Below are positions 1 through 64,000 of a DNA stretch of 64,000 nucleotides, one piece after another. Position 1 is the first letter of the stretch, and each line of letters opens with the position of its first letter. The translations under genes and the position numbers were made by a program. The notes under the pieces are model-generated. The model was not told the DNA's origin. It did not search any database and worked only from the letters and a program-made list of their open reading frames with translations. The stretch is from Mycolicibacterium doricum (lineage in GTDB: Bacteria > Actinomycetota > Actinomycetes > Mycobacteriales > Mycobacteriaceae): positions 1,364,001-1,428,000 of the forward strand of contig NZ_AP022605.1 in assembly GCF_010728155.1 (NCBI RefSeq), read 5' to 3'.

Positions 1-978
1 CGGGTGCATTGGCGTTCGGGTCGGCGGTGGGCGCCGTCGTTCCGGTTCCCCGAGGGCAACAAGATGGTGGTGGAGAAGCTCAGCTGCAAACATGCGCGGG
101 TGAAGCTGCCCAAGCTTGGGTGGGTGAAATTCCGGGCGTCACGCAGCCTGCAGGGGGAAACCGTCCGCTCGGCCACCCTGTCGCGGGACGGTGCGCACTG
201 GTTCGTGTCGTTGCTCGTCGACGACGGGATCGCGGCCCCGGCAGAGCACGCCGCCCCGGGGACCGCGGTGGGGGTGGATCGTGGTGTGGTGGCGGTGGCC
301 ACCAGCGACGGTGAGCTGGCTGACCGGGAGTTCGTCACGACCGGTGAACGCCGCCGCCTGGTAGCGCTGCAACGCAGGCTGTCCCGCGCGGCCAAGGGGT
401 CGGCAAACCGCACCAAGACCCGGCGGGCTCTGGCGAAGTTGCGGGCCACTGAGCGGCACCGCCGCCAGGATTTCTGCGTCCAGACCGCGCACCGCCTGGC
501 CCAGTCGAACGCAGTCGTGGTGCTCGAAGATCTCAAGACCCGCAACATGACGCGCCGTGCTGCTCGGGTCGAAGATCCCGGCAACGCCGGGGCGTTCCTG
601 CCGAACGGCGCGTCGAGTAAATCCGGTTTGAATCGGGCTGTACTGGGGAAAGGATGGTATCGGTTCGAGCAAGCGTTGAGGTCTGTGTCGCGTTATGCCG
701 GGACACAGGTGATCAAGGTTCCGGCGGCCTTCACGTCGCAACGGTGTCCGGTGTGTGGGCATGTTGACCCGGAATCCCGTGAGAGCCAAGCGGTGTTTCG
801 GTGCACAAACTGCCCGCACGGGCCCGTACACGCTGATGTGAACGCCGCCAAGAATGTATTGGCCGCAGGGCTTGCGGTCACCGCCTGCCGAGAAACCACA
901 GCGCCTGCGGGTGTTGCGGTGACGTCGACGCAGGAACCAGCAGGAAACCGCGAGGAATTACTGCTCCAACCCGTCTAA
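1..978 (+). CDS. tnpB: TnpB-family RNA-guided nuclease of an IS200/IS605-type element, 5' truncated by window edge
   Basis: The reading frame is open from base 1, so the N-terminus lies outside the window. Numbering residues from the GTG at base 4, the split RuvC-like active site is visible: Asp92 in GVDRG, Glu175 in VVLEDLKTRNM, and Asp278 in HADVNAAKN. A four-cysteine zinc ribbon (C248, C251, C267, C270) lies between the second and third catalytic residues, as in the OrfB/TnpB family. Family knowledge: TnpB proteins are guided by an RNA made from the element's right end and help the transposon persist at its donor site. No TnpA transposase is visible here; it may be upstream or absent. The gene ends about 40 bp before the element's right end. 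All three catalytic acidic residues are present, so the nuclease looks intact where it can be seen. Confidence 0.92.
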   Translation, partial: RVHWRSGRRWAPSFRFPEGNKMVVEKLSCKHARVKLPKLGWVKFRASRSLQGETVRSATLSRDGAHWFVSLLVDDGIAAPAEHAAPGTAVGVDRGVVAVATSDGELADREFVTTGERRRLVALQRRLSRAAKGSANRTKTRRALAKLRATERHRRQDFCVQTAHRLAQSNAVVVLEDLKTRNMTRRAARVEDPGNAGAFLPNGASSKSGLNRAVLGKGWYRFEQALRSVSRYAGTQVIKVPAAFTSQRCPVCGHVDPESRESQAVFRCTNCPHGPVHADVNAAKNVLAAGLAVTACRETTAPAGVAVTSTQEPAGNREELLLQPV

Positions 979-1021
979 CAGGTTGGAATCCCCCGACTTT
1001 CAGCCGTGCGGAGGAACGTCA
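890..1021 (+). ncRNA. Probable omega/reRNA region at the tnpB 3' end
   Basis: By analogy with characterised TnpB systems, the guide RNA overlaps the last part of tnpB and ends at the element's right end, with the guide taken from the flanking DNA. Here that would make the guide start near base 1022 inside the interrupted dehydrogenase gene. Only position and the imperfect hairpin near 988-1012 support this. The scaffold was not folded computationally. Confidence 0.3.
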
Positions 1022-1503
1022 ACGCGCTTTACCACACCAAGGATCTGCACACCGACGGCGACGAACAGTGGCTGGCACCGCTGACCCGGGCGCCGGCGCC
1101 GATCGGGCGGGCGCGAACCTACGGCGACGGCACCGACCTGACGGTCCTGACCTTCGGCAACGGCCTGTGGATGAGCCTGCGGGTCGCGCGGCGGCTCGAA
1201 CGCCTGCACATCGCGACCCGCGTCGTCGATCTGCGTTGGCTCGCACCGTTGCCCGTCGACGACATGCTCCGCGAAGCGCAGGCCTCCGGGCGGGTGCTGA
1301 CCGTCGACGAGACCCGCGAGACCGGCGGCGTGGGCGAAGGCATACTCGCCGCGCTGCTGGCCCACGGGTACACCGGCCGCGTCGAGCGGGTGGCCAGCCG
1401 CGACAGCTTCATTCCGCTCGGCGACGCCGCACTTCAGTCGCTGCTGAGCGAGGACGCCATCGAGGCGGCCGCCATCAAGCTGGCCGGAACGGCTGGCGGT
1501 TGA
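1022..1503 (+). pseudogene. Dehydrogenase E1 component (transketolase C-terminal domain), interrupted by the TnpB element
   Basis: From ALYHTKDLHTDGDE onward the frame encodes the C-terminal transketolase-like domain of a 2-oxoacid dehydrogenase-type E1 beta or fused E1 protein, including VVDLRWLAPLPVDDM and TVDETRETGGVGEGI. It ends with TGA at 1501-1503. The residues before ALYHTK come from transposon DNA, so the native start and thiamine-diphosphate-binding half are separated upstream by the element. Without its N-terminal half this fragment cannot be a functional enzyme. The likely role of the intact gene is oxidative decarboxylation of a 2-oxo acid; the specific substrate cannot be told from this half. 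Confidence 0.82.
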
Positions 1504-1523
1504 GCTCTTGCTAACTTGAGCGG

Positions 1524-2744
1524 ATGCCCGCAACGGATCCGGTCCGGCCGCTCGCCGGCGTGCGCATCGTCGAGATCTCCAGCTTCGTGGCGGTACCGCT
1601 GGCGGGGATGACGTTGACGCAGCTGGGTGCCGAAGTGATCCGTGTCGATCCGGTCGGGGGCGCCGCCGACTACCGGCGCTGGCCGGTCACCGACGCCGGG
1701 GACAGCATCTACTGGGCTGGCTTGAACAAGGGCAAGCGTTCGGTCGCCGTGGACATGCGCAGTGCCGAAGGTCAGGAGCTGGTGGCCCGCCTGATCGTCG
1801 AAGCCGGGGTGTTGATCACCAACGTCGGTGGGCGGCAGTGGTGTTCGTACGACACGCTGGCGTCCCATCGCCGGGATCTCATCCACGTCGAAGTCTCGGG
1901 GCGCGCCGACGGCGGCACCGCGGTGGATTACACCGTCAACGCGGCCACCGGGTTCCCCCTGGTGACGGGACCGCCCGAACTGGCCGCCCCGGTCAACCAC
2001 GTGCTGCCGGCGTGGGACGTGTCCTGCGGACTGTATGCCGCGCTGGCAGTCACCACCGCCCTGCGCCGCCGCGACACCGCCGGCGCCGGCGCCCGGATCA
2101 GCATCGCACTGGAAAACGTCGCGCTGGCCACCGCGGGCAACCTCGCATTCCTCACCGAGGCGATGGTGACTGCGCAATCGCGTCCGCGCCTGGGCAACTC
2201 GCTCTACGGCACCTACGGGCAGAACTTCCTCACCGGCGATGGTGCCGCGTTCATGGTGGTGGCGCTGACCAATCGGCACTTCCGCGACCTCACCGAACTG
2301 ACCGGGACCGCCGCCGCCGTCGGCGCACTGGGTGGCGCACTCGGCGCCGACTTCACCGACGAAGGGGACCGCTACCGTCACCGTGACGCGCTGACCGGGT
2401 TGTTCACCGTCTGGTTCAGTGCTCACACCGCTGACGAGGTGGCGTCGGCGCTGTCGGGCACGTCGGTGTTGTGGGAGCGCTACCGCAGCTTCGCGGAAGT
2501 GGCAGCCGACGACCGGGTCACCCACAATCCGCTCTTCACCGCACTCGACCAACCGCGCGTCGGCCGCTACCTGGCTCCCGGGCTGCCGGTGGCGATCGAC
2601 GGCACCTATCCGCCCGCCGTGGCCGCGCCCGCGCTGGGTGACGACACCGCGGACGTCCTCACCGAGTGGCTCGGTATCACCGCCGAGGAGTTCGATCGAA
2701 TGGCCGAATCAGGCTCGGTGGCAACAGGGTCGGACGGAGCATGA
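1524..2744 (+). CDS. CaiB/BaiF family III CoA-transferase-like protein (2-methylfumaryl-CoA isomerase-like)
   Basis: A 406-residue member of the family III CoA-transferases. These move or shuffle CoA between carboxylates through an aspartyl-CoA thioester. The N-terminus has the typical PLAGVRIVEISSFVAVPLAGMTL core and LGAEVIRVDP strand, and VDYTVNAATGFP at residues 134-145 resembles the subgroup acting as intramolecular CoA-transferase on mesaconyl-type CoA esters. That specific assignment is inference. The start ATG follows the broken E1 gene by 21 nt. The stop overlaps the following thioesterase start (ATGA), so the two are probably translated together. A CoA-ester transferase next to an acyl-CoA thioesterase points to a short-chain CoA metabolism unit of unknown substrate. 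Confidence 0.82.
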   Translation: MPATDPVRPLAGVRIVEISSFVAVPLAGMTLTQLGAEVIRVDPVGGAADYRRWPVTDAGDSIYWAGLNKGKRSVAVDMRSAEGQELVARLIVEAGVLITNVGGRQWCSYDTLASHRRDLIHVEVSGRADGGTAVDYTVNAATGFPLVTGPPELAAPVNHVLPAWDVSCGLYAALAVTTALRRRDTAGAGARISIALENVALATAGNLAFLTEAMVTAQSRPRLGNSLYGTYGQNFLTGDGAAFMVVALTNRHFRDLTELTGTAAAVGALGGALGADFTDEGDRYRHRDALTGLFTVWFSAHTADEVASALSGTSVLWERYRSFAEVAADDRVTHNPLFTALDQPRVGRYLAPGLPVAIDGTYPPAVAAPALGDDTADVLTEWLGITAEEFDRMAESGSVATGSDGA

Positions 2745-3556
2745 GCCGCCTGCTCGAGCTTCTCGACGTGGCCGCAGGGAAGGGGGTGGACACCTGGGTC
2801 GGGATGCCGAGCGGCCCGGCGGACAAACGTGCCTACGGCGGTCAATTCGCTGCGCAGAGCCTCGCCGCGGCCGCGCGCACCGTGGACTCCGACCGGCCGC
2901 CGACCAACATGCACCTGCAGTTCCTGCGCGGCGGTGAGGCGGGCGATCCGGTGCACTACGACGTCACCGCCGTGTACGACGGCCGTACCGCGGCATGCCG
3001 CCGCGTCGAATCCCGCCAGGCCGGCCGGCTGCTGACCACCGCGACGGTGTCGTTCGCCGTCCCCATGTCGGGTCCCGAACACGGCCGCCGCCGGATTCCC
3101 GCACCGGGCCCGGACGTCCTGGAGCCGACGGGACCGCCCGGCCCGGCGCCGTCGGTGCCGCTCGACGAACTCGACCTCCGCGTCGCCGACGAAGGCTCCG
3201 GTGAGGATTTCGTGCGCCGGTTGTGGTGGCGCGCCACCGTGGCGCTCCCCGACGATCCGTTGCTGCACACCCTTATCACGGTCTACGTCACCGACCTCTA
3301 CATGATCGACCCGGCCTTGCAGGTGCACCGTCATTCCATGCGGGCGCGGACCCATCGCAGCGGCACCACCGATTCTTCGGTGTGGTTTCACCAACCGGTG
3401 CGCGCCGACGAGTGGAACGTGCTGGAGTCCACCTCACCCGCCGCCGCCCGCGGCCGTGGGGTGGTCACCGCGAGCCTGGTCCGCGCCGACGGCGTCATCG
3501 CCGCGACCCTGGCGCAGGAGGGTCTCATCGCCGAGCGGGAAACTCGGCCGCGCTGA
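2741..3556 (+). CDS. Acyl-CoA thioesterase II (TesB-like, double hotdog)
   Basis: 271 residues with two hotdog-type halves. The first carries RAYGGQFAAQSLAAA and NMHLQFLRGGEAGDPVHYDV, the second carries VYVTDLYMIDPAL and SVWFHQPVRADEW, all typical of the TesB/Acot8 family that hydrolyses acyl-CoA to free acid and CoA in the cytosol. Start ATG at 2741 was chosen because it overlaps the upstream stop as ATGA and gives the expected N-terminus (LLELLDV). A longer in-frame start is possible but would lie inside the CoA-transferase gene. The 3' end overlaps the convergent adenylation-acyltransferase gene by 32 bp, an antisense overlap. Confidence 0.88.
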   Translation: MSRLLELLDVAAGKGVDTWVGMPSGPADKRAYGGQFAAQSLAAAARTVDSDRPPTNMHLQFLRGGEAGDPVHYDVTAVYDGRTAACRRVESRQAGRLLTTATVSFAVPMSGPEHGRRRIPAPGPDVLEPTGPPGPAPSVPLDELDLRVADEGSGEDFVRRLWWRATVALPDDPLLHTLITVYVTDLYMIDPALQVHRHSMRARTHRSGTTDSSVWFHQPVRADEWNVLESTSPAAARGRGVVTASLVRADGVIAATLAQEGLIAERETRPR

Positions 3557-6014
3557 TGGCCGGCCTGCGGTCGCGCAGCCGCCGGCGGAGCAGCGTGAGC
3601 GCCTGGGTCAGCAGCACACCCACCGCGATCGATGCCGCGACGCCCAGCACCGGGTGTCCCTCGAACAAGGCGTAAACCTGGAAGTGCGTGAGATAGGTGT
3701 AGAGCGAGGCCTCGGCGATGACGCCAGCGAGGACCGTCAACCCGGCCGGGCAGCGCAGCGCCGGCAACCAGATCAGCAGCATGAAGCCCGAGAGCACCAG
3801 TACCTCGCGGTTGGTGTCCCCGAAATACCCGGACAACCCGACCACCAGGGCCACGGTGACCGCGATTCGCTGCCACGGCGTGCGGGCCTTTGCGGCCGCC
3901 CATCCGGCCGCGAAGAACCAGAAGGTCAGCATCGTGAACCACGCTTCGCGGCCCAGTTCAAGCCCGAGTACGTCGTAGCGCAGTGCCAACCCGGCGGCCA
4001 GGAACACCACGGCGAACTCGAACGGCCACCGCCGCTCGGCGCGGTCGGCGGCCGGCAGCACCATCAACACCGCCAGCGCGACCAGGATCCACACCAGAAC
4101 CTCGACGAACCACAGCCGCCCGGCGGTCATACTGTCGTGCGGACCGAGGAACTTGTTGGCCAGCAACAGGTTCCACAGGTGATAGTCCTCGGTGACCAAC
4201 ATGGCGATCGCCACCCACACCACCGATGGGACAGCGATCGAGGCGATCGCGGTGCGCAGATGCTGCACCCGCTGCGCGCGGGATGCGGGTGTGAGGCAGA
4301 ACCGGCCGAAGTTGTACCCCGCGATGCCGAGCAGCACATGCGCCCCGCCCCACAGTTCGAACAGCGTGGCGTGCGACCCGACGATCAGCACGATCGCGAC
4401 GGCGCGTAGCGCGACGCTGGTCTCCAGGGTGGCCGTCCAGCGTCGGCGCGGCGGTACCGCACGGGCCTGCAGGTCGCGCAGGGGGATGCGCTGCCAGTCG
4501 GTGGGAAGCCGGCCCAGCGCACGTTCCAGGCGGACCGACGTCGCCACGTACGTCAGCGAGTTGCCGCCGAGGTCGATGAAGCTGGCGGCCGGGTCGATGG
4601 CGTCCTCCTCCAGGTGCAGGACCTCGGCGAAGACCGTCGTCAGGTCGGCGGTCGGCGGGGAGTCTTCGACGGGGGCCGCCAACGCCCGCACCGCCGGGTA
4701 GTCCGGCTTGCCGGTCGGCAGCATCGGCAGCTCGTCGACGGCGACGGCGTGTACCGCGCTCGACGGCACGCCCGCGGCCTCGGCGGCCAGTTGCGCCACT
4801 TGCGCCGGGCGGTGTCGTGCGGCCGCGGCGACGACGAGGCGGTCGTCGAGGTCGGTGCACAACGCGGGCACGCCGCGGTCGCGCAACGCCGTCTCGATCC
4901 GCTGCAGATCGATGCGAAGGCCGTATATCTTGACGAACCGGCTGCTGCGGCCGATCACCTCGTAGAGGCCGTCCGGCCGGCGGCGGGCGATGTCGCCGGT
5001 GTGCAGCGCATCGACCTCGACGCCGCGCGACAGATCGACCGAACTGTGTGCGTAGCCCATCATCACGTTGTCGCCGCGGTACACGAGTTCGCCCGCGGCA
5101 TCGTCGGCCGGCCAGCCGTCGAGCGGTTCGATCGTGAACGACCCGCCCGGGATCGGCACGCCGATGCAGCCGGGATACGCGGCGGCGAGGTGGGGTGGGA
5201 GGTAGGCCATGCGGGCGGTGGCTTCCGTGGCGCCGTACATCACGATCAGTTGCCAGCCGCGCGTGGCGCCGAGTTGGGCGTAGCGTCGCACCTGCTCGGG
5301 TGCCAACCGTCCACCGGCCTGGGTGATGTAGCGCAGATCCGGCAGGTCCATGGCGCCGAAGCCGACGCGGTCGAGCAGATCGAACGTGTACGGCACGCCG
5401 GCGAAGGTAGTGCCGCCGTGGCGGCGGAACAACGCCCAGAACTCGTCGTCGACCACGGAGTGTTCGGTGAGGATGACTGCGGCGCCGCGCAGCAGATGAC
5501 TGTGGATCACCGACAGGCCGTAGCAATACGACATCGGCAGTGTCGTCGCGGCGCGATCGGTTCGGCGGATGCCGAGGTAGTCGGCGATCGCGTGGGCGTT
5601 GCTGAGAAGGTTGCCCCGCGACAGCCGGACCAGCTTCGGCGAGCCGGTGCTGCCCGACGTCGACAGCAGCAGCGCGAGGTCGTCGTGCAAATCGTGCACG
5701 CTGCCGGCGCGGCGTTGGTGCAGGCCGGCCCCGTCGACGACGACGTCGGGGTCGTAGGAAGCCGTCAATTCACCGTGGTCGCGTCCCGCCGGGACGGGCA
5801 GCACCACGTGGCCACCGGCGAGCGCCCCCAGGTAGTGCACCAGCGCCGAGACGTCGTTGCGGGTCTCGAGCATCACCAGGCGACGGGTGCCCCCCAGACG
5901 AGCGGCGACCTCGGACACCCGGTCGGCGAGTCCGCCGTAGGACAGCCGCTGCGAGTCGGTGCCCACAGCGGTTCGACTCCCCTGTGCGCGCAGGTGGTCG
6001 ACAAGGCGGCTCAT
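3525..6014 (-). CDS. Single-chain adenylation - carrier - membrane acyltransferase protein
   Basis: 829 residues in three parts. Residues ~1-450 are an AMP-binding adenylation domain with the P-loop-like STSGSTGSPK, MYGATEATARM, the ALHTGD hinge motif and catalytic Lys436 in LPTGKPDYP. Residues ~460-525 are a phosphopantetheine carrier domain with Ser486 in DLGGNSLT. Residues ~535-815 are an acyltransferase-3-type membrane domain with LRAVAIVLIVGSHATLF (His548), about ten hydrophobic segments and a terminal TYLTHFQVY. By analogy with the DltA-DltC-DltB relay, the protein should activate a carboxylic acid, hold it as a thioester and hand it to an envelope or small-molecule acceptor at the membrane; acid and acceptor are unknown. 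Start ATG 6014 overlaps the stop of the upstream ABC ATPase gene (ATGA), so it is translationally coupled to the iron importer. Confidence 0.85.
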   Translation of the reverse strand: MSRLVDHLRAQGSRTAVGTDSQRLSYGGLADRVSEVAARLGGTRRLVMLETRNDVSALVHYLGALAGGHVVLPVPAGRDHGELTASYDPDVVVDGAGLHQRRAGSVHDLHDDLALLLSTSGSTGSPKLVRLSRGNLLSNAHAIADYLGIRRTDRAATTLPMSYCYGLSVIHSHLLRGAAVILTEHSVVDDEFWALFRRHGGTTFAGVPYTFDLLDRVGFGAMDLPDLRYITQAGGRLAPEQVRRYAQLGATRGWQLIVMYGATEATARMAYLPPHLAAAYPGCIGVPIPGGSFTIEPLDGWPADDAAGELVYRGDNVMMGYAHSSVDLSRGVEVDALHTGDIARRRPDGLYEVIGRSSRFVKIYGLRIDLQRIETALRDRGVPALCTDLDDRLVVAAAARHRPAQVAQLAAEAAGVPSSAVHAVAVDELPMLPTGKPDYPAVRALAAPVEDSPPTADLTTVFAEVLHLEEDAIDPAASFIDLGGNSLTYVATSVRLERALGRLPTDWQRIPLRDLQARAVPPRRRWTATLETSVALRAVAIVLIVGSHATLFELWGGAHVLLGIAGYNFGRFCLTPASRAQRVQHLRTAIASIAVPSVVWVAIAMLVTEDYHLWNLLLANKFLGPHDSMTAGRLWFVEVLVWILVALAVLMVLPAADRAERRWPFEFAVVFLAAGLALRYDVLGLELGREAWFTMLTFWFFAAGWAAAKARTPWQRIAVTVALVVGLSGYFGDTNREVLVLSGFMLLIWLPALRCPAGLTVLAGVIAEASLYTYLTHFQVYALFEGHPVLGVAASIAVGVLLTQALTLLRRRLRDRRPAISAAEFPARR

Positions 6015-7066
6015 GTCAGCACCGCTCCGTGACCCACCACCTGGATGCGCACCTTGGCTTCGACCGGCGGCGGGGCGAGGCTGTTCTGCCGCACGACGAT
6101 CGGTGCGGCGTCGCCGTCCGGGTCGATCGTCAACAGCACGTCGTGGCCGAGGAATTCGGTGGCGATGACGGTTCCGAGGCCGTCGAGCTGGAGCTGTCCA
6201 CTGTCGGAGACCACGGTCGCGACGAGTTGTTCGGGGCGCAGCACGAGGGTGCCCGGACCGTCGTCGGCCGTCACCGGGATGCGCCCGAGCGCGCTGTCGG
6301 CCACGTTGGCCGAAACGGTGCACGGCAGGGTGATGCAGTCGCCGAGGAACTCGGCGGTGAACCGGTCCACCGGTTGGCGGTAGACCTGTTCGGGCGTGCC
6401 CACCTGGGTGAAGCGGCCGTCGCGCATGACCGCCACCTGGTCGGCGACCGACAGCGCCTCCTCCTGGTCGTGGGTCACCAGCAGCGTGGTCACCCCGGCC
6501 CGGGTGAGGAGGCCCGCGACGGCCTTTCGGGTGGACGCACGCAGGCCGGTGTCCAAGGCGCTGAACGGTTCGTCGAGCAGCATCAGGTTCGGTTCACGGG
6601 CCAGTGCGCGGGCCAGCGCGACGCGCTGCTGCTGACCGCCCGACAGTTGGTGAGGACGGCGCGAGGCGAGACCGGGCTCAAGGGACACGGTTTCGAGCAG
6701 TTCGGCCACCCGGGTGCGCACCGCGGAGCGTCGGGCGGTACCGGACAGGCCGTAGGCGACGTTCTGGCCCACCGTCAGGTGGGGGAAGAGGGCACCGTCC
6801 TGGGCGACGTATCCGACGCTGCGGCGGTGCGGCGGCACCGCGCTCGTCGCGCTGGCGACCTGCCGGCCGGCGATGGCGATCGTCCCGGCGTCGGGGGTCT
6901 CGAACCCGGCGATCAGACGCAACAGGGTGGTCTTTCCGCATCCGGACGCTCCGACGATGGCGGTGAGACTGCCCTGGGTGAGATCGAGGTCGATGTGATC
7001 GAGCACCGTGTGGCCGTGGAACGTCTTCGCGAGCGCACGGGCTTCGAGCATGGCGGGGCCGGTCAC
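6011..7066 (-). CDS. fbpC: Fe(III)-type ABC importer ATP-binding protein
   Basis: 351 residues. Walker A GASGCGKT (residues 39-46), signature QLSGGQQQR, Walker B LMLLDEPFSALD and switch VTHDQEEAL are complete. A C-terminal TOBE-like regulatory extension (from about residue 250, LVLRPEQLV) makes it the length of FbpC/PotA-type subunits. It powers uptake through the permease encoded just upstream. The GTG start at 7066 overlaps the permease stop (GTGA); an ATG fifteen bases downstream (7051) is an alternative. The next gene starts in its stop codon, so permease, ATPase and acyltransferase form one coupled transcript. Confidence 0.9.
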   Translation of the reverse strand: MTGPAMLEARALAKTFHGHTVLDHIDLDLTQGSLTAIVGASGCGKTTLLRLIAGFETPDAGTIAIAGRQVASATSAVPPHRRSVGYVAQDGALFPHLTVGQNVAYGLSGTARRSAVRTRVAELLETVSLEPGLASRRPHQLSGGQQQRVALARALAREPNLMLLDEPFSALDTGLRASTRKAVAGLLTRAGVTTLLVTHDQEEALSVADQVAVMRDGRFTQVGTPEQVYRQPVDRFTAEFLGDCITLPCTVSANVADSALGRIPVTADDGPGTLVLRPEQLVATVVSDSGQLQLDGLGTVIATEFLGHDVLLTIDPDGDAAPIVVRQNSLAPPPVEAKVRIQVVGHGAVLT

Positions 7067-8643
7067 TGGGCGACCCCCTTCGTCGACTGCGTGAGCAGGA
7101 TCATCGTCACCGGAACCGCGAGCAGGACCAGCACCAGCGCGTACGGCGCGGCAGCCGCGTAGTCCAGTTCGCTGGCGTAGGACCAGAACAGCATCGACAG
7201 CGTGCGTGTCCCGGTGGGGGCGAGCAGCAGCGTGGCGGTCAGTTCCGTGGCCACCGCGACGAAAACCATCGAAGCGCCGGCCGCCGCCGCGGGTGCGGTG
7301 AGGCGCAATGTGACTCGCAGGAACGTCACGGTCGGGGAGCGGCCCAGCGAGCGGGACGCCTCCTCGAGGCCGGTCGGCACCTGGGCCAACCCTGCGCGCA
7401 CGTTGACCAGTGCACGCGGCATGAACAGCAGCACGTAGGCGAACACGATCAGTGCCACGCTCTGGTAGAGCGGGCGGACGACGTGGATGGTGACGGTCAC
7501 CAGCGCCAGCGCGGTGACGATGCCGGGCAGCGAACTCGTCACGTAATTGGCGCCCTCCACCGCGCGGGCGAGGAAGCCGCCCGACCGCACCGCCACCCAT
7601 GCGACGGGAAATGCCAGCACCGTCGTCAGCAGGGCCGCGGTCCCGGCTAGCGCGACAGTCTGGCCGAGTGCCGCACCGATGCCGCCGAATGCCCAGACCT
7701 CGGCGCCACCGATGTAGAGCCAGCGCAGGATCGTCCACACCGGCACGCCGAGGCCCAACACGGCCAGGGTGGCCAGCGTCAGCTGGGTGGGGATCATGGC
7801 GGGGCCCAAGTGCATCGGCGCGGCGGCACGTTGCGCCCCCGACCCGATTCTGGCGTAACGCGCCGTTCCGCGAGCGGCGGCCTCGGCGATGAGCAGCGTC
7901 AGGCACAGCAGCACCAGCACCCCGGCCAGCATGCTGCCCGCCGCGCCGTCGAACGTCACCTGGAACTGCTGGAAGATCGCGACGGTGAAGGTGTCGAAAC
8001 GCACCATGGCGAACGCACCGAACTCGGCAAGCAGATGCACCGCGATGAGCAGTCCGCCGCCGAGGATGGCGAGCCGCAACTGAGGGAGGACGACCCGGAA
8101 GAAGACCCCGGCCGAGTTGGATCCCAGCGCGCGCGCCGACTCTTCGACGGCCGGATCCAGCCGGCGCAGCGTTGCGGCCGCGGGCAGGTACACGAACGGG
8201 AAGTAGGACAGCGTGGTGACCAGGACACCGGCCCACAACCCGTGCAGCGAAGGGATGACGCCCACCCAGGCGTAGCTGTTGACGAATGCCGGCACCGCCA
8301 GCGGGGCGACGAACACCGGACGCCAGATCGCCCGGCCGGGCAGGTCGGTGCGTTCTACCACCCACGCCACACCCACGCCGATCACCACGCACAGCGGAAC
8401 GGTGAGCGCGACCAGGGCGACGGTGTTGAGCAGCAGCTCGCCGACGCGTGGCCGGACCACCAGTTCGTACGCCCGGCTCCACCCGATCGAGATCGCACCC
8501 CACACCACGTAGCCCAGCGGTATGAGTGTGGCGGCGACCAGGATCGCCACCGTGCCGGAGACCAACGGGCCGGGCCGCGCGGTCTTGTCCGACCGCGTGA
8601 CCGGTGTCGCGGGGGGCGGGATGGGCGGGGCGGCGGTGAGCAC
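7063..8643 (-). CDS. fbpB: Fe(III)-type ABC importer permease, fused two-domain
   Basis: 526 residues with about twelve membrane segments arranged as two homologous BPD-transporter domains, the form typical of FbpB/ThiP permeases. Each half has a cytoplasmic EAA loop: EESARALGSNSAGVFFRVVL in the first and EEASRSLGRSPTVTFLRVTL in the second, where the ATPase docks. Start GTG 8643 directly abuts the TAG stop of the binding-protein gene; its stop overlaps the ATPase start. Substrate is inferred as ferric iron from the binding protein and architecture; thiamine or other cargo is less likely. Confidence 0.9.
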   Translation of the reverse strand: MLTAAPPIPPPATPVTRSDKTARPGPLVSGTVAILVAATLIPLGYVVWGAISIGWSRAYELVVRPRVGELLLNTVALVALTVPLCVVIGVGVAWVVERTDLPGRAIWRPVFVAPLAVPAFVNSYAWVGVIPSLHGLWAGVLVTTLSYFPFVYLPAAATLRRLDPAVEESARALGSNSAGVFFRVVLPQLRLAILGGGLLIAVHLLAEFGAFAMVRFDTFTVAIFQQFQVTFDGAAGSMLAGVLVLLCLTLLIAEAAARGTARYARIGSGAQRAAAPMHLGPAMIPTQLTLATLAVLGLGVPVWTILRWLYIGGAEVWAFGGIGAALGQTVALAGTAALLTTVLAFPVAWVAVRSGGFLARAVEGANYVTSSLPGIVTALALVTVTIHVVRPLYQSVALIVFAYVLLFMPRALVNVRAGLAQVPTGLEEASRSLGRSPTVTFLRVTLRLTAPAAAAGASMVFVAVATELTATLLLAPTGTRTLSMLFWSYASELDYAAAAPYALVLVLLAVPVTMILLTQSTKGVAQ

Positions 8644-9672
8644 CTACAGCAAGCCAGCCTTCGTCATCAGATCGGTCACCTTCTGGGCTTCCAGCGTCGA
8701 GGGATCGACCGCGGGTGCCTGCAACGTGTCCAGCGGGGGGAGAGCGGGATTGGCGGGCACCCCGCTGGCGACCGGGTACTCGAACGAGGTCCCCTTCTCG
8801 AGGACCTCCTGGCCGGTTCTGCCGGTGACGAACGTGACGAACTGTTGCGCCTGGGCTTGCTTGTCGCTCGATTCGAGCACCCCGCCGCCGGAGAGGCTGA
8901 CGAACGCGCCGGGGTCCTCGTTCTTGAAGTAGTGCAGTGCGGTGTTGCCGCTGATCTCCTTGGTCTTCGATTGATCGCGGAACCAGTAGTAGTGGTAGAT
9001 GACGCCGCCGTCGACCTCACCGGCGTTGACGGCCTTGAGTGTGGCGATGTTGTCGTTGTAGATGACCGCGTTCTGCTTCATCCCGGCCAGCCACTGCGCC
9101 GTCGCCGGCTCGCCCTCCAACTGGAGCAGGGCGGCGACGATCGCCTGGAAGTCGGCCTTCGCCGGCGGTGCGCCCCAACGGCCCTTCCATTCGGGCCGCT
9201 GCAGATCGAGCAGGGACTTCGGCAGCTGATCGGCCGGCAGCCGGGATGGGTTGTAGACGAAGACCGTGCTGCGTGCCGCGACGCCGGTCCACTTCCCGCT
9301 GGCCGGGCGGTACGCCGCCGGCGCCTGATCGATCGTGGCGGCGTCGAGGTCGGCGAACAGCCCGGCGCGTTCGACGGCGGCCATGGCGGGTGAGTTCTCG
9401 GTCAGGAAGACGTCGGCCGGTGAGGCATCCCCCTCGGCGACCAGCTGGTTGCCCAGTTCGGCGTCGCCACCCTGACGGTAGGAGACTTCGATGCCGGTCT
9501 CCTTGGTGAAGGCGTCGATCCACTCCTTGGTCAGCGACTCATGCTGCGCGTTGTAGATCAGCAGGTCGTCGGACTCGTCAGAACCCGAGCAGGCGGCCAG
9601 ACCGCTCACCACCGCGAGGACCGACACGACGGTGACGATCGGGCGGGCGATCCGGCTCAAACGTGGTCGCAT
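8644..9672 (-). CDS. fbpA: Fe(III)-type ABC importer substrate-binding lipoprotein
   Basis: 342 residues. A signal sequence ends in the lipobox LAAC with acceptor Cys28, so the protein should be anchored outside the membrane. The mature part is a class of periplasmic ferric-binding fold: LIYNAQHESLTKEWIDAF at the start, ADVFLTENSPAM, and the tyrosine-rich YHYYWFRDQ segment that in FbpA proteins supplies the iron-coordinating tyrosines. A GGAAAGGA ribosome site lies about 9 nt before ATG 9672. First gene of the fbpA-fbpB-fbpC-acyltransferase operon; a palindrome lies about 50 bp upstream. Confidence 0.9.
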   Translation of the reverse strand: MRPRLSRIARPIVTVVSVLAVVSGLAACSGSDESDDLLIYNAQHESLTKEWIDAFTKETGIEVSYRQGGDAELGNQLVAEGDASPADVFLTENSPAMAAVERAGLFADLDAATIDQAPAAYRPASGKWTGVAARSTVFVYNPSRLPADQLPKSLLDLQRPEWKGRWGAPPAKADFQAIVAALLQLEGEPATAQWLAGMKQNAVIYNDNIATLKAVNAGEVDGGVIYHYYWFRDQSKTKEISGNTALHYFKNEDPGAFVSLSGGGVLESSDKQAQAQQFVTFVTGRTGQEVLEKGTSFEYPVASGVPANPALPPLDTLQAPAVDPSTLEAQKVTDLMTKAGLL

Positions 9673-9722
9673 TCAGTGCATCCTTTCCGCGCCCCGGGCG
9701 CTGATCTGAGGCCGTCCTAAGT

Positions 9723-9744
9723 GAAGATACCCTTCCCTATCTTC
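9723..9744. promoter_or_regulatory. Perfect 7-8-7 inverted repeat upstream of the iron-importer operon
   Basis: GAAGATA (9723-9729), an 8-nt spacer and TATCTTC (9738-9744) form a perfect inverted repeat about 50 bp before fbpA. The position suits an operator for a dimeric regulator. It does not match the classic mycobacterial iron box (TTAGGTTAGGCTAACCTAA type), so IdeR control is not supported by this site. The 267-bp gap to the divergent htrA gene holds nothing else I recognise. Confidence 0.45.
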
Positions 9745-9939
9745 GGCCGGCACCCTATGGCGACTATTCGCGCTTACCGCGGCGGTACGGGGCACCCATC
9801 CGTCGCGAGCCGGCCCGGCTGCACCGTCACACCGCCGCCGAAGGCGAGCGATCCCGATCGCGGCGACGATGAGCAGGAATTCGCCGCCTGAACGCGTATT
9901 TTGTGAACGGGCAGCTGGTCATCGCATCAAGGGGGAGAC

Positions 9940-10977
9940 GTGGCTACACGGCAGACGTTCATCGCATGCGGGATCGCCGCGGTCGTCGGGTTCCTGTCGG
10001 CCTGCGGTTCCGGGACCCCGCAGAACAGTGCGCAGTCACCGGCGCCCCCCGCGCCCAGCCAGACATCTGGGGCGTCGGATGTGGCGGCGGTGGGGTTCGC
10101 CGACGTCGTCGAGCGGCTCGGTCCCAGCGTGGTCACCGTGCGGCTCGCCAACGGCGTGGGCAGCGGTGTGGTGCTGCGACCCGATGTCATCGTCACCAAT
10201 GCTCATGTGGTCGGAACCGCGCGGGACGTCGTGCTGGAATTCGCCGACGGCGAGCAGGCCGATGGTGTCGTCCTCGCCTCCGATGCGGTCACCGACCTGG
10301 CCGTCGTCCGCAGCTCCAGAACCGGACTGCCGGTGCCGGAATACCGCGTCGAGCTACCGAGGCCCGGGGAGTTGGCGGTGGCGATCGGCAGCCCGCTCGG
10401 TTTCCAGAACTCGGTGACAGCCGGAGTGATCTCCGGGCTGCACCGCGACATCCCCGGCTCGGCGGCACAGAGTTCGTCGCTGGTCGACCTCATCCAGACC
10501 GATGCGCCGATATCACCGGGCAACTCCGGGGGAGCGCTGCTGGACGCCGAGGGTCGCGTGGTGGGGATCAACGAGGCGTACATCCCGCCGGCCGTGGGCG
10601 CCGTGTCGCTCGGTTTCGCGATTCCGTCCGCCACCGCCCTCGACGTCGCCGACCAGTTGCTCACGAACGGCAGCGCGGCACATCCGTACCTCGGGGTGTC
10701 GATCACGCAGTTGACGCCGGCGGTTCGGCGCGGCCTCGGAGTGGAGGTCGAAGAAGGAGCGCTGGTCACCGGAGTGGACCGCGGGTCGCCCGCCGCGGCC
10801 GCCGGGGTGCGCCCCGGCGACGTGATCACCGAGCTGGACGGGAACGCGGTGCGCAGTGTGGAGGACCTCTTGAGCGCGCTGCGTCGCACGCGCCCCGGAG
10901 CCCAGGTGCCGATGTCCGTGCAGCGTGGAGGGTCCCGGCAGCAGATGACGGTCACCATCGGGGAACGCGCCGGCTGA
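9940..10977 (+). CDS. HtrA/DegP-type serine protease lipoprotein with PDZ domain
   Basis: 345 residues. Lipobox LSAC puts the acylated cysteine at residue 22, followed by a Pro/Ser/Gln-rich linker. The S1C protease domain has the full triad: His89 (VTNAHVV), Asp119 (VTDLAVV) and Ser196 (SPGNSGGA). A single PDZ domain covers about residues 235-335 (YLGVSITQL...GVRPGDVITELDGNAV). Envelope quality-control protease, lipid-anchored outside the membrane. GTG 9940 is preceded by a strong GGGGGAGA ribosome site. It stands alone between the divergent fbpA operon and yraN. Confidence 0.92.
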   Translation: MATRQTFIACGIAAVVGFLSACGSGTPQNSAQSPAPPAPSQTSGASDVAAVGFADVVERLGPSVVTVRLANGVGSGVVLRPDVIVTNAHVVGTARDVVLEFADGEQADGVVLASDAVTDLAVVRSSRTGLPVPEYRVELPRPGELAVAIGSPLGFQNSVTAGVISGLHRDIPGSAAQSSSLVDLIQTDAPISPGNSGGALLDAEGRVVGINEAYIPPAVGAVSLGFAIPSATALDVADQLLTNGSAAHPYLGVSITQLTPAVRRGLGVEVEEGALVTGVDRGSPAAAAGVRPGDVITELDGNAVRSVEDLLSALRRTRPGAQVPMSVQRGGSRQQMTVTIGERAG

Positions 10978-11071
10978 ACAACGCCCGCCCGGCCTGTGGA
11001 TGGATCGGTGTGTGGGGACAACGCTGTCGTGCGGTGCCTGCGGTGTCGGTGAGGTCGCGCAGCCTTCGGTC

Positions 11072-11440
11072 ATGACTTCATGGACACGCGCGGCGATCGG
11101 CGCGCTGGGGGAAGATCTGGCGGTTGAACATCTGCGCTCGCTGGGGATGCTTGTGCTGCAACGTAACTGGCGTTGCCGATACGGTGAGATCGACGTGATC
11201 GCCGTGGACACGGCCGCGCGGGCGGTGGTGTTCGTGGAAGTCAAGACCCGTACGGGCGACGGGTTCGGCGGGGTGGCGCAGGCGGTGACGCCGCAGAAAG
11301 TGCGGCGGCTGCGCCGGCTGGCCGGGTTGTGGCTGGCCGGTCAGGACCAGCACTGGGCCGCGGTGCGCATCGACGTCGTCGGGGTGCGCATCGGTCGGCA
11401 GCCCACCCCGGAGATCACCCATCTGGCGGGGGTGGCGTGA
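11072..11440 (+). CDS. YraN/UPF0102 family nuclease-like protein
   Basis: 122 residues, the usual size for this family. The core GALGEDLAVEHLRSLGM...ILQRNWR-like and YGEIDVIAVD...VVFVEVKTR strands carry the E-D-(E)K restriction-endonuclease-like motif. Function in the family is uncertain; it is regularly found with yifB and dprA, suggesting DNA processing. ATG 11072 was preferred to an upstream start at 11000 because the extra N-terminal 24 residues do not resemble the family. The stop overlaps the next gene. Confidence 0.85.
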   Translation: MTSWTRAAIGALGEDLAVEHLRSLGMLVLQRNWRCRYGEIDVIAVDTAARAVVFVEVKTRTGDGFGGVAQAVTPQKVRRLRRLAGLWLAGQDQHWAAVRIDVVGVRIGRQPTPEITHLAGVA

Positions 11441-12951
11441 TGGCGCTGGGGCGTGCGTTCTCCGTGGCGGTGCTCGGGCTGGACGGACTGATGGTCGAGA
11501 TCGAGGCGCACATCACCTCTGGGCTGCCGGGGGTGCATCTGGTGGGGTTGCCCGATGCGGCGCTGCAGGAGTCGCGTGATCGGGTACGGGCGGCGATCAC
11601 CAACTGCGGCGCCGAGTGGCCGATGGCGCGGCTGACGCTGGCGCTCTCGCCCGCGACGCTGCCGAAGATGGGGTCGGTCTACGACCTGGCGCTGGCCGCC
11701 GCGGTGATGTGCGCCCACGGCAAGAAGGAGTGGGCACGGCTCGAAAAGACCGTGCTGTTGGGTGAATTGGCGCTCGACGGCCGGGTGCGGCCGGTCAAAG
11801 GGGTGCTGCCGGCGGTGCTGGCCGCCAAGCGGGAAGGCTGGCCGACCGTCGTGGTCCCGTGTGAGAACCTCGCTGAGGCGAGCCTGGTCGACGGTATCGA
11901 CGTGTGGGGTGTACGCACCCTCGGGCAGCTGCACGGATGGCTGGCCGGTAAGGCCAACCTGGAAACTCGGATCGCCGCGCCGCCGGCCCCGGTGGACGAG
12001 ACCGCCGACCTCGCCGACGTCATCGGCCAGGTGCATGCGCGCTTCGCCGTCGAGGTGGCCGCCGCGGGCGCGCACCACCTCATGCTCACCGGACCACCGG
12101 GCGTGGGCAAAACGATGCTGGCGCAACGCCTCCCCGGGCTGTTGCCCCCGCTGTCGGAACAGGAGTCGCTCGAGGTGACCGCGATCCACTCGGTGGCGGG
12201 TCTGCTGACCGGCGAGGCGCCGCTCATCTCCCGGCCGCCGTTCGTGGCGCCGCACCAGACCTCCACTGTCGCCGCGCTGGTCGGCGGGGGCACCGGGATC
12301 GCGCGTCCCGGTGCGGTCAGCCGCGCACACCGGGGTGTGCTGTTTCTCGACGAATGCGCCGAACTGCGGGTCAGCGCATTGGAGGCGTTACGAACCCCGC
12401 TGGAGGACGGGGAGATCCGCATCGCCCGCCGCGACGGGGTCGCCCGGTACCCCGCGCGATTCCAGTTGGTTCTGGCGGCGAACCCGTGCCCGTGCGCGCG
12501 CACCGACCCCAAGGACTGTATCTGTGCCGGCGGCGTCAAGCGTCGCTACCTCGGCAAGCTGTCGGGTCCGCTGCTCGACCGGGTCGACCTGCGGGTGGAG
12601 ATGCATCCGGTGAAGGCCGGCGCGTTCACTCCCGAGGCGGGGGAGTCGACGGCCGTCGTGCGCGAACGTGTCGCGGCGGCCCGGGCAGCGGCCGAGCAGC
12701 GGTGGCGGCCGTTCGGTGTCCGCACCAACGCCGAAGTGAGCGGACCATTGTTGCGCAGGCGGTTCCGTCTCGGCGCCGACGCCATGGCGCCCCTGAAGAC
12801 CGCGCTCGAACGGGGCGTGATCAGCATCCGCGGCGTCGACCGCTCGATGCGCGTCGCGTGGACGCTGGCGGATCTGGCCGGGAGATCGTCGCCGACCAAG
12901 GACGACATCGGCGTGGCGCTGAGCTTCCGGGCGGTGGAGGGTCTGCGATGA
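11440..12951 (+). CDS. YifB-like Mg-chelatase-domain AAA+ ATPase (ComM-like)
   Basis: 503 residues. An N-terminal Lon-substrate-binding-like domain (VAVLGLDGLMVEIEAHITSG) precedes a AAA+ domain with Walker A TGPPGVGKTM at about residues 217-226, Walker B GVLFLDECAEL and a CPC...C zinc-like cluster (NPCPCARTDPKDCIC). ComM relatives are helicases that extend branch migration during natural transformation. ATG 11440 overlaps the yraN stop (TGATG); the stop overlaps dprA (ATGA), so the three genes are one coupled unit. Confidence 0.9.
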   Translation: MALGRAFSVAVLGLDGLMVEIEAHITSGLPGVHLVGLPDAALQESRDRVRAAITNCGAEWPMARLTLALSPATLPKMGSVYDLALAAAVMCAHGKKEWARLEKTVLLGELALDGRVRPVKGVLPAVLAAKREGWPTVVVPCENLAEASLVDGIDVWGVRTLGQLHGWLAGKANLETRIAAPPAPVDETADLADVIGQVHARFAVEVAAAGAHHLMLTGPPGVGKTMLAQRLPGLLPPLSEQESLEVTAIHSVAGLLTGEAPLISRPPFVAPHQTSTVAALVGGGTGIARPGAVSRAHRGVLFLDECAELRVSALEALRTPLEDGEIRIARRDGVARYPARFQLVLAANPCPCARTDPKDCICAGGVKRRYLGKLSGPLLDRVDLRVEMHPVKAGAFTPEAGESTAVVRERVAAARAAAEQRWRPFGVRTNAEVSGPLLRRRFRLGADAMAPLKTALERGVISIRGVDRSMRVAWTLADLAGRSSPTKDDIGVALSFRAVEGLR

Positions 12952-14078
12952 GCACCGGCGTCGAGCGTGCGTGGGCGTATCTGTCGCGGGTCGCCGAGCC
13001 CCCGTGTCCGGAACTCGCGAACCTGGTGGCGGACCTCGGGCCGGTCGAGGCGGCTGAGAAGGTGCGCCGGGGAGATGTGCGGGAACCGTTGAAGCAGAAA
13101 ACCGCGGCCCGTCGCGAACAGGACTGCGTCAAAGCCGATCTCGACGTACTGGCCCGTATGGGTGGGCGGTTGGTGACCGCCTTCGACGACGAATGGCCGC
13201 TGCTCGACTTCATGAAGTTCGACGGCATCGACCACGGCACGCGCCCGCAAGGACATGCGCCGCTCGTGCTGTGGGCGGTCGGGCCGGTCGGTGTGGCCGA
13301 GGTCGTGACCCGGGCGGCGGCGATCGTCGGAACCCGGGCAGCCACCGCCTACGGCGAGCATGTGGCGGCGGATCTGGCCGCGGGGTTGGCGTTGCGCGAT
13401 GTCGCGGTGGTGTCGGGTGGTGCCTTCGGTATCGACGGTACCGCGCACCGGGCGACGCTCGCCGGCGACGGGGTCACCGTCGCCGTGGTCGCCGGCGGCG
13501 TGGACGTGCCGTATCCGGTGGGCCACGCCGGGCTGCTCAGCAGGATCCGCGCCGACGGGCTGGTGCTCAGCGAGTACCCGCCGGGTGCCCGACCGACCCG
13601 CACCCGCTTCCTGACCCGCAACCGGCTCGTCGCGGCGTTGTCCGGGGCGACCGTCGTCGTCGAGGCCGGAGCCCGAAGCGGTGCGGCCAACACCGCGGCA
13701 TGGGCCCGGGCTCTCGGCCGCAACGTGTGCGCCGTGCCGGGGCCGGTCACGTCGGGAGCGTCAGTGGGGTGTCACCGGCTGCTGCGCGAGGGCGACGCCA
13801 TGTTGGTGACCCGCGCCGACGAGGTCGTCGAGTTGGTGGGGCGCATCGGAGAGCTCGCGCCGGTAGAGGTCGGTCCCTCGTCACCGCTCGACGGGCTCAC
13901 CGATACCGAGCGCCGAGTCTACGACGCCCTGCCGAAGCGAGGTGCGCGCAACGCAGACGAGGTGGCGATCGCCGCGGGCATCCCCGCTCAACAGGTCGTG
14001 GGACCGCTGGCCATGCTGGAGGTGGCAGGCTTGGTGGTACGAGAGAGCGGCCGATGGAGCATCGCCAGAAAGCGGTAG
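12948..14078 (+). CDS. dprA: DNA processing protein DprA
   Basis: 376 residues. The Rossmann-like DprA core is clear: AIVGTRAATAYG, VVSGGAFGIDGTAHRATL, VVAGGVDVPYP, LVLSEYPPG, TRNRLVAALSGATVVVEAG and ALGRNVCAVPGPV. A C-terminal winged-helix-like segment (LTDTERRVYDALPKRG...) follows from about residue 310. DprA loads RecA on incoming single-stranded DNA in transformable bacteria; its role in mycobacteria is unproven. Start overlaps the yifB stop. Confidence 0.92.
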   Translation: MSTGVERAWAYLSRVAEPPCPELANLVADLGPVEAAEKVRRGDVREPLKQKTAARREQDCVKADLDVLARMGGRLVTAFDDEWPLLDFMKFDGIDHGTRPQGHAPLVLWAVGPVGVAEVVTRAAAIVGTRAATAYGEHVAADLAAGLALRDVAVVSGGAFGIDGTAHRATLAGDGVTVAVVAGGVDVPYPVGHAGLLSRIRADGLVLSEYPPGARPTRTRFLTRNRLVAALSGATVVVEAGARSGAANTAAWARALGRNVCAVPGPVTSGASVGCHRLLREGDAMLVTRADEVVELVGRIGELAPVEVGPSSPLDGLTDTERRVYDALPKRGARNADEVAIAAGIPAQQVVGPLAMLEVAGLVVRESGRWSIARKR

Positions 14079-14144
14079 GTCACTGCGTGGCCGGCCGCGC
14101 TCGTATCGTCGGGGTGAGGGTCAGTCGAAAGTTTGGAGGCAGTC

Positions 14145-15005
14145 GTGGCGGGACGACCGGTGCACACGTTCGAAGTGGTGCGCACGGAGCAGCTGGCACC
14201 GCACATGGTCCGTGTGGTGCTCGGTGGGAACGGAGCGAGTTCCGGCTTCGACACCTTCAAGCCCAACGAGTTCGCCGATGCCTACGTCAAGCTCGTGATC
14301 GTGCCGGATGGCGTCGACGTGTCCGCGCTGCGGACGCCGCTGACGCTCGACAGCTTCCAGGAGCTGCCCCCGGCGAAGCAGCCGGTGGTGCGGACTTACA
14401 CCGTGCGCAAGGTCGACCAGGAGCGTGGCGAGGTGACCATCGACTTCGTCGTCCACGGCGACCACGGTGTCGCCGGTCCGTGGGCCGCGTCGGCGCAGCC
14501 CGGCCAACCGGCCTACCTGATGGGCCCGAGCGGTGCCTACAGTCCCGACCCGGCGGCCGACTGGCATCTGCTCGCCGGCGACGAGTCCGCGCTCCCCGCG
14601 ATCAGCGCCGCGCTCGAGGCGCTGCCCGCCGATGCCGTCGGCCGGGTGTTCATCGAGGTCGCGGGCCCGGACGACGAGATTCCGCTGTCCGCGCCGGAGG
14701 GGGTGTCCATCAGCTGGATCTACCGCGGCGGACGCGCCGACCTGGTCCCCGAGGAGGCCGCCGGTGACCACGCCCCGCTCATCTCGGCGGTCAAGGAGGC
14801 GGCGTGGCTGCCCGGGCAGGTGCAGGTGTTCATCCACGGCGAGGCCCAGGCCGTCATGCACAACCTGCGGCCCTACATTTTCAAGGAACGCGGCGTCGAG
14901 GCCACGTGGGCGTCGTCGATCTCGGGTTACTGGCGCCGCGGCCGCACCGAGGAGACCTTCCGCCAGTGGAAGGCCGAACTGGCCAAGGCAGAAGCCGCGG
15001 GCTGA
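14145..15005 (+). CDS. Siderophore-interacting FAD reductase (SIP/ViuB family)
   Basis: 286 residues. FAD-binding barrel with RTYTVRKVD near residue 85 and a C-terminal SIP domain ([43 protein letters not shown]). The family reduces ferric siderophores in the cytosol to release iron. GTG 14145 was chosen: a GGAGG ribosome site lies 5 nt upstream; a TTG at 14133 would overlap that site. It sits between dprA and a lactate monooxygenase, as in other mycobacteria. Confidence 0.9.
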
Positions 15006-15057
15006 GACACGCGAGTCTGCGCCGCATCCGAAGCCCGGGACTGGCACGCTGACCGAC

Positions 15058-16245
15058 ATGGCATTCGGCGACTACCAACTGGAGATCTACCTGCAGGGGC
15101 TGTCCGGCATCGTGCCGAACCTGCCGATGACGTTCGCGGACTGGGAGACCAAGGCGCAGTCCGCGATGCCGCCGTCGGTGTACTCCTACGTCGCGGGCGG
15201 GGCGGGCGACGAGCGCACGCAGCGGGTCAACCGCAGCGCCTTCGACAACTGGGGCCTGATACCGCGGATGTTCCGCGCCACCCGGGAACGCGACTTGTCG
15301 GTCGAGCTCTTCGGCCTGGGCCTTGCCGCACCGGTGTTCATGGCGCCTATCGGCGTCATCGGTATCTGCGCACAGGACGGGCACGGTGACCTCGCCACCG
15401 CCCGAGCCGCTGCGCGCACCGGAGTGCCGATGGTGGTGTCGACGCTGACCGAGGACCCACTCGAAGACGTCGCCGCGGAATTCGGTGACACCCCGGGTTT
15501 CTTCCAGCTGTACACCCCGACCGACCGCCAGCTGGCCGCCAGCCTGGTGCAACGCGCCGAGGCCGCCGGCTACAAGGGGATCATCGTCACCCTCGACACC
15601 TGGGTGCCGGGCTGGCGGCCCCGCGACCTGTCGACGTCGAACTTCCCCCAGCTGCGCGGGCGCTGCCTGGCCAACTACACCAGTGACCCGGTCTTTCGGG
15701 CGGGGTTGGCGCAGCCCCCTGAGGAGAACCCGCAAGCCGTGGTGGTCAAATGGGTGTCGCTGTTCGGCAATCCGCTTACCTGGGAAGACCTGCCCTGGCT
15801 GCGATCGCTGACGAAGCTGCCCCTGATCGTCAAGGGCATCTGCCACCCCGAGGACGCCCGGCGCGCCAAAGACGAAGGCGTCGACGGCATCTACTGCTCC
15901 AACCACGGCGGCCGCCAGGCGAACGGCGGCCTGCCCGCGATCGACTGTCTGCCGGGGGTCGTCGAGGCCGCCGACGGCCTGCCGGTGCTGTTCGACTCCG
16001 GTATCCGCAGCGGCTCCGACATCGTCAAGGCGCTCGCGCTCGGCGCCACCGCCGTGGGGATCGGGCGGCCGTACGCCTACGGGCTGGCGCTCGGCGGCGT
16101 CGACGGCGTCGTCCACGTGCTGCGCTCGCTGCTCGCCGAGGCCGACCTCACCATGGCCGTCGACGGCTATCCGACGCTGGCCGATCTCACCCCGGACACG
16201 TTGCGGCGCGTCGGCTGGACACCCGCGGCGGCTCTGCCACGGTAG
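15058..16245 (+). CDS. FMN-dependent alpha-hydroxy acid oxidase (lactate 2-monooxygenase type)
   Basis: 395 residues, almost the same length as mycobacterial lactate 2-monooxygenase, with close family motifs: [72 protein letters not shown] (catalytic His283) and [19 protein letters not shown] with GIGRPYAYG for FMN phosphate binding. Expected reaction: L-lactate plus O2 to acetate, CO2 and water. A plain L-lactate oxidase or dehydrogenase activity cannot be excluded from sequence. Start ATG 15058. Confidence 0.88.
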
Positions 16246-16249
16246 GGGC

Positions 16250-17152
16250 GTGGAGTCCGTTCTCGCCGCGTTCGACCAGTACCTCGCGCTGGAGCGGGGC
16301 CGCTCCGACCACACCCGACGCGCCTACCTGGGCGATCTGCGCTCGCTGTTCGCGTTCCTCGATGCCCGTGCCCCCGGTGCCGAGCTCTCATCGCTGACCC
16401 TGCCCGTGCTGCGCGCCTGGCTTTCCGCGCAGGCGGCGGACGGAACCGCGCGCACGACGCTGGCGCGGCGGACGTCAGCGGTGAAGACGTTCACCACGTG
16501 GGCCGTTCGCCGCGGGCTGATGGGGAGCGACCCGGCCGCCCGGTTGCAGATGCCGAAAGCACGACGGTCGCTGCCCGCGGTGCTGCGCCAAGACCAGGCG
16601 CGCGACGCACTCGACGCCGCCAACCTCGGTGCCCAGCAAGGAGATCCGCTGGCCCTGCGGGACCGGCTGATCGTGGAGATGCTCTACGCGACCGGCATCC
16701 GCGTCAGCGAACTGTGTGGCCTGGACGTCGACGACGTCGACACCTCCCGCCGGCTGCTTCGCGTACTCGGCAAGGGCGACAAACAGCGCGCCGTCCCGTT
16801 CGGTGAACCGGCCGAGCAGGCGCTGCGAACCTGGCTGACCGACGGCCGCCCGGGGCTGGTCACCTCACAGTCGGGGCCGGCGCTGCTGCTCGGCGCCCGC
16901 GGGCGCCGCCTAGACCCGCGCCAGGCCCGCACCGTCGTGCACCAGACCGTCGGCGCGGTCGACGGGGCGCCCGACATCGGCCCGCACGGCCTGCGCCACA
17001 GCGCCGCCACGCATCTGCTCGAAGGCGGCGCGGACCTGCGGATCGTGCAGGAACTGCTGGGTCATTCGACGCTGGCGACCACCCAGCTGTACACCCACGT
17101 CACCGTCGCACGACTGCGCGCCGTCCACGACCAGGCCCATCCCCGCGCATAG
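16250..17152 (+). CDS. xerC: Tyrosine recombinase XerC
   Basis: 300 residues. SAM-like N-terminal DNA-binding domain (to about residue 100) and catalytic domain with the complete set Arg151 (ATGIRVSEL), Lys175 (GKGDKQR), His246 and Arg249 (HGLRHSAAT), His272 (LGHST) and nucleophile Tyr281 (QLYTHV). Acts with XerD at dif sites to resolve chromosome dimers. GTG 16250 starts 4 nt after the preceding stop. No dif-like site was recognised nearby. Confidence 0.95.
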
Positions 17153-17298
17153 CCCGCCTTCCCACGAAGCGCTCGCGCCACCCAGACCGTCGACTCATTC
17201 GTCGTCGCCGCCGGGATGCGACCGGCGCAACGCTTCTGCTTCGAATTGTCTGCTGCAACGCCTCATGCGATGCAGGCCGATCGGTTAGGGTCAGTGGC

Positions 17299-17304
17299 TA
17301 GTGT
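17299..17304 (+). promoter_or_regulatory. Possible -10 element of a leaderless small-protein transcript
   Basis: TAGTGT fits the mycobacterial TANNNT -10 pattern and is separated by 6 nt from ATG 17311, the spacing expected when transcription starts at the start codon. No ribosome site precedes the gene, which agrees with a leaderless mRNA. Sequence-only suggestion. Confidence 0.35.
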
Positions 17305-17310
17305 TGCCTG

Positions 17311-17502
17311 ATGAAAACTATTCTCCTGGTGGCGGTCGGCGTTCTGGTGGCTCTGGCGGGTTCGCTGTTCTCGCTACAGGGGTTCGGGTTCGTGGGTGGG
17401 AGTCCGATGAGCGGCACTACGACATGGTCAATCGCCGGTCTGGTCATCGCAGCGTTGGGCATCGGACTGATCTATGTCGGCTGGCGGTCGAACAGGTCCT
17501 GA
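17311..17502 (+). CDS. Small two-helix membrane protein, function unknown
   Basis: 63 residues: a first hydrophobic segment at about 4-20, a short loop with GFVGGSPMSGTTTW, a second segment at about 38-58 and a basic tail. The SPMSGTTTW loop is a pattern I associate with small conserved actinobacterial membrane proteins of unknown role. It stands alone between xerC and the minus-strand peptidase gene. Nothing else can be said of its job. Confidence 0.7.
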   Translation: MKTILLVAVGVLVALAGSLFSLQGFGFVGGSPMSGTTTWSIAGLVIAALGIGLIYVGWRSNRS

Positions 17503-17682
17503 CTTCGGCCCGGTCGAGCACGTACCGACGGTTGCGGGCGCCTGATGCGCGAAACAGCATGCGTGCCGGGCAGGACGAACGGCGAGTCCAGCAATTCCGC
17601 GAAGGGACGCGACCCATGGCCCGACTGTGGGCCGTTTCGGTGTCGGCAGTTGTGCTGAACGCGACCAACGACACCGAGATCG

Positions 17683-18174
17683 CTACGGGTGAAGCGGAAA
17701 CAGTCGGACCGGCGTCGACTTCAAAAGGCCGAGCGGGTCGGCGTAGTCGGCACGAGACGCCGGCCCCCACATCGCCCCCCAGTGCAGGCAGGCGTCGGCC
17801 GCACACCCCGCGTGGCCGGCCAGCACCTCGCCGACGACCGTGCCGGCCGCCACCGCCTGACCCGCCTGCACCGACGGCCGCACCGGTTCATAGCTGGTGC
17901 GCAGGCCGCCGGGATGGGCTATCGACACCAGCGGCCGCCCGGCCAGTTCGCCGGCGAAGACCACCGTGCCGGCCTGCGCGGCGTACACCGACTGCCCGGG
18001 CACGACGGCCAGGTCGACCCCGCGGTGTCCGCGCTGCCAGTTCGGCGTGGGCGCGTCGAAGGTCCGCACCACCGCCGGTCGCGGTCGCAGCGGCCAATCC
18101 AACCGGCCGTCGTCGGCACCCACCGGAGCCGCCACCGCGACAGCCACCGCGATCAGCACCGCCAACAACCGCAT
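17683..18174 (-). CDS. Secreted M23 (LytM) family peptidase-like protein
   Basis: 163 residues. Signal peptide about 1-20 (LLAVLIAVAVAVAAPVGA), then one LytM domain: first metal-ligand motif HRGVDLA, core GTVVFAGELAGRPLVSIAHPGG, and the second ligand pair ending in CLHWGA. Such domains cut peptidoglycan cross-bridges or regulate other hydrolases. Two cysteines (AGCAADAC) could form a disulfide. Divergent from rpsB; corresponds in position to the hypothetical gene next to rpsB in M. tuberculosis. Confidence 0.85.
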   Translation of the reverse strand: MRLLAVLIAVAVAVAAPVGADDGRLDWPLRPRPAVVRTFDAPTPNWQRGHRGVDLAVVPGQSVYAAQAGTVVFAGELAGRPLVSIAHPGGLRTSYEPVRPSVQAGQAVAAGTVVGEVLAGHAGCAADACLHWGAMWGPASRADYADPLGLLKSTPVRLFPLHP

Positions 18175-18352
18175 CCGCCCACTTCACGCGGTCCCTGCGA
18201 GAATCGCCAGGGACTCGCCGCCGCCCTGTGGAGTAGGCGTCCGCTGTGGACTAAGCACCTGTTCCGACGGTGTAAACTCCTCTCTGCAGTTCGCATCGAG
18301 CGGGCTGACTTCGCGTGTCTGCACCTCGACCTCAGAGTCGACCGGATGCCGG

Positions 18353-18377
18353 CGGTCCCGTCGTCAAGACGGGTCCG
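18353..18377 (+). promoter_or_regulatory. Hairpin in the rpsB 5' leader
   Basis: CCCGTC (18357-18362), loop GTCAA, GACGGG (18368-18373), extended beyond a T-T mismatch by GGC/GCC pairs. It lies about 75 nt before the rpsB start in the region that must be transcribed leader. In other bacteria rpsB leaders are autoregulated by S2; whether this hairpin does so here is inference. No clear -35/-10 pair was seen; TAAACT at 18273-18278 is a weak -10 candidate. Confidence 0.4.
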
Positions 18378-18449
18378 GCACCCAGCAGTCACCAGGGCCC
18401 AGCGTCACCCGACGCCGGGCGCCAACCGACAAGGTAAGGAATGGCCGAC

Positions 18450-19316
18450 ATGGCTGTTGTAACCATGAAGCAGCTGCTCGACAGCGGCACCCACTTCGGG
18501 CACCAGACCCGTCGCTGGAATCCCAAGATGAAGCGGTTCATCTTCACCGACCGCAACGGCATCTACATCATCGATCTGCAGCAGACGCTGACCTACATCG
18601 ACAAGGCGTACGAGTTCGTCAAGGAGACGGTCGCGCACGGCGGTTCGGTCATGTTCGTCGGCACCAAGAAGCAGGCGCAGGAGTCCATCGCCGAAGAGGC
18701 GACCCGTGTCGGCATGCCTTATGTGAACCAGCGCTGGCTGGGCGGTATGCTCACGAACTTCTCGACCGTGCACAAGCGTCTGCAGCGCCTCAAGGAACTC
18801 GAGGCGATGGAGCAGACCGGTGGCTTCGAGGGTCGCACCAAGAAGGAAATCTTGATGCTGACGCGCGAGAAGAACAAGCTCGAGCGGTCCCTGGGTGGAA
18901 TCAGGGACATGCAGAAGGTGCCATCGGCCATCTGGGTCGTCGACACCAACAAGGAGCATCTCGCCGTCGCCGAAGCCCGCAAGCTGAACATCCCGATCAT
19001 CGCGATCCTCGACACCAACTGCGATCCCGACGTCGTCGATTATCCGATCCCGGGCAACGACGACGCGATCCGTTCCGCGGCGCTGCTGACCAAGGTCGTG
19101 GCCTCCGCGGTCGCCGAGGGCCTGCAGGCCCGCGCCGGTGGCGGTAACGGCAGCAAGCCCGAGGGCGGCCAGGACGGGCCGACCGCCGAGCCGCTCGCCG
19201 AGTGGGAGCAGGAACTCCTTGCCGGCGCCACGGCGTCGCCGACCGCGGCCGATGCCGCGCCAGGCACGCCCGAGGCGGACATCCAGACCGAACCCACCGC
19301 CCCTCAGAACCCTTAG
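18450..19316 (+). CDS. rpsB: 30S ribosomal protein S2
   Basis: 288 residues. Whole-length S2: [55 protein letters not shown], plus a low-complexity acidic/alanine-rich C-terminal tail from about residue 232, longer than in Escherichia coli and common in mycobacteria. ATG 18450 (MAVVTMK) matches the usual mycobacterial N-terminus and has AAGGA 9 nt upstream; an in-frame ATG at 18441 would add three residues and is a fair alternative. Followed 11 nt later by tsf. Confidence 0.97.
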
Positions 19317-19327
19317 GGAAGGCTTTC

Positions 19328-20155
19328 ATGGCGAACTACACCGCTGCCGACGTCAAGCGGCTCAGGGAACTGACCGGTGCCGGGATGATGGCGTCGAAGA
19401 ATGCACTCGTCGAGGCTGACGGCGACTTCGACAAGGCTGTCGAACTGCTGCGCATCAAGGGTGCCAAGGACGTCGGCAAGCGCGCTGAGCGCGCGACCGC
19501 CGAGGGACTGGTCGCCGCCAAGGATGGCGCGCTGATCGAGCTGAACTCCGAGACCGACTTCGTGGCCAAGAATGCGGAGTTCCAGTCGGTGGCCGATCAG
19601 ATCGTGGCCGCCGCCGCCGCCGCCAAGGCCGCCGACGTCGATGCTCTCAAGGCCGCTCACCTTCCCGGTGGCCAGGCGGCCCCTACCGTCGAGCAGGTCA
19701 TCGCCGACCTGAGCGCCAAGATCGGCGAGAAGCTCGAACTGCGCCGCGTCGCCTACTTCGACGGGAACGTCGAGACCTACCTGCACAAGCGTGCCGCTGA
19801 CCTGCCGCCCGCAGTGGGTGTGCTGGTGGAGTACACGGGTGAGGACAAGGGTGCCGCCCACGCGGTGGCCCTGCAGATCGCTGCGCTCAAGGCCAAGTAC
19901 CTCACTCGTGAGGACGTGCCCGAGGACGTCGTCGCCAACGAGCGCCGCATCGCCGAGGAGACGGCCCGCAACGAGGGTAAGCCCGAGCAGGCCCTGCCGA
20001 AGATCGTCGAGGGCCGGGTTACCGGTTTCTACAAGGACGTCGTGCTGCTCGATCAGCCGTCGGTGTCCGACAGCAAGAAGACGGTCAAGGCGCTGCTCGA
20101 CGAGGCCGGCGTCACCGTCACCCGGTTCGCCCGGTTCGAGGTCGGCCAGGCCTGA
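19328..20155 (+). CDS. tsf: Translation elongation factor Ts
   Basis: 275 residues. Signature [19 protein letters not shown] at the N-terminus and [12 protein letters not shown] in the core that contacts EF-Tu for GDP release. A mid-protein Ala-rich stretch ([16 protein letters not shown]) is typical of actinobacterial EF-Ts. Cotranscribed with rpsB (GGGAAGG ribosome site spanning the rpsB stop) and closed by a strong hairpin 20 bp downstream. Confidence 0.97.
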
Positions 20156-20174
20156 CCCGCGACCAGTCGTAGGA

Positions 20175-20202
20175 GTGCCCCGGAACGCGAGTTCCGGGGC
20201 AC
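20175..20202 (+). terminator. rpsB-tsf terminator hairpin
   Basis: Perfect 12-bp stem GTGCCCCGGAAC / GTTCCGGGGCAC with a GCGA tetraloop (20187-20190). No T-run follows, as is usual for mycobacterial terminators. Separates the ribosomal operon from the decayed region downstream. Confidence 0.85.
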
Positions 20203-20228
20203 CTCTGCGTCTAGGCCTATGTCTGCGT

Positions 20229-20504
20229 CTAAAGCGTGTCGAACAACCGGTTGCGGTCTTGTCTGCGGAGTTGTAGGGCGGTTTGGTTGAGGTAGGGGAC
20301 GCTTTCGTGGGCGGTGAGCGTGGTTTCTGAGCGTGGTTTCGTGGTTTCGTGGTGGCGGTCGAGGCGGCGGCAGTGGTTGATCCAGCCGTTGGTGGGTTCG
20401 ACCACCCAGCGTCGTGGTTGGACGATGACTCCGTGGCCGGGTTTCGGCCGGATACCACGTCGATGCTGACACCGGACCGAAAAACCGCGGGAACCGACGT
20501 TCAC
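20229..20504 (-). pseudogene. IS5-family transposase remnant (C-terminal end)
   Basis: On the minus strand the frame reads QPRRWVVEPTNGWINHC, then RRLDRHHETT...LTAHES...YLNQTALQLRRQDRN and ends LFDTL before TAG at 20229-20231. RRWVVE and the RRL...YLN tail are the C-terminal end of IS5-type DDE transposases. The catalytic N-terminal and middle parts are missing, and a short local duplication (GGTTTCGTGGTTTCGTGG, 20334-20351) disrupts the text. A second, shorter copy of the same 3' end is at 34117-34210. Not functional. Confidence 0.7.
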
Positions 20505-20607
20505 ACCGCCTCAGCGGCCCGAACCACCGACACCCGCGAAGGGCGGCGCCGAACACACACACCACCGTTGTTCGACACGCCTTAGGCCTACGTCGGTGGT
20601 ACGCGTT

Positions 20608-20643
20608 GTAGTCGGATCGGACACCGTAGTCGGATCGGACACC
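20608..20643. repeat. 18-bp tandem duplication
   Basis: GTAGTCGGATCGGACACC occurs twice in perfect tandem (20608-20625 and 20626-20643), at the left edge of the amidase remnant. Likely a recent slippage or duplication scar. Confidence 0.9.
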
Positions 20644-20882
20644 TCGACCCCGGCGGCAGACTGTCGCAGGTCATCGATCGGCTGATCGGCTGGGTGGCCT
20701 TCACACCGCTACAGAACGCCACCGGCGCCCCCCGAGATCTCGTGGCCGCTCGGGTATCCGACCACGGCCTGCCGATCGGGATGATGTCCGCGTCGACGGT
20801 GCGTCAGGACAAACGACTGCTCGAACTCCCTGGCGAACCACAGCACGCGCGGCGCTGGCAGCGCATGCAGGACGCCTCCTGA
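20638..20882 (+). pseudogene. Amidase C-terminal remnant (amiC-like)
   Basis: One frame reads LDPGGRLSQVIDRLIGWVAF, then TPLQNATGAPRDL, DHGLPIGMM and ERRW-like tail before TGA. TPLQNATGAP and GLPIGMM are C-terminal signatures of amidase-signature-family enzymes. The Ser-Ser-Lys catalytic core and the whole N-terminal part are absent. M. tuberculosis has amiC immediately downstream of tsf, so this is probably the stub of that gene at its ancestral position. Confidence 0.65.
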
Positions 20883-20911
20883 CCTGCCGCGTCGGGCGCC
20901 ACAACCAATCA

Positions 20912-20932
20912 CGACAACGAAATCCGTTGTCG
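20912..20932. promoter_or_regulatory. 8-bp perfect inverted repeat upstream of the ABC operon
   Basis: CGACAACG (20912-20919), AAATC, CGTTGTCG (20925-20932). It lies about 100 bp before the GTG start of the ABC permease gene and past the amidase stub. Could be an operator for that operon or a weak hairpin; no regulator gene is next to it. Confidence 0.4.
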
Positions 20933-21348
20933 CGACGACACCTCGACGTAACCACGTCCAGCCGGAGTTAACTTCCGCGATACCGCAGATAGCGGTGCGG
21001 GAAACAACGCGATCCCACCATCGCTCATTGTGGAGACCAGTCAGGTCAACAACGCAACCACGTCCGCTCGATCACCGCTGATCGCTTCCTCCTCGGGGAA
21101 CACCTTCGGGTGCCTGCTCCGATTCGCGCTGGCGAACATTCGCCGCCGTCCCGCGCGTTTCGTGCTGGCGGTGCTCGGCATCGCCCTGGCCATCGCCTGT
21201 GTGACCGTGGTGCGCACGGTCTCGTCGAGTTTCGCCATCACCGGCGCTGATTCGGTCACTGACGTGCTCGGTGACGCGCAGCTGGCGTGCCTCCCACTTT
21301 CCGGACTGCGGACCAAATAGGGTCCGAGCCGGAAAGGAATGAAGGGAA

Positions 21349-21639
21349 TTGGCGAAGAAATACCAGAAATTCTCTCCAGAGTTTCGTGAGGAAGTCGTCA
21401 AACTCGTGGTGGAGGGGCAACAGCCTATCGCTAAGGTCGCTCGTGAACATGGGCTGAGTGAGACGACTGTCGGCAATTGGGTGCGCAAATACCGAGAGGA
21501 GCGCGCCGGGGACGAGCCGCCGCTGCAATTGTCAGAACGCGCGCGGCTACGCGAGTTGGAACGAGAGAACCGGGAAATGGCGATGGAACTCGCCTTCCTG
21601 AAAAAAGCGGCAGCGTACTTCGCGAGGGAGCAGCGGTGA
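21349..21639 (+). CDS. IS3-family OrfA (helix-turn-helix transposase subunit)
   Basis: 96 residues. Helix-turn-helix segment FSPEFREEVVKLVVEGQQ...VAREHGLSETTVGNWV, then a leucine-zipper-like ERARLRELERENREMAMELA coil. Start TTG 21349 behind a GGAATGAAGGGA site. Near the end, AAAAAAG (21601-21607) is the slippery sequence typical of programmed -1 frameshifting; a -1 slip leads into the orfB frame, producing the OrfAB transposase in intact copies. Confidence 0.9.
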   Translation: MAKKYQKFSPEFREEVVKLVVEGQQPIAKVAREHGLSETTVGNWVRKYREERAGDEPPLQLSERARLRELERENREMAMELAFLKKAAAYFAREQR

Positions 21640-22530
21640 GCGAGAAATACGCGCTCATCGCCGCGGAGCACGCCGCCGCGCACGTCGCCGAGGCTCCCAC
21701 CGTCGCCCAGATGACCCGCTGGCTGGGCGTGTCCAAGAGCGGCTATTACGAGTGGGCCGCGCGCCCGCCCAGTACGGCCGAGAAGCGCCGGGAGGAACTC
21801 AAGATCAAGATCGCCACGTTGTTCGACTCATTCGACGGCGCCTATGGGTATCGGCGCATCCACGCCGAGTTGGTCCGCGCCGGCGAACACGTCGGGGAAG
21901 AGTTGGTGCGAAAGCTGATGCGTGAGCTGAACCTTGTTGCGGTGCAACCGAAACCGTACAAACGCACCACAATCCCGGTAAGCCCGAGCAGGCGGTGGCC
22001 GACCTGGTGGCCCGCGATTTCACCGCCGATAAGCCGGGGTTAAGTGCGTCGGCGACATCACCTACAAAGACGTGGAAGGCTGGCTGTATGTGGCGACAGT
22101 CATCGACTGCTTCAACAAAGAGGTGATCGGCTATGCCATGGCCGAGCACATGCGCACTGAGCTGGTCACCGACGCGCTGGATATGGCGGCCCGCAACCAC
22201 CAGCTGGAGCAAGATTGCATTATGCATTCCGATCGCGGCACCCAATATATGTCTGCCGAGTATTCCGCCACGCTTAAGGAGTTCGGGCTGCGGCAATCGG
22301 TGGGCCGCACCGGGGTATGTTGGGATAATGCGCTCGCGGAATCGTTTTTCGCGAGTTTGAAGAATGAGCGGGTCCACCACATGGTGTACCCGACCCGGAA
22401 GGCGGCGAAGGAAGATATTGCACGCTACATCGAATTGTTCTACAATCGACGCAGAATTCATTCCGCACTCGGCTATCGGACACCGCACGAGGTCCGCATC
22501 GAGTACATGAATTCACAGCTCGCAGCGTAA
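21636..22530 (+). pseudogene. IS3-family OrfB (rve DDE integrase), two frameshifts
   Basis: GTG 21636 overlaps the orfA stop. The first frame covers the HTH_21 domain (VAQMTRWLGVSKSGYYEW...GAYGYRRIHAELVRAG) and then derails at about 21978 in ATCCCGGTAAG, where one G is missing from a CCGGGTAAG context. The middle frame (KPEQAVADLVARDFTADKPG) derails again at about 22040 in CCGGGGTTAAG, one G short. The last frame restores GDITY, HSDRGTQY and ALAESFFASLKNE, so the DDE triad residues persist in DNA. Two single-base losses in G runs: real decay or, less likely, sequencing errors. Confidence 0.88.
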
Positions 22531-23497
22531 ATGGATGCGAAATCCGCAGTCCGGAAAACGCAGGGCAGCCCAAGCTGTGGGTGGTGCCCGCTGCCGGAGT
22601 GCAGTACGACCCGGTCACGCAGGCACTGATCGCAGGCGGCGCCGCCCCGCAGATCGACGTTCCCGCAGGGTGGACCGCCACCCGGACACTGTCGGGACGC
22701 ACAGAGGTCGGCGGGAATCCGATGTCGCTGCGTGGAAACGACGAGATACCATTGGGCCAAGCCGTGTTCGGCGGCGCTGCGGCCGACCGCCTCGGGATCG
22801 CTCAGGGTGATCGCGTCGACATCGGCGGCCACGACCTACTCGCCGCCGTGGCCGGTGCGGGCCAATCGGTGACGGTGGCCATCCCCGTCGCCCGCGACAT
22901 CGTCGGCGACTACGGCTGGTGGACCGTCAAAGCACCTGCCGGGCAGCAGAATCGCCGCGACCTAGGGAAACAGTTGAGCGCGGCCACCGGTCTGGCCTCG
23001 ACTGCCGACCCGTCACAGATCCCCGATTCGGACGGCGACGGCCTGATCTACGACACCGTCGGGGGAACCGGGCCGCTGTCGTTCGAGCAAAAGTTCTCGG
23101 CGCTGTTCTCCGGCAAGGTGACCAGCTCGACGCTCGGCGTCATCTCGACCATCGGACTGGCGCTGGGCTTCGTCATCGCGGTGTCGTCGTTCCTGGCCGC
23201 CGTCGCCGAACGCAAGCGCGAGTTCGGGATCATGTCGAGTATCGGCCTCGCCGACGAGGTGCTCTACTTCTTCCTCGTCGAGTCGGCGCTCATCTTCGTC
23301 ACCGCATACCTCGTCGGCGTCCTCGGCGCGGGAGTCGCTGTGGCCCTGGTGGTCCCGGGGATCGCGACGCTGGCCGCGTGGCTGCAGGCCACTGGCATGG
23401 TCGCGGTGTTCATCCCCGCCATGGCGATCGTCGGCGCGCTCATACCCGTGCACCGGTTGTTGCAGCAACGTCCCGTCGACCTGTTGGGGGCACGCTA

Positions 23498-24064
23498 GTG
23501 ATCCGTCGAGGACTGTCCTATGGGTGGCTGTCCACCCGCCGTCGCATGCGTGAGCTGATCCTGCCCGTGGTCACGACGGCGACCGGGGCGTTCCTGGTGG
23601 TCATCGTGTTCGGGATGTCCGGCGGGATCCGGGAGCAATCCGCGTCCCTCGGTCACGCCGACGAGATCGGCCGCGCCGTCGTCCTCATCGCCGTCAGCGT
23701 GCTACTGGTAGGTGTCGTCGAGGTGGCCGTGTCCACCACGCGCACCGTGGCGCACCGCACCCGCGAACTCGGTGTCCTCGCCGCCAACGGGATTCCGCGT
23801 CTCCCGGTGGTGGCCGCGCTGCTGGTCGAACCCTTGATCGCGGCGTTGCTCGGCGCACTGGCCGGTGCGGCGCTGGCCGCGGCCGCCGGGACGGTTCTCG
23901 CTGCCACCGGCCTGGCCGCCAGCGGGGTCGCGACGAGCGGGCTGCTCGCCGGTGCCGTGACGGCCGTCGTCGTCAGCGTCGTCGCCGCCCTGGCCACCAG
24001 CGTCCCTCCCACCTGGACGGCCGCATCGCGCCCGCCCATCCGCTCTCTGACCGCAGGAGGCTGA
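23498..24064 (+). CDS. ABC transporter permease-like protein, second FtsX-type subunit (short)
   Basis: 188 residues. N-terminal basic segment and helix (LILPVVTTATGAFLVVIVFG), then IGRAVVLIAVSVLLVGVVEV and a TRELGVLAANGIPRL motif followed by two Ala/Val/Gly-rich helices, matching the C-terminal membrane half of FtsX/MacB permeases but lacking a large extracytoplasmic domain. GTG 23498 shares its G with the previous stop (TAGTG). Operon partner of the interrupted permease and the next ATPase. Confidence 0.75.
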   Translation: MIRRGLSYGWLSTRRRMRELILPVVTTATGAFLVVIVFGMSGGIREQSASLGHADEIGRAVVLIAVSVLLVGVVEVAVSTTRTVAHRTRELGVLAANGIPRLPVVAALLVEPLIAALLGALAGAALAAAAGTVLAATGLAASGVATSGLLAGAVTAVVVSVVAALATSVPPTWTAASRPPIRSLTAGG

Positions 24065-24065
24065 C

Positions 24066-24788
24066 ATGCCTGCCATCGAAGAACGTCGAGACCACGACAC
24101 GGCCGTCACACCACAGCCGCCGGTCATCGAGATCGCCGACGTGTGGAAGCTGCACAAGCTCGGCGACGAGGTCGTACGGGCGCTGGTCGCCGCTGATCTC
24201 ACGGTGATGCGGGGCGAGTTCGTCTGCCTGATGGGTCCCAGCGGTAGCGGAAAGTCCACGCTGCTCAACATCATCGGCGGGCTGGACCGGCCCACGAAGG
24301 GGTCGGTGACCGTCGCCGGCCGCGACACCCGCACCCTTACCGAAAGTCAGTTCGCCGCGCTGCGCCACGACACCATCGGGTTCATCTTCCAGAGCTACAA
24401 TCTGATCCCCTTCCTGTCGGCGGTCGAGAACGTCGAACTGCCACTGATGTTCGAACCGTACGACCGCAAAGCGTTGCGCACCAGGGCGGTCGAGCTGCTC
24501 GAGCTCGTCGGTCTCGGCCACCGTGTTGATCATCAGCCGACCAAGATGTCCGGCGGCGAACAGCAGCGCACGGCGATCGCGCGCTCCTTGATCAGCAATC
24601 CGGCCCTCGTCCTCGCCGACGAGCCGACAGCCAACCTCGACCACCGCACGGGTGAGACGGTGGTGCGGATACTGCGCGACCTGTGTTCGACGCTGGGCGT
24701 CACGGTCGTCGCGAGCACACACGACCCCACGGTGGCCGACGAAGCGAGCCGTGTCGTCCGAATGAAAGACGGACAAATCATCCACTGA
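24066..24788 (+). CDS. ABC transporter ATP-binding protein (MacB/LolD type)
   Basis: 240 residues. Walker A GPSGSGKSTLLNIIGGLD, Q-loop IGFIFQSYNLIP, signature KMSGGEQQRTAIARSL, Walker B LVLADEPTANLD and switch ASTHDP are all intact, with the MacB/LolD hallmark of a peptide after the Q-loop. It would energise the two FtsX-type permeases upstream, typically exporting lipids, peptides or drugs. A GGAGG site lies 5 nt before ATG 24066. Since the first permease is interrupted, its function is now doubtful. Confidence 0.9.
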   Translation: MPAIEERRDHDTAVTPQPPVIEIADVWKLHKLGDEVVRALVAADLTVMRGEFVCLMGPSGSGKSTLLNIIGGLDRPTKGSVTVAGRDTRTLTESQFAALRHDTIGFIFQSYNLIPFLSAVENVELPLMFEPYDRKALRTRAVELLELVGLGHRVDHQPTKMSGGEQQRTAIARSLISNPALVLADEPTANLDHRTGETVVRILRDLCSTLGVTVVASTHDPTVADEASRVVRMKDGQIIH

Positions 24789-24805
24789 CCGACCCTGGAG
24801 GCCCC

Positions 24806-26329
24806 ATGACCGCGGAACTCGATGCCACGCCGCCGCCCAACCAGCGCGACGCGCTGATGACCACCGAACTCGTCCCTGAGCAGGTGCTGCCCAAAGTGCT
24901 GGGGACATTCGGCCTCACCGCCACCTATGTGTTCATCATCTGCTGGATCCCCGGCTCATCGATCATGGCCGGCGGTGGCTGGAACGCCATCCCGATGTGG
25001 GTGCTGGGTATCCTGACATTCCTGGTCCCTGCCGCTCTTGCGGTCGCCGAGCTGGGCAACCTGTGGCCTGGGCAGGGCGGCGTCTACATCTGGGCGTACC
25101 GCACCATGGGCGAGAAGATGTCGTTCCTGGGCGGCTACCTGTCCTGGGTCCCCGTCATCCTCAACGCCGCGAGCTCCCCGGCGATCGTGCTGCAGCTGGT
25201 CCTGCTGGCCCTCCATGCCGAACTGGGCCTGACACTGTCGATCGTCCTGCAGTTGGCCATCCTGTGGACGGTCGTCGGCGTGGCGCTCGTCAGACTCGCG
25301 GCCAACCAGAAGATCATGAACGCCACCTTCGTTGTGTACGGCGCGCTCACCGTGACGATCTTCGTCTGTGCGGTGCTGTTCACCCTGCGTAACGGCGGGC
25401 CGGCCACGCCGTTCAGCGCCTCGGAGGCACTGGTCCCGAACTTCGCCGCCGCCGGATTCCTCTACGGCACGGTGCTGCTGTACCTGGTCGGTGTCGAGAC
25501 GCCGTTCAACATGGGTGCGGAGTTTTTGTCCGTCAAGCGTAGTGCCACCAAGATGATCGGGTGGGGTTCGGCCGCGCTCGTCGGCATCTACCTGCTCACC
25601 ACCCTCGGCACGATCATGGTGTTGCCGACCGAGGAAATCGACCCGGTCACCGGCGTCGTCGGCAACCTGGACGTGTCCGGCTTCCCCGGACTGATGGAGG
25701 TGGCGGCGGTCCTGTTGGCGGTCATCGTCTTCGTCGCGTTGGTGACCTATCAGGTGGCGTACTCGCGGCTCATCTTCGTCTCCGGTCTGGAGCGCCACCT
25801 GCCGCGGATCTTTACCCACCTCAACCCCCGCACCCGTAACCCGGTCACCGCAGTGCTCGTCCAGGGCACGTTGTCGTCGCTGATTATCGTGGCGCTCTAC
25901 TCGCAGAGCAGCATGGCCAACGTGACGGTGTACCTGCAGGGCGGCCTGAGCGTGGTGTGGTTGATCTCCGGCTTCTTCTTCTTCATCCCACTGGTGATCG
26001 CCCGGCGCAAGTACGCCGACCGCTATGCGAGCGAGGACTTCTGGCGCATTCCCGGCGGGACGGCCGCGGTGTGGACGGTGGTGGTGATCGGCTGCGTGGC
26101 GACCTGCGCGGGAATCTACTACTCGTTCGCCGAACCGTGGATCGACGTACCGAAAGGAACCTGGATGAGCTGGGTGGGCGGCATCTCCGTGGCGATGTTC
26201 CTCCTGGGTGCGATCGTGTACTACTTCGGCCGCCGTGCCGCCGCCAAGGTGAACCAGGAAGACGCGCTGGCGCACCTGGCCGTCCTCGATCTGACCACCT
26301 CCGAATCGCCCAGCCCGGAAAGGGGTTGA
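24806..26329 (+). CDS. APC-superfamily amino acid/amine permease
   Basis: 507 residues with about twelve membrane helices. Typical APC signatures: FGLTATYVFIICWIPGSSI at the first helix, ALAVAELGNLWPGQGGVYIW in helix 2-3, VETPFNMGAEF in the middle, ISGFFFFIPLVIARRKY near helix 10. Likely proton-coupled import of an amino acid or amine. Start ATG 24806 has GGAGG 4 nt upstream. It precedes a copper amine oxidase by 7 bp, so amine substrates are a reasonable inference; the link to the ABC operon upstream is only positional. Confidence 0.87.
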   Translation: MTAELDATPPPNQRDALMTTELVPEQVLPKVLGTFGLTATYVFIICWIPGSSIMAGGGWNAIPMWVLGILTFLVPAALAVAELGNLWPGQGGVYIWAYRTMGEKMSFLGGYLSWVPVILNAASSPAIVLQLVLLALHAELGLTLSIVLQLAILWTVVGVALVRLAANQKIMNATFVVYGALTVTIFVCAVLFTLRNGGPATPFSASEALVPNFAAAGFLYGTVLLYLVGVETPFNMGAEFLSVKRSATKMIGWGSAALVGIYLLTTLGTIMVLPTEEIDPVTGVVGNLDVSGFPGLMEVAAVLLAVIVFVALVTYQVAYSRLIFVSGLERHLPRIFTHLNPRTRNPVTAVLVQGTLSSLIIVALYSQSSMANVTVYLQGGLSVVWLISGFFFFIPLVIARRKYADRYASEDFWRIPGGTAAVWTVVVIGCVATCAGIYYSFAEPWIDVPKGTWMSWVGGISVAMFLLGAIVYYFGRRAAAKVNQEDALAHLAVLDLTTSESPSPERG

Positions 26330-26336
26330 TTTCCCT

Positions 26337-28352
26337 ATGACCGTCAACAGCAACGTCCTGCGGTCCGACAGCACCGACGGCGCAGTCGCGTATCCGCTCG
26401 ACCCGCTCAGCGGCGCTGAGATCGAGGCGGCGGCCGCGATCATCATGAACTCCGAATACGCCACGGCCACCATAAAATTCGTGATGATTTCGCTGGCGGA
26501 GCCGGCCAAGACTCCGGCGCTGACCTTCGAGGGGGCCGGCCGGGTCCCGCGCCGCGCGCTCGCCACCATGTACGACGCCGCCGCCAAACTGGTCTACGAG
26601 GCGATCGTCGACCTCGGTGCCCGCGTCATCGACGCGTGGAAGCCGGTACCCGGTCGATTCCCGTCCTACCTCGTCGAACACATGACCGGGGTGGAGGAGA
26701 AGGTGCGGGAGGACCCGCGCTGGCAGGAGGCGATGCGCAAACGCGGCGTCACCGATTTCAGCCTGGCGATGATCGACCCGTGGCCCGCCGGGTACTACGG
26801 CCCACAGGACCACTACGACAATTCTCCGCTGATCTGCCGACCGCTGACGTTTATGCGGGCCGCGCCGTCCGAACACGGATACGCCCGGCCCGTCGAGGGC
26901 TTGATCGTCACATTCGATCTCGATGCCATGAAAGTGATCGACATCGAGGACCACGGCGTGGTGCCGTTCCCGCCCACCGCGGGAAACTACAGCGAGAAGT
27001 TCATGTTCGATCCTAACAACCGCCCGGCGTTCTCCGCGTTCCGCGACGACGTCAAACCCATCGAAATCACCCAACCGGACGGACCGAGCTTCACCGTCGA
27101 CGGCTGGCGGGTGCAGTGGCAGAAGTGGTCGATGCGAGTGGGTTTCACCCCTCGAGAAGGCATCGTGCTGCACGAGATCGCCTACACCGACCGCGGTCAA
27201 ACCCGTCCGATCGTGTATCGGGCGTCGCTGTCGGAGATGGTGGTGCCCTACGGCGATACGGCGCCGACGCACTGGAACAAGAACGTATTCGACATGGGTG
27301 AGGTCGGCATGGGGTTCTCGGCGAACCCGCTGACACTCGGATGTGACTGTCTGGGCGAGATATTCTACTTCGACGGTACCGTCAACGACTCCAGCGGTGC
27401 CGCCGTCACTATCCCCAACGCCATCTGCATGCACGAGGAGGACTACGGGATCTCGTGGAAACACACCGACTTCCGGACCGGGGAGGTCGAGGTGCGGCGG
27501 TCCCGGCGGCTCGTCATCTCGATGATCTGCACCGTCGGCAACTACGAGTACGGCTTCTTCTGGTACTTCTACAACGACGCATCGATAGAGGTCGAGGTGA
27601 AACTGTCGGGGGTGCTCACCACCGGCGCCGTCGCCGAGGGTGAAGACCCGCGCTGGGGAAAGATGGTCGCACCGGGAGTCTACGGGCCGAACCACCAGCA
27701 CTTCTTCAACTTCCGGTTGGACATGAGCATCGACGGTGCCGGGAACAGTGTCTACGAGGTGGACTCGATTCCCGAACCGGATCCGGCGCTCAACCCGCAT
27801 CACAACGCATGGATCACCCGCGACACCCTGGTGGCCTCGGAGGCCGACGGTGCACGGGACTGGGACTGGTCGACGGGGCGCTACTGGAAGATCGCCAACC
27901 CGTCGAAGCGCAACGAACTGGGCAGCCCCGTGGCCTACAAGCTGACGCCGAAGGACGTGGTGCCGGTGATGGTGCAGGAGGGCTCCTACATCCACGACCG
28001 GGCGCGGTTTGTCCAGCACAACCTGTGGGTGACGCGCTACGACGCCGCGGAGCTGTACGCCGCAGGCGATTACATGTACCAGTCGGCCGACATGCAGGGC
28101 CTGCCGCAGTACATCGCCGACGACGCTCCGCTCGAGGACACCGACATCGTGGTCTGGTACACCGTCGGTGCGCACCATGTCGTGCGCCCGGAGGACTGGC
28201 CGGTGATGCCGTGTGCGTACACCGGTTTCCACCTCAAGCCGGTCGGCTTCTTCGACGGCAATCCGGCGCTGGACCTGCCGCCGTCACCGCCGAAGCCCTG
28301 TCACTCACATCACGCGGGCCTGCCGGTCGCCGACGTGGCGGGGGAATCCTGA
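26337..28352 (+). CDS. Copper-containing primary amine oxidase
   Basis: 671 residues. All catalytic features of the topaquinone family can be placed: TPQ precursor Tyr403 in GNYEYGF, catalytic base Asp319 in NVFDMGE (84 residues before the TPQ tyrosine, as in Arthrobacter enzyme numbering), copper ligands His453 and His455 in HQHFFNF and His632 in TGFHLKP. Oxidises primary amines (for example phenylethylamine, tyramine, histamine) to aldehyde, H2O2 and ammonia; substrate not predictable here. No signal peptide, so cytosolic. Start ATG 26337 has AAGGGG about 8 nt upstream. Coupled to the APC permease as an uptake-plus-oxidation pair. Confidence 0.93.
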   Translation: MTVNSNVLRSDSTDGAVAYPLDPLSGAEIEAAAAIIMNSEYATATIKFVMISLAEPAKTPALTFEGAGRVPRRALATMYDAAAKLVYEAIVDLGARVIDAWKPVPGRFPSYLVEHMTGVEEKVREDPRWQEAMRKRGVTDFSLAMIDPWPAGYYGPQDHYDNSPLICRPLTFMRAAPSEHGYARPVEGLIVTFDLDAMKVIDIEDHGVVPFPPTAGNYSEKFMFDPNNRPAFSAFRDDVKPIEITQPDGPSFTVDGWRVQWQKWSMRVGFTPREGIVLHEIAYTDRGQTRPIVYRASLSEMVVPYGDTAPTHWNKNVFDMGEVGMGFSANPLTLGCDCLGEIFYFDGTVNDSSGAAVTIPNAICMHEEDYGISWKHTDFRTGEVEVRRSRRLVISMICTVGNYEYGFFWYFYNDASIEVEVKLSGVLTTGAVAEGEDPRWGKMVAPGVYGPNHQHFFNFRLDMSIDGAGNSVYEVDSIPEPDPALNPHHNAWITRDTLVASEADGARDWDWSTGRYWKIANPSKRNELGSPVAYKLTPKDVVPVMVQEGSYIHDRARFVQHNLWVTRYDAAELYAAGDYMYQSADMQGLPQYIADDAPLEDTDIVVWYTVGAHHVVRPEDWPVMPCAYTGFHLKPVGFFDGNPALDLPPSPPKPCHSHHAGLPVADVAGES

Positions 28353-28394
28353 ACCGGAAGGCGCCACTACAGTTGTCGACGCGAGATCCCGGAT

Positions 28395-28464
28395 TTCGGT
28401 CAACAACCTTCGGTCAACAACCTTCGGTCAACAACCTTCGGTCAACAACCTTCGGTCAACAACC
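28395..28464. repeat. Five perfect tandem copies of a 14-bp repeat
   Basis: TTCGGTCAACAACC repeats five times without change (28395-28408, 28409-28422, 28423-28436, 28437-28450, 28451-28464). It sits between the convergent amine oxidase and glycerate kinase genes and its last copy contains the kinase stop codon and last codons. Each unit contains GGT...ACC and could form only a tiny stem, so a terminator role is weak. The form is that of a minisatellite likely to vary in copy number. Confidence 0.97.
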
Positions 28465-29574
28465 GTAGTGTCGGCGTAGGAAGTCGGCCGCGGCCCGCGT
28501 CAGCGACTGCGGGCCGGTCCGCAGCGCCTCGGCCAGCGGCGTACCCGCTGCGGTGATCTCGACGATCTCGTCCACGCCGTGGTCCAACAGCACCGACGCA
28601 TCCGCCCCGACCCGGCCGGCGAAGATGACCACCCGGGCTTCGGTGCGGGCAGCCACCTGCGCAACACCGAACGGTGTCTTGCCCATCAGCGTCTGCGCGT
28701 CGACCGCACCCTCACCGGTGAACACCCACGATGCACCGCGTAATGCCTGTTCCAGCCCGACGGTCTCGGCCACCACCTCCACACCGGGACGGCTGGTGGC
28801 GCCCAAGAATTCGAGCAGCGCGAAACCGAGACCGCCAGCTGCGCCGGCGCCGGGCGTGTCGGCATGGGCGGCGCCGGCCACTGCGGCGAACCGTCCCAGC
28901 GCGGCCTCCAGGCGGGCCACGCCAGCAGGTGTGGCACCCTTCTGCGGGCCGAACACGGCGCTGGCTCCTGTCGGCCCGAGCAGGGGTGCGGTGACGTCAC
29001 ATGCCAACTGGATGCGCAGCCCCGCCAGCCGTGGATCGAGGCCGTCGATGTCGATGCGGTGTAGATCGGTCAGCGCCGCGCCGCCCGGTGGCAGCGGTGC
29101 GTCCGCGGCGTCGAGCAACCCGACGCCCAGCGCGGTGAGCATACCGGCGCCGCCGTCGTTGGTGGCGGATCCGCCGAGGCCGATCAGGAGTTCGGCGGCG
29201 CCGAGGTCCAGCGCATGGCTGATCAGCTGTCCCACTCCGAACGTGCTGGCAACCAACACATCCCGGTCGGCAGGCGGGATCAGTTCCAGCCCGGCGGCTG
29301 CGGCCATCTCGATCACGGCGAGACGCCGGTCGGGGACGTAGCCGTAGGTCGCGCGCACCGGCCGTCCCAGCGCGTCGGCCACCTCCACGGTCACCCGCTC
29401 GCCGTCGAGCGCCTCCACCACCGCGTCGACGGTCCCCTCACCGCCGTCGGCCATCGGGACCCCGACGCATTCGGCATCCGGGCGGACCGTGCGCACCCCG
29501 TCCCGCATGGCGGAGATGGCCTGCGCGGCGCTCATGGATTCCTTGAAGGAGTCCGGCGCGAGAACGATTCTCAT
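28456..29574 (-). CDS. glxK: Glycerate kinase (GlxK/GckA type)
   Basis: 372 residues. Family motifs [58 protein letters not shown] and [14 protein letters not shown]. Phosphorylates D-glycerate with ATP to 2- or 3-phosphoglycerate. The start ATG 29574 overlaps the stop of a broken hydroxyacid dehydrogenase (ATGA), which would have supplied glycerate from hydroxypyruvate or glyoxylate-derived tartronate semialdehyde. The last codons lie in the tandem repeat, so its C-terminus (RRHYGC) may be modified by repeat changes. Confidence 0.92.
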
Positions 29575-29790
29575 CGGAGCGGGCTCAGCGCCGGCCGGCC
29601 GGCGAGCACGGCGGCCACGTTGTCGACGGCGAGGAGCCCCATTTCGTCGCCGGTGGACTCACCGGCGGTGGCGATGTGGGGGGGCGAGGACGAGGTTCGG
29701 GGTGTCGAGCAGTGCGGGGTTGGCATGGGTTCATTCTCGGACACATCCAGCGCGGCGCCACCGATACGCCGGGCGGGCAACGCTCGGCCG
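29571..29790 (-). pseudogene. D-2-hydroxyacid dehydrogenase (glyoxylate/hydroxypyruvate reductase-like) C-terminal remnant
   Basis: Minus-strand frame: [14 protein letters not shown], then a one-base shift in a C run (seven C, about 29678-29684) after which [10 protein letters not shown] and [17 protein letters not shown] continue to TGA at 29571-29573. In the alternate frame between them [14 protein letters not shown] is readable, so the homology is continuous apart from that indel. The catalytic and N-terminal domains are missing; the 5' side runs into the pyrH promoter region. Positionally it was the first gene of a glycerate operon with glxK. Confidence 0.72.
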
Positions 29791-29954
29791 GGGGCGACGC
29801 GCTGGGCGTTCGACCTGGTCTCCGCCCACCTCGCGGAACGGACGCGGGGCGAGTTCGACCGCCCCTGCCGCACCGGGCTGCCCGCATGAGGCAGGATGGG
29901 TGTGCCACCTGGGGGAAGCGCCCGGCGCGTCGTAGCGAGGAAGCCGAGGATCTG

Positions 29955-30713
29955 ATGTCGGAGCCGAACACTGACCACGGCGCCGGCGCGGCAGTCGGCG
30001 AGATCCGGCCGCTGTACTCTCGAGTGCTGCTCAAACTGGGCGGCGAGATGTTCGGCGGCGGCGCGGTGGGTCTCGACCCGGACGTCGTGCACCTGGTGGC
30101 GCGTCAGATCGCCGAAGTGGTCCGCAGCGGGGTCCAGGTCGCCGTCGTCATCGGCGGCGGTAACTTTTTCCGGGGTGCGCAGTTGCAGCAGCGCGGAATG
30201 GAACGCACCCGCAGCGACTACATGGGCATGCTCGGCACCGTGATGAACAGCCTCGCGCTGCAGGACTTCCTGGAGAAGGAAGGCATCGACACCCGCGTGC
30301 AGACGGCCATCACGATGGGTCAGGTCGCCGAGCCCTACATCCCGTTGCGTGCGGTGCGCCACCTCGAGAAGGGCCGTGTGGTGATCTTCGGCGCGGGCAT
30401 GGGCCTGCCCTACTTCTCCACCGACACCACCGCCGCACAACGGGCCCTCGAGATCGGCGCCGAGGTGGTGCTGATGGCGAAGGCCGTCGACGGTGTCTAC
30501 ACCGCCGACCCCCGCAAGGATCCGGACGCCCAGATGCTGACGGCCATCACCCACCGCGAGGTCATCGATCGCGGGCTGGCGGTCGCCGATGCGACCGCCT
30601 TCTCGCTGTGCATGGACAACGGTATGCCGATCCTGGTCTTCAACCTGCTCGTCGACGGCAATATCGCCCGCGCGGTCGCCGGTGAGAAGATCGGAACACT
30701 GGTCACCACCTGA
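29955..30713 (+). CDS. pyrH: Uridylate kinase (UMP kinase)
   Basis: 252 residues. Amino-acid-kinase fold with [59 protein letters not shown] and [11 protein letters not shown]. Makes UDP from UMP, the hexameric bacterial enzyme for pyrimidine nucleotides. Start ATG 29955 has GAGGA 4 nt upstream; the 23-residue N-terminal extension before the core is usual in mycobacteria. Opens the pyrH-frr-cdsA-rlmN block. Confidence 0.97.
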
Positions 30714-30758
30714 ACGGGTGCCGCGACGCCGGGCGAACATAGCGACGGGAGAAAGACA

Positions 30759-31316
30759 GTGATCGACGAAACGCTCTTCGATGCCGAAGAGAAGATGGAG
30801 AAGGCGGTGTCGGTGGCGCGTGACGAGCTGTCGTCGATTCGCACCGGCCGCGCCAACCCGGGCATGTTCTCCCGGATCAACGTCGACTACTACGGCGCCC
30901 CCACCCCGATCACCCAGCTGTCGAGCATCAACGTGCCCGAGGCGCGCATGGTGGTGATCAAGCCCTACGAGGCCAACCAGCTCCGCAACATCGAAGACGC
31001 GATCCGCAACTCCGACCTTGGCGTCAACCCCACCAACGACGGCAACATCATCCGCGTCTCCATCCCCCAGCTGACCGAGGAACGTCGCCGCGACCTCGTG
31101 AAGCAGGCCAAGGCCAAGGGTGAGGACGCCAAGGTGTCGGTGCGCAACATCCGCCGCAAGGCGATGGAAGAGCTGGCCCGCATCAAGAAGGACGGCGAAG
31201 CCGGGGAGGACGAGGTCAGCCGTGCCGAGAAGGACCTCGACAAGACCACCCACACCTACACCAGCCAGATCGACGAATTGGTGAAGCACAAAGAGGGGGA
31301 GTTGCTGGAGGTCTAG
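30759..31316 (+). CDS. frr: Ribosome recycling factor
   Basis: 185 residues, the standard length. [41 protein letters not shown] and [12 protein letters not shown] with the terminal [14 protein letters not shown] helix. Splits post-termination ribosomes with EF-G. GTG 30759 is preceded by GGGAGAAAG. Cotranscribed with pyrH and cdsA. Confidence 0.97.
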
Positions 31317-31339
31317 GCCTACAGCAGCAAGCGGGTTCC

Positions 31340-32194
31340 GTGTCAGAAACACCGGTCGACGAGCCGCAGAAGGAGCCGTCGCGTGCCGGGCGCAACCTTC
31401 CCGCCGCCATCACGGTGGGTGTGGTGCTCGGCGGCGGGCTCATCGCCATCCTCTTGTTCGCGCCCTACCTGTGGCTCGCGTTGGTCGCCGCCGCCGTCGC
31501 CGTCAGCACCTACGAGGTGAGTAGCCGGCTGACCGAGGCCGGCTACCGGATGCCGCTGATCCCGCTACTGGTCGGCGGTCAGGCCACGTTGTGGTTGACC
31601 TGGCCGTTCGGGCCGGCCGGAGCACTGGGCGGGTTCGCGGGCACCGTCGTCGTCTGCATGATCTGGCGGCTGGTCGGCCAAGGTCTCAACCAGGCACCGC
31701 AGAACTATTCGCGCGACATCGCCGCCGCGGCGTACCTGGCGACGTGGGTGCCGCTGTTCGCGAGTTTCGGCGCACTGCTGATCTATCCCGACGACGGCGC
31801 CAACCGGGTGTTCTGCCTGATGCTGGGCGTGGTGTTCTCCGACATCGGCGGGTATGTGGCCGGCGTCCTGTTCGGAAAGCACACGATGGCCCCGGCCATC
31901 AGCCCGAAGAAGTCCTGGGAGGGCCTGGTCGGATCGCTGCTGTTCGGCGGGACGGCCGCGGTGCTGGCGGTGGTCTACCTGCTGGACAAGCCTTGGTACG
32001 CCGGAGTCGCGCTCGGGGTGATGCTGGTGATCACCGGCACGCTCGGCGACCTGGTCGAGTCGCAGTTCAAGCGTGATCTCGGCATCAAGGACATGAGCAA
32101 CCTGCTGCCCGGCCACGGCGGAATGATGGATCGGATGGACGGCATGCTGCCGTCGGCGGTCGCCACCTGGAGCGTGCTGACACTGCTGGCTTGA
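31340..32194 (+). CDS. cdsA: Phosphatidate cytidylyltransferase
   Basis: 284 residues. Polar N-terminus of about 25 residues, then about eight membrane helices and the CDS signature near the C-terminus: [17 protein letters not shown] and [21 protein letters not shown]...[13 protein letters not shown] with the conserved Asp residues. Makes CDP-diacylglycerol for PI, PG and cardiolipin synthesis at the membrane. GTG 31340 start. Confidence 0.95.
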
Positions 32195-32229
32195 GCGGGC
32201 ACCCCGCCGCAGGTGGGATACTGGCGGCA

Positions 32230-33354
32230 ATGCCCGACTCCCTGCCTTTGGTATTCGGCGCGCCGCGACGCAGTAAGCCACCGCGGCACTTCGCCGATCT
32301 CGACGACAGTGGCCGCGCTGCCGCCGTGGCCGGACTCGGGCTACCGGCGTTCCGGGCGAAACAGCTGGCCAACCAGTACTACGGCCGGTTCACCGCAGAC
32401 CCACGGCAGATGACGGACCTGCCCGCTGCGGTGCGCGATCAGGTTTCCGAGGCGTTGTTCCCCGATCTGCTCACCGCGGTCCGTGAGATCGAGACCGACG
32501 CGGGGGAGACCCGCAAGTTGCTGTGGCGGGCGGTGGACGGGACCTCCTTCGAGTCGGTGCTCATGCGCTACGCCGACCGCAACACCGTGTGCATCTCGTC
32601 GCAGGCAGGCTGCGGTATGGCGTGCCCGTTCTGTGCGACGGGGCAGGGCGGGCTCCAACGCAACCTGTCGACGGCCGAGATCCTCGAGCAGGTGCGTGCC
32701 GCCGCCGTGGAGTTGCGTGACCGCGATGGCGACGGGATTGCCCCGGCCGCGCGCGGCGGGCGGCTGTCCAACATCGTGTTCATGGGCATGGGTGAACCGC
32801 TCGCCAACTACAACCGAGTGATCGCCGCGGTGCGCCGCATCATCGCACCCCCACCGGACGGCTTCGGGATCTCTGCCCGGTCGGTGACCGTGTCGACGGT
32901 CGGTCTGGCGCCGGCGATCCGCAAGCTTGCCGACGAGCGGCTCAACGTCACACTGGCGTTGTCATTGCACGCACCCGACGACGAACTGCGCGACACCCTG
33001 GTCCCGGTCAACAACCGGTGGAAGGTCTCCGAAGCGCTCGACGCGGCGCGCCACTACGCCGACGTCACCGGCCGCCGGGTCTCGATCGAGTACGCGCTGA
33101 TCCGCGACGTGAACGACCAGCCGTGGCGCGCCGAGCTTCTCGGCAAAAGGCTGCACGGCGCGCTCGGGCCGCTGGCGCATGTCAACGTCATACCGCTCAA
33201 CCCGACACCGGGCAGCGAGTGGGACGCGAGCCCCAAGCCCACCGAACGGGAGTTCGTGCGCCGGGTCCGTGAGTGTGGGGTGTCCTGCACCGTGCGTGAC
33301 ACCCGTGGTCGCGAGATCGCCGCGGCGTGCGGCCAATTGGCCGCCGAAGGCTAA
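32230..33354 (+). CDS. rlmN: Dual-specificity 23S rRNA / tRNA adenine-C2 methyltransferase
   Basis: 374 residues. Radical SAM cluster Cys128, Cys132 and Cys135 in [53 protein letters not shown]; and near the C-terminus the cysteine (Cys367, AAACGQL) that carries the methyl group in the mechanism. ATG 32230 ([10 protein letters not shown]) fits the family; a TTG at 32191 overlapping the cdsA stop would add 13 unrelated residues. Confidence 0.95.
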
Positions 33355-33788
33355 ACCGCATCTGCGCCGGGCTCGCGCTGCGGGGGCGCCCAAACGAACA
33401 AATTGGCGTGAAAGTGCGGGAGCTTCCTACCATTTCGTCGGTCTGGGCGGTGGTTGGAGGCAGCGTTACGGGGCGTTGGTGAACCAGACGTTCGGCCAGC
33501 CGTCGAATCTGCCACGTGCCGGCTTCATGCTGGGTTGCGCGTCAATCCGATTGTGGCGCGCGCCCCTGACCGATGTGCCCCGCCGCGCTACCACGGCCGG
33601 CGCCGCTCGGCCATCCCTGAAGGCCGATGCGGTTCGGCGATTGAATGCAGACGGTACGAATAGAGGGAAAAGTGTAACGCTGAGGCAATCATCCGACGTG
33701 CACGGAGCTGCGCGTGGTGCGGGTGGGGGCCACCGATTCGCTGGTGTGCTGCGGTTGCCGCCCCAAAGACTCCGATCTCCCCGGGCCG
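33355..33788. other. Gap of 434 bp with no supported gene
   Basis: No reading frame here has recognisable homology or a convincing start. On the minus strand a short stretch near 33478-33525 reads GRFDGWPNVWFTNAP before a stop, which looks protein-like but matches no family I can name. M. tuberculosis carries mpt53 and a ccdA-like gene in the corresponding interval; neither is visible here. Confidence 0.6.
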
Positions 33789-34043
33789 TTAGCGCGTCCA
33801 GCCGCGGCGGCGCAACCACCAGTCGCGGGCGACCCAGCCGACCAGTACCGCGGCGAACCCGATAAGGAAGGCGTTTTCGACGTTGCCGACGTGGTTTCCG
33901 TGCAGCATAGCCAGCAGGAACGCGGCGCCCAAGAGCAGTGAGATGTGGATGACCCGCGGGTTCTCCTTGCTCCAGCCCCACTGCGCGGACGGCACGTCCT
34001 CGACGTCGACGCCGGTGTGTCGTTCCACCTCGGTGTTGGCCAC
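33789..34043 (-). CDS. DUF2631-type small membrane protein
   Basis: 84 residues. Acidic N-terminus with [18 protein letters not shown], two hydrophobic segments ([15 protein letters not shown] and [18 protein letters not shown]) and a basic WWLRRRGW tail. Same type and location (near mpt70) as the conserved membrane protein Rv2876. GTG 34043 has GAGGAG 6 nt upstream. Function unknown. Confidence 0.8.
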
Positions 34044-34116
34044 GGGTGCTCCTCACAGTCGGAACTCAACTGCACTCATTCTGGCATACGACGGTGTGTC
34101 GTAACCGGCGCGATCC

Positions 34117-34210
34117 CTAAAGCGTGTCGAACAACTGGTTGTGGTCGAGTCTGCGGAGTTGTAGGGCGGTTTGGTTGAGGTAGGGGAAGCCTTCGTGGGC
34201 GGTGAGCGTG
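34117..34210 (-). pseudogene. Second IS5-family transposase 3' scar
   Basis: Minus strand: TLTAHEGFPYLNQTALQLRR then LDHNQLFDTL and TAG at 34117-34119. It is nearly the same sequence as the end of the remnant at 20229 (about 90 bp shared with a handful of substitutions) and abuts the truncated end of the photolyase pseudogene. Only the last 31 codons of the transposase survive. Confidence 0.75.
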
Positions 34211-35343
34211 TCATGTGTCATGTGTACGTCGGCCACCCCCTTCGGTTCGGTGCTGGTTGTTGGCCATATCGCCGTCCACCAGCTGCTCGAGGAACCAGCG
34301 CGCCCCCCATTGCCACGGCAGGTGAAGGTCTTTGACGAGGAACGACGCCACGATCATCCGGACCCGGTCGTGCATCCAGCCGGCCCCGGCGAGCTGACGC
34401 ATCCCGGCATCGACGATCGGGAAGCCAGTGCGGCCGCGCTTCCACGCGTCGAAGCGCTCTTCGGCCGTCGTCCCCTCGTCGACCCGGATGCCGTCAAAAC
34501 CGGTGTTCCACTTCCACCACGCGCTACGCGGCCATTCGTAGAGCACCGCTGCGTAGAAGGCGCGAAACGCCAGCTCCCGCAGATACGACTGGGCGCCGTC
34601 GCCGCACCCGAGGTCACCGACCATCGTGCGGACGTGGATCGTGCCGAATCTCAGGTGCGCCGACATTCGACTGGTGACGTCGAGGTCCGGGCGGTTTCGA
34701 TGGTCGGCGTAACCGTCCAGTTCGTCGGCGACGAACGCCTGCCAGTGCTGCGCCGCCGCCCGCTCGCCCCGAGGGTATGTCCAAGGGCGTGCCGTCGTGG
34801 GGAATCTCGGTCTGCATATCGCGGGTCGTCGGGTGCGTCGGGTCGATCCATGTCGCCGACTCCGGTCCACTGTGTGCAGGCGCGCGCCACCGGTGTCTGC
34901 GCCAGGCGTCGAAGAACGGGCTGAAGACCCCGTACGGCGTCCCGTCGCCCTTGGTCACCCGCCCTGGCGACACGATGTAGGGGGAACTGGGCGCTCCGAG
35001 GACGATGTCGCCCAACGCCTTGCGGACGGCCTCGTCGCGCCGCCGTGCGAAAGGGGTGAAGTCATCGGAGACCTACACCGCCGACGCGTCGATGCGCTTC
35101 ACGACTGCGAGGAATCCTCTCCTGCGGGCGCCCGCACATTACGAGCAGCCGGCTGCCGAGCTGCTCGCGCAGCTCGCGCAGTGCGTCGTGCAGGTACTGC
35201 CGCCTGCGCGGACCCGCCGTCCTGTGCAGTCTCGGGTCCAGGACGTAGCAGGCGAGCACCTCACCGCCGCCTTGCGGCGCATCGACCAGTGCAGGCAGAT
35301 CGCGCAGCCGCAGATCGCGGCGGAACCACAACACCGTGGGCAT
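34211..35343 (-). pseudogene. phr: Deoxyribodipyrimidine photolyase, multiply broken
   Basis: Starts MPTVLWFRRDLRLRDLPALV at 35343 and keeps the N-terminal alpha/beta domain (VLACYVLDPRL, RRQYLHDALRELREQLG) until a frameshift at about 35110. The next frame has an in-frame TAG (35073-35075) before SDDFTPFARRRDEAVRKALG, then PYIVSPGRVTKGDGTPYGVF. Another shift at about 34775 leads to RFGTIHVRTMVGDL, YLRELAFRAFYAAVLYEWP, GFPIVDAGMRQL and WQWGARWFLEQL. The last part of the FAD-binding domain is cut off at the IS5 scar. At least three lesions plus truncation: no active DNA-repair photolyase can be made. Confidence 0.88.
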
Positions 35344-35450
35344 GACCTTGGATCTGCCCCGATGCCCGAGGCGGGAAACCCGGCGCCGATGACGGAACTG
35401 TGACCGGTCCGTACCCGGCACAGCCCCGGACGGCCTGCCACAATCCTCCC

Positions 35451-36395
35451 ATGGCTGCCGGCGTCGAGGACTATCCGCGCGACATGGTGGGTTACGGTTC
35501 CCGACCTCCTGATCCGCAGTGGCCCGGCGACGCCCGCATCGCGGTGCAGTTCGTGCTGAACTACGAGGAGGGCGCCGAGAGCTCCGTCGTACACGGCGAC
35601 CCGGTGTCGGAGACTTTCCTGTCGGAGATCATTGCGGCGCAGCCGTTTCCGAACCGGCACATGAGCATGGAGTCGCTATACGAATACGGCTCACGCGCGG
35701 GACTGTGGCGGCTGCTACGGATCTTCGAGCGCCGTGGATTGCCGCTGACGGTGTTCGGGGTGGCGCTCGCGTTGGCGCGGAATCCCGAGGCGGTCGCCGC
35801 GTTCACCGAGCGCGGTGACGAGGTGGCCTGTCACGGTCTGCGCTGGATCAGCTACCAACTCGTCGATCCCGACGTCGAGCGGGCGCACATGGGGCAGGCG
35901 GTGGCGCTGCTGACCGAACTGACCGGCCACCCACCGGTGGGCTGGTACACCGGTCGAGACTCGCCGCAGACGCGCAGGCTCGTGGTGGAGCACGGCGGCT
36001 TCCTCTACGACTCGGACTCCTACGCCGATGACCTGCCGTATTGGACGACGGTGGGCGGAGGCGCCCACTTGGTGGTGCCCTACACGTTGGACACCAACGA
36101 CATGCGGTTCGCCATCCCGGGCGGTTTCCCAAGCGGCGCAGAGTTCTTCACGCATCTGCGCGACGCCTTCGACGTGCTCTACGCCGAGGGGGCGGCCGGG
36201 AGCCCGAAAATGCTGTCGGTGGGGCTGCACTGCCGGCTGGTCGGGCGGCCGGCTCGGACCGCGGCGCTGGAACGCTTCCTCGACCACATACAGGCTCACG
36301 ACAAGGTGTGGATCACCCGGCGGGTCGACATAGCACGGCACTGGATCGAGCACTTCCCAGCCCGCTCACAGCCGCAAGGGCAGCCCATCCGGTAG
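35451..36395 (+). CDS. puuE: Polysaccharide-deacetylase-fold allantoinase (PuuE type)
   Basis: 314 residues. DYPRDMVGYGSRPPDPQWPG at the N-terminus, FVLNYEEGAESSVVHGD, FGVALALARNPE, EVACHGLRW and GWYTGRDSPQTRRLV match the PuuE branch of NodB-like proteins, which open allantoin to allantoate without metal, or related cytosolic amidohydrolases. ATG 35451 starts with MAAGVEDYPRD; an earlier GTG at 35400 only adds non-conserved residues. The stop codon lies in the loop of a terminator. No other purine-degradation gene is nearby. Confidence 0.85.
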   Translation: MAAGVEDYPRDMVGYGSRPPDPQWPGDARIAVQFVLNYEEGAESSVVHGDPVSETFLSEIIAAQPFPNRHMSMESLYEYGSRAGLWRLLRIFERRGLPLTVFGVALALARNPEAVAAFTERGDEVACHGLRWISYQLVDPDVERAHMGQAVALLTELTGHPPVGWYTGRDSPQTRRLVVEHGGFLYDSDSYADDLPYWTTVGGGAHLVVPYTLDTNDMRFAIPGGFPSGAEFFTHLRDAFDVLYAEGAAGSPKMLSVGLHCRLVGRPARTAALERFLDHIQAHDKVWITRRVDIARHWIEHFPARSQPQGQPIR

Positions 36396-36410
36396 GGATG
36401 GGCTGCCCTT
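36376..36410. terminator. Bidirectional terminator between puuE and mpt70
   Basis: Perfect 15-bp stem AAGGGCAGCCCATCC / GGATGGGCTGCCCTT with a 5-nt loop GGTAG (36391-36395) that contains the puuE stop. The arms begin AA and end TT, giving short A/T flanks in both directions. Serves both convergent genes. Confidence 0.9.
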
Positions 36411-36419
36411 CGGTCGCCG

Positions 36420-37016
36420 TCAGTTGGCGGGCGGCATCAGCACGGTGTCGATGAGGTACACCGTGGCGTTGGCGGTCTTCACCCCACCGCACACCACCGA
36501 GGCGTCGTTGACCTTCAGCTCCGAACCGTGACCGGTGACGGTGACGTCGGCGCCCTGCACCGTCTTGTGGGTGCCGACCACGGCGTCCGGAGCGGCCTGT
36601 CCCGGCACCACGTGGTAGGTGAGGATGCTGGTCAGCAGGGGCGCATCGGTCTTGAGCCGCTCGATCGTGGCGGGATCGATCTTCGCGAACGCCTCATCGG
36701 TGGGCGCGAACACGGTGAACTGGCCCCCGTTTAGGGTGTCGACCAGGTTCACCCGCGGATTCAGTTGTCCTGAAACGGCTTTGGTGAGGGTGGTCAGCAG
36801 CGGGTTGTTGGACGCGGCTGTCGCCACCGGATCCATCGCCATGCCCGCGACCGAGCCCGGGCCCTGCGGGACCTGCTGGGCGTAGGCCGCGCACCCCGGG
36901 CCCACCAGTCCGGCCGCCGGCTGCGCCTGGGCGGTGGCGGCGACGCCGAGGGACAGCCCGGCGGCGGCGACCGCCGCGAAGCCTGCGCCCAGTACGCGAT
37001 TGACGTTGAGGTTCAT
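36420..37016 (-). CDS. mpt70: Secreted fasciclin-domain protein (MPT70-like)
   Basis: 198 residues. Sec signal peptide with AxA site at about residue 31 (VAATAQA), then one FAS1 domain: [37 protein letters not shown] and LTYHVVPGQ, ending [14 protein letters not shown]. Two cysteines (CAAY and VVCGG) match the disulfide of MPT70. Secreted adhesion-type antigen. AGGAGA lies just before ATG 37016. Tandem paralogue of the next gene, 49 bp apart, probably one transcript. Confidence 0.9.
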
Positions 37017-37065
37017 CTTGTCTTTCTCCTTTGTTCTACGGGTTGGGTTTCGTGGGCGGGATGCG

Positions 37066-37788
37066 TCAGTTGGCGGGCGGCATCAGCACGGTGTCGATGA
37101 GGTACACCGTGGCGTTGGCGGTCTGCACGCCGCCGCAGACCAGTCCAGCCCCGTTGACCTTCAGGGCCTCACCCTCACCTGTGACGGTGACGTTGGCGCC
37201 CTGGACGGTCTTGTGGTCACCGGGCACCTGGTCCGGGGCGGCCTGTCCCGGCACGACGTGGTAGGTCAGGATGCTGGTGAGCAGGTCCGAATCCGTCTTG
37301 AGCGTCTCAACGGTGGCGGGGTCGAGCTTGGCGAACGCATCGTCGGTGGGCGCGAACACCGTAAATTCGCCGCCGTCGAGGGTGGCGACCAGGTTGACGT
37401 TCGGGTTCAGCTGACCGGAGAGCGCCTGCGTGAGCGTCTTGAGCATCGGGTTGTTCGACGCCGCCACCGTCACCGGTTCCTGCGCCATCCCGGCGACCGA
37501 ACCCGGCCCGCTGGGCACCTGCTCGGCGTAGGCCGCGCAGCCCGAACCGACGAGGTTGGCGGCGGGGTCGGCGGCCGCCCTCGACGTCGGCGCAGAAGAG
37601 GTGGCGGATTCGACGGCCGACGAGGCCGCGCTCGACGCCGAGGAGGCGTTGCTCGCGGTCTCTTCGCTGGAGCACGCGGCGACGCCCAGGATCGCCAGGG
37701 CGCTCAGGCCGGCGGCGGCCATCGTCCTGCGGCGTGGGTGCGGACGGGTGGTGCTGGCCAACGTGGTCTTGCTCGACGTCGTATTCAT
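37066..37788 (-). CDS. mpt83: Fasciclin-domain lipoprotein (MPT83-like)
   Basis: 240 residues. Basic N-terminus, hydrophobic core and lipobox VAAC with Cys39, then a Ser/Ala-rich spacer and a FAS1 domain about 70 percent identical by eye to the neighbour ([33 protein letters not shown]). Lipid-anchored counterpart of secreted MPT70. Start ATG 37788 has GGAG about 10 nt upstream; a farther ATG at 37806 would put that site inside the gene. In M. tuberculosis dipZ lies between the two; here they are adjacent. Confidence 0.9.
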
Positions 37789-37869
37789 CGACACTGTCTC
37801 CTTCATCCGGTGCGGCCTCGTGCCGCCGTATCTCGAAGCGGTGGAGCCGCCTCGACGTCTGACGCGGGT

Positions 37870-37897
37870 GATTCGGCCGTGCCCCGCATCCGGATGG
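37870..37897 (-). promoter_or_regulatory. SigK-like promoter of mpt83-mpt70
   Basis: Read on the minus strand: CCATCC (37897-37892), 16-nt spacer, CGAATC (37875-37870). This matches the -35/-10 pair reported for SigK-controlled mpt70/mpt83 promoters of the M. tuberculosis complex, in the right orientation and about 80 nt before the mpt83 start. No sigK or anti-sigma gene is in this window. Confidence 0.6.
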
Positions 37898-37950
37898 GCC
37901 TCAGGGCGCGGCGTCACATTCCCGTCACATCCACCGTGCGGTTCGATGTG

Positions 37951-38021
37951 GCGGCACAATGGCCCGTCGGTGCCGCAGGCGGCACAATGGCCCGTCGGTG
38001 CCGCAGGCGGCACAATGGCCC
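37951..38021. repeat. 28-bp tandem repeat (2.5 copies) at the dxr start
   Basis: GGCACAATGGCCCGTCGGTG + CCGCAGGC occurs twice identically (37953-37980, 37981-38008) and its first 13 bases a third time (38009-38021). Each full unit, with the preceding GC, has GCGGCAC...GTGCCGC arms able to form a 7-bp stem. Because 28 is not a multiple of three, the ATG inside each copy (37959, 37987, 38015) falls in a different frame; only 37987 is in frame with dxr. Confidence 0.95.
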
Positions 38022-38022
38022 C

Positions 38023-39201
38023 GTGGGCACAAGACTTCGGGTGCTGATCCTGGGCAGTACCGGATCAATCGGCACCCAGGCGCTGGACGTGATCTTTGCC
38101 AATCCCGACCGCTTCGAGGTGGTCGGGCTGGCCGCCGGTGGGGCGAACCCCGAGTTGCTGGCCCGCCAGCGCGCCGCGACCGGGGCGCGCGCGCTCGCCG
38201 TCACCGACCCCCGGGCCGCCGAACAGATCGGCGACGTCGCCTACACCGGATCCGACGCGGTGACGCGCCTGGTCGAGAACACACCCGCCGATGTGGTGCT
38301 CAACGCGCTGGTCGGCGCGCTGGGGCTGGAGCCGACACTGGCCGCACTGGCGACCGGTGCTCGGCTGGCGTTGGCCAACAAGGAGTCGCTGGTGGCCGGC
38401 GGACCGCTGGTGCTGCGTGACGCCGCGCCTGGGCAGGTCGTGCCCGTGGACTCCGAGCACTCGGCGATGGCCCAGTGCCTACGCGGTGGCAGTGCCGACG
38501 AGGTCGCCAAGCTCGTGCTCACCGCGTCCGGCGGACCGTTCCTCGGCTGGTCCGCCGAGGAGCTGCAGTCCGTCACCCCCGAACAGGCGGGCAGACACCC
38601 GACCTGGTCGATGGGCCCGATGAACACGCTGAACTCGGCCACCTTGGTCAACAAGGGCCTCGAGCTGATCGAAACGCACCTGCTGTTCGGCATCGACTAC
38701 GACCGCATCGAAGTCGTCGTGCACCCGCAGTCGGTCGTGCACTCGATGGCCACCTTCACCGACGGTTCGACGCTGGCCCAGGCCAGCCCGCCGGATATGA
38801 AACTTCCGATCGCCCTGGCGCTCGGCTGGCCCGACCGGATCCCCGGCGCGGCGCTCGGCTGCGACTTCACCACCGCGTCGACCTGGGAATTCCTCCCGCT
38901 CGACGACGAAGTGTTCCCAGCGGTCCAACTGGCCGGTGAGGCCGGCCGGCGCGGCGGCAGCCTCCCGGCGGTCTACAACGCCGCCAACGAGGAGGCGGCC
39001 GCGGCATTCCTCCACGGCCGCATTCGGTTCCCGCGGATCGTCGAGACCGTCGCCGAGGTCCTGCGCGCTGCCGACCAGTGGGCCGCCGAACCAGCTACCG
39101 TGGAAGAGGTCCTCGACGCGCAGCGCTGGGCTCGGGAACACGCAGGGCGCGCCGTCGAGCGGGCCGCAACACCTCCGAGTAAAGGGTTAGTCACCAGATG
39201 A
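38023..39201 (+). CDS. dxr: 1-deoxy-D-xylulose 5-phosphate reductoisomerase
   Basis: 392 residues. NADPH motif [15 protein letters not shown], substrate and metal motifs [56 protein letters not shown] and [12 protein letters not shown]. Second step of the MEP isoprenoid pathway. Start is uncertain: GTG 38023 gives the normal short N-terminus; ATG 37987 would add 12 arginine-rich residues encoded by the tandem repeat. The stop overlaps the rip1 start (ATGA). Third MEP-pathway partner ispG follows rip1. Confidence 0.95.
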
Positions 39202-40412
39202 TGTTTGCTCTCGGCATCGTGCTCTTCGCACTGGCCATCCTGGTGTCGGTGGCCCTGCATGAGTGCGGCCACATGTGGGTGGCGCGGGCCACCGGGATGA
39301 AGGTGCGGCGGTACTTCGTCGGCTTCGGTCCCACCCTGTGGTCGACCCGGCGGCCCAACCGGCTTGGCAGCACCGAGTACGGCGTCAAGGCCGTACCGCT
39401 CGGCGGCTTCTGTGACATCGCCGGTATGACCTCCGCCGAGGAACTCGCCCCCGAGGACCGGCCCTACGCCATGTACCGCCAGAAGGTGTGGAAGCGCGTC
39501 GCCGTCCTGTCTGCCGGCCCCGGGATGAACTTCGTCATCGGCCTGGTGTTCATCTACGCCATCGCCGTGATCTGGGGGTTGCCCAACCTGAACCCGCCGA
39601 CCGCCGCCATCGTCGGTGAAACGGGCTGCGTCGCATCGCAGATCAGCGAGGACCAGCTGGGTGAATGCACCGGGCCCGGGCCGGCGGCGGAAGCCGGCAT
39701 CCGGGCCGGCGATGTGATCGTCCGGGTCGGCGACACCGACGTCGCCACTTTCGACGAGGCCAGGGTGGCGCTGCAGAAGTCCTCCGGCCCGACACCGATC
39801 GTGCTCGAGCGGGACGGCGAAGCACTCACCAAGGTGGTCGACGTCACCCAGACCCAGCGCTTCACCGGCGAGGCTGACCAACCGACCACGGTCGGCGCCA
39901 TCGGCATCGCCGCCGCCCAGTTCGGGCCCACCCAGCACAACGCGCTGTCGGCGGTGCCCGCCACATTTGCCTTCACCGGCGACCTCGCCGTCGAGCTGGG
40001 CAAGTCGCTGGCCAAGATCCCCACCAAGGTCGGCGCGCTGGTGGAGTCCATCGGCGGTGGTGAGCGAGATCCGGAGACGCCGATCAGCGTCGTGGGCGCC
40101 AGCATCATCGGCGGTGACACCGTCGACGCCGGGCTGTGGGTGGCGTTCTGGTTCTTCCTGGCCCAGTTGAACTTCGTCCTCGGCGCGGTGAACCTGGTCC
40201 CGCTGTTGCCGTTCGACGGCGGGCACATCGCCATCGCCGTGTTCGAGAAGGTCCGCAACGTCATCCGGTCGGCACGCGGCATGGTGGCCGCGGCGCCGGT
40301 GGACTATCTCAAGCTCATGCCCGCCACCTACGTAGTGTTGGTGGTGGTGGTCGGCTACATGCTGCTGACCGTGACCGCTGACCTGGTCAACCCGATCAGG
40401 TTGTTCCAATAG
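39198..40412 (+). CDS. rip1: Site-2 intramembrane metalloprotease Rip1
   Basis: 404 residues. Zinc site HECGH (His21, Glu22, His25) in the first helix, a PDZ domain at about 145-215 ([20 protein letters not shown]) and the second metal motif [11 protein letters not shown] in helix three. Cleaves anti-sigma factors and other membrane proteins; mycobacterial Rip1 controls several sigma factors and envelope lipids. ATG 39198 overlaps the dxr stop; a second ATG follows directly. Confidence 0.95.
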
Positions 40413-40420
40413 GAGACCTC

Positions 40421-41608
40421 ATGACTTCCGGCCCCGTCATCGGGCTTGGTATGCCGCCAGCACCGCCGCCGGTGCTGGCACCGCGGCGCAACACCCGTCA
40501 GCTGATGGTGGGCGACGTCGGAGTGGGCAGTGACCATCCGATCTCGGTCCAGTCCATGTGCACCACCAAAACCCACGACATCAACTCGACCCTGCAGCAG
40601 ATCGCCGAACTCACGGCCTCGGGCTGCGACATCGTCCGGGTGGCGTGCCCACGGCAGGAGGACGCGGACGCGCTGCCCATCATCGCCAGGAAGTCGAAGA
40701 TCCCGGTCATCGCCGACATCCACTTCCAGCCGAAGTACATCTTCGCCGCGATCGACGCCGGATGTGCCGCGGTGCGCGTCAATCCGGGCAACATCAAGGA
40801 GTTCGACGGCCGCGTCAAGGAGGTGGCCAAGGCGGCCGGAGACGCCGGTATCCCCATCCGGATAGGTGTCAACGCCGGATCGCTGGACAAGCGGTTCCTG
40901 CAGAAGTACGGCAAGGCCACCCCCGAGGCGCTGGTCGAGTCGGCACTGTGGGAGGCCTCGCTATTCGAGGAGCACGGGTTCGGCGACCTCAAGATCAGCG
41001 TCAAGCACAACGATCCGGTCGTGATGGTGGCGGCCTACGAGTTGTTGGCCGCCCAGAGCGACTACCCGCTGCACCTCGGTGTCACGGAGGCCGGGCCGGC
41101 CTTCCAGGGGACCATCAAGTCCGCGGTCGCATTCGGCGCGCTGCTGTCCAAGGGTATCGGCGACACCATCCGGGTGTCGCTGTCGGCGCCGCCCGCCGAA
41201 GAGGTCAAGGTCGGCAACCAAATCCTCGAGTCGCTCAATCTGCGGCCGCGCGGATTGGAGATTGTGTCGTGCCCGTCGTGCGGACGCGCCCAGGTGGACG
41301 TGTACACCCTCGCCAACGAGGTCACCGCAGGCCTGGAGGGTATGGATGTGCCGTTGCGCGTCGCCGTCATGGGCTGTGTCGTCAACGGTCCTGGTGAAGC
41401 CCGTGAAGCCGATCTCGGGGTGGCCTCGGGCAACGGCAGGGGCCAGATCTTCGTCAAGGGTGAGGTCATCAAGACCGTGCCCGAGGCGCAGATCGTCGAG
41501 ACCCTGATCGAAGAGGCCATGCGCATCGCGGCCGAGATCCAGTCGGACCGCGCCGGCGACAGCCCCGAAGGAAGTGCCAGCGGTTCACCGGTTGTGACCG
41601 TAAGCTGA
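40421..41608 (+). CDS. ispG: 4-hydroxy-3-methylbut-2-enyl diphosphate synthase
   Basis: 395 residues. TIM-barrel part with [46 protein letters not shown], then the iron-sulfur domain with cluster cysteines Cys284 and Cys287 (SCPSCGR) and Cys319 ([10 protein letters not shown]). Penultimate MEP-pathway step. A GGAG site precedes ATG 40421. C-terminal low-complexity tail from about residue 375. Confidence 0.97.
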
Positions 41609-41663
41609 ATGTCGACGCGGTGTGTGCTGTCACCGCCTCGGTCCAGCAGAAAGCAGTATCGCG

Positions 41664-42518
41664 ATGTCGGCTCCGCCGCTCTTCCGCCTCGCCGACGACC
41701 GTCGGGTCTCGGTGGTGCGCGACGTCGCCGCGGTTCAGCGCGTGCTCGACGACGACCCGGTCGGTGCGTGCATGGTCGCATCCCGGGTCGCCGATCACGG
41801 CATCGAACCCAGCGCGATCGGCGGCGAACTGTGGGCGCTGCGGCGCCCCACCGATTCGCTGTGCTACGCGGGCGCGAACCTCATCCCCCTGCGCGGTGAG
41901 CCCGCCGACATGCAGGCCTTCGCTGACAAGGCCACCAGCAGCGCGAGGCGCTGCTCCTCGCTGGTGGGGCGGGCCGCACTCGTGATGCCGATGTGGCGGC
42001 GCTTGGAACGGGTATGGGGGCCTGCGCGGGACGTCCGCGACCACCAACCGCTGATGGCTCTCGATGCCGCTCCGCAAAGCCCTGTCGACCCAGCGGTGCG
42101 CCCGGTGCGGATCGAGGAACTCGACGCCTACCTGGTGGCGGCCATCGACATGTTCATCGGCGAGGTCGGAATCGACCCGCGGGCGGGCGACGGCGGCCGC
42201 GGTTACCGGCGCCGGGTCGCCGGGCTGATCGCAGCCGGCCGCGCGTGGGCGCGGTTCGAACGCGGTGAGGTGGTGTTCAAGGCGGAGGTCGGCTCGCAGT
42301 CGCCGGCGGTCGGCCAGATCCAAGGGGTCTGGGTCCATCCCGACCGGCGTGGCCACGGCCTGGGCACGACAGGCACCGCGGCGCTCGCGGCCGCCGTTGT
42401 ACGCGGCGGACGGATCGCCAGCCTCTACGTCAACAGCTACAACACGGTGGCCCGGGCGACCTACGCCCGGATCGGCTTCCGTCAGGTGGGCACGTTCGCC
42501 ACCGTGCTTCTCGACTGA
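41664..42518 (+). CDS. GNAT N-acetyltransferase (Rv2867c-like)
   Basis: 284 residues. N-terminal DUF4081-like domain (ADDRRVSVVRDVAAVQRVLDD, YAGANLIPLRG) and a C-terminal GNAT domain from about residue 145 with acetyl-CoA loop VHPDRRGHGLGTTGTAAL and SLYVNSYNTVARATYARIGF. Acceptor unknown. ATG 41664 chosen because it gives MSAPPLFRL and the usual length; an earlier GTG at 41622 lies 13 nt after ispG. Conserved neighbour of ispG in mycobacteria. Confidence 0.87.
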   Translation: MSAPPLFRLADDRRVSVVRDVAAVQRVLDDDPVGACMVASRVADHGIEPSAIGGELWALRRPTDSLCYAGANLIPLRGEPADMQAFADKATSSARRCSSLVGRAALVMPMWRRLERVWGPARDVRDHQPLMALDAAPQSPVDPAVRPVRIEELDAYLVAAIDMFIGEVGIDPRAGDGGRGYRRRVAGLIAAGRAWARFERGEVVFKAEVGSQSPAVGQIQGVWVHPDRRGHGLGTTGTAALAAAVVRGGRIASLYVNSYNTVARATYARIGFRQVGTFATVLLD

Positions 42519-42696
42519 CGGCGGCGGCTACGCTGACCGCGCCGTTACTCGACGTGATCGTCGGCTCGGAGGAACAGCTCCGGCGCGGATTCGAGATCGT
42601 GTTGCGTGCCCGGGTCTGAGGGCCACGAAGTCATCACGGCGGCGTCACGGTGCGCCTCCCCGGAAAGCGTCGACCACTTCCCTACCATCTGTCACG

Positions 42697-44517
42697 ATGG
42701 CAACTAACACCTCAGCAGCAACAAGGGTGGCCTGTCTGCTCACGGTGGCCACGGTTTCCGGCAGCCTCGTCCTCAGTGGCTGCACCCCCAAACCCGACGG
42801 CCCCGAACCCGCGGCCGAGGAGTTCTTCGCCGCACTGTCCACCGGCGACACCGCGGCGGCCGCCGAACTCGCCGACCGGCCCGCCGAAGCCCGCGCCGCG
42901 CTGAACGAGGCATGGGCGGGCCTACAGGCCACGCACCTCGACGCGCAGATCATCGGGTCGCGGTACGCCGAGGACACCGGCAGCATCGCCTACCGTTACA
43001 CCTGGCATCTGCCCAAGGAACGCACCTGGACCTACGACGGTCAGCTGAACATGGTGCGCGACGAAGGCGGCTGGGAAGTGCGTTGGGCCACAACGGGTCT
43101 GCACCCGCGACTCGGTGAGAACCAGTCGTTCGCGCTGCGGGCAGACCCGCCGCCGCGGGCGTCGGTGAACGAGCGGGGCGGTACCAACGTTCTGGTGCCC
43201 GGGTACCGGTACCACCTCGCTCTCGACGCCAAGGCGGCGGGCGCCGAGCTGATGGCGACGTCCCGGGTGGTCGCCGACGTCCTGCGTCCCTTCAATCCGA
43301 CCATCGATGCGCAGCGTCTCGCCGAACAGGCGTCCTCGATGGCCGAGCCGATGAGCCTGATCATGCTGAATCAGCCCGACCACGACAGGGTGGCCGGCGT
43401 GCTCGGGCCGCGACCTGGCGTGGTCATCACGCCGCAGCTCGACATGCTGCCCACCGACGACGGGTTCGCACCCGCCATCGTCAACGAGGTCAAGAAAGAG
43501 GTCGCCGACGATCTCGACGGCCGCTCGGGGTGGCGGGTGGTCACCGTCAACAAGAACGGCGTCGACGTCGACGTCCTCAACGAGGTGCCCGCAGACCCCG
43601 CCCCTTCGGTGACGATCAGCCTCGACCGCGCCGTGCAGACCGCCGCGCAGAACGCGGTGAACTTCACCGGCAAGCAGGCGATGATCGTCGCGATCAAGGC
43701 CTCGACCGGCGAAATCCTCGCCGTCGCGCAGAACGCCGCCGCCGACGCCGAGGGCCCGCTGGCCACCATGGGCCTGTATCCCCCCGGGTCAACCTTCAAG
43801 ATCGTCACCGCCGGCGCTGCCATCGAACGCGATATGGCCACCCCCAACACGCTGCTCGGCTGCCCGGGGCACATGGACATCGGTCACCGCACGGTGCCGA
43901 ACTACGGCGGGTTCGACCTCGGCACCGTGCCGTTGTCGCGGGCGTTCGCCAGTTCGTGCAACACGACGTTCGCCGAACTGGCCAGCCGTATGCCGCCACG
44001 CGGCCTCACCACAGCGGCCGCCCAGTACGGCATCGGCCCCGATTACGTGGTCGAGGGCATCCCCACGGTGTCCGGATCGGTCCCGCCCACGGTCAACCTC
44101 GCGGAGCGCACCGAGGACGGATTCGGTCAGGGCAAGGTGGTGGTCAGCCCGTTCGGGATGGCGCTCGTGTCCGCGACGGTCGCGGCCGGCCAGACCCCGG
44201 TGCCCCGGCTGATCGAGGGCCGCGGCACGGTCGTCACCGGCCAGCACGGCCCCGTCCGGCCCGAGGTGGTCGAAGCCCTGCGGCCCATGATGCGCCTGGT
44301 GGTGACCAACGGCACCGCCAAAGACCTCGCCGGCGCCGGGGACGTGCGCGGGAAGACCGGTGAGGCGGAGTTCGCCGGCGGCTCGCACTCCTGGTTCGCC
44401 GGGTACCGCGGGGACCTCGCGTTCGCCGCGCTGATCGTGGGGGGAGGCAGCTCGGAGTACGCGGTGCGGATGGTGCGCGGCATGCTCGACGGACTGCCCG
44501 CGGACTACCTGGCCTGA
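42697..44517 (+). CDS. Penicillin-binding lipoprotein (PBP-lipo, class B transpeptidase)
   Basis: 606 residues. Lipobox LSGC (Cys29), an NTF2-like MecA-N domain (residues ~35-150, EEFFAALSTGDTAAAAELAD), a dimerisation-like segment, and the transpeptidase domain with Ser365-x-x-Lys368 (PPGSTFK), SCN (Ser420-Asn422) and KTG (553-555). Cross-links peptidoglycan; the mycobacterial homologue Rv2864c is a class B PBP not essential alone. ATG 42697 chosen as the first Met before the signal sequence. In the 178 bp upstream nothing certain is encoded. Confidence 0.93.
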   Translation: MATNTSAATRVACLLTVATVSGSLVLSGCTPKPDGPEPAAEEFFAALSTGDTAAAAELADRPAEARAALNEAWAGLQATHLDAQIIGSRYAEDTGSIAYRYTWHLPKERTWTYDGQLNMVRDEGGWEVRWATTGLHPRLGENQSFALRADPPPRASVNERGGTNVLVPGYRYHLALDAKAAGAELMATSRVVADVLRPFNPTIDAQRLAEQASSMAEPMSLIMLNQPDHDRVAGVLGPRPGVVITPQLDMLPTDDGFAPAIVNEVKKEVADDLDGRSGWRVVTVNKNGVDVDVLNEVPADPAPSVTISLDRAVQTAAQNAVNFTGKQAMIVAIKASTGEILAVAQNAAADAEGPLATMGLYPPGSTFKIVTAGAAIERDMATPNTLLGCPGHMDIGHRTVPNYGGFDLGTVPLSRAFASSCNTTFAELASRMPPRGLTTAAAQYGIGPDYVVEGIPTVSGSVPPTVNLAERTEDGFGQGKVVVSPFGMALVSATVAAGQTPVPRLIEGRGTVVTGQHGPVRPEVVEALRPMMRLVVTNGTAKDLAGAGDVRGKTGEAEFAGGSHSWFAGYRGDLAFAALIVGGGSSEYAVRMVRGMLDGLPADYLA

Positions 44518-44533
44518 GTAGCCTGAAGGGGCT

Positions 44534-45142
44534 ATGACCACCCCGGCCGACAACGGTGACGCGCGTCCCGACCGCGCGCCGATGCGCATCTCCGACGCCG
44601 ACCGCAACGGCACACTCCGGCGGCTGCACAACGCCGTGGCCCTCGGCCTCATCGACATCGAGGAGTTCGAGGAGCGCTCGGCGCTCGTCTCTCAGGCGCG
44701 ACTGCGTTCGGATCTCGACGCGTTGGTCACCGACCTGCCCGGGCCCGGGGCCATCGTCACCTCCGCGACCGACCGGGTCGAACTGCGCGGGGTGTTCGGA
44801 TCGCTCAGGCGCCACGGGGAGTGGATCGTGCCGACCCGGCTGGCGCTGCACCGCCGGATGGGGTCGATCGATCTCGACCTGACCCGTGCACGGTTCGCCG
44901 GCCCCATGGTCGTCATCGAACTCGACCTGAAGTTCGGCGGGCTCGATCTTCGGTTGCCCCACGGGGCCAGCGCCTCGATCGACGACGTCGAGGTGATCGT
45001 CGGCAGTGCCACCGACCACCGCCGGGATGTGCCCGCGGAGGGCCGCCCGCACGTGGTGCTCACCGGCAAGGTCATGTGGGGTTCGGTCGACGTCCGCGGC
45101 CCGCAGACCGGCTGGCTGCGGCGTCCGCGATTTCTCGGCTGA
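44534..45142 (+). CDS. DUF1707 protein with LiaF-like C-terminal domain
   Basis: 202 residues. DUF1707 segment MRISDADRNGTLRRLHNAVA...GLIDIEEFEERSALVSQA, then a cell-wall-active-antibiotics-response beta-helix-like domain with repeating VELRGVFGSLRRHG, MGSIDLDLTRARF and GLDLRLPHGASASID strands. No membrane segment, so cytosolic or peripheral. Function unknown; the domain pair is common near envelope-stress genes. 16 bp after the PBP gene, probably the same transcript. Confidence 0.85.
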   Translation: MTTPADNGDARPDRAPMRISDADRNGTLRRLHNAVALGLIDIEEFEERSALVSQARLRSDLDALVTDLPGPGAIVTSATDRVELRGVFGSLRRHGEWIVPTRLALHRRMGSIDLDLTRARFAGPMVVIELDLKFGGLDLRLPHGASASIDDVEVIVGSATDHRRDVPAEGRPHVVLTGKVMWGSVDVRGPQTGWLRRPRFLG

Positions 45143-45159
45143 TTACCGGCGGTCGAGTA

Positions 45160-45193
45160 CCGCGAAACTCAGGGTGCCGCGAAACTCAGGGTG
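45160..45193. repeat. 17-bp tandem duplication upstream of map
   Basis: CCGCGAAACTCAGGGTG twice in perfect tandem (45160-45176, 45177-45193), 84 bp before map. Could be a direct-repeat binding site for a regulator or a duplication scar. Confidence 0.9.
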
Positions 45194-45264
45194 CAGTGTG
45201 CCGCGCGGCAATCACTCCATGGCGTCGGCGGTTGTCACGATCATGCGTTTGACATTCTGCTAGC

Positions 45265-45270
45265 TATCCT
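45265..45270 (+). promoter_or_regulatory. Probable -10 element of a leaderless map transcript
   Basis: TATCCT fits TANNNT and lies 6 nt before ATG 45277, so transcription would begin at the start codon; there is no ribosome site. TTGACA at 45249-45254 is only 10 nt away and is too close to act as its -35. Confidence 0.45.
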
Positions 45271-45276
45271 AGGTGC

Positions 45277-46134
45277 ATGTCTGTGCGCACCGCCCTTCGT
45301 CCCGGCGAGCTGTCTCCCACACTGCCGGTGCCCAAATCGATCGCGCGCCCGGAGTACGTGTGGCGGTCGACCGCCGTCGAGGGCAACGAACCGTGGGTGC
45401 AGACACCCGAGGTGATCGAGAAGATGCGCGTCGCCGGACGTATCGCGGCCGGCGCGCTGGCCGAGGCGGGCAAGGCCGTCGCTCCGGGCGTGACCACCGA
45501 CCAACTGGACCGCATCGCCCACGAGTACATGGTCGACCACGGCGCGTATCCGTCGACGCTGGGCTACAGGGGCTTCCCCAAGTCCTGCTGCACGTCGCTC
45601 AACGAGGTGATCTGCCACGGTATCCCCGACTCGACCGTGATCGAGGACGGTGACATCGTCAACATCGACGTCACCGCCTACATCGACGGCGTGCACGGTG
45701 ACACGAACGCCACGTTCCTCGCCGGAAATGTCTCCGAGGAGCACCGCCTGCTCGTCGAGCGCACCCACGAGGCCACCATGCGGGCGATCAATGCCGTCAA
45801 ACCCGGCCGTGCGCTGTCGGTGATCGGGCGGGTCATCGAGGCCTACGCGAACCGGTTCGGCTACAACGTCGTTCGTGACTTCACCGGGCACGGTATCGGC
45901 ACGACGTTCCACAATGGTCTGGTGGTGCTGCACTACGACAAGCCGACCGTCGAGACCGTCATGGAACCCGGGATGACGTTCACCGTCGAACCGATGATCA
46001 ACCTCGGCGGCCTCGACTACGAGATCTGGGACGACGGTTGGACCGTCGCCACCAAGGACCGCAAGTGGACGGCCCAGTTCGAGCACACGCTGGTGGTCAC
46101 CGACACGGGCGCCGAGATCCTCACACAACTGTGA
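45277..46134 (+). CDS. map: Type 1c methionine aminopeptidase
   Basis: 285 residues. N-terminal proline-rich extension ([11 protein letters not shown]) characteristic of actinobacterial type 1c enzymes, then the pita-bread fold with metal ligands Asp131, Asp142, His205, Glu238 and Glu269 and substrate His114. Removes initiator methionine from new proteins. Start ATG 45277 agrees with the leaderless promoter. In M. tuberculosis this is mapB (Rv2861c). Confidence 0.96.
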
Positions 46135-46144
46135 GGCCGTCCGC

Positions 46145-47632
46145 GTGACCGGCGGGGCGCTCCTCGTCGCCGGCACCACCTCCGACGCCGGCAAGTCGAT
46201 GGTGGTGGCCGGGTTGTGCCGGCTGCTGGCCCGCAAAGGTGTCGGCGTCGCGCCGTTCAAGGCGCAGAACATGTCCAACAACTCGGTCGTCACCGTCGAC
46301 GGCGGCGAGATCGGTCGCGCCCAGGCGATGCAGGCCCGCGCCGCGGGGCTGGACCCCAGCGTCCGATTCAACCCGGTGCTGCTCAAGCCGGGCAGTGACC
46401 GCACCTCGCAGCTCGTCGTACGCGGCCGGGTGGCCGGTACCGTCAGCGCGAAGGACTACCTCACCCACCGCAACCGGCTCGCCGAGGTGATCGCCCACGA
46501 ACTCGCCTCGTTGAGAACCGATTTCGACGTCGTGCTCTGCGAGGGCGCGGGTTCCCCCGCGGAGATCAACCTACGTGGCACCGACCTGGCCAACATGGGA
46601 CTGGCACGTCGCGCGCACCTGCCGGTGATCGTGGTGGGCGACATCGACCGCGGCGGGGTGCTGGCCCACCTCTTCGGCACCGTCGCGGTGCTGCATCCCG
46701 ACGACCAGGCACTGGTCGCGGGGTTTGTGGTCAACAAGTTCCGCGGCGACTCCACGCTGCTCGACCCCGGCCTCGATCAACTCCGCGACCTGACGGGCCG
46801 CCCCACTTATGGGGTGGTGCCGTACAACGACGAGCTTTGGATGGACACCGAGGACTCGGTGTCGGTCATCGCGGGCCGCACCATGGGGCGCCCGACGCCC
46901 CCGCGCGGTAGCCAAGGCCTCCAGGTGGCGGCGGTGCGGCTGCCGCGGATCTCCAACTCAACCGACATCGAGGCGTTGGCGTGCGAACCGGGTGTGGCGG
47001 TGCGGTGGGTGAGCGACCCCGCCGACGTGGCCGGCGCGGACGTGGTCGTGCTACCGGGCACCAAGGCCACCGTCGCCGACCTCCAGTGGCTGCGCGCCAG
47101 CGGATTGGCGGAGCCGATCTCCGCCCACGCCAGGGCGGGCCGGCCGCTGCTGGGAATTTGCGGCGGGTTCCAGATGCTGTGCCGCGACATCGACGACCCT
47201 GTCGAATCACGGGTGGGACGGGTGGAAGGCCTCGGGCTCATCGACGCCGACATCGCATTCGCCGCCGAGAAGACGTTGCGACACTGGACGAGCCCGCTGC
47301 AGGGCTACGAGATCCACCACGGACAGGTCGTCCGCTGCGGAGCCGAGGACTGGGCCGGAATCGGCGTGCGGCGCGATGCGGTGTTCGGCACCCACTGGCA
47401 CGGCCTGTTCGACAACGACGAGTTCCGGCGAACCTGGCTCACTGACGCCGCTGCGGCGGCGGGCAGGTCCGGATTCGTCGTGGCCGACGACGCCGACGTC
47501 TCCGCGCGTCGCGACGCACAACTCGACGTCATGGCCGAGCTTTTGCAGAACCACCTCGACGTCGACGCCCTCCTGCACCTCGTCGACGCCGGACCGCCGC
47601 CGCGCCCGACCGTCTTCACCCGGCTAGCCTGA
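46145..47632 (+). CDS. cobQ: Cobyric acid synthase
   Basis: 495 residues. N-terminal dethiobiotin-synthetase-like ATPase domain ([41 protein letters not shown]) and C-terminal class-I glutamine amidotransferase with nucleophile Cys339 (GICGGFQML) and His417 (GTHWHG). Amidates cobyrinic acid a,c-diamide in B12 synthesis. GTG 46145, 10 bp after map. No other cob gene is adjacent, but a cobalt importer lies 12 kb downstream. Confidence 0.95.
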
Positions 47633-47636
47633 GCAC

Positions 47637-48302
47637 ATGACCGGGTGGCGTGCGGTGCGGTGTGCACTTCTGCTGCTCGGAGTGCTGACCGGCTGCACCA
47701 CCACGGTGACGGGCAGCCCGACATGGCCCGGTGCCCGGCTGGAGAAGGTGGTGCTGACTCAAGCGGATTTCCCGCCCGGTGTGCAGTACGACCGGATCGT
47801 CGACGAGCCCGGTGACGGTGGTGCGGCCGAGGGACCGCCGTCCATGCTGTCACGCCCCGAGGGGTGCTCCGACGCGCTGACCCGGGTGATCGAGCGCGGT
47901 GCGCAGCGCGGCCCGGGCAGCGCCGCGAAATACGTGGCCGCCTATGACGGCGCCCGCGTGGTGATGACCGTGCTCACGTGGCGGCTCGACATCGACCGCC
48001 TCGCCGAGACCGCCGAACGATGCGCGGAGTTCGAGACCTTCTTCGACCCGACCGACGCGGGTATCCCGATGACCACCACCCGCATCGACAGCGCGCGGCC
48101 AGACGCGTTGGTGTACCGGCAGACGATGACACTTGCCGGTGTCGACAGCAGTGTGTACTTCGGATTCGAGAACACCGGCTCGATGGCCGTGTTCGGAATG
48201 GCCTTTCCGACAATGAATCCTGAGATCCCTGCCGAGGGCTCGCTGCCGCAGACGTTCCTGGACGTCGCCGCCCGCCAGGCCGAGCGCATCGCCGGCGGCT
48301 GA
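47637..48302 (+). CDS. Mycobacterial-type lipoprotein, function unknown
   Basis: 221 residues. Signal peptide with lipobox LTGC (Cys20). The mature part begins TTTVTGSPTWPG, a start often seen in mycobacterial lipoproteins, and contains VLTQADFPPGVQYDRI and two cysteines (GCSDAL, RCAEF) that may pair. No catalytic motif. 4 bp after cobQ, probably cotranscribed. Confidence 0.75.
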   Translation: MTGWRAVRCALLLLGVLTGCTTTVTGSPTWPGARLEKVVLTQADFPPGVQYDRIVDEPGDGGAAEGPPSMLSRPEGCSDALTRVIERGAQRGPGSAAKYVAAYDGARVVMTVLTWRLDIDRLAETAERCAEFETFFDPTDAGIPMTTTRIDSARPDALVYRQTMTLAGVDSSVYFGFENTGSMAVFGMAFPTMNPEIPAEGSLPQTFLDVAARQAERIAGG

Positions 48303-48362
48303 GACCCGGAGCAACACCGACATTGGCACCCGTCGGGTCAGCGTACCCGGTAGCGTGGCCGA

Positions 48363-48926
48363 GTGCTCTCCTCCATGGTCACCGCCGACGGTTTCCCCGT
48401 GCCGGTGGACGTGGCAGGCCCGGAGAAGGGTTCGGCCGTGGTGCTGCTCGGCGCGGCCCAGCACTCGCCGGCGGCCTACGACGGGGTCTGCCAGCGCCTG
48501 CACACCGCGTCGCTGCGCACCGTGGTGATCGGAGCCGATCCGCGGCTCACGGGTGAGTCCGTGGTCGGGATCCTCGACGCGATCGACGTCCGGTGGGCGC
48601 TGCTGGTCGGTGACCGGCGCGGCGGCGAACTGGCCTGGGAACTGGCCGCCACCCGCCTCGACCGGTTCATCGGGCTGGTGGTGATCGACCGGGGTCATCC
48701 GCGTGTCCCCGATCCGGCCGGCGTCGTGCGCGATCAACACTGCCCGCCCGTGGAGATGAACACCACCGCACTGGTCAGCACGCCGGCGTCACATGCGGTG
48801 GCCAAGGCAAGCCAGCGTTTCGTCTACGGGGACTATCGCCTCGTCGACCTGCTGGGCCGACGCAACGCCGTCGATTCGACGGCGCAGCTCGCCTCGGAGA
48901 TCGTGCTGCGCACCAGCACCTGGTGA
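48363..48926 (+). CDS. Short alpha/beta-hydrolase-like protein
   Basis: 187 residues. AVVLLGAAQHSPAAYDGVCQRL, LRTVVIGADPRL and WALLVGDRRGGELAWELAATRLDRFIGLVVIDRGHP follow the beta3-nucleophile-elbow-beta6 order of the fold, but the elbow reads GDRRGG with no serine, and the sheet is short. Likely a non-catalytic or atypical member. GTG 48363. Its TGA (48924-48926) directly abuts the stop of the convergent ngg gene. Confidence 0.65.
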   Translation: MLSSMVTADGFPVPVDVAGPEKGSAVVLLGAAQHSPAAYDGVCQRLHTASLRTVVIGADPRLTGESVVGILDAIDVRWALLVGDRRGGELAWELAATRLDRFIGLVVIDRGHPRVPDPAGVVRDQHCPPVEMNTTALVSTPASHAVAKASQRFVYGDYRLVDLLGRRNAVDSTAQLASEIVLRTSTW

Positions 48927-50711
48927 CTACGAGGGCGTTTTATCCGGGGTCCACGCCTGCGGCAGACCGGGTTGCATGGGGAACAGGAAGTCGACGAACG
49001 CCGCTGCGGTGGGCTGCGGTTCGTGATTCGCCAACCCCGGGCGTTCGTTGGCTTCGATGAACACGTAGTCCAGACCGGTGACGTCGGGCACCAGCAGGTC
49101 GATCCCGGTGACCGGGATGCCGATCGCCTCCGCGGCGGCCACCGCAACCCGGCACAGCTCCGGGTTCACCTCTGCGGTGACGTCTTGGATGGTGCCGCCC
49201 TGATGGAGGTTGGCCGTGCGGCGTACCCGCAGCCGTTCCCCTTCCGGCAGTACGTCGTCCAGCGACCAGCCCGCCTCTCTGACGGTGCCCTCGGTGACCC
49301 TGTCCATGGGAATATGCGACTCCCCGCCCGTCGCGGCCGCCCGCCGCCGACTCTGGGTCTCGATGAGTTCGCGGATCGTGTGCTTGCCGGTGCCCACGAT
49401 CTCCGCCGGCATCCGCAACGCGGCCGCGACCACTTTGCCGTCGATGACCACCAGGCGCAGGTCGTCGCCGTGCGCACGCTGTTCGATCAGCACCTCGGGG
49501 TGCTGCTCGCGGGCACGGGCCAGGGCCGCGTCGAGTTCATCGGGGCTCTCGATGCCGACGGTGATGCCCTTGCCCTGTTCGCCGCGCGTCGGTTTGACCA
49601 CGACATCGCCCACCTCGGCGAGGAATTCGTGATCCTGCTCGCCGAACGTCGCCAGCCGCCCCCTGGGCACCGTGATCCCGGCCTCCGAGACGATTCGCCG
49701 GGTCTGTCGTTTGTCGTCGCAACGCGCCATCGCCACCGCTGAAGTGAACTCCGACAAGGATTCGCGGGTGATGACGGTGCGCCCACCGTGGCTCAGCCGC
49801 ATCTCGCCGGCGCCTGCGTCGAGCACCTCGACCCAGATACCGCGGCGGATCGCCTCGTCGGCGATGATACGCGCGTACGGGTTGAGATCGTCGACGGTCT
49901 CGGGGGAGTGCGTGAAGAGCGGTTCGTTGATCGCGTTCTTGCGCTTGACCGCCAGGACGGGCACGCGCTGGAATCCAAGTTTCTCGTAGAGAGCGATCGC
50001 CGCAGTGTTGTTGTGGGCCACCGACAGATCCATGTACGACCGTCCGCGCGCACGGAACAACCGGGCCAGCGCGCGGGTGAGCGCGGCGCCCACGCCGGGC
50101 AGGCTCGAGGTCGGGTCGACAGCCAGCGTCCACAGGCTCGACCCGTCTTCGGGATCGTTGAACAGCAGCTTGTGGTCGACGCCGGTCACCGTGCCGACCA
50201 CACTGCCGTCGTCGTCACGCACCGCGACCAGGTAGTCGACCGCCTCGGTTCCGTTGTGGTTTTCCCAGATGACGTCGGTCGGGGCGGGAACCATGCCGCA
50301 CTGCACGTACACCCGGTTCATCGCGTCGGCGTCGGACGGGTCCTTCAACGACCGGACCGTGAACCCGGTCGGCGTGGGGTCGGGTGTTTCGCCGCCCTCG
50401 TTGAAGCGCAACCGGTAGGTGTGGCTGGGATCGATGAACAGTTCCGATGGCGAGCGCGACACCAGTACGTGCGATTCCCGGGCGTAGATGCAGATGTCGC
50501 GCCGGCCGGGGCCCTCGTGCTGCAGCACCTTCGCCAGCTTCTCTGGATCAGCGAAGGTCTGACCGAAAATCAGACGGCCCCAGCCCAGTTCGAGGACGAT
50601 GTCGTCGGCCATCGCGTCCACCAGGTGCGGTGGCGACGCGTCGTGCAGCCCGAGGGTGATGGCCTCGGTGTGGTCGCTGTCGGGGTCCAGATGCGACCCG
50701 AGGTCGGTCAT
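48927..50711 (-). CDS. ngg: N-acetylglutaminylglutamine synthetase (GNAT plus ATP-grasp)
   Basis: 594 residues. GNAT domain at about 115-270 (VDPTSSLPGVGAALTRALA, SVAHNNTAAIALYEKLGF) and ATP-grasp domain at about 330-585 (DVVVKPTRGEQGKGITVGI, DDLRLVVIDGKVVAAALR, VFIEANERPGLANH). The pair with the next gene makes N-acetylglutaminylglutamine amide (NAGGN), a dipeptide osmoprotectant described in Sinorhizobium and Pseudomonas. ATG 50711 overlaps the stop of the amidotransferase gene (ATGA). Confidence 0.9.
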   Translation of the reverse strand: MTDLGSHLDPDSDHTEAITLGLHDASPPHLVDAMADDIVLELGWGRLIFGQTFADPEKLAKVLQHEGPGRRDICIYARESHVLVSRSPSELFIDPSHTYRLRFNEGGETPDPTPTGFTVRSLKDPSDADAMNRVYVQCGMVPAPTDVIWENHNGTEAVDYLVAVRDDDGSVVGTVTGVDHKLLFNDPEDGSSLWTLAVDPTSSLPGVGAALTRALARLFRARGRSYMDLSVAHNNTAAIALYEKLGFQRVPVLAVKRKNAINEPLFTHSPETVDDLNPYARIIADEAIRRGIWVEVLDAGAGEMRLSHGGRTVITRESLSEFTSAVAMARCDDKRQTRRIVSEAGITVPRGRLATFGEQDHEFLAEVGDVVVKPTRGEQGKGITVGIESPDELDAALARAREQHPEVLIEQRAHGDDLRLVVIDGKVVAAALRMPAEIVGTGKHTIRELIETQSRRRAAATGGESHIPMDRVTEGTVREAGWSLDDVLPEGERLRVRRTANLHQGGTIQDVTAEVNPELCRVAVAAAEAIGIPVTGIDLLVPDVTGLDYVFIEANERPGLANHEPQPTAAAFVDFLFPMQPGLPQAWTPDKTPS

Positions 50712-52513
50712 GCGGCCGGCCCCGTGATCCCGTGCCGCTGCAGCCACAGCTCCAGCAGCGCGATCTGCCACAACTCGTTGCCGCGCAGCGGGGTGAGCCG
50801 GCCGTTCGGATCGGCCATCAGCCGATCGACCGCCTCGGGCCGGAACAGATTGCGTTCCTTGGCGGCCGGGGCTGACAGCGCATCCCTGACGAGGTCGAGG
50901 TACGGCCCCTCGAGGTGGGTAAGCGCCGGGACTGGGAAGTACCCCTTCGGGCGGTCGATGACGTCGGCGGGGATCACCCGGCGCGCCGCCTCCTTGAGCA
51001 CCCCTTTACCACCCTGGGCGGTCTTGTGGTCGGGAGGGCAGGTGGCAGCCAGTTCGACCAGTTCGTGGTCCAGGAACGGCACGCGGCCCTCCAGACCCCA
51101 GGCCATCGTCATGTTGTCGACGCGTTTCACCGGGTCGTCGACCAGCATCACCATGGTGTCGAGGCGCAGCGCCCGGTCGATCCCGGTCGCGGCCCCCTCC
51201 CGCGCGAAGTGCTCGGTGACGAACCGGCCGCTGGGATCACCGTCGGCGAAGTACGGGGCAGTGACGAGTTTACCGAGCGCGTCCGGGTCGCGGTCGAAGA
51301 ACGCCGCCCGGTAACTGGCCACCGAACCCTCCACCGACGCGGCGCCGGGTTCGGCCATCGGCGGATACCAGTGGTAGCCGGCGAACACCTCGTCGGCACC
51401 CTGGCCCGACTGCACCACCTTGACGTACTTGGCCACCTCCTGGCTGAGCAGGTAGAAGGCCACACAGTCATGGCTGACCATCGGCTCGCTCATCGCGCCG
51501 ATCGCGCCGTCGAGCGCGGGCAGCATGCGTGCGGTGTCGATCCGGATCTGGTGGTGGTCGGTGCCGAACCGCCGCGCGACGATGTCGGAGTACTTGAACT
51601 CGTCCCCGGCCACGCCGTTGACCGATTCGAAGCCGATCGAGAACGTCTGGAGGCCGGCCTGACCCGCCTCGGCGAGCAGGCCGACGATCAGGCTGGAGTC
51701 GACCCCGCCCGACAGCAGGCAACCCACCGGAACATCGGACACCAGCCGCCGCTCGACGGCGCGCCGCAGGGCGGCCAACACCGCGTCCTCCCAATCCTGT
51801 TCGGACCAGTCGGCGCGGTCGGCGTGCCGGGTGAAGTCGGGGGTCCAGTACGTCGTGGTGGTCCGCCTGCCGTCGGGTTCGATCGCGATCAGCGACGCCG
51901 GTGGGACCTTCTTCACGCCGCGCAGGATCGTCAGTGGCGCCGGGACGACGGAATGGAAGGACAGGTAGTGGTGCAGCGCCACCGGGTCGATGCGGGTGTC
52001 CACACCACCGCCGGCGACCAAGGCCGGCAACGACGAGGCGAAGCGGATGCGGTGGGTGTCCTCGGAGATGTACAGGGGTTTGATGCCCAGCCGGTCGCGG
52101 CCCAGCAACACCCGACCGCTGTCGCGCTCGACGATCGCGAACGCGAACATCCCGTAGAGGCGCTCGACGAATCGGTCGCCCCAGTGGTCGTAGGCCTTGA
52201 GCAGTACCTCGGTGTCGCTGGTCGAGAAGAACCGGTACCCGTGGCCGCTCAGTTCGTCGCGCAGCTGCTGGTAGTTGTAGATGCAGCCGTTCCAAGCGAT
52301 GGCCAGGCCGAGTTCGGCGTCGACCATGGGCTGGGCGCCAGCCTCGGACAGGTCGATGATCTTGAGGCGACGGTGTCCCAGCGCAACCCGGCCCTGCGAC
52401 CATGCCCCTGCGCCGTCCGGGCCACGCGGTGACAACGTCTCGGCCATCGCCGAGACGGCGGCCAGGTCAGGGGTTCGGCCGTCGAGGCGCACCTCGCCGG
52501 TGGCTCCACACAT
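50708..52513 (-). CDS. asnO: N-acetylglutaminylglutamine amidotransferase (asparagine-synthase-like)
   Basis: 601 residues. Class-II glutaminase domain with N-terminal nucleophile Cys2 (MCGATGEV), RGPDGAGAW and WNGCIYNYQQLRDEL, and an asparagine-synthase domain with the pyrophosphate loop CLLSGGVDSSLIVGLL, SGQGADEVFAGY and EGRVPFLDHELVE. Next to ngg it is assigned to the NAGGN subfamily, which amidates the dipeptide, rather than to plain AsnB. First gene of the two-gene operon; upstream lies a 14-bp palindrome. Confidence 0.9.
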   Translation of the reverse strand: MCGATGEVRLDGRTPDLAAVSAMAETLSPRGPDGAGAWSQGRVALGHRRLKIIDLSEAGAQPMVDAELGLAIAWNGCIYNYQQLRDELSGHGYRFFSTSDTEVLLKAYDHWGDRFVERLYGMFAFAIVERDSGRVLLGRDRLGIKPLYISEDTHRIRFASSLPALVAGGGVDTRIDPVALHHYLSFHSVVPAPLTILRGVKKVPPASLIAIEPDGRRTTTTYWTPDFTRHADRADWSEQDWEDAVLAALRRAVERRLVSDVPVGCLLSGGVDSSLIVGLLAEAGQAGLQTFSIGFESVNGVAGDEFKYSDIVARRFGTDHHQIRIDTARMLPALDGAIGAMSEPMVSHDCVAFYLLSQEVAKYVKVVQSGQGADEVFAGYHWYPPMAEPGAASVEGSVASYRAAFFDRDPDALGKLVTAPYFADGDPSGRFVTEHFAREGAATGIDRALRLDTMVMLVDDPVKRVDNMTMAWGLEGRVPFLDHELVELAATCPPDHKTAQGGKGVLKEAARRVIPADVIDRPKGYFPVPALTHLEGPYLDLVRDALSAPAAKERNLFRPEAVDRLMADPNGRLTPLRGNELWQIALLELWLQRHGITGPAA

Positions 52514-52593
52514 CGGGTAGACCTTACCGCGACCGGGCTTGCAACGTTCGGCGGAGGCGAAAGCGCGTCCGTGCCGTGACCATCAACCTCACG

Positions 52594-52632
52594 GCGTGCG
52601 CATACCCTCGTCGCCATCGGGTATGCGCACGC
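52594..52632. promoter_or_regulatory. 14-bp perfect palindrome between asnO and the STAS gene
   Basis: GCGTGCGCATACCC (52594-52607), an 11-nt centre and GGGTATGCGCACGC (52619-52632). It ends one base before the GTG of the STAS gene and lies 81 bp upstream of asnO. As DNA it could be an operator shared by both divergent genes; as RNA it would form a very stable hairpin over the STAS start and block any ribosome site. Confidence 0.7.
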
Positions 52633-52633
52633 G

Positions 52634-53080
52634 GTGGCAGATCTCACTCCCGCTTCGAGGAGTGCGTCCAAGAGCGAATCGGTCCAATACGGTGGTGCGT
52701 GTCTCGCGCTGTCCGACGGCCCTGTCGAGGTGCTGACCTTGACCGGCGAGGTCGACGCCGCCGAAGCCGAGGAGCTCGCCGCAGTCGTGCAACCGGTGGT
52801 CACCCGGCGCGGTCCGGGGATACTCGACCTGTCCGGTGTGGCGTTCCTGTCGGTTGCCGGCTTCCGAGCGCTGCGGGCGTGGAGTTACCAGGCTCGCGAG
52901 ACGGGCGCGAACTGGGTGATGCTCGCCGGCCCCGCCGTGCAGCCCTACCTTCAGACGGTTCGGCCCGACGAGCTGATGCCTGTCGCGTCGAACGAGAAGC
53001 AGGCACTCGACATGCTCTCCGTCCGGTCGCGGAACAATCGACAGATGTCGATCGTGGACGCCGGCCGGACGGTGTGCTGA
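52634..53080 (+). CDS. STAS-domain (anti-sigma antagonist-like) protein
   Basis: 148 residues. STAS core VEVLTLTGEVDAAEAEELAA, GPGILDLSGVAFLSVAGFRAL and GANWVMLAGPAVQPYL. In SpoIIAA-type proteins the phosphorylated serine is the second S of DSSG; here the aligned stretch is SVAG, so the usual acceptor appears to be alanine and phospho-control may be absent. GTG 52634 is the only in-frame start before the domain and sits against the 14-bp palindrome; no ribosome site is visible. Confidence 0.78.
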   Translation: MADLTPASRSASKSESVQYGGACLALSDGPVEVLTLTGEVDAAEAEELAAVVQPVVTRRGPGILDLSGVAFLSVAGFRALRAWSYQARETGANWVMLAGPAVQPYLQTVRPDELMPVASNEKQALDMLSVRSRNNRQMSIVDAGRTVC

Positions 53081-53165
53081 TCGACGTCGGGCTTCCCCAG
53101 CCCGGGTGGCGCCGGGGTTTGTCAGAGTCCGGGCAGCGCGCGCCGCACATTGGAGCATAGGATGC

Positions 53166-53189
53166 CAAAGGTCTGATGGCCTACCTTTG
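53166..53189. promoter_or_regulatory. 7-10-7 inverted repeat upstream of the glnA4 operon
   Basis: CAAAGGT (53166-53172), 10 nt, ACCTTTG (53183-53189), about 100 bp before glnA4; TTGACA overlaps its right edge at 53187-53192. A GNTR/FCD-type dimer site is possible, and a dead regulator of that class lies at the end of the operon. Confidence 0.45.
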
Positions 53190-53289
53190 ACAGTGGCGAC
53201 CTTGTCCAGCTCGTGGAGGGAACTTCGGCACATCGCTGGCTCGAGGTTGGCTTCGCGGCAGTAACGGAGCCCATGAGAAAGGTGCGCAC

Positions 53290-54669
53290 ATGGGGACCGG
53301 GACTGGCATGTTGGCGCAGGCTGACCTTGAACGCATGGTGGCCCAGCGCGAGATCGACACGGTCGTCGTCGCCTTCACCGATATGCAGGGCCGGCTGACC
53401 GGCAAACGGATCTCGGCACGGCTGTTCGTCGACGACGTCGCCGCACACGGCGCGGAATGCTGCAATTACCTGCTGGCGGTCGACGTCGACAACAACACCG
53501 TCGGCGGATACGCGATGTCCAGCTGGGAGACCGGCTACGGCGACATGGTGATGACGCCGGATCTCGACACGCTGCGGCTGATCCCGTGGTTGCCGGGCAC
53601 CGCGCTGGTGACGGCCGATCTGTCTTGGGATACGCAGGGGCCCGACGTTCGTCCGGTTCGCCAGGCGCCGCGGAGCATCCTCAACCGCCAGATCGAACGG
53701 CTCGCGAAGAGGGATCTGGTGCCGTACGCGGCCACCGAACTGGAGTTCATGGTGTTCGACGACTCGTTCCGCGCGGCGTGGGCGGCGGGGTACCGAGGTC
53801 TGAAGCCGGCCACCGACTACAACATCGACTACGCGATGCTGGCGTCTACCCGGATGGAGCCGCTGCTGCGCGACATCCGCCTCGGTATGGAGGGCGCCGG
53901 GATGTACTGCGAAGGCGTCAAGGGGGAGTGCAACCTCGGCCAGCAGGAAATCGGGTTCCGGTACGACCACGCGCGGGTGACGTGCGACAACCACACGATC
54001 TACAAGAACGGTTCCAAGGAGATCGCCGACCAGCACGGCAAGAGCCTGACCTTCATGGCGAAATTCGATGAGCGCGAAGGCAACAGCTGCCACATCCACA
54101 TCTCGCTGCGCGGCAGCGACGGCAGTGCGGTGTTCGCCGACGACGGCGCCGAGGACGGGATGACGCCGCTGTTCCGAAGCTTCATCGCCGGCCAGCTCGC
54201 CACGATGCGCGAATTCTCGCTGTGCTATGCGCCGAACATCAACTCCTACAAGCGGTTCGCCGAAGGGAGCTTCGCACCCACCGCGATCGCCTGGGGTTTC
54301 GACAACCGCACCTGCGCGCTGCGGGTCGTAGGCCACGGCGCAGGTATGCGGATGGAGAACCGCGCACCCGGGGGTGACGTCAACCAGTACCTGGCGGTGT
54401 CCGCGCTCATCGCCGGGGGGCTGTACGGCATCGAGAACGAGCTCGAACTGCCGGAACCGGTGGCGGGGAACGCCTATACCAGTGGCGCCGAACGTCTGCC
54501 CACGACGCTGTCCGAGGCCGCCGAGCTGTTCGACCGTTCCGACACCGCCCGTGCGGCGTTCGGGGACGACGTCGTCGACCACTACCTGAACTACGCGCGC
54601 GTGGAGCTGAACGCCTTCAACGCCGCGGTGACCGATTGGGAAAGGGTACGCGGTTTTGAGCGGCTCTGA
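53290..54669 (+). CDS. glnA4: GlnA4-like glutamine synthetase family protein (gamma-glutamylation of amines)
   Basis: 459 residues. Glutamine-synthetase fold with TDMQGRLTGKRI at the N-terminus, ELEFMVF metal ligands, EGVKGECNLGQQEI, CHIHISLRG, APNINSYKRFAEGSFAPT and RMENRAPGGDVNQYLAVSALIAGG. Together with the next three genes it matches the Puu pathway, in which an amine is gamma-glutamylated, oxidised and hydrolysed; the M. tuberculosis homologue is Rv2860c. Whether the amine is putrescine, another polyamine or ethanolamine is not decided by sequence. ATG 53290 has GAAAGG upstream. Confidence 0.9.
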   Translation: MGTGTGMLAQADLERMVAQREIDTVVVAFTDMQGRLTGKRISARLFVDDVAAHGAECCNYLLAVDVDNNTVGGYAMSSWETGYGDMVMTPDLDTLRLIPWLPGTALVTADLSWDTQGPDVRPVRQAPRSILNRQIERLAKRDLVPYAATELEFMVFDDSFRAAWAAGYRGLKPATDYNIDYAMLASTRMEPLLRDIRLGMEGAGMYCEGVKGECNLGQQEIGFRYDHARVTCDNHTIYKNGSKEIADQHGKSLTFMAKFDEREGNSCHIHISLRGSDGSAVFADDGAEDGMTPLFRSFIAGQLATMREFSLCYAPNINSYKRFAEGSFAPTAIAWGFDNRTCALRVVGHGAGMRMENRAPGGDVNQYLAVSALIAGGLYGIENELELPEPVAGNAYTSGAERLPTTLSEAAELFDRSDTARAAFGDDVVDHYLNYARVELNAFNAAVTDWERVRGFERL

Positions 54670-55414
54670 CTTGCGCATCCCCGTGCTCGGGATGACCACC
54701 TACCTGCAGCAGGCGCAGACCGGTGTCTGGGATGTGCACGCGAGCTTCCTGCCCGCGATCTACTTCCGGGGCGTGAACCTGGCCGGAGGCGTCGCGGTGC
54801 TGCTGCCTCCCCAGCCGGTCGACTGCGGCGCGGCGGCCCGGGTGCTCGACGGCCTCGACGGGTTGATCCTCACCGGCGGCAAGGACGTCGACCCGGGCCG
54901 TTACGGCCAGCAGCCCCACCCCACCACCGACGAGCCAGACCACGTCCGTGACGCATGGGAGCTCACGCTGCTCGACGAGGCCCTGCGGCGCGGTGTTCCG
55001 GTGCTCGGGATCTGCCGCGGCGCACAGGTGCTCAACGTGGCGCTGGGCGGCACCCTGATCCAGCACCTGCCCGACGTGCTCGGCCACACCCATCACCAGA
55101 AGGGCGACGCGGTGTTCGGCACCTCGGCGGTGCGGATTGAACCCGGGACGCGACTGGCGGATTTGATCGGGAAGACCTCGGATGCGCAGTGTTACCACCA
55201 CCAGGCGATCGACCGGGTCGGCGACGGTCTGATTGTGAGCGCCCGTGACGACGACGGGGTGATCGAGGCGGTCGAATTGGACCGGGCCTGCCATCCCGAC
55301 CAGTGGGTGGTGGCGGTGCAGTGGCATCCCGAAGAACGGCTCGACGATCTGCGGTTGTTCGCCGCAATGGTGGCGGCCGCCGGCCAGTATGGGACGGAAA
55401 GGGCGAGTACGTGA
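54656..55414 (+). CDS. puuD: Gamma-glutamyl-gamma-aminobutyrate hydrolase-like class I amidotransferase (PuuD type)
   Basis: 252 residues. DGLILTGGKDVDPGRYG, nucleophile Cys120 in LGICRGAQVLNVALGG, and His224-Glu226 of the triad in VQWHPEE. PuuD cuts the gamma-glutamyl bond to release the product. TTG 54656 lies inside the end of glnA4 (14-bp overlap) with GGAAAGGG about 9 nt upstream. Stop overlaps the aldehyde dehydrogenase start. Confidence 0.9.
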   Translation: MSGSDLRIPVLGMTTYLQQAQTGVWDVHASFLPAIYFRGVNLAGGVAVLLPPQPVDCGAAARVLDGLDGLILTGGKDVDPGRYGQQPHPTTDEPDHVRDAWELTLLDEALRRGVPVLGICRGAQVLNVALGGTLIQHLPDVLGHTHHQKGDAVFGTSAVRIEPGTRLADLIGKTSDAQCYHHQAIDRVGDGLIVSARDDDGVIEAVELDRACHPDQWVVAVQWHPEERLDDLRLFAAMVAAAGQYGTERAST

Positions 55415-56778
55415 CCTCCAGTGAGGTGATCAACCCGGCGACCGAGGAGGTGCTTGGGAGCGTCGAACTGCTCGACGTCGATCGCGTCGACGATGCGGTG
55501 GCGCGGGCGAAGTCAGCCCAGCAGAGGTGGGCGCGACTCGCGCCGGCCGACCGCGCGGGCGCACTGCGTTCGTTCGCCGCGGTGGTCGACGCGCACGTCG
55601 ACGAGTTGGCCCGGCTGGAGGTGGCCAACTCCGGACACCCCATCGGCAGTGCCGAATGGGAGGCCGGGCACGTCCGCGACGTCCTGCAGTTCTATTCGGC
55701 GAGCCCGGAACGCTTGTCTGGGAGACAGATTCCGGTGACCGGCGGTCTCGACGTCACGTTCAACGAGCCGCTCGGGGTGGTCGGCGTGATCACGCCCTGG
55801 AACTTCCCGATGACGATCGCGGCGTGGGGATTCGCACCGGCGCTCGCCGCGGGCAACGCCGTGGTGCTCAAACCCGCCGAGTGGACGCCGCTGACGTCGC
55901 TCCGACTCGGTGAACTGGCCATCGAAGCGGGCCTGCCCGCCGACCTCTTGCAGGTGCTGCCTGGCCGGGGGTCGGTGGTGGGCGAGCGGTTCGTCACCCA
56001 TCCCGACGTGCCCAAGATCGTGTTCACCGGTTCCACCGAGGTGGGCACCCGGGTGATGGCCGGGGCGGCCGCACAGGTCAAGCGGGTCACCCTGGAGTTG
56101 GGCGGCAAGAGCGCCAACATCGTCTTCGACGACTGCGATCTGGAGAAGGCCGCCGCCACCGCTCCCTACGGGGTCTTCGACAACGCCGGACAGGATTGCT
56201 GCGCACGTAGCCGGATCCTGGTGCAGCGCAATGTGTACGACCGGTTCATGGAGCTGCTCGAGCCCGCAGTCAAGGGGGTCAAGGTCGGTGACCCGGCATC
56301 GCGTGACACCGAGATGGGCCCGCTGGTCAGCAAGAAACACTGGCAATCGGTGGCGTCCTACGTGTCCGACGACGCACCGGTCGCCTTCCGCGGCGCCGCA
56401 CCCGAGGGACGCGGCTACTGGTTCGCGCCGACGGTGCTCACCCCGCAGCGCACCGACCGCACGGTCACCGAGGAGATCTTCGGACCCGTGGTGACGGTCC
56501 TGCCGTTCGACGACGAGGCCGACGCCATCGCGCTCGGCAACGACACCCCATACGGGCTGTCGGGCTCAATCTGGACCGAGAACCTGTCACGGGCGGTACG
56601 GGTCTCCCGTGCTCTGGAATCGGGCAATTTGTCGGTGAATTCGCATTCCTCGGTCCGGTACAGCACCCCCTTCGGCGGCTTCAAACAGTCCGGGCTCGGC
56701 CGCGAACTCGGACCCGACGCCCCGCTGTCGTTCACCGAGACGAAGAACGTGTTCTTCGCAGTATCGGAGGAGAGCTAA
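55411..56778 (+). CDS. aldC: NAD(P)-dependent aldehyde dehydrogenase (AldC-like)
   Basis: 455 residues. VITPWNFPMTIAAWGFAPALAAG, catalytic Glu229 (LELGGKSANIV), catalytic Cys263 in GQDCCARSR, and EEIFGPVVTVLPF. In the operon it should oxidise the gamma-glutamyl aldehyde made from the amine. GTG 55411 overlaps the puuD stop (GTGA). Matches Rv2858c in position. Confidence 0.92.
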   Translation: MTSSEVINPATEEVLGSVELLDVDRVDDAVARAKSAQQRWARLAPADRAGALRSFAAVVDAHVDELARLEVANSGHPIGSAEWEAGHVRDVLQFYSASPERLSGRQIPVTGGLDVTFNEPLGVVGVITPWNFPMTIAAWGFAPALAAGNAVVLKPAEWTPLTSLRLGELAIEAGLPADLLQVLPGRGSVVGERFVTHPDVPKIVFTGSTEVGTRVMAGAAAQVKRVTLELGGKSANIVFDDCDLEKAAATAPYGVFDNAGQDCCARSRILVQRNVYDRFMELLEPAVKGVKVGDPASRDTEMGPLVSKKHWQSVASYVSDDAPVAFRGAAPEGRGYWFAPTVLTPQRTDRTVTEEIFGPVVTVLPFDDEADAIALGNDTPYGLSGSIWTENLSRAVRVSRALESGNLSVNSHSSVRYSTPFGGFKQSGLGRELGPDAPLSFTETKNVFFAVSEES

Positions 56779-57552
56779 GTGGATCTGACCCAGCGCCTGG
56801 CCGGCAAGGTCGCCGTCATCACCGGTGGCGCCAGCGGTATCGGGCTGGCCACCGCCGAACGTATGCGCGCCGAAGGCGCCATCATCGTGATCGGTGACAT
56901 CGATCCCGCAACGGGCAAGACCGTCGCCGACGACCTCAACGGAACCTTCGTCCAGGTCGACGTCTCCGACCGGGTCGCCGTCGACGCCCTCTTCGACACC
57001 GCCGCCGAGACCCACGGTTCGGTGGACATCGCCTTCAACAACGCGGGCATCAGCCCGCCCGAGGACGACCTGATCGAGAACACCGGTACCGACGCGTGGG
57101 ACCGCGTGCAGGACACCAACCTGAAGTCGGTGTTCTTCTGCTGCAAGGCCGCGTTGCGTCACATGGTGCCGGCGCAGAAGGGCTCGATCGTCAACACCGC
57201 GTCGTTCGTCGCGGTGAACGGCTCGGCCACTTCGCAGATCTCCTACACCGCGTCCAAGGGTGGTGTGCTGGCGATGTCGCGCGAACTGGGAATCCAATTC
57301 GCGCGGCAGGGGATCCGGGTCAACGCGCTATGCCCCGGGCCGGTGAACACCCCGCTGCTGCAGGAGTTGTTCGCCAAGAATCCCGAGCGCGCGGCGCGGC
57401 GGCTGGTGCACGTGCCGATGGGGCGGTTCGCCGAACCGGCGGAGCTTGCCGCCGCGGTGGCGTTTCTCGCCAGCGACGACGCATCGTTCATCACCGGCTC
57501 GACGTTCCTCGTCGATGGTGGCATCACCGGCCACTACGTGACGCCGCTGTAG
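56779..57552 (+). CDS. Short-chain dehydrogenase/reductase
   Basis: 257 residues. Classical SDR: GGASGIGLATAERM for NAD(P), NNAGISPP, and the active-site pair in SYTASKGG preceded by serine in VAVNGSATSQIS. Ends with a typical FLASDDASFITGSTFLVDGG. GTG 56779 follows the aldC stop with no gap. Corresponds to Rv2857c. Its step in amine breakdown is unknown. Confidence 0.9.
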   Translation: MDLTQRLAGKVAVITGGASGIGLATAERMRAEGAIIVIGDIDPATGKTVADDLNGTFVQVDVSDRVAVDALFDTAAETHGSVDIAFNNAGISPPEDDLIENTGTDAWDRVQDTNLKSVFFCCKAALRHMVPAQKGSIVNTASFVAVNGSATSQISYTASKGGVLAMSRELGIQFARQGIRVNALCPGPVNTPLLQELFAKNPERAARRLVHVPMGRFAEPAELAAAVAFLASDDASFITGSTFLVDGGITGHYVTPL

Positions 57553-57556
57553 GAGA

Positions 57557-57939
57557 TGAGCACCGAACCGGAACCGCAGCGCGCCAGCGAGACGCTGCTG
57601 CGCCCGGTGAGTCACTGCCGCCCGAACGGAGAGTGACGCGCGACCAAATCGAAGACGCCCGGCGGTTGCGGGAAGTCCTCGAGGTCGGCGCCGCCCGGAT
57701 GGCGCCGCCGAGGCGCCGCGGGATCCCGGTCGCTGGTGCCGTTGGTTGCCGAGAATCGCATGCGACTGAACGCGATGCTCGACCAGATCCCGCTGCTGGC
57801 CTGCAACATCTCCCATTCCGACGAGCAGCACCGCCAGATCGTCACCGCGATCCTTGCCGGGGACGTCGCTGCGGCGGAACGGGAGATGCGGGCACATGTC
57901 GCGGGTTCGGCGGCGCTGCTGCACGGCTTCCTCGATTAG
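57557..57939 (+). pseudogene. GntR/FCD-family transcriptional regulator, deleted and frameshifted
   Basis: Three homologous pieces lie in three frames: MSTEPEPQRASETLLRPV (N-terminal lead, from ATG 57557), then ESLPPERRVTRDQIEDARRL and REVLEVGAARMA (parts of the wing and FCD start, about 57607-57710), then LVAENRMRLNAMLDQIPLLA and HSDEQHRQIVTAILAGD (FCD C-terminus, to TAG 57937-57939). Most of the helix-turn-helix is deleted, so it cannot bind DNA. It probably regulated the glnA4 operon. Confidence 0.75.
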
Positions 57940-57949
57940 ATTGGCAGCA

Positions 57950-58279
57950 GTGGAGCAACCCGGTGAGCAAAGACTGGTCGAGCGGGCGGCCTCGGCGCTG
58001 GCCGACGTCGACACCGGTGGTTGGACGCAGCGCTTCGACCTGCTGTCCGATCCCCACCGGCTGGAGATCCTGCTGAGCCTGCACCGTGCACCCGGAATTC
58101 GTGTCAGCGACCTCGCCGCCGCGCTCGGCCGCTCGGAGAACGCGGTTTCCCAGGCCCTGCGGGTACTGCGGCAGCAGGGTTGGGTGAGCTCGACGCGCGT
58201 GGGGCGGGCGGTCAGCTACCGCCTCGACGACGAGATTGTGCACGACTTGCTGCACTGGATCGGCGCCCGGCACGGCTGA
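57950..58279 (+). CDS. ArsR-family metalloregulator
   Basis: 109 residues. Winged helix FDLLSDPHRLEILLSLHRAP, RVSDLAAALGRSENAVSQAL, RVLRQQGWVSSTRVGRAVSYRL, then DDEIVHDLLHWIGARHG where Asp/His residues could bind metal in the C-terminal helix. No CxC site, so not an arsenic or classic cadmium sensor. Start uncertain between GTG 57950 and TTG 57941. A TGAA-N6-TTCA operator in front of the cobalt importer suggests it represses cbiMNQO; cobalt or nickel would be the signal. Confidence 0.82.
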   Translation: MEQPGEQRLVERAASALADVDTGGWTQRFDLLSDPHRLEILLSLHRAPGIRVSDLAAALGRSENAVSQALRVLRQQGWVSSTRVGRAVSYRLDDEIVHDLLHWIGARHG

Positions 58280-58443
58280 TCGGGCCCACCGAGCGGTAGA
58301 GGACTGATGGGGGCCCAGATCAGCGACTGCCGATCCGTCCTCGAGGCGCTCGGCCGCGTCACCAGCGTCACAGCCCCGATCTGTCGGACCGGTGGGCCTG
58401 CTACGGTGCCCTCCACACGATGCGCAGCGGCTTTGAATCCTTC

Positions 58444-58457
58444 TGAACATGTGTTCA
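58444..58457. promoter_or_regulatory. ArsR-type operator in the cbiM promoter
   Basis: TGAACATGTGTTCA fits the TGAA-N6-TTCA core shared by ArsR/SmtB operators. TATAAC at 58468-58473 is a likely -10 element, so a bound repressor would cover the -35 region. The ArsR gene ends 164 bp upstream. Confidence 0.6.
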
Positions 58458-58515
58458 TCTGGACAGATATAACCAGCGGTTCTACGCTCGGGGAGTGAAC
58501 GTCCACCACATCGCC

Positions 58516-59193
58516 ATGCACCTGAGCGACGGCATCGTCAACGCCCCGACATCACTGCTGCTCGGAGTGACGGCCATAGGCGCCCTTGGCTTCTGCGTCA
58601 CCCGCGCGCGATCCGAACTCGACGAGCGTGCGGTGCCGCTGGCCGGACTGGTCGCAGCGTTCATCTTCGCCGTACAGATGGTCAACTTCCCGATCCTGCC
58701 CGGCGTCAGCGGGCATCTGCTCGGCGGAGCACTGGCCGCCATTCTCGTCGGCCCCTTCGCCGGCGCCCTGTGCATCGCGCTGGTGCTCACGGTGCAGGCG
58801 CTGTTGTTCGCCGACGGCGGCGTCACCGCACTCGGCCCGAACATCATCAACATGGCGGTGTTCGGGGTTGCCGCCGGCTACGGCAGTGCCGTGTTGCTGT
58901 ACGCGTTGGTCCGGCGCAGGGCACACGTGTCGGTGACTGCCGTCGCCGTCGTCGCGTTCCTCGCCGCACTGGTCGCCACCGTCTGCGCAGCAACCGGTTT
59001 CGTGCTCGAGTTCGCCATCGGGGGAGCGGCTCCAGCGTCACTGGCTGCGGTGCTGGCCTACATGGGTGGGATGCACGTGCTGATCGGAGTAGGGGAGGGC
59101 GCCATCACCGCTCTCACCGTGGTGGCCGTCGTACGGGTGCGCCCGGACCTGGTGTATCTGATGCGCAAACCGAGAGCGCAGGTGCCGGTGTGA
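58516..59193 (+). CDS. cbiM: Cobalt/nickel ECF transporter substrate-specific subunit CbiM
   Basis: 225 residues, about six to seven membrane helices. Starts MHLSDGIVNAPTS: in the CbiM/NikM family the N-terminal amine and His2 bind the metal together with His67, and with start ATG 58516 the histidine of SGHLLGG is exactly residue 67. The GTG at 58495 would add seven residues and destroy that site, so it was rejected. Works with the next three products to import Co2+ or Ni2+. Confidence 0.9.
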   Translation: MHLSDGIVNAPTSLLLGVTAIGALGFCVTRARSELDERAVPLAGLVAAFIFAVQMVNFPILPGVSGHLLGGALAAILVGPFAGALCIALVLTVQALLFADGGVTALGPNIINMAVFGVAAGYGSAVLLYALVRRRAHVSVTAVAVVAFLAALVATVCAATGFVLEFAIGGAAPASLAAVLAYMGGMHVLIGVGEGAITALTVVAVVRVRPDLVYLMRKPRAQVPV

Positions 59194-59525
59194 ACAGGCT
59201 TTTCTGGATCGTCTGCGCCGCTGTCACCGTCGTCGTCGCGGGCGGGTTGTCGTACGCCGTGAGCGCCAGCCCGGACGGGCTGGAGGCCACCACGCTACGC
59301 GGCTGTGAGATCTCCGGGACCGCCGAAGGCGAATCGTTGACCGGTGACTGTATCGCCCAGCACGCCGACGAACATGCCATGGCAGATTCACCACTGGCCG
59401 ACTACCGGGTGGGCGGGCGGTCCGGAACCAACGGTGTAGCGGGCGTGGTCGGTGTGTTGGTCACGGCCGCCGCCGGGTCGGCGCTGTTCTGGTTCATCTC
59501 CCGCGGCCGCCGCAGCAGGAGTTGA
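59190..59525 (+). CDS. cbiN: CbiN/PDGLE-domain subunit of the cobalt ECF transporter
   Basis: 111 residues. N-terminal helix (FWIVCAAVTVVVAGGLSYAV), the PDGLE motif in SPDGLEATT, an extracytoplasmic loop with two cysteines and five-plus acidic/His residues (CIAQHADEHAM), and a C-terminal helix. Such subunits help metal loading of CbiM. GTG 59190 overlaps the cbiM stop (GTGTGA). Confidence 0.87.
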   Translation: MNRLFWIVCAAVTVVVAGGLSYAVSASPDGLEATTLRGCEISGTAEGESLTGDCIAQHADEHAMADSPLADYRVGGRSGTNGVAGVVGVLVTAAAGSALFWFISRGRRSRS

Positions 59526-59527
59526 CC

Positions 59528-60310
59528 GTGGGGGCGGGCGGGCATCCGCTCTACCGGCGCGGTGACTCCGCCGTGCATCGGATGCCGGCCGAGACGAAGA
59601 TCGTCTGCCTGGTGGCATGCCTGCTCGCCGTCGTCGCCGCCCCGCGGGAACTCGTGTGGCCGTACGCCCTGTTCGCGGTGATCGTGGCCGCGGTGTGGTG
59701 GGCGGCGCGCATCCCGCCGCGCTGGGCGCTGCCCCGCATGCTGATCGAGGCGCCGTTCGTGGTGCTCGCGGTGCTTTTGCCGTTCGCCGAAGGGGGTGAG
59801 CGAACCGACGTCGCCGGAGTGTCCCTTTCGGTCGCCGGCCTCTACGCCGCCTGGGGCATCGTCGCCAAGGGAATGCTCGGTGTGGCCGCCGCCCTGACCG
59901 TAGCTGCGACCACCCCGGCGGCCGAACTGCCCGGCGCCCTGAGCCGATTACGGGTGCCGGCCGTCATGACCTCCGTGCTCGTGCTGATGATCCGCTACGT
60001 CGATCTGCTGGCGGCCGAGGCGGGACGCATGCGGATCGCCCGCATCTCGCGCGGCGACTCGCCACGTGCGCTACACCAGGCCGGCGCCGTAGCCACCGGC
60101 GTCGGTGCGCTGTTCCTGCGGTCCTACGAACGGGGCGAACGCGTCCACCTGGCCATGCTCTCCAGGGGTTTCGACGGTCGTGCACCTGATCTGGCCGCAG
60201 TCGGGGCACCGCCGCCGGCTAGTCGGGGGCAGTGGGCGGTGGCTCTGCTGCCCGCCGTGGCGGCCGCCGTGGTGGCGGCGGCCGCGTGGGCCACCTGGGC
60301 CGGCGTATGA
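59528..60310 (+). CDS. cbiQ: ECF transporter transmembrane subunit CbiQ
   Basis: 260 residues. Typical T-component: HRMPAETKIVCLVACLLAVV near the N-terminus, five to six membrane helices, and coupling motifs AGRMRIARISRGD and AMLSRGFDGR that contact the ATPase. GTG 59528 has GGAG 7 nt upstream; a TTG at 59522 overlapping the cbiN stop is an alternative. Stop overlaps cbiO (ATGA). Confidence 0.9.
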   Translation: MGAGGHPLYRRGDSAVHRMPAETKIVCLVACLLAVVAAPRELVWPYALFAVIVAAVWWAARIPPRWALPRMLIEAPFVVLAVLLPFAEGGERTDVAGVSLSVAGLYAAWGIVAKGMLGVAAALTVAATTPAAELPGALSRLRVPAVMTSVLVLMIRYVDLLAAEAGRMRIARISRGDSPRALHQAGAVATGVGALFLRSYERGERVHLAMLSRGFDGRAPDLAAVGAPPPASRGQWAVALLPAVAAAVVAAAAWATWAGV

Positions 60311-61050
60311 GTGTGCCCGCGGTGCACGTCGAGCGACTGCGGCACGTCTATCCCGACGGTCATGTCGCACTCGCCGGCGTGGATCTCACCATCGGCGTCG
60401 GGGAGCGCATCGCGGTGCTCGGGCCGAACGGTGCGGGCAAGACGACGCTCATGCTGCACCTTAACGGAGTGCTCGAGGCGACCGCAGGCAGCGTGCACAT
60501 CGGCGGAACTCCCGTTGGCCGCAAGACGCTCACCGACATCCGCAGACGCGTCGGCCTGGTGTTCCAGGACCCCGACGACCAACTGTTCATGCCGACCGTC
60601 GCGCAGGACGTGGCGTTCGGACCCGCGAACTTCGGTGTGCGCGGGGACGAATTGGGCGCGCGGGTGCGCCGCGCGCTGGACGCGATGTCGCTCACCGGCG
60701 AGGCCGACCGCAGTCCCCGTCATCTGTCGGCCGGTCAGCGCAGGCGCGCGGCGCTGGCAACCGTTCTGGCGTGCGAACCCGAGGTCCTGGTGCTCGACGA
60801 ACCGTCGTCCAACCTCGACCCCGTCGCGCGGCGCGAACTCGCCGAGACGCTGCAGACCATCTGTGCCACGACTATTGTCGTCACCCACGACCTGCCCTAC
60901 GCCGCGCAACTGTGTGCGCGCGCCGTGATCGTCGACGCCGGTGTGGTGGTGGCCGACGGGCCGATCGATGAACTGCTCTGCGACGGCGACCTGCTGTCGG
61001 CCCACCGGCTGGAGCTACCGTGGGGTTTCGTGGTGCCGCGGCGGTGGTGA
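60307..61050 (+). CDS. cbiO: ECF transporter ATP-binding subunit CbiO
   Basis: 247 residues. Walker A LGPNGAGKTTLMLHLNG, VGLVFQDPDDQLFMPTV, signature LSAGQRRRAALATVL (Ala in place of the second Gly of LSGGQ), Walker B LVLDEPSSNLDP and VTHDLPYAAQ. Drives the CbiMNQ importer. At this place M. tuberculosis has the unrelated single-protein nickel/cobalt carrier nicT. Confidence 0.92.
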   Translation: MSVPAVHVERLRHVYPDGHVALAGVDLTIGVGERIAVLGPNGAGKTTLMLHLNGVLEATAGSVHIGGTPVGRKTLTDIRRRVGLVFQDPDDQLFMPTVAQDVAFGPANFGVRGDELGARVRRALDAMSLTGEADRSPRHLSAGQRRRAALATVLACEPEVLVLDEPSSNLDPVARRELAETLQTICATTIVVTHDLPYAAQLCARAVIVDAGVVVADGPIDELLCDGDLLSAHRLELPWGFVVPRRW

Positions 61051-61077
61051 AGAAAAATGGCTTGACCTCAAGACACC

Positions 61078-61231
61078 GGCTACCGCGCCGCGCAGCGCTA
61101 CACCACTAACGTCACCGACGCCGAGGATCAGGTGCAGAGACGGTGACCCAAGGCGTACGCGGATTCTCGCAACTACACCGACGGCGACCAAACTGCGGGC
61201 GTGGCTACTGCGGATCATGACCAACGTCTGA
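61078..61231 (+). pseudogene. ECF sigma-factor region 2 remnant
   Basis: YRAAQRYTTNVTDAEDQVQ, then after frame changes NYTDG and finally KLRAWLLRIMTNV before TGA. DAEDxVQ and LRAWLLRIMTN are the conserved region-2 segments of SigH/SigJ-like ECF factors. The rest of the factor is missing. Lies between cbiO and mtr; the remaining parts of this 243-bp gap hold nothing else recognisable. Confidence 0.5.
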
Positions 61232-61293
61232 ACCTCCTCGTGCCGCGCGAAGCGCCCCGCCCAAACCAGCCGGGCGGCTGCGCCAGCTGAAGC

Positions 61294-62706
61294 TCAGTGC
61301 CGACGGGCCGGTGGCCACGGCGGCTCACCACAAAGCGCCAGCAGAGCGTTCTCCACCACCTCGGGCAACGCCGGATGGATCCAGTACTGTCCGCGTGCCA
61401 TGTCCTGCGCGGGCAGCCCGAACGCCATGGCCTGCACCAGCGGCTGAATGATCGACGACGCTTGGTGACCCATGATGTGGGCACCGAGTAGCAGTCCGGT
61501 GTCGTCGTCGACGATGAGTTTGGCGAAGGCGTCGTTGTCCTCCATCGCCCACCCACAGGCCACGTCGCTGTAGTCCTGGACCTTGCTCCTGATCCGGAAA
61601 CCCTGTGCACGCGCATCATTCTCGGTCAGACCGACCGAGGCGATCTGCGGTTCGGTGAACACCGCCGACGGCACGTTGCGGTGATTGGCCGGGATCAGCG
61701 CATCGGTGTCGTCCCAGTCGACGAGCAGGTTTTCCTTCACCACTCGTGCTTCGTGGTTGGCGACATGCTTGAGCTGGTAGCGCGAGCTGACGTCGCCGAG
61801 CGCGAAGATGTTGCGTGCGGTCGTCCGCTGATACTCGTCGACGGTCACCCGACCGTCCTCGACCGCCACTCCAGCCAGGTGCGCATCGAGCCGATCGCCG
61901 TTGGGCACCCGGCCGGTGGCGACCAGCAGCACGTCCCCACGCAGCGCTGACCCATCGTCGAGGTTCAGCGTGACCCCTGACTCGTCGGTCGAGCCGCCGA
62001 CGATGTTGCGACGGGTGCGGATCTCCCACTTCTTGCCCGCGATGTCGGTGAAGCGCTCGCAGACAGTGTCGTCGGCGTCGGCGAGCATGGCCGTACCCCG
62101 GATGACGATCGTGACCCGCGATCCCAGTGAGGAGAAGATGTGCGCGAACTCCGCGGCGACGTAACCGCCGCCGGCGATGACGACGTGCTCGGGCAACTCC
62201 GCCAGCCGCATGATGGTGTCGCTGGTGTGGTAGGCCACCCCGCAGTCGGCGATCGCCGGGGGCACCGTCGCGCGTGAACCCGCGGCGATCACCACCTGGT
62301 CGGCGGTGAACTCGTCACCGTCGGCGGTGCGCAACCGGTACCGACCGTCGGGCAGAGCGCCGGCGAACCGGGCGTGGCTGGAGAACACCTCGACGTTGGG
62401 CGTGGAACGCCGGTAGTGCTCACCGCCGGTGGACAGGGGGTCGATCCGGCCGAACACGCGCGACACGATGTCACTCCACCGAACCCCGTCGATGTGGGCG
62501 TCGATACCGAACCGCCTTGCATCACCGACACTCTGGGCGATACCGGCCGAGTACACGAACATCTTCGTCGGGATGCACCCGACATTGAGGCAGGTGCCGC
62601 CGAACACCCCTTCTTCGCACACGGCCACCCGCTTGTCGACGTAGCGCTGGTCGAGAATCGTGTTGCCCGAGCCCGATCCGATGATCGCGATCTCGAAGTG
62701 CGCCAT
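61294..62706 (-). CDS. mtr: Mycothione reductase
   Basis: 470 residues. FAD motif IAIIGSGSGNTILD, redox disulfide Cys39/Cys44 in GGTCLNVGCIPTK, NAD(P) motif VVIAGGGYVAAEFAHIF, and the C-terminal His444/Glu449 pair in WIHPALPE. Reduces mycothiol disulfide with NADPH, keeping the actinobacterial thiol pool reduced. ATG 62706 follows the hydrolase gene by a 30-bp tandem duplication; ACGGGGAA is the likely ribosome site. Confidence 0.95.
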   Translation of the reverse strand: MAHFEIAIIGSGSGNTILDQRYVDKRVAVCEEGVFGGTCLNVGCIPTKMFVYSAGIAQSVGDARRFGIDAHIDGVRWSDIVSRVFGRIDPLSTGGEHYRRSTPNVEVFSSHARFAGALPDGRYRLRTADGDEFTADQVVIAAGSRATVPPAIADCGVAYHTSDTIMRLAELPEHVVIAGGGYVAAEFAHIFSSLGSRVTIVIRGTAMLADADDTVCERFTDIAGKKWEIRTRRNIVGGSTDESGVTLNLDDGSALRGDVLLVATGRVPNGDRLDAHLAGVAVEDGRVTVDEYQRTTARNIFALGDVSSRYQLKHVANHEARVVKENLLVDWDDTDALIPANHRNVPSAVFTEPQIASVGLTENDARAQGFRIRSKVQDYSDVACGWAMEDNDAFAKLIVDDDTGLLLGAHIMGHQASSIIQPLVQAMAFGLPAQDMARGQYWIHPALPEVVENALLALCGEPPWPPARRH

Positions 62707-62761
62707 CTATATTCCCCGTCGCTTCGCTCGCACCGTCTATATTTCCCGTCGCTTCGCTCGC
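62706..62761. repeat. 30-bp-period duplication between hydrolase and mtr
   Basis: TCTATATTCCCCGTCGCTTC + GCTCGC (62706-62731) is repeated with one change at 62736-62761. The unit contains the end of the hydrolase gene (stop TAG 62737-62739) and the mtr ribosome site, so both copies carry those signals. Probably a slippage duplication. Confidence 0.9.
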
Positions 62762-63765
62762 CCGGTAGCCCGGTCCTCGGCCAGATACCAGTCGAGCCAG
62801 CGGTCCAGTTCACCGTAGGCCGCCAGTCGCGGCTCGGTGAGCGAAAGGAACACGTCGTGTTTGGCGTCGACGATCGGTGCGATGGTGCTGCGATTGCCGA
62901 CGCAGCCCGCCCAGCGGGCGATGTGCGTGACGTCGAGCACCGCGTCGCCCCGCTGCATCGCATCGGGATCGGGTGCTTCCCGCACACTGTGGTCCGACCG
63001 CAGAATCAGGTTGGGCACGCCGACGTCCAGCCCCCGGTGCAGCCGGGCGTGGCCGCGGCGGATGGCGTGCACCCATCCCGCCGTCACCGGGAAGCCGCCG
63101 ACCGGCTTCCACTCGAGGTTGTAGTCGAACTCGCCCGCGAAGTCCCGGTGCAGGGTGGCGCCGTAGCCGCCGCCCGGGTTGGGCGTCCGCACGATGCGGC
63201 GCTTCCCGAACCGCGACACCGCCCCCAGGGCGGCCGAGGTGGCCGCCGAGCGGAGCACGGCCGGCCCCTGCAGGTCGAACCACGGGCTGTTGAGCACCAG
63301 GCCGGTCACGCCGAGTCGCTCGGTCATCCCTCGTCGCCGCAGCCGGTCGAGCCACAGGGACACGATCAACCCACCGGCGGAATGGCCGACCACCAGCACC
63401 GCGGCCTGGGTCTCCTGCCCGACGATCCGCAGACTCTGCTCGAGCTCACCGTCATAGCGCGCCAGGTCCGTTGTGAAGTGCGGGGTCTGCCCGTCGCGCC
63501 GTGACCGACCGCATTTGTGGAGGTCAACTGCGTAGAAGGCGAATCCCCGGTCGGCCAGGTGATCGGCGAGTTCGGTGTGGAAGAAGTAGTCGGTGAAACC
63601 GTGCACCAGCAACACGGCGTGACGGGCCTGCGGCTGCGACCCACCCCGCCGCACGATCGTCGCGACCAGGTCACCTTCCCCATCCGGATCGCGGCCCAGC
63701 GTCATCGTGTGCCGGTGATAGTCGGGCAGCACGTCGGCTTCCCAGCTCGGCCCCTGGGTGCTCAC
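62737..63765 (-). CDS. Alpha/beta-hydrolase (Rv2854-like)
   Basis: 342 residues. VLLVHGFTDYFFHTELADHL, AVDLHKCGRS, nucleophile elbow VVGHSAGGLIVSLW, and a late VDAKHDVFLS with the catalytic His. Resembles monoacylglycerol-lipase-like serine hydrolases; substrate unknown. GTG 63765 (VSTQGPSWEADVLPDY) chosen for match to the mycobacterial N-terminus; a far upstream GTG at 63849 adds 28 unlike residues. Cotranscribed with mtr. Confidence 0.87.
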   Translation of the reverse strand: MSTQGPSWEADVLPDYHRHTMTLGRDPDGEGDLVATIVRRGGSQPQARHAVLLVHGFTDYFFHTELADHLADRGFAFYAVDLHKCGRSRRDGQTPHFTTDLARYDGELEQSLRIVGQETQAAVLVVGHSAGGLIVSLWLDRLRRRGMTERLGVTGLVLNSPWFDLQGPAVLRSAATSAALGAVSRFGKRRIVRTPNPGGGYGATLHRDFAGEFDYNLEWKPVGGFPVTAGWVHAIRRGHARLHRGLDVGVPNLILRSDHSVREAPDPDAMQRGDAVLDVTHIARWAGCVGNRSTIAPIVDAKHDVFLSLTEPRLAAYGELDRWLDWYLAEDRATGRAKRREI

Positions 63766-63909
63766 GGATGTCACCTTAGGCGGCGTCATAACGCTGCAGG
63801 CGACAGCGGTGAGCGATGGCACAGTGGCCGCGCGGTTCCCGAACACCACAGCGGGATAACCTTGAGCCGGGTAGGCCGTCCCACAGCCGCGACGAAAAGG
63901 ACCGATGAG

Positions 63910-64000
63910 GTGTCTGATTCCGTGTCCGATGCACAGGTAGCCAAGACCGACGTCGTGCTGGTCGGTGCCGGCATCATGAGCGCCACACTCAGTGTTCTGC
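63910..64000 (+). CDS. mqo: Malate:quinone oxidoreductase, 3' truncated by window edge
   Basis: Only 30 codons are present. After a short lead, KTDVVLVGAGIMSATLSVL is the FAD-binding start typical of mycobacterial Mqo (GAGIMSATL). The family oxidises malate to oxaloacetate at the membrane, passing electrons to menaquinone. GTG 63910; AAAAGGACC lies about 10 nt upstream. Position after the hydrolase gene agrees with M. tuberculosis. Confidence 0.8.
   Translation, partial: MSDSVSDAQVAKTDVVLVGAGIMSATLSVL

Follow-up and report, generated by a model that had tools for sequence, protein, structure and literature searches.

A one-chain adenylation-carrier-AT3 protein encoded with a ferric importer in Mycolicibacterium doricum, and its possible role in iron starvation

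FbpABC importers take bare ferric iron, and to our knowledge there is no answer to how that iron is presented where neither an outer membrane nor a siderophore is available. A locus of Mycolicibacterium doricum raises the question of whether acyl transfer takes part in this step. In the 64,000-nucleotide stretch analyzed here, which we call the window, the genes of a ferric importer are followed by one that encodes an adenylation domain, a carrier domain and an AT3-type membrane acyltransferase on a single chain (Table 1). The importer operon is a member of the SfuABC/FbpABC/HitABC group, and we know of no described operon of that group that contains an acyl relay.

Table 1. Positions of the features discussed, in window coordinates
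Feature	Position	Strand	Remarks
Frame presumably resembling a TnpB-type transposase protein	4-978	+	near window edge
Acyl-CoA thioesterase gene	2666-3556		convergent
Fusion gene	3525-6014	-	829 aa; adenylation ~1-447, carrier ~455-515, AT3 ~519-829 (limits approximate)
His548 codon (R-x10-H, first AT3 helix)	4371-4373	-	from ATG at 6014; His in 51/52, Arg537 in 52/52
Ser486 codon (predicted phosphopantetheine attachment site)	4557-4559	-	computed from ATG at 6014; 52/52 homologues
fbpC, ABC ATPase with TOBE domain	6011-7063	-	Pfam; stop overlaps fusion start
fbpB, fused double ABC permease	7063-8643	-	PF00528, two stretches
fbpA, ferric-iron-binding lipoprotein, SfuA/YfuA type	8644-9672	-	E 7e-127 to YfuA, 1.1e-125 to SfuA (PDB)
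Candidate IdeR half-site TTAGGACGGCCTCA	9707-9720	-	9/10 specified bases; begins 48 bases upstream of the fbpA start

The longest open reading frame of the fusion gene spans 3525-6323 (-); beyond 6014 it extends upstream into fbpC, and the ATG at 6014 is likely the true start. This ATG overlaps the fbpC stop codon as ATGA. Three Pfam families were recognized above their cut-offs: PF00501 (residues 112-324, E 1.4e-42, 146 bits versus a cut-off of 29.9), PF00550 (residues 460-504, E 3e-8, 34.3 bits versus 20.8) and PF01757 (residues 539-788, E 2.3e-8, 33.9 bits versus 31); the Pfam query began 9 bases upstream, so that its own numbering is 3 higher. The motifs PTGK at Lys436, GGNS at Ser486 and GSHA at His548 were present, and Arg537, His548 and His777 were marked in the AT3 part. 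Among 52 fusion proteins, Lys436, Ser486, Arg268 and Arg537 were invariant and His548 was kept in 51; these counts, and the tree described below, leave out L130 and L137, which are the same as loci L049 and L066, and the fragment L165. A preliminary description of this DNA had read the chain as adenylation (Lys436), carrier (Ser486) and AT3 (His548), and both the residues named and the domains were confirmed, with the catalytic residues preserved in the homologues. One homologue (L134, 5271-7784, -), which adjoins near-full-length fbpABC matches, has an arginine in place of the catalytic His548.

The iron assignment of the neighboring genes was decided by comparison with solved structures. Three ferric-binding proteins, including YfuA and SfuA, matched the FbpA of the window at E values of 1.1e-125 or lower, followed by HitA and FbpA, and the YNAQHE and YHYY stretches, which we take to hold the iron ligands, aligned to the solved proteins. 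The nearest NCBIfam names, all below cut-off, were those of phosphonate transporters, an identity rejected on the strength of the structures. Thus, the label of Fe(III) type given earlier to the ABC genes was right, and the proposal that the fusion is made together with FbpABC found support in the window, where the overlap of the genes makes co-translation likely.

The fusion has the features of an adenylate-forming enzyme, namely a PF00501 match above cut-off and the A10 lysine (Lys436) in 52/52 proteins. In an alignment to LgrA, Gly166 fell at the position of the amino-acid-binding aspartate, presumably the residue that anchors the alpha-amino group, and was invariant in the 31 sequences aligned. 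The fusion therefore departs from the alpha-amino-acid adenylation domains of NRPS enzymes and DltA, which makes D-alanine an unlikely substrate. The acid could not be named from the matches of the adenylation domain, the top ones being spread over feruloyl-CoA, o-succinylbenzoate-CoA, oxalyl-CoA, VinN and NRPS enzymes, and none of the 25 NCBIfam matches listed of 80 reached its cut-off. The best of these for the adenylation domain, the exosortase-A-associated acyl-CoA ligase TIGR03098 (E 3.1e-41), scored 141 bits where its cut-off asks for 592, and membership in that family was ruled out. Stand-alone relatives of the adenylation domain were 36 to 45% identical and recurred in carrier-SDR-ligase-LuxE-LuxC operons, in which fbp genes were not found. 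Recurring neighbor clusters were seen at nine such loci (L070, L074, L075, L077, L079, L080, L084, L143 and L144); at L077 they are ACP, SDR, LuxE and LuxC proteins, and not all nine loci have every one.

In D-alanylation by DltA, DltC and DltB, an acid is adenylated, carried on phosphopantetheine and moved across the membrane, DltB being an MBOAT protein. The preliminary description had called the fusion a DltA-C-B layout. What stands of this is the relay logic of activation, phosphopantetheine carrier and membrane transfer; the rest does not, since the fusion is one chain with an AT3 rather than an MBOAT transferase, Gly166 at the amino-acid aspartate position, hence a pocket not made for alpha-amino acids, and iron-type control sites. 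We would place the fusion among the carrier-dependent acyl relays; with Dlt it shares the logic and no more. Other relays resemble it in part. The proteins AsbC, AsbD and AsbE, which serve to make the siderophore petrobactin, also combine acid activation, a carrier and a transferase, but they are separate soluble proteins with a transferase of another kind, whereas the fusion is a single membrane-bound chain. An Aas-type bifunctional acyl-ACP synthetase/phospholipid acyltransferase, found among the NCBIfam matches below cut-off, likewise joins a ligase to an acyltransferase; Aas-type enzymes have a PlsC-type transferase and no built-in carrier, whereas the fusion has an AT3 domain and a carrier of its own.

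The AT3 domain shares with OafB and OatA the PF01757 family, the R-x10-H of helix 1 and a predicted transfer of acyl groups through the membrane (PMC9833829, PMC9558356). It differs from them in sharing its chain with an activating domain and a carrier, in the absence of the first arginine of the RXXR motif of helix 3 from all 52 fusions, and in that no SGNH domain was found in the fusion with Pfam. Arg537 (52/52) and His548 (51/52) correspond to the essential pair Arg14/His25 of OafB, in which the counterpart of Arg537 also contacts the 3'-phosphate of CoA in simulations (PMC9833829). The second RXXR arginine was kept in 15 of the 52 fusions and was a lysine in one. Among the 10 PF01757 matches of their own genome, the two fusions score lowest; both RXXR arginines were present in 6 of the 8 ordinary AT3 proteins of that genome and the first was missing in the other 2, an ordinary AT3 protein from L058 had neither, and in a gap-free form of this comparison only 5 of 9 ordinary AT3 proteins showed the motif. 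A loss of CoA use is thus no more than suggested by these sequences, given that Arg537 is kept, the second RXXR arginine is sometimes kept and some ordinary AT3 proteins lack the motif. A model of the AT3 domain, considered as a candidate for the HGSNAT-like transmembrane acyltransferase fold, gave no significant Foldseek match. In a search with this domain alone, the 120 matches listed of 224 (identity of at least 56%) looked like pieces of the same fusion family, and so no stand-alone cousin among them hinted at the acceptor.

In a protein search with the whole fusion, 7,996 candidates were scored and 7,599 passed at E 1e-10; the 120 matches listed were 67 to 100% identical. Of 37 same-genus genomes, 15 contained the fusion, and a draw of 396 genomes across the phylum gave matches at an E value of 1e-100 or lower in 16; one of these matches (G393) covers the adenylation part only, spanning residues 22-453 and holding a stop, and another (G273) is cut by a contig end. 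The best 80 of 335 stretches, which are not a census, included relatives from Mycolicibacterium, Nocardia, Saccharothrix, Microbacterium, Phycicoccus and an Acidimicrobiales bin and, at lower identity, from Leptolyngbya, Maricaulis and Asticcacaulis. In Moritella a split form occurs, with a 550-residue ligase-carrier protein and a separate AT3 gene directly upstream (L071 and L072); at L072, a 737-residue protein that by eye resembles a TonB-dependent receptor lies just before the pair. Gene calls in the relatives' loci came from GC-based scripts and are error-prone.

The preliminary description had placed the fusion with fbpABC and counted a usual position away from iron transport genes against its iron link. 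Of the 52 fusions, 29 adjoin fbpABC, 20 do not and 3 lie at contig ends (L050, L135 and L140, each with no more than 1.4 to 2.3 kb of contig left upstream), which gives 29 linked among 49 testable loci. This count takes L163, whose contig ends 1.8 kb upstream, as unlinked (29/48 without it) and L058 as linked on fbpB and fbpC alone, its contig stopping before fbpA. The linkage extends across the relatives in several gene orders, although it fails in 20 of the 49. The fusion lies behind fbpC in mycobacteria and Saccharothrix and before fbpA in L142 and L169. In Phycicoccus L063 it diverges from the fbp genes, in Microbacterium L057 it converges with them, and in L168 it sits among them but on the opposite strand. 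The partner importers are of at least two kinds, either near that of the window or with an FbpA only 33 to 37% identical (L059, L061, L139, L168 and L169). When linkage was placed on the fusion tree, seven changes were needed, three of them forced by supported branches. The genome of the window itself carries a second fusion behind a second fbpABC; a recent duplication of the two copies does not fit the tree and was rejected. Fusions without fbpABC had unrelated neighbors, often housekeeping-like as judged by eye, with the exception of L140 (1-5289, -), where the fusion directly precedes a large polyketide gene of ligase-ketosynthase-acyltransferase type, itself cut off by the contig end. The acyl-CoA thioesterase of the window is also a neighbor of the fusion where mycobacterial loci have no fbpABC (L049, L062, L126, L129 and others) and so appears to be old synteny outside the system.

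The fusion and FbpA also tended to occur in the same genomes. Among the same-genus genomes, FbpA was found at an E value of 1e-60 or lower in 15/15 with the fusion and in 3/22 without it, kinship ignored here too. Four of those 15 (G018, G026, G027 and G036) have their fbp genes at another place, and these genes belong to the other kind, with an FbpA 37 to 40% identical; in G018 the fusion is near a contig end, and in G027 the contig with the fbp genes breaks off within fbpB. Across the phylum draw, FbpA at the same threshold was present in 7 of 16 carriers and 33 of 380 other genomes (Fisher test, 4e-4, kinship ignored). The association is thus real but far from strict, since FbpA was absent from 9 of the 16 carriers and a fusion match from 33 of the 40 genomes with FbpA. 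FbpA of the window type (E of 1e-100 or lower) was found in 6 of the 396 genomes, and all 6 had a fusion match (chance 1.6e-9, kinship ignored), with the two genes far apart in G068 and G143. In the nearer draw, window-type FbpA occurred without the fusion in G012, G051, G055 and G056, G012 having fbpABC.

Upstream regions were compared with the IdeR consensus TTAGGTTAGSCTAACCTAA and the one-dimer half-site TTAGGNNNNCCTAA; IdeR-bound sites with two, three and six mismatches have been reported (PMC8464063). The scan, with starts taken from alignments, covered 300 bases upstream of fbpA and 40 bases into it, or the same around the fusion if fbpA was not found; the control consisted of 538 regions upstream of other genes from the same loci. 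Half-sites matching at least 9 of 10 bases were found in 18 of 54 fusion/fbpA regions and in 0/538 controls, and strict full sites (at least 14/19) in 28/54 and 1/538, respectively; kinship is ignored in both comparisons, and the 54 regions still include the duplicates L130 and L137. The better sites mostly lay no more than 120 bases upstream of the start codon. Nine of the 18 actinobacterial regions before fusions without adjoining fbpABC held full sites of at least 14/19 and three more held 9/10 half-sites, the clearest being those of L159 and L167 (16/19) and of L162, L160 and L140 (10/10 half-sites). Because such sites precede unlinked fusions, the fusion appears to be part of the iron-starvation set also where it has no fbpABC beside it.

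For the operon of the window itself, the evidence for IdeR is modest. A score of 9/10, that of its half-site, was reached by 1% of shuffles, and its best full site scored 12/19; L046 to L048, L052 and L054 have 9/10 sites 46 to 61 bases before the start, at about the same distance. The second fbpABC-fusion operon of the genome has a 13/19 site. Near-consensus 19-mers were no commoner in this genome than in the backwards control (11 versus 13), and two DtxR-type PF02742 proteins are encoded in it. An IdeR-like site was not found in L056, L062, L142, L163 or L169. A Fur-like site was not found above shuffles in five cyanobacterial and alphaproteobacterial relatives and three Moritella loci, and iron may therefore not be the role in those relatives. 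Overall, the iron-uptake link claimed earlier survives changes of gene order and strand, is seconded by IdeR-like sites and co-occurrence, and proved broader than claimed, though not strict.

The genome of the window (G000, complete, 4.03 Mb) gave a single weak condensation-domain match (E 3.5e-17), so that no NRPS siderophore pathway is evident in it; the other same-genus genomes of at least 90% completeness gave 5 to 22, the latter being the scoring maximum. The deficit is a feature of this strain, as 8 to 10 condensation domains are present in each of its three nearest relatives. Siderophore loss is not a general trait of fusion carriers, since the remaining 14 carriers of the genus have 7 to 22 matches. 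The only PF08021 (siderophore-interacting protein) match of the genome lies at 14172-14537 (+), inside a 295-residue frame (E 2.3e-34).

Taking these results together, we regard it as somewhat more probable than not that the fusion is a one-chain acyl relay of iron starvation, repressed by IdeR/DtxR, whose product supplies ferric iron to FbpA. The adenylation domain would activate a small non-alpha-amino carboxylic acid with ATP and load the acyl group onto the phosphopantetheine arm of the protein's own carrier domain. The AT3 domain would then draw the acyl group from the tethered arm, in place of acyl-CoA, through its membrane pore and pass it to an acceptor at the outer surface of the cytoplasmic membrane. 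The iron sensor IdeR/DtxR would repress the fusion together with FbpABC or in parallel to it, and the acylated product would supply ferric iron to FbpA. Because the unlinked fusions sit among housekeeping-like genes, both the acid and its acceptor are likely to be common constituents of the cell. For the product, we prefer an envelope glycan or lipid whose acyl groups hold or release Fe(III), since the well-characterized AT3 proteins act mostly on extracytoplasmic sugars (PMC9558356), with a small diffusible chelator as a close second.

The chelator form would make the product a diffusible ferric ligand, built by esterifying or amidating a common metabolite, whose iron is taken by FbpA; the enzyme would then work like the petrobactin relay of AsbC, AsbD and AsbE, but fused and bound to the membrane. 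IdeR-like sites also before copies not adjoining fbpABC, and the weak condensation-domain match of the own genome, agree with it; moreover, neighbor clustering and inspection by eye revealed no recurring partner gene beside unlinked copies outside the mycobacterial thioesterase neighborhood, so that one enzyme may suffice. On the other hand, no recurring exporter was seen beside the fusion by the same means (few neighbors were searched by family), the known AT3 preference for extracytoplasmic sugars points elsewhere, and the condensation domains of the three nearest relatives weigh against it. We hold this form to be possible but unlikely. A general acylation of the envelope under iron starvation, serving permeability, charge or phage protection, would reduce the fbpABC linkage to shared regulation. 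It would account readily for the 20 unlinked copies of 49 and the 9 of 16 phylum carriers without FbpA at the threshold of 1e-60, and envelope modification is common among AT3 proteins (PMC9558356). Shared regulation does not, however, call for repeated adjacency in varied orders, divergent FbpA types and co-occurrence without linkage, and we think this explanation less likely again.

That the protein is a Dlt-like system decorating an anionic polymer with D-alanine or some other amino acid is improbable: the order of steps, from activation through carrier loading to transfer across the membrane, is the same, but the AT3 domain stands where DltB is an MBOAT protein, and glycine replaces the LgrA aspartate in 31/31. 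Least probable, and disfavored, is that an ordinary lipid or secondary-metabolism enzyme came to lie behind fbpC by chance. The stand-alone adenylation relatives, with their carrier-SDR-ligase-LuxE-LuxC operons and no fbp genes found there, would suit such an origin; linkage in 29/49 loci, half-sites in 18/54 regions against 0/538 and the co-occurrence tests argue against it.

Neither the fusion nor its regulation was described among the literature matches listed (titles and abstract openings, largely without subscription journals), and the main text of the AT3 review PMC9558356 does not mention AMP-binding, phosphopantetheine or iron. Among the AT3 proteins that we could find, the fusion would be the first to contain a carrier of its own, and it would test whether a carrier-bound acyl group can replace acyl-CoA in AT3 enzymes. 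With its conservation, its iron-type control sites and a defined chemistry, the enzyme offers a direct handle on ferric presentation. In its boldest form, which we put forward tentatively and think likelier to fail in some part than to stand whole, the relay would be a one-gene iron route of Gram-positive cells that is neither NRPS nor NIS, in which an IdeR-controlled adenylation-carrier-AT3 protein puts ferric-binding acyl groups on an extracytoplasmic molecule that feeds FbpABC. If this is true, the one-gene route would be the main ferric route in the genome of the window, where no NRPS siderophore pathway is evident and two such operons are present.
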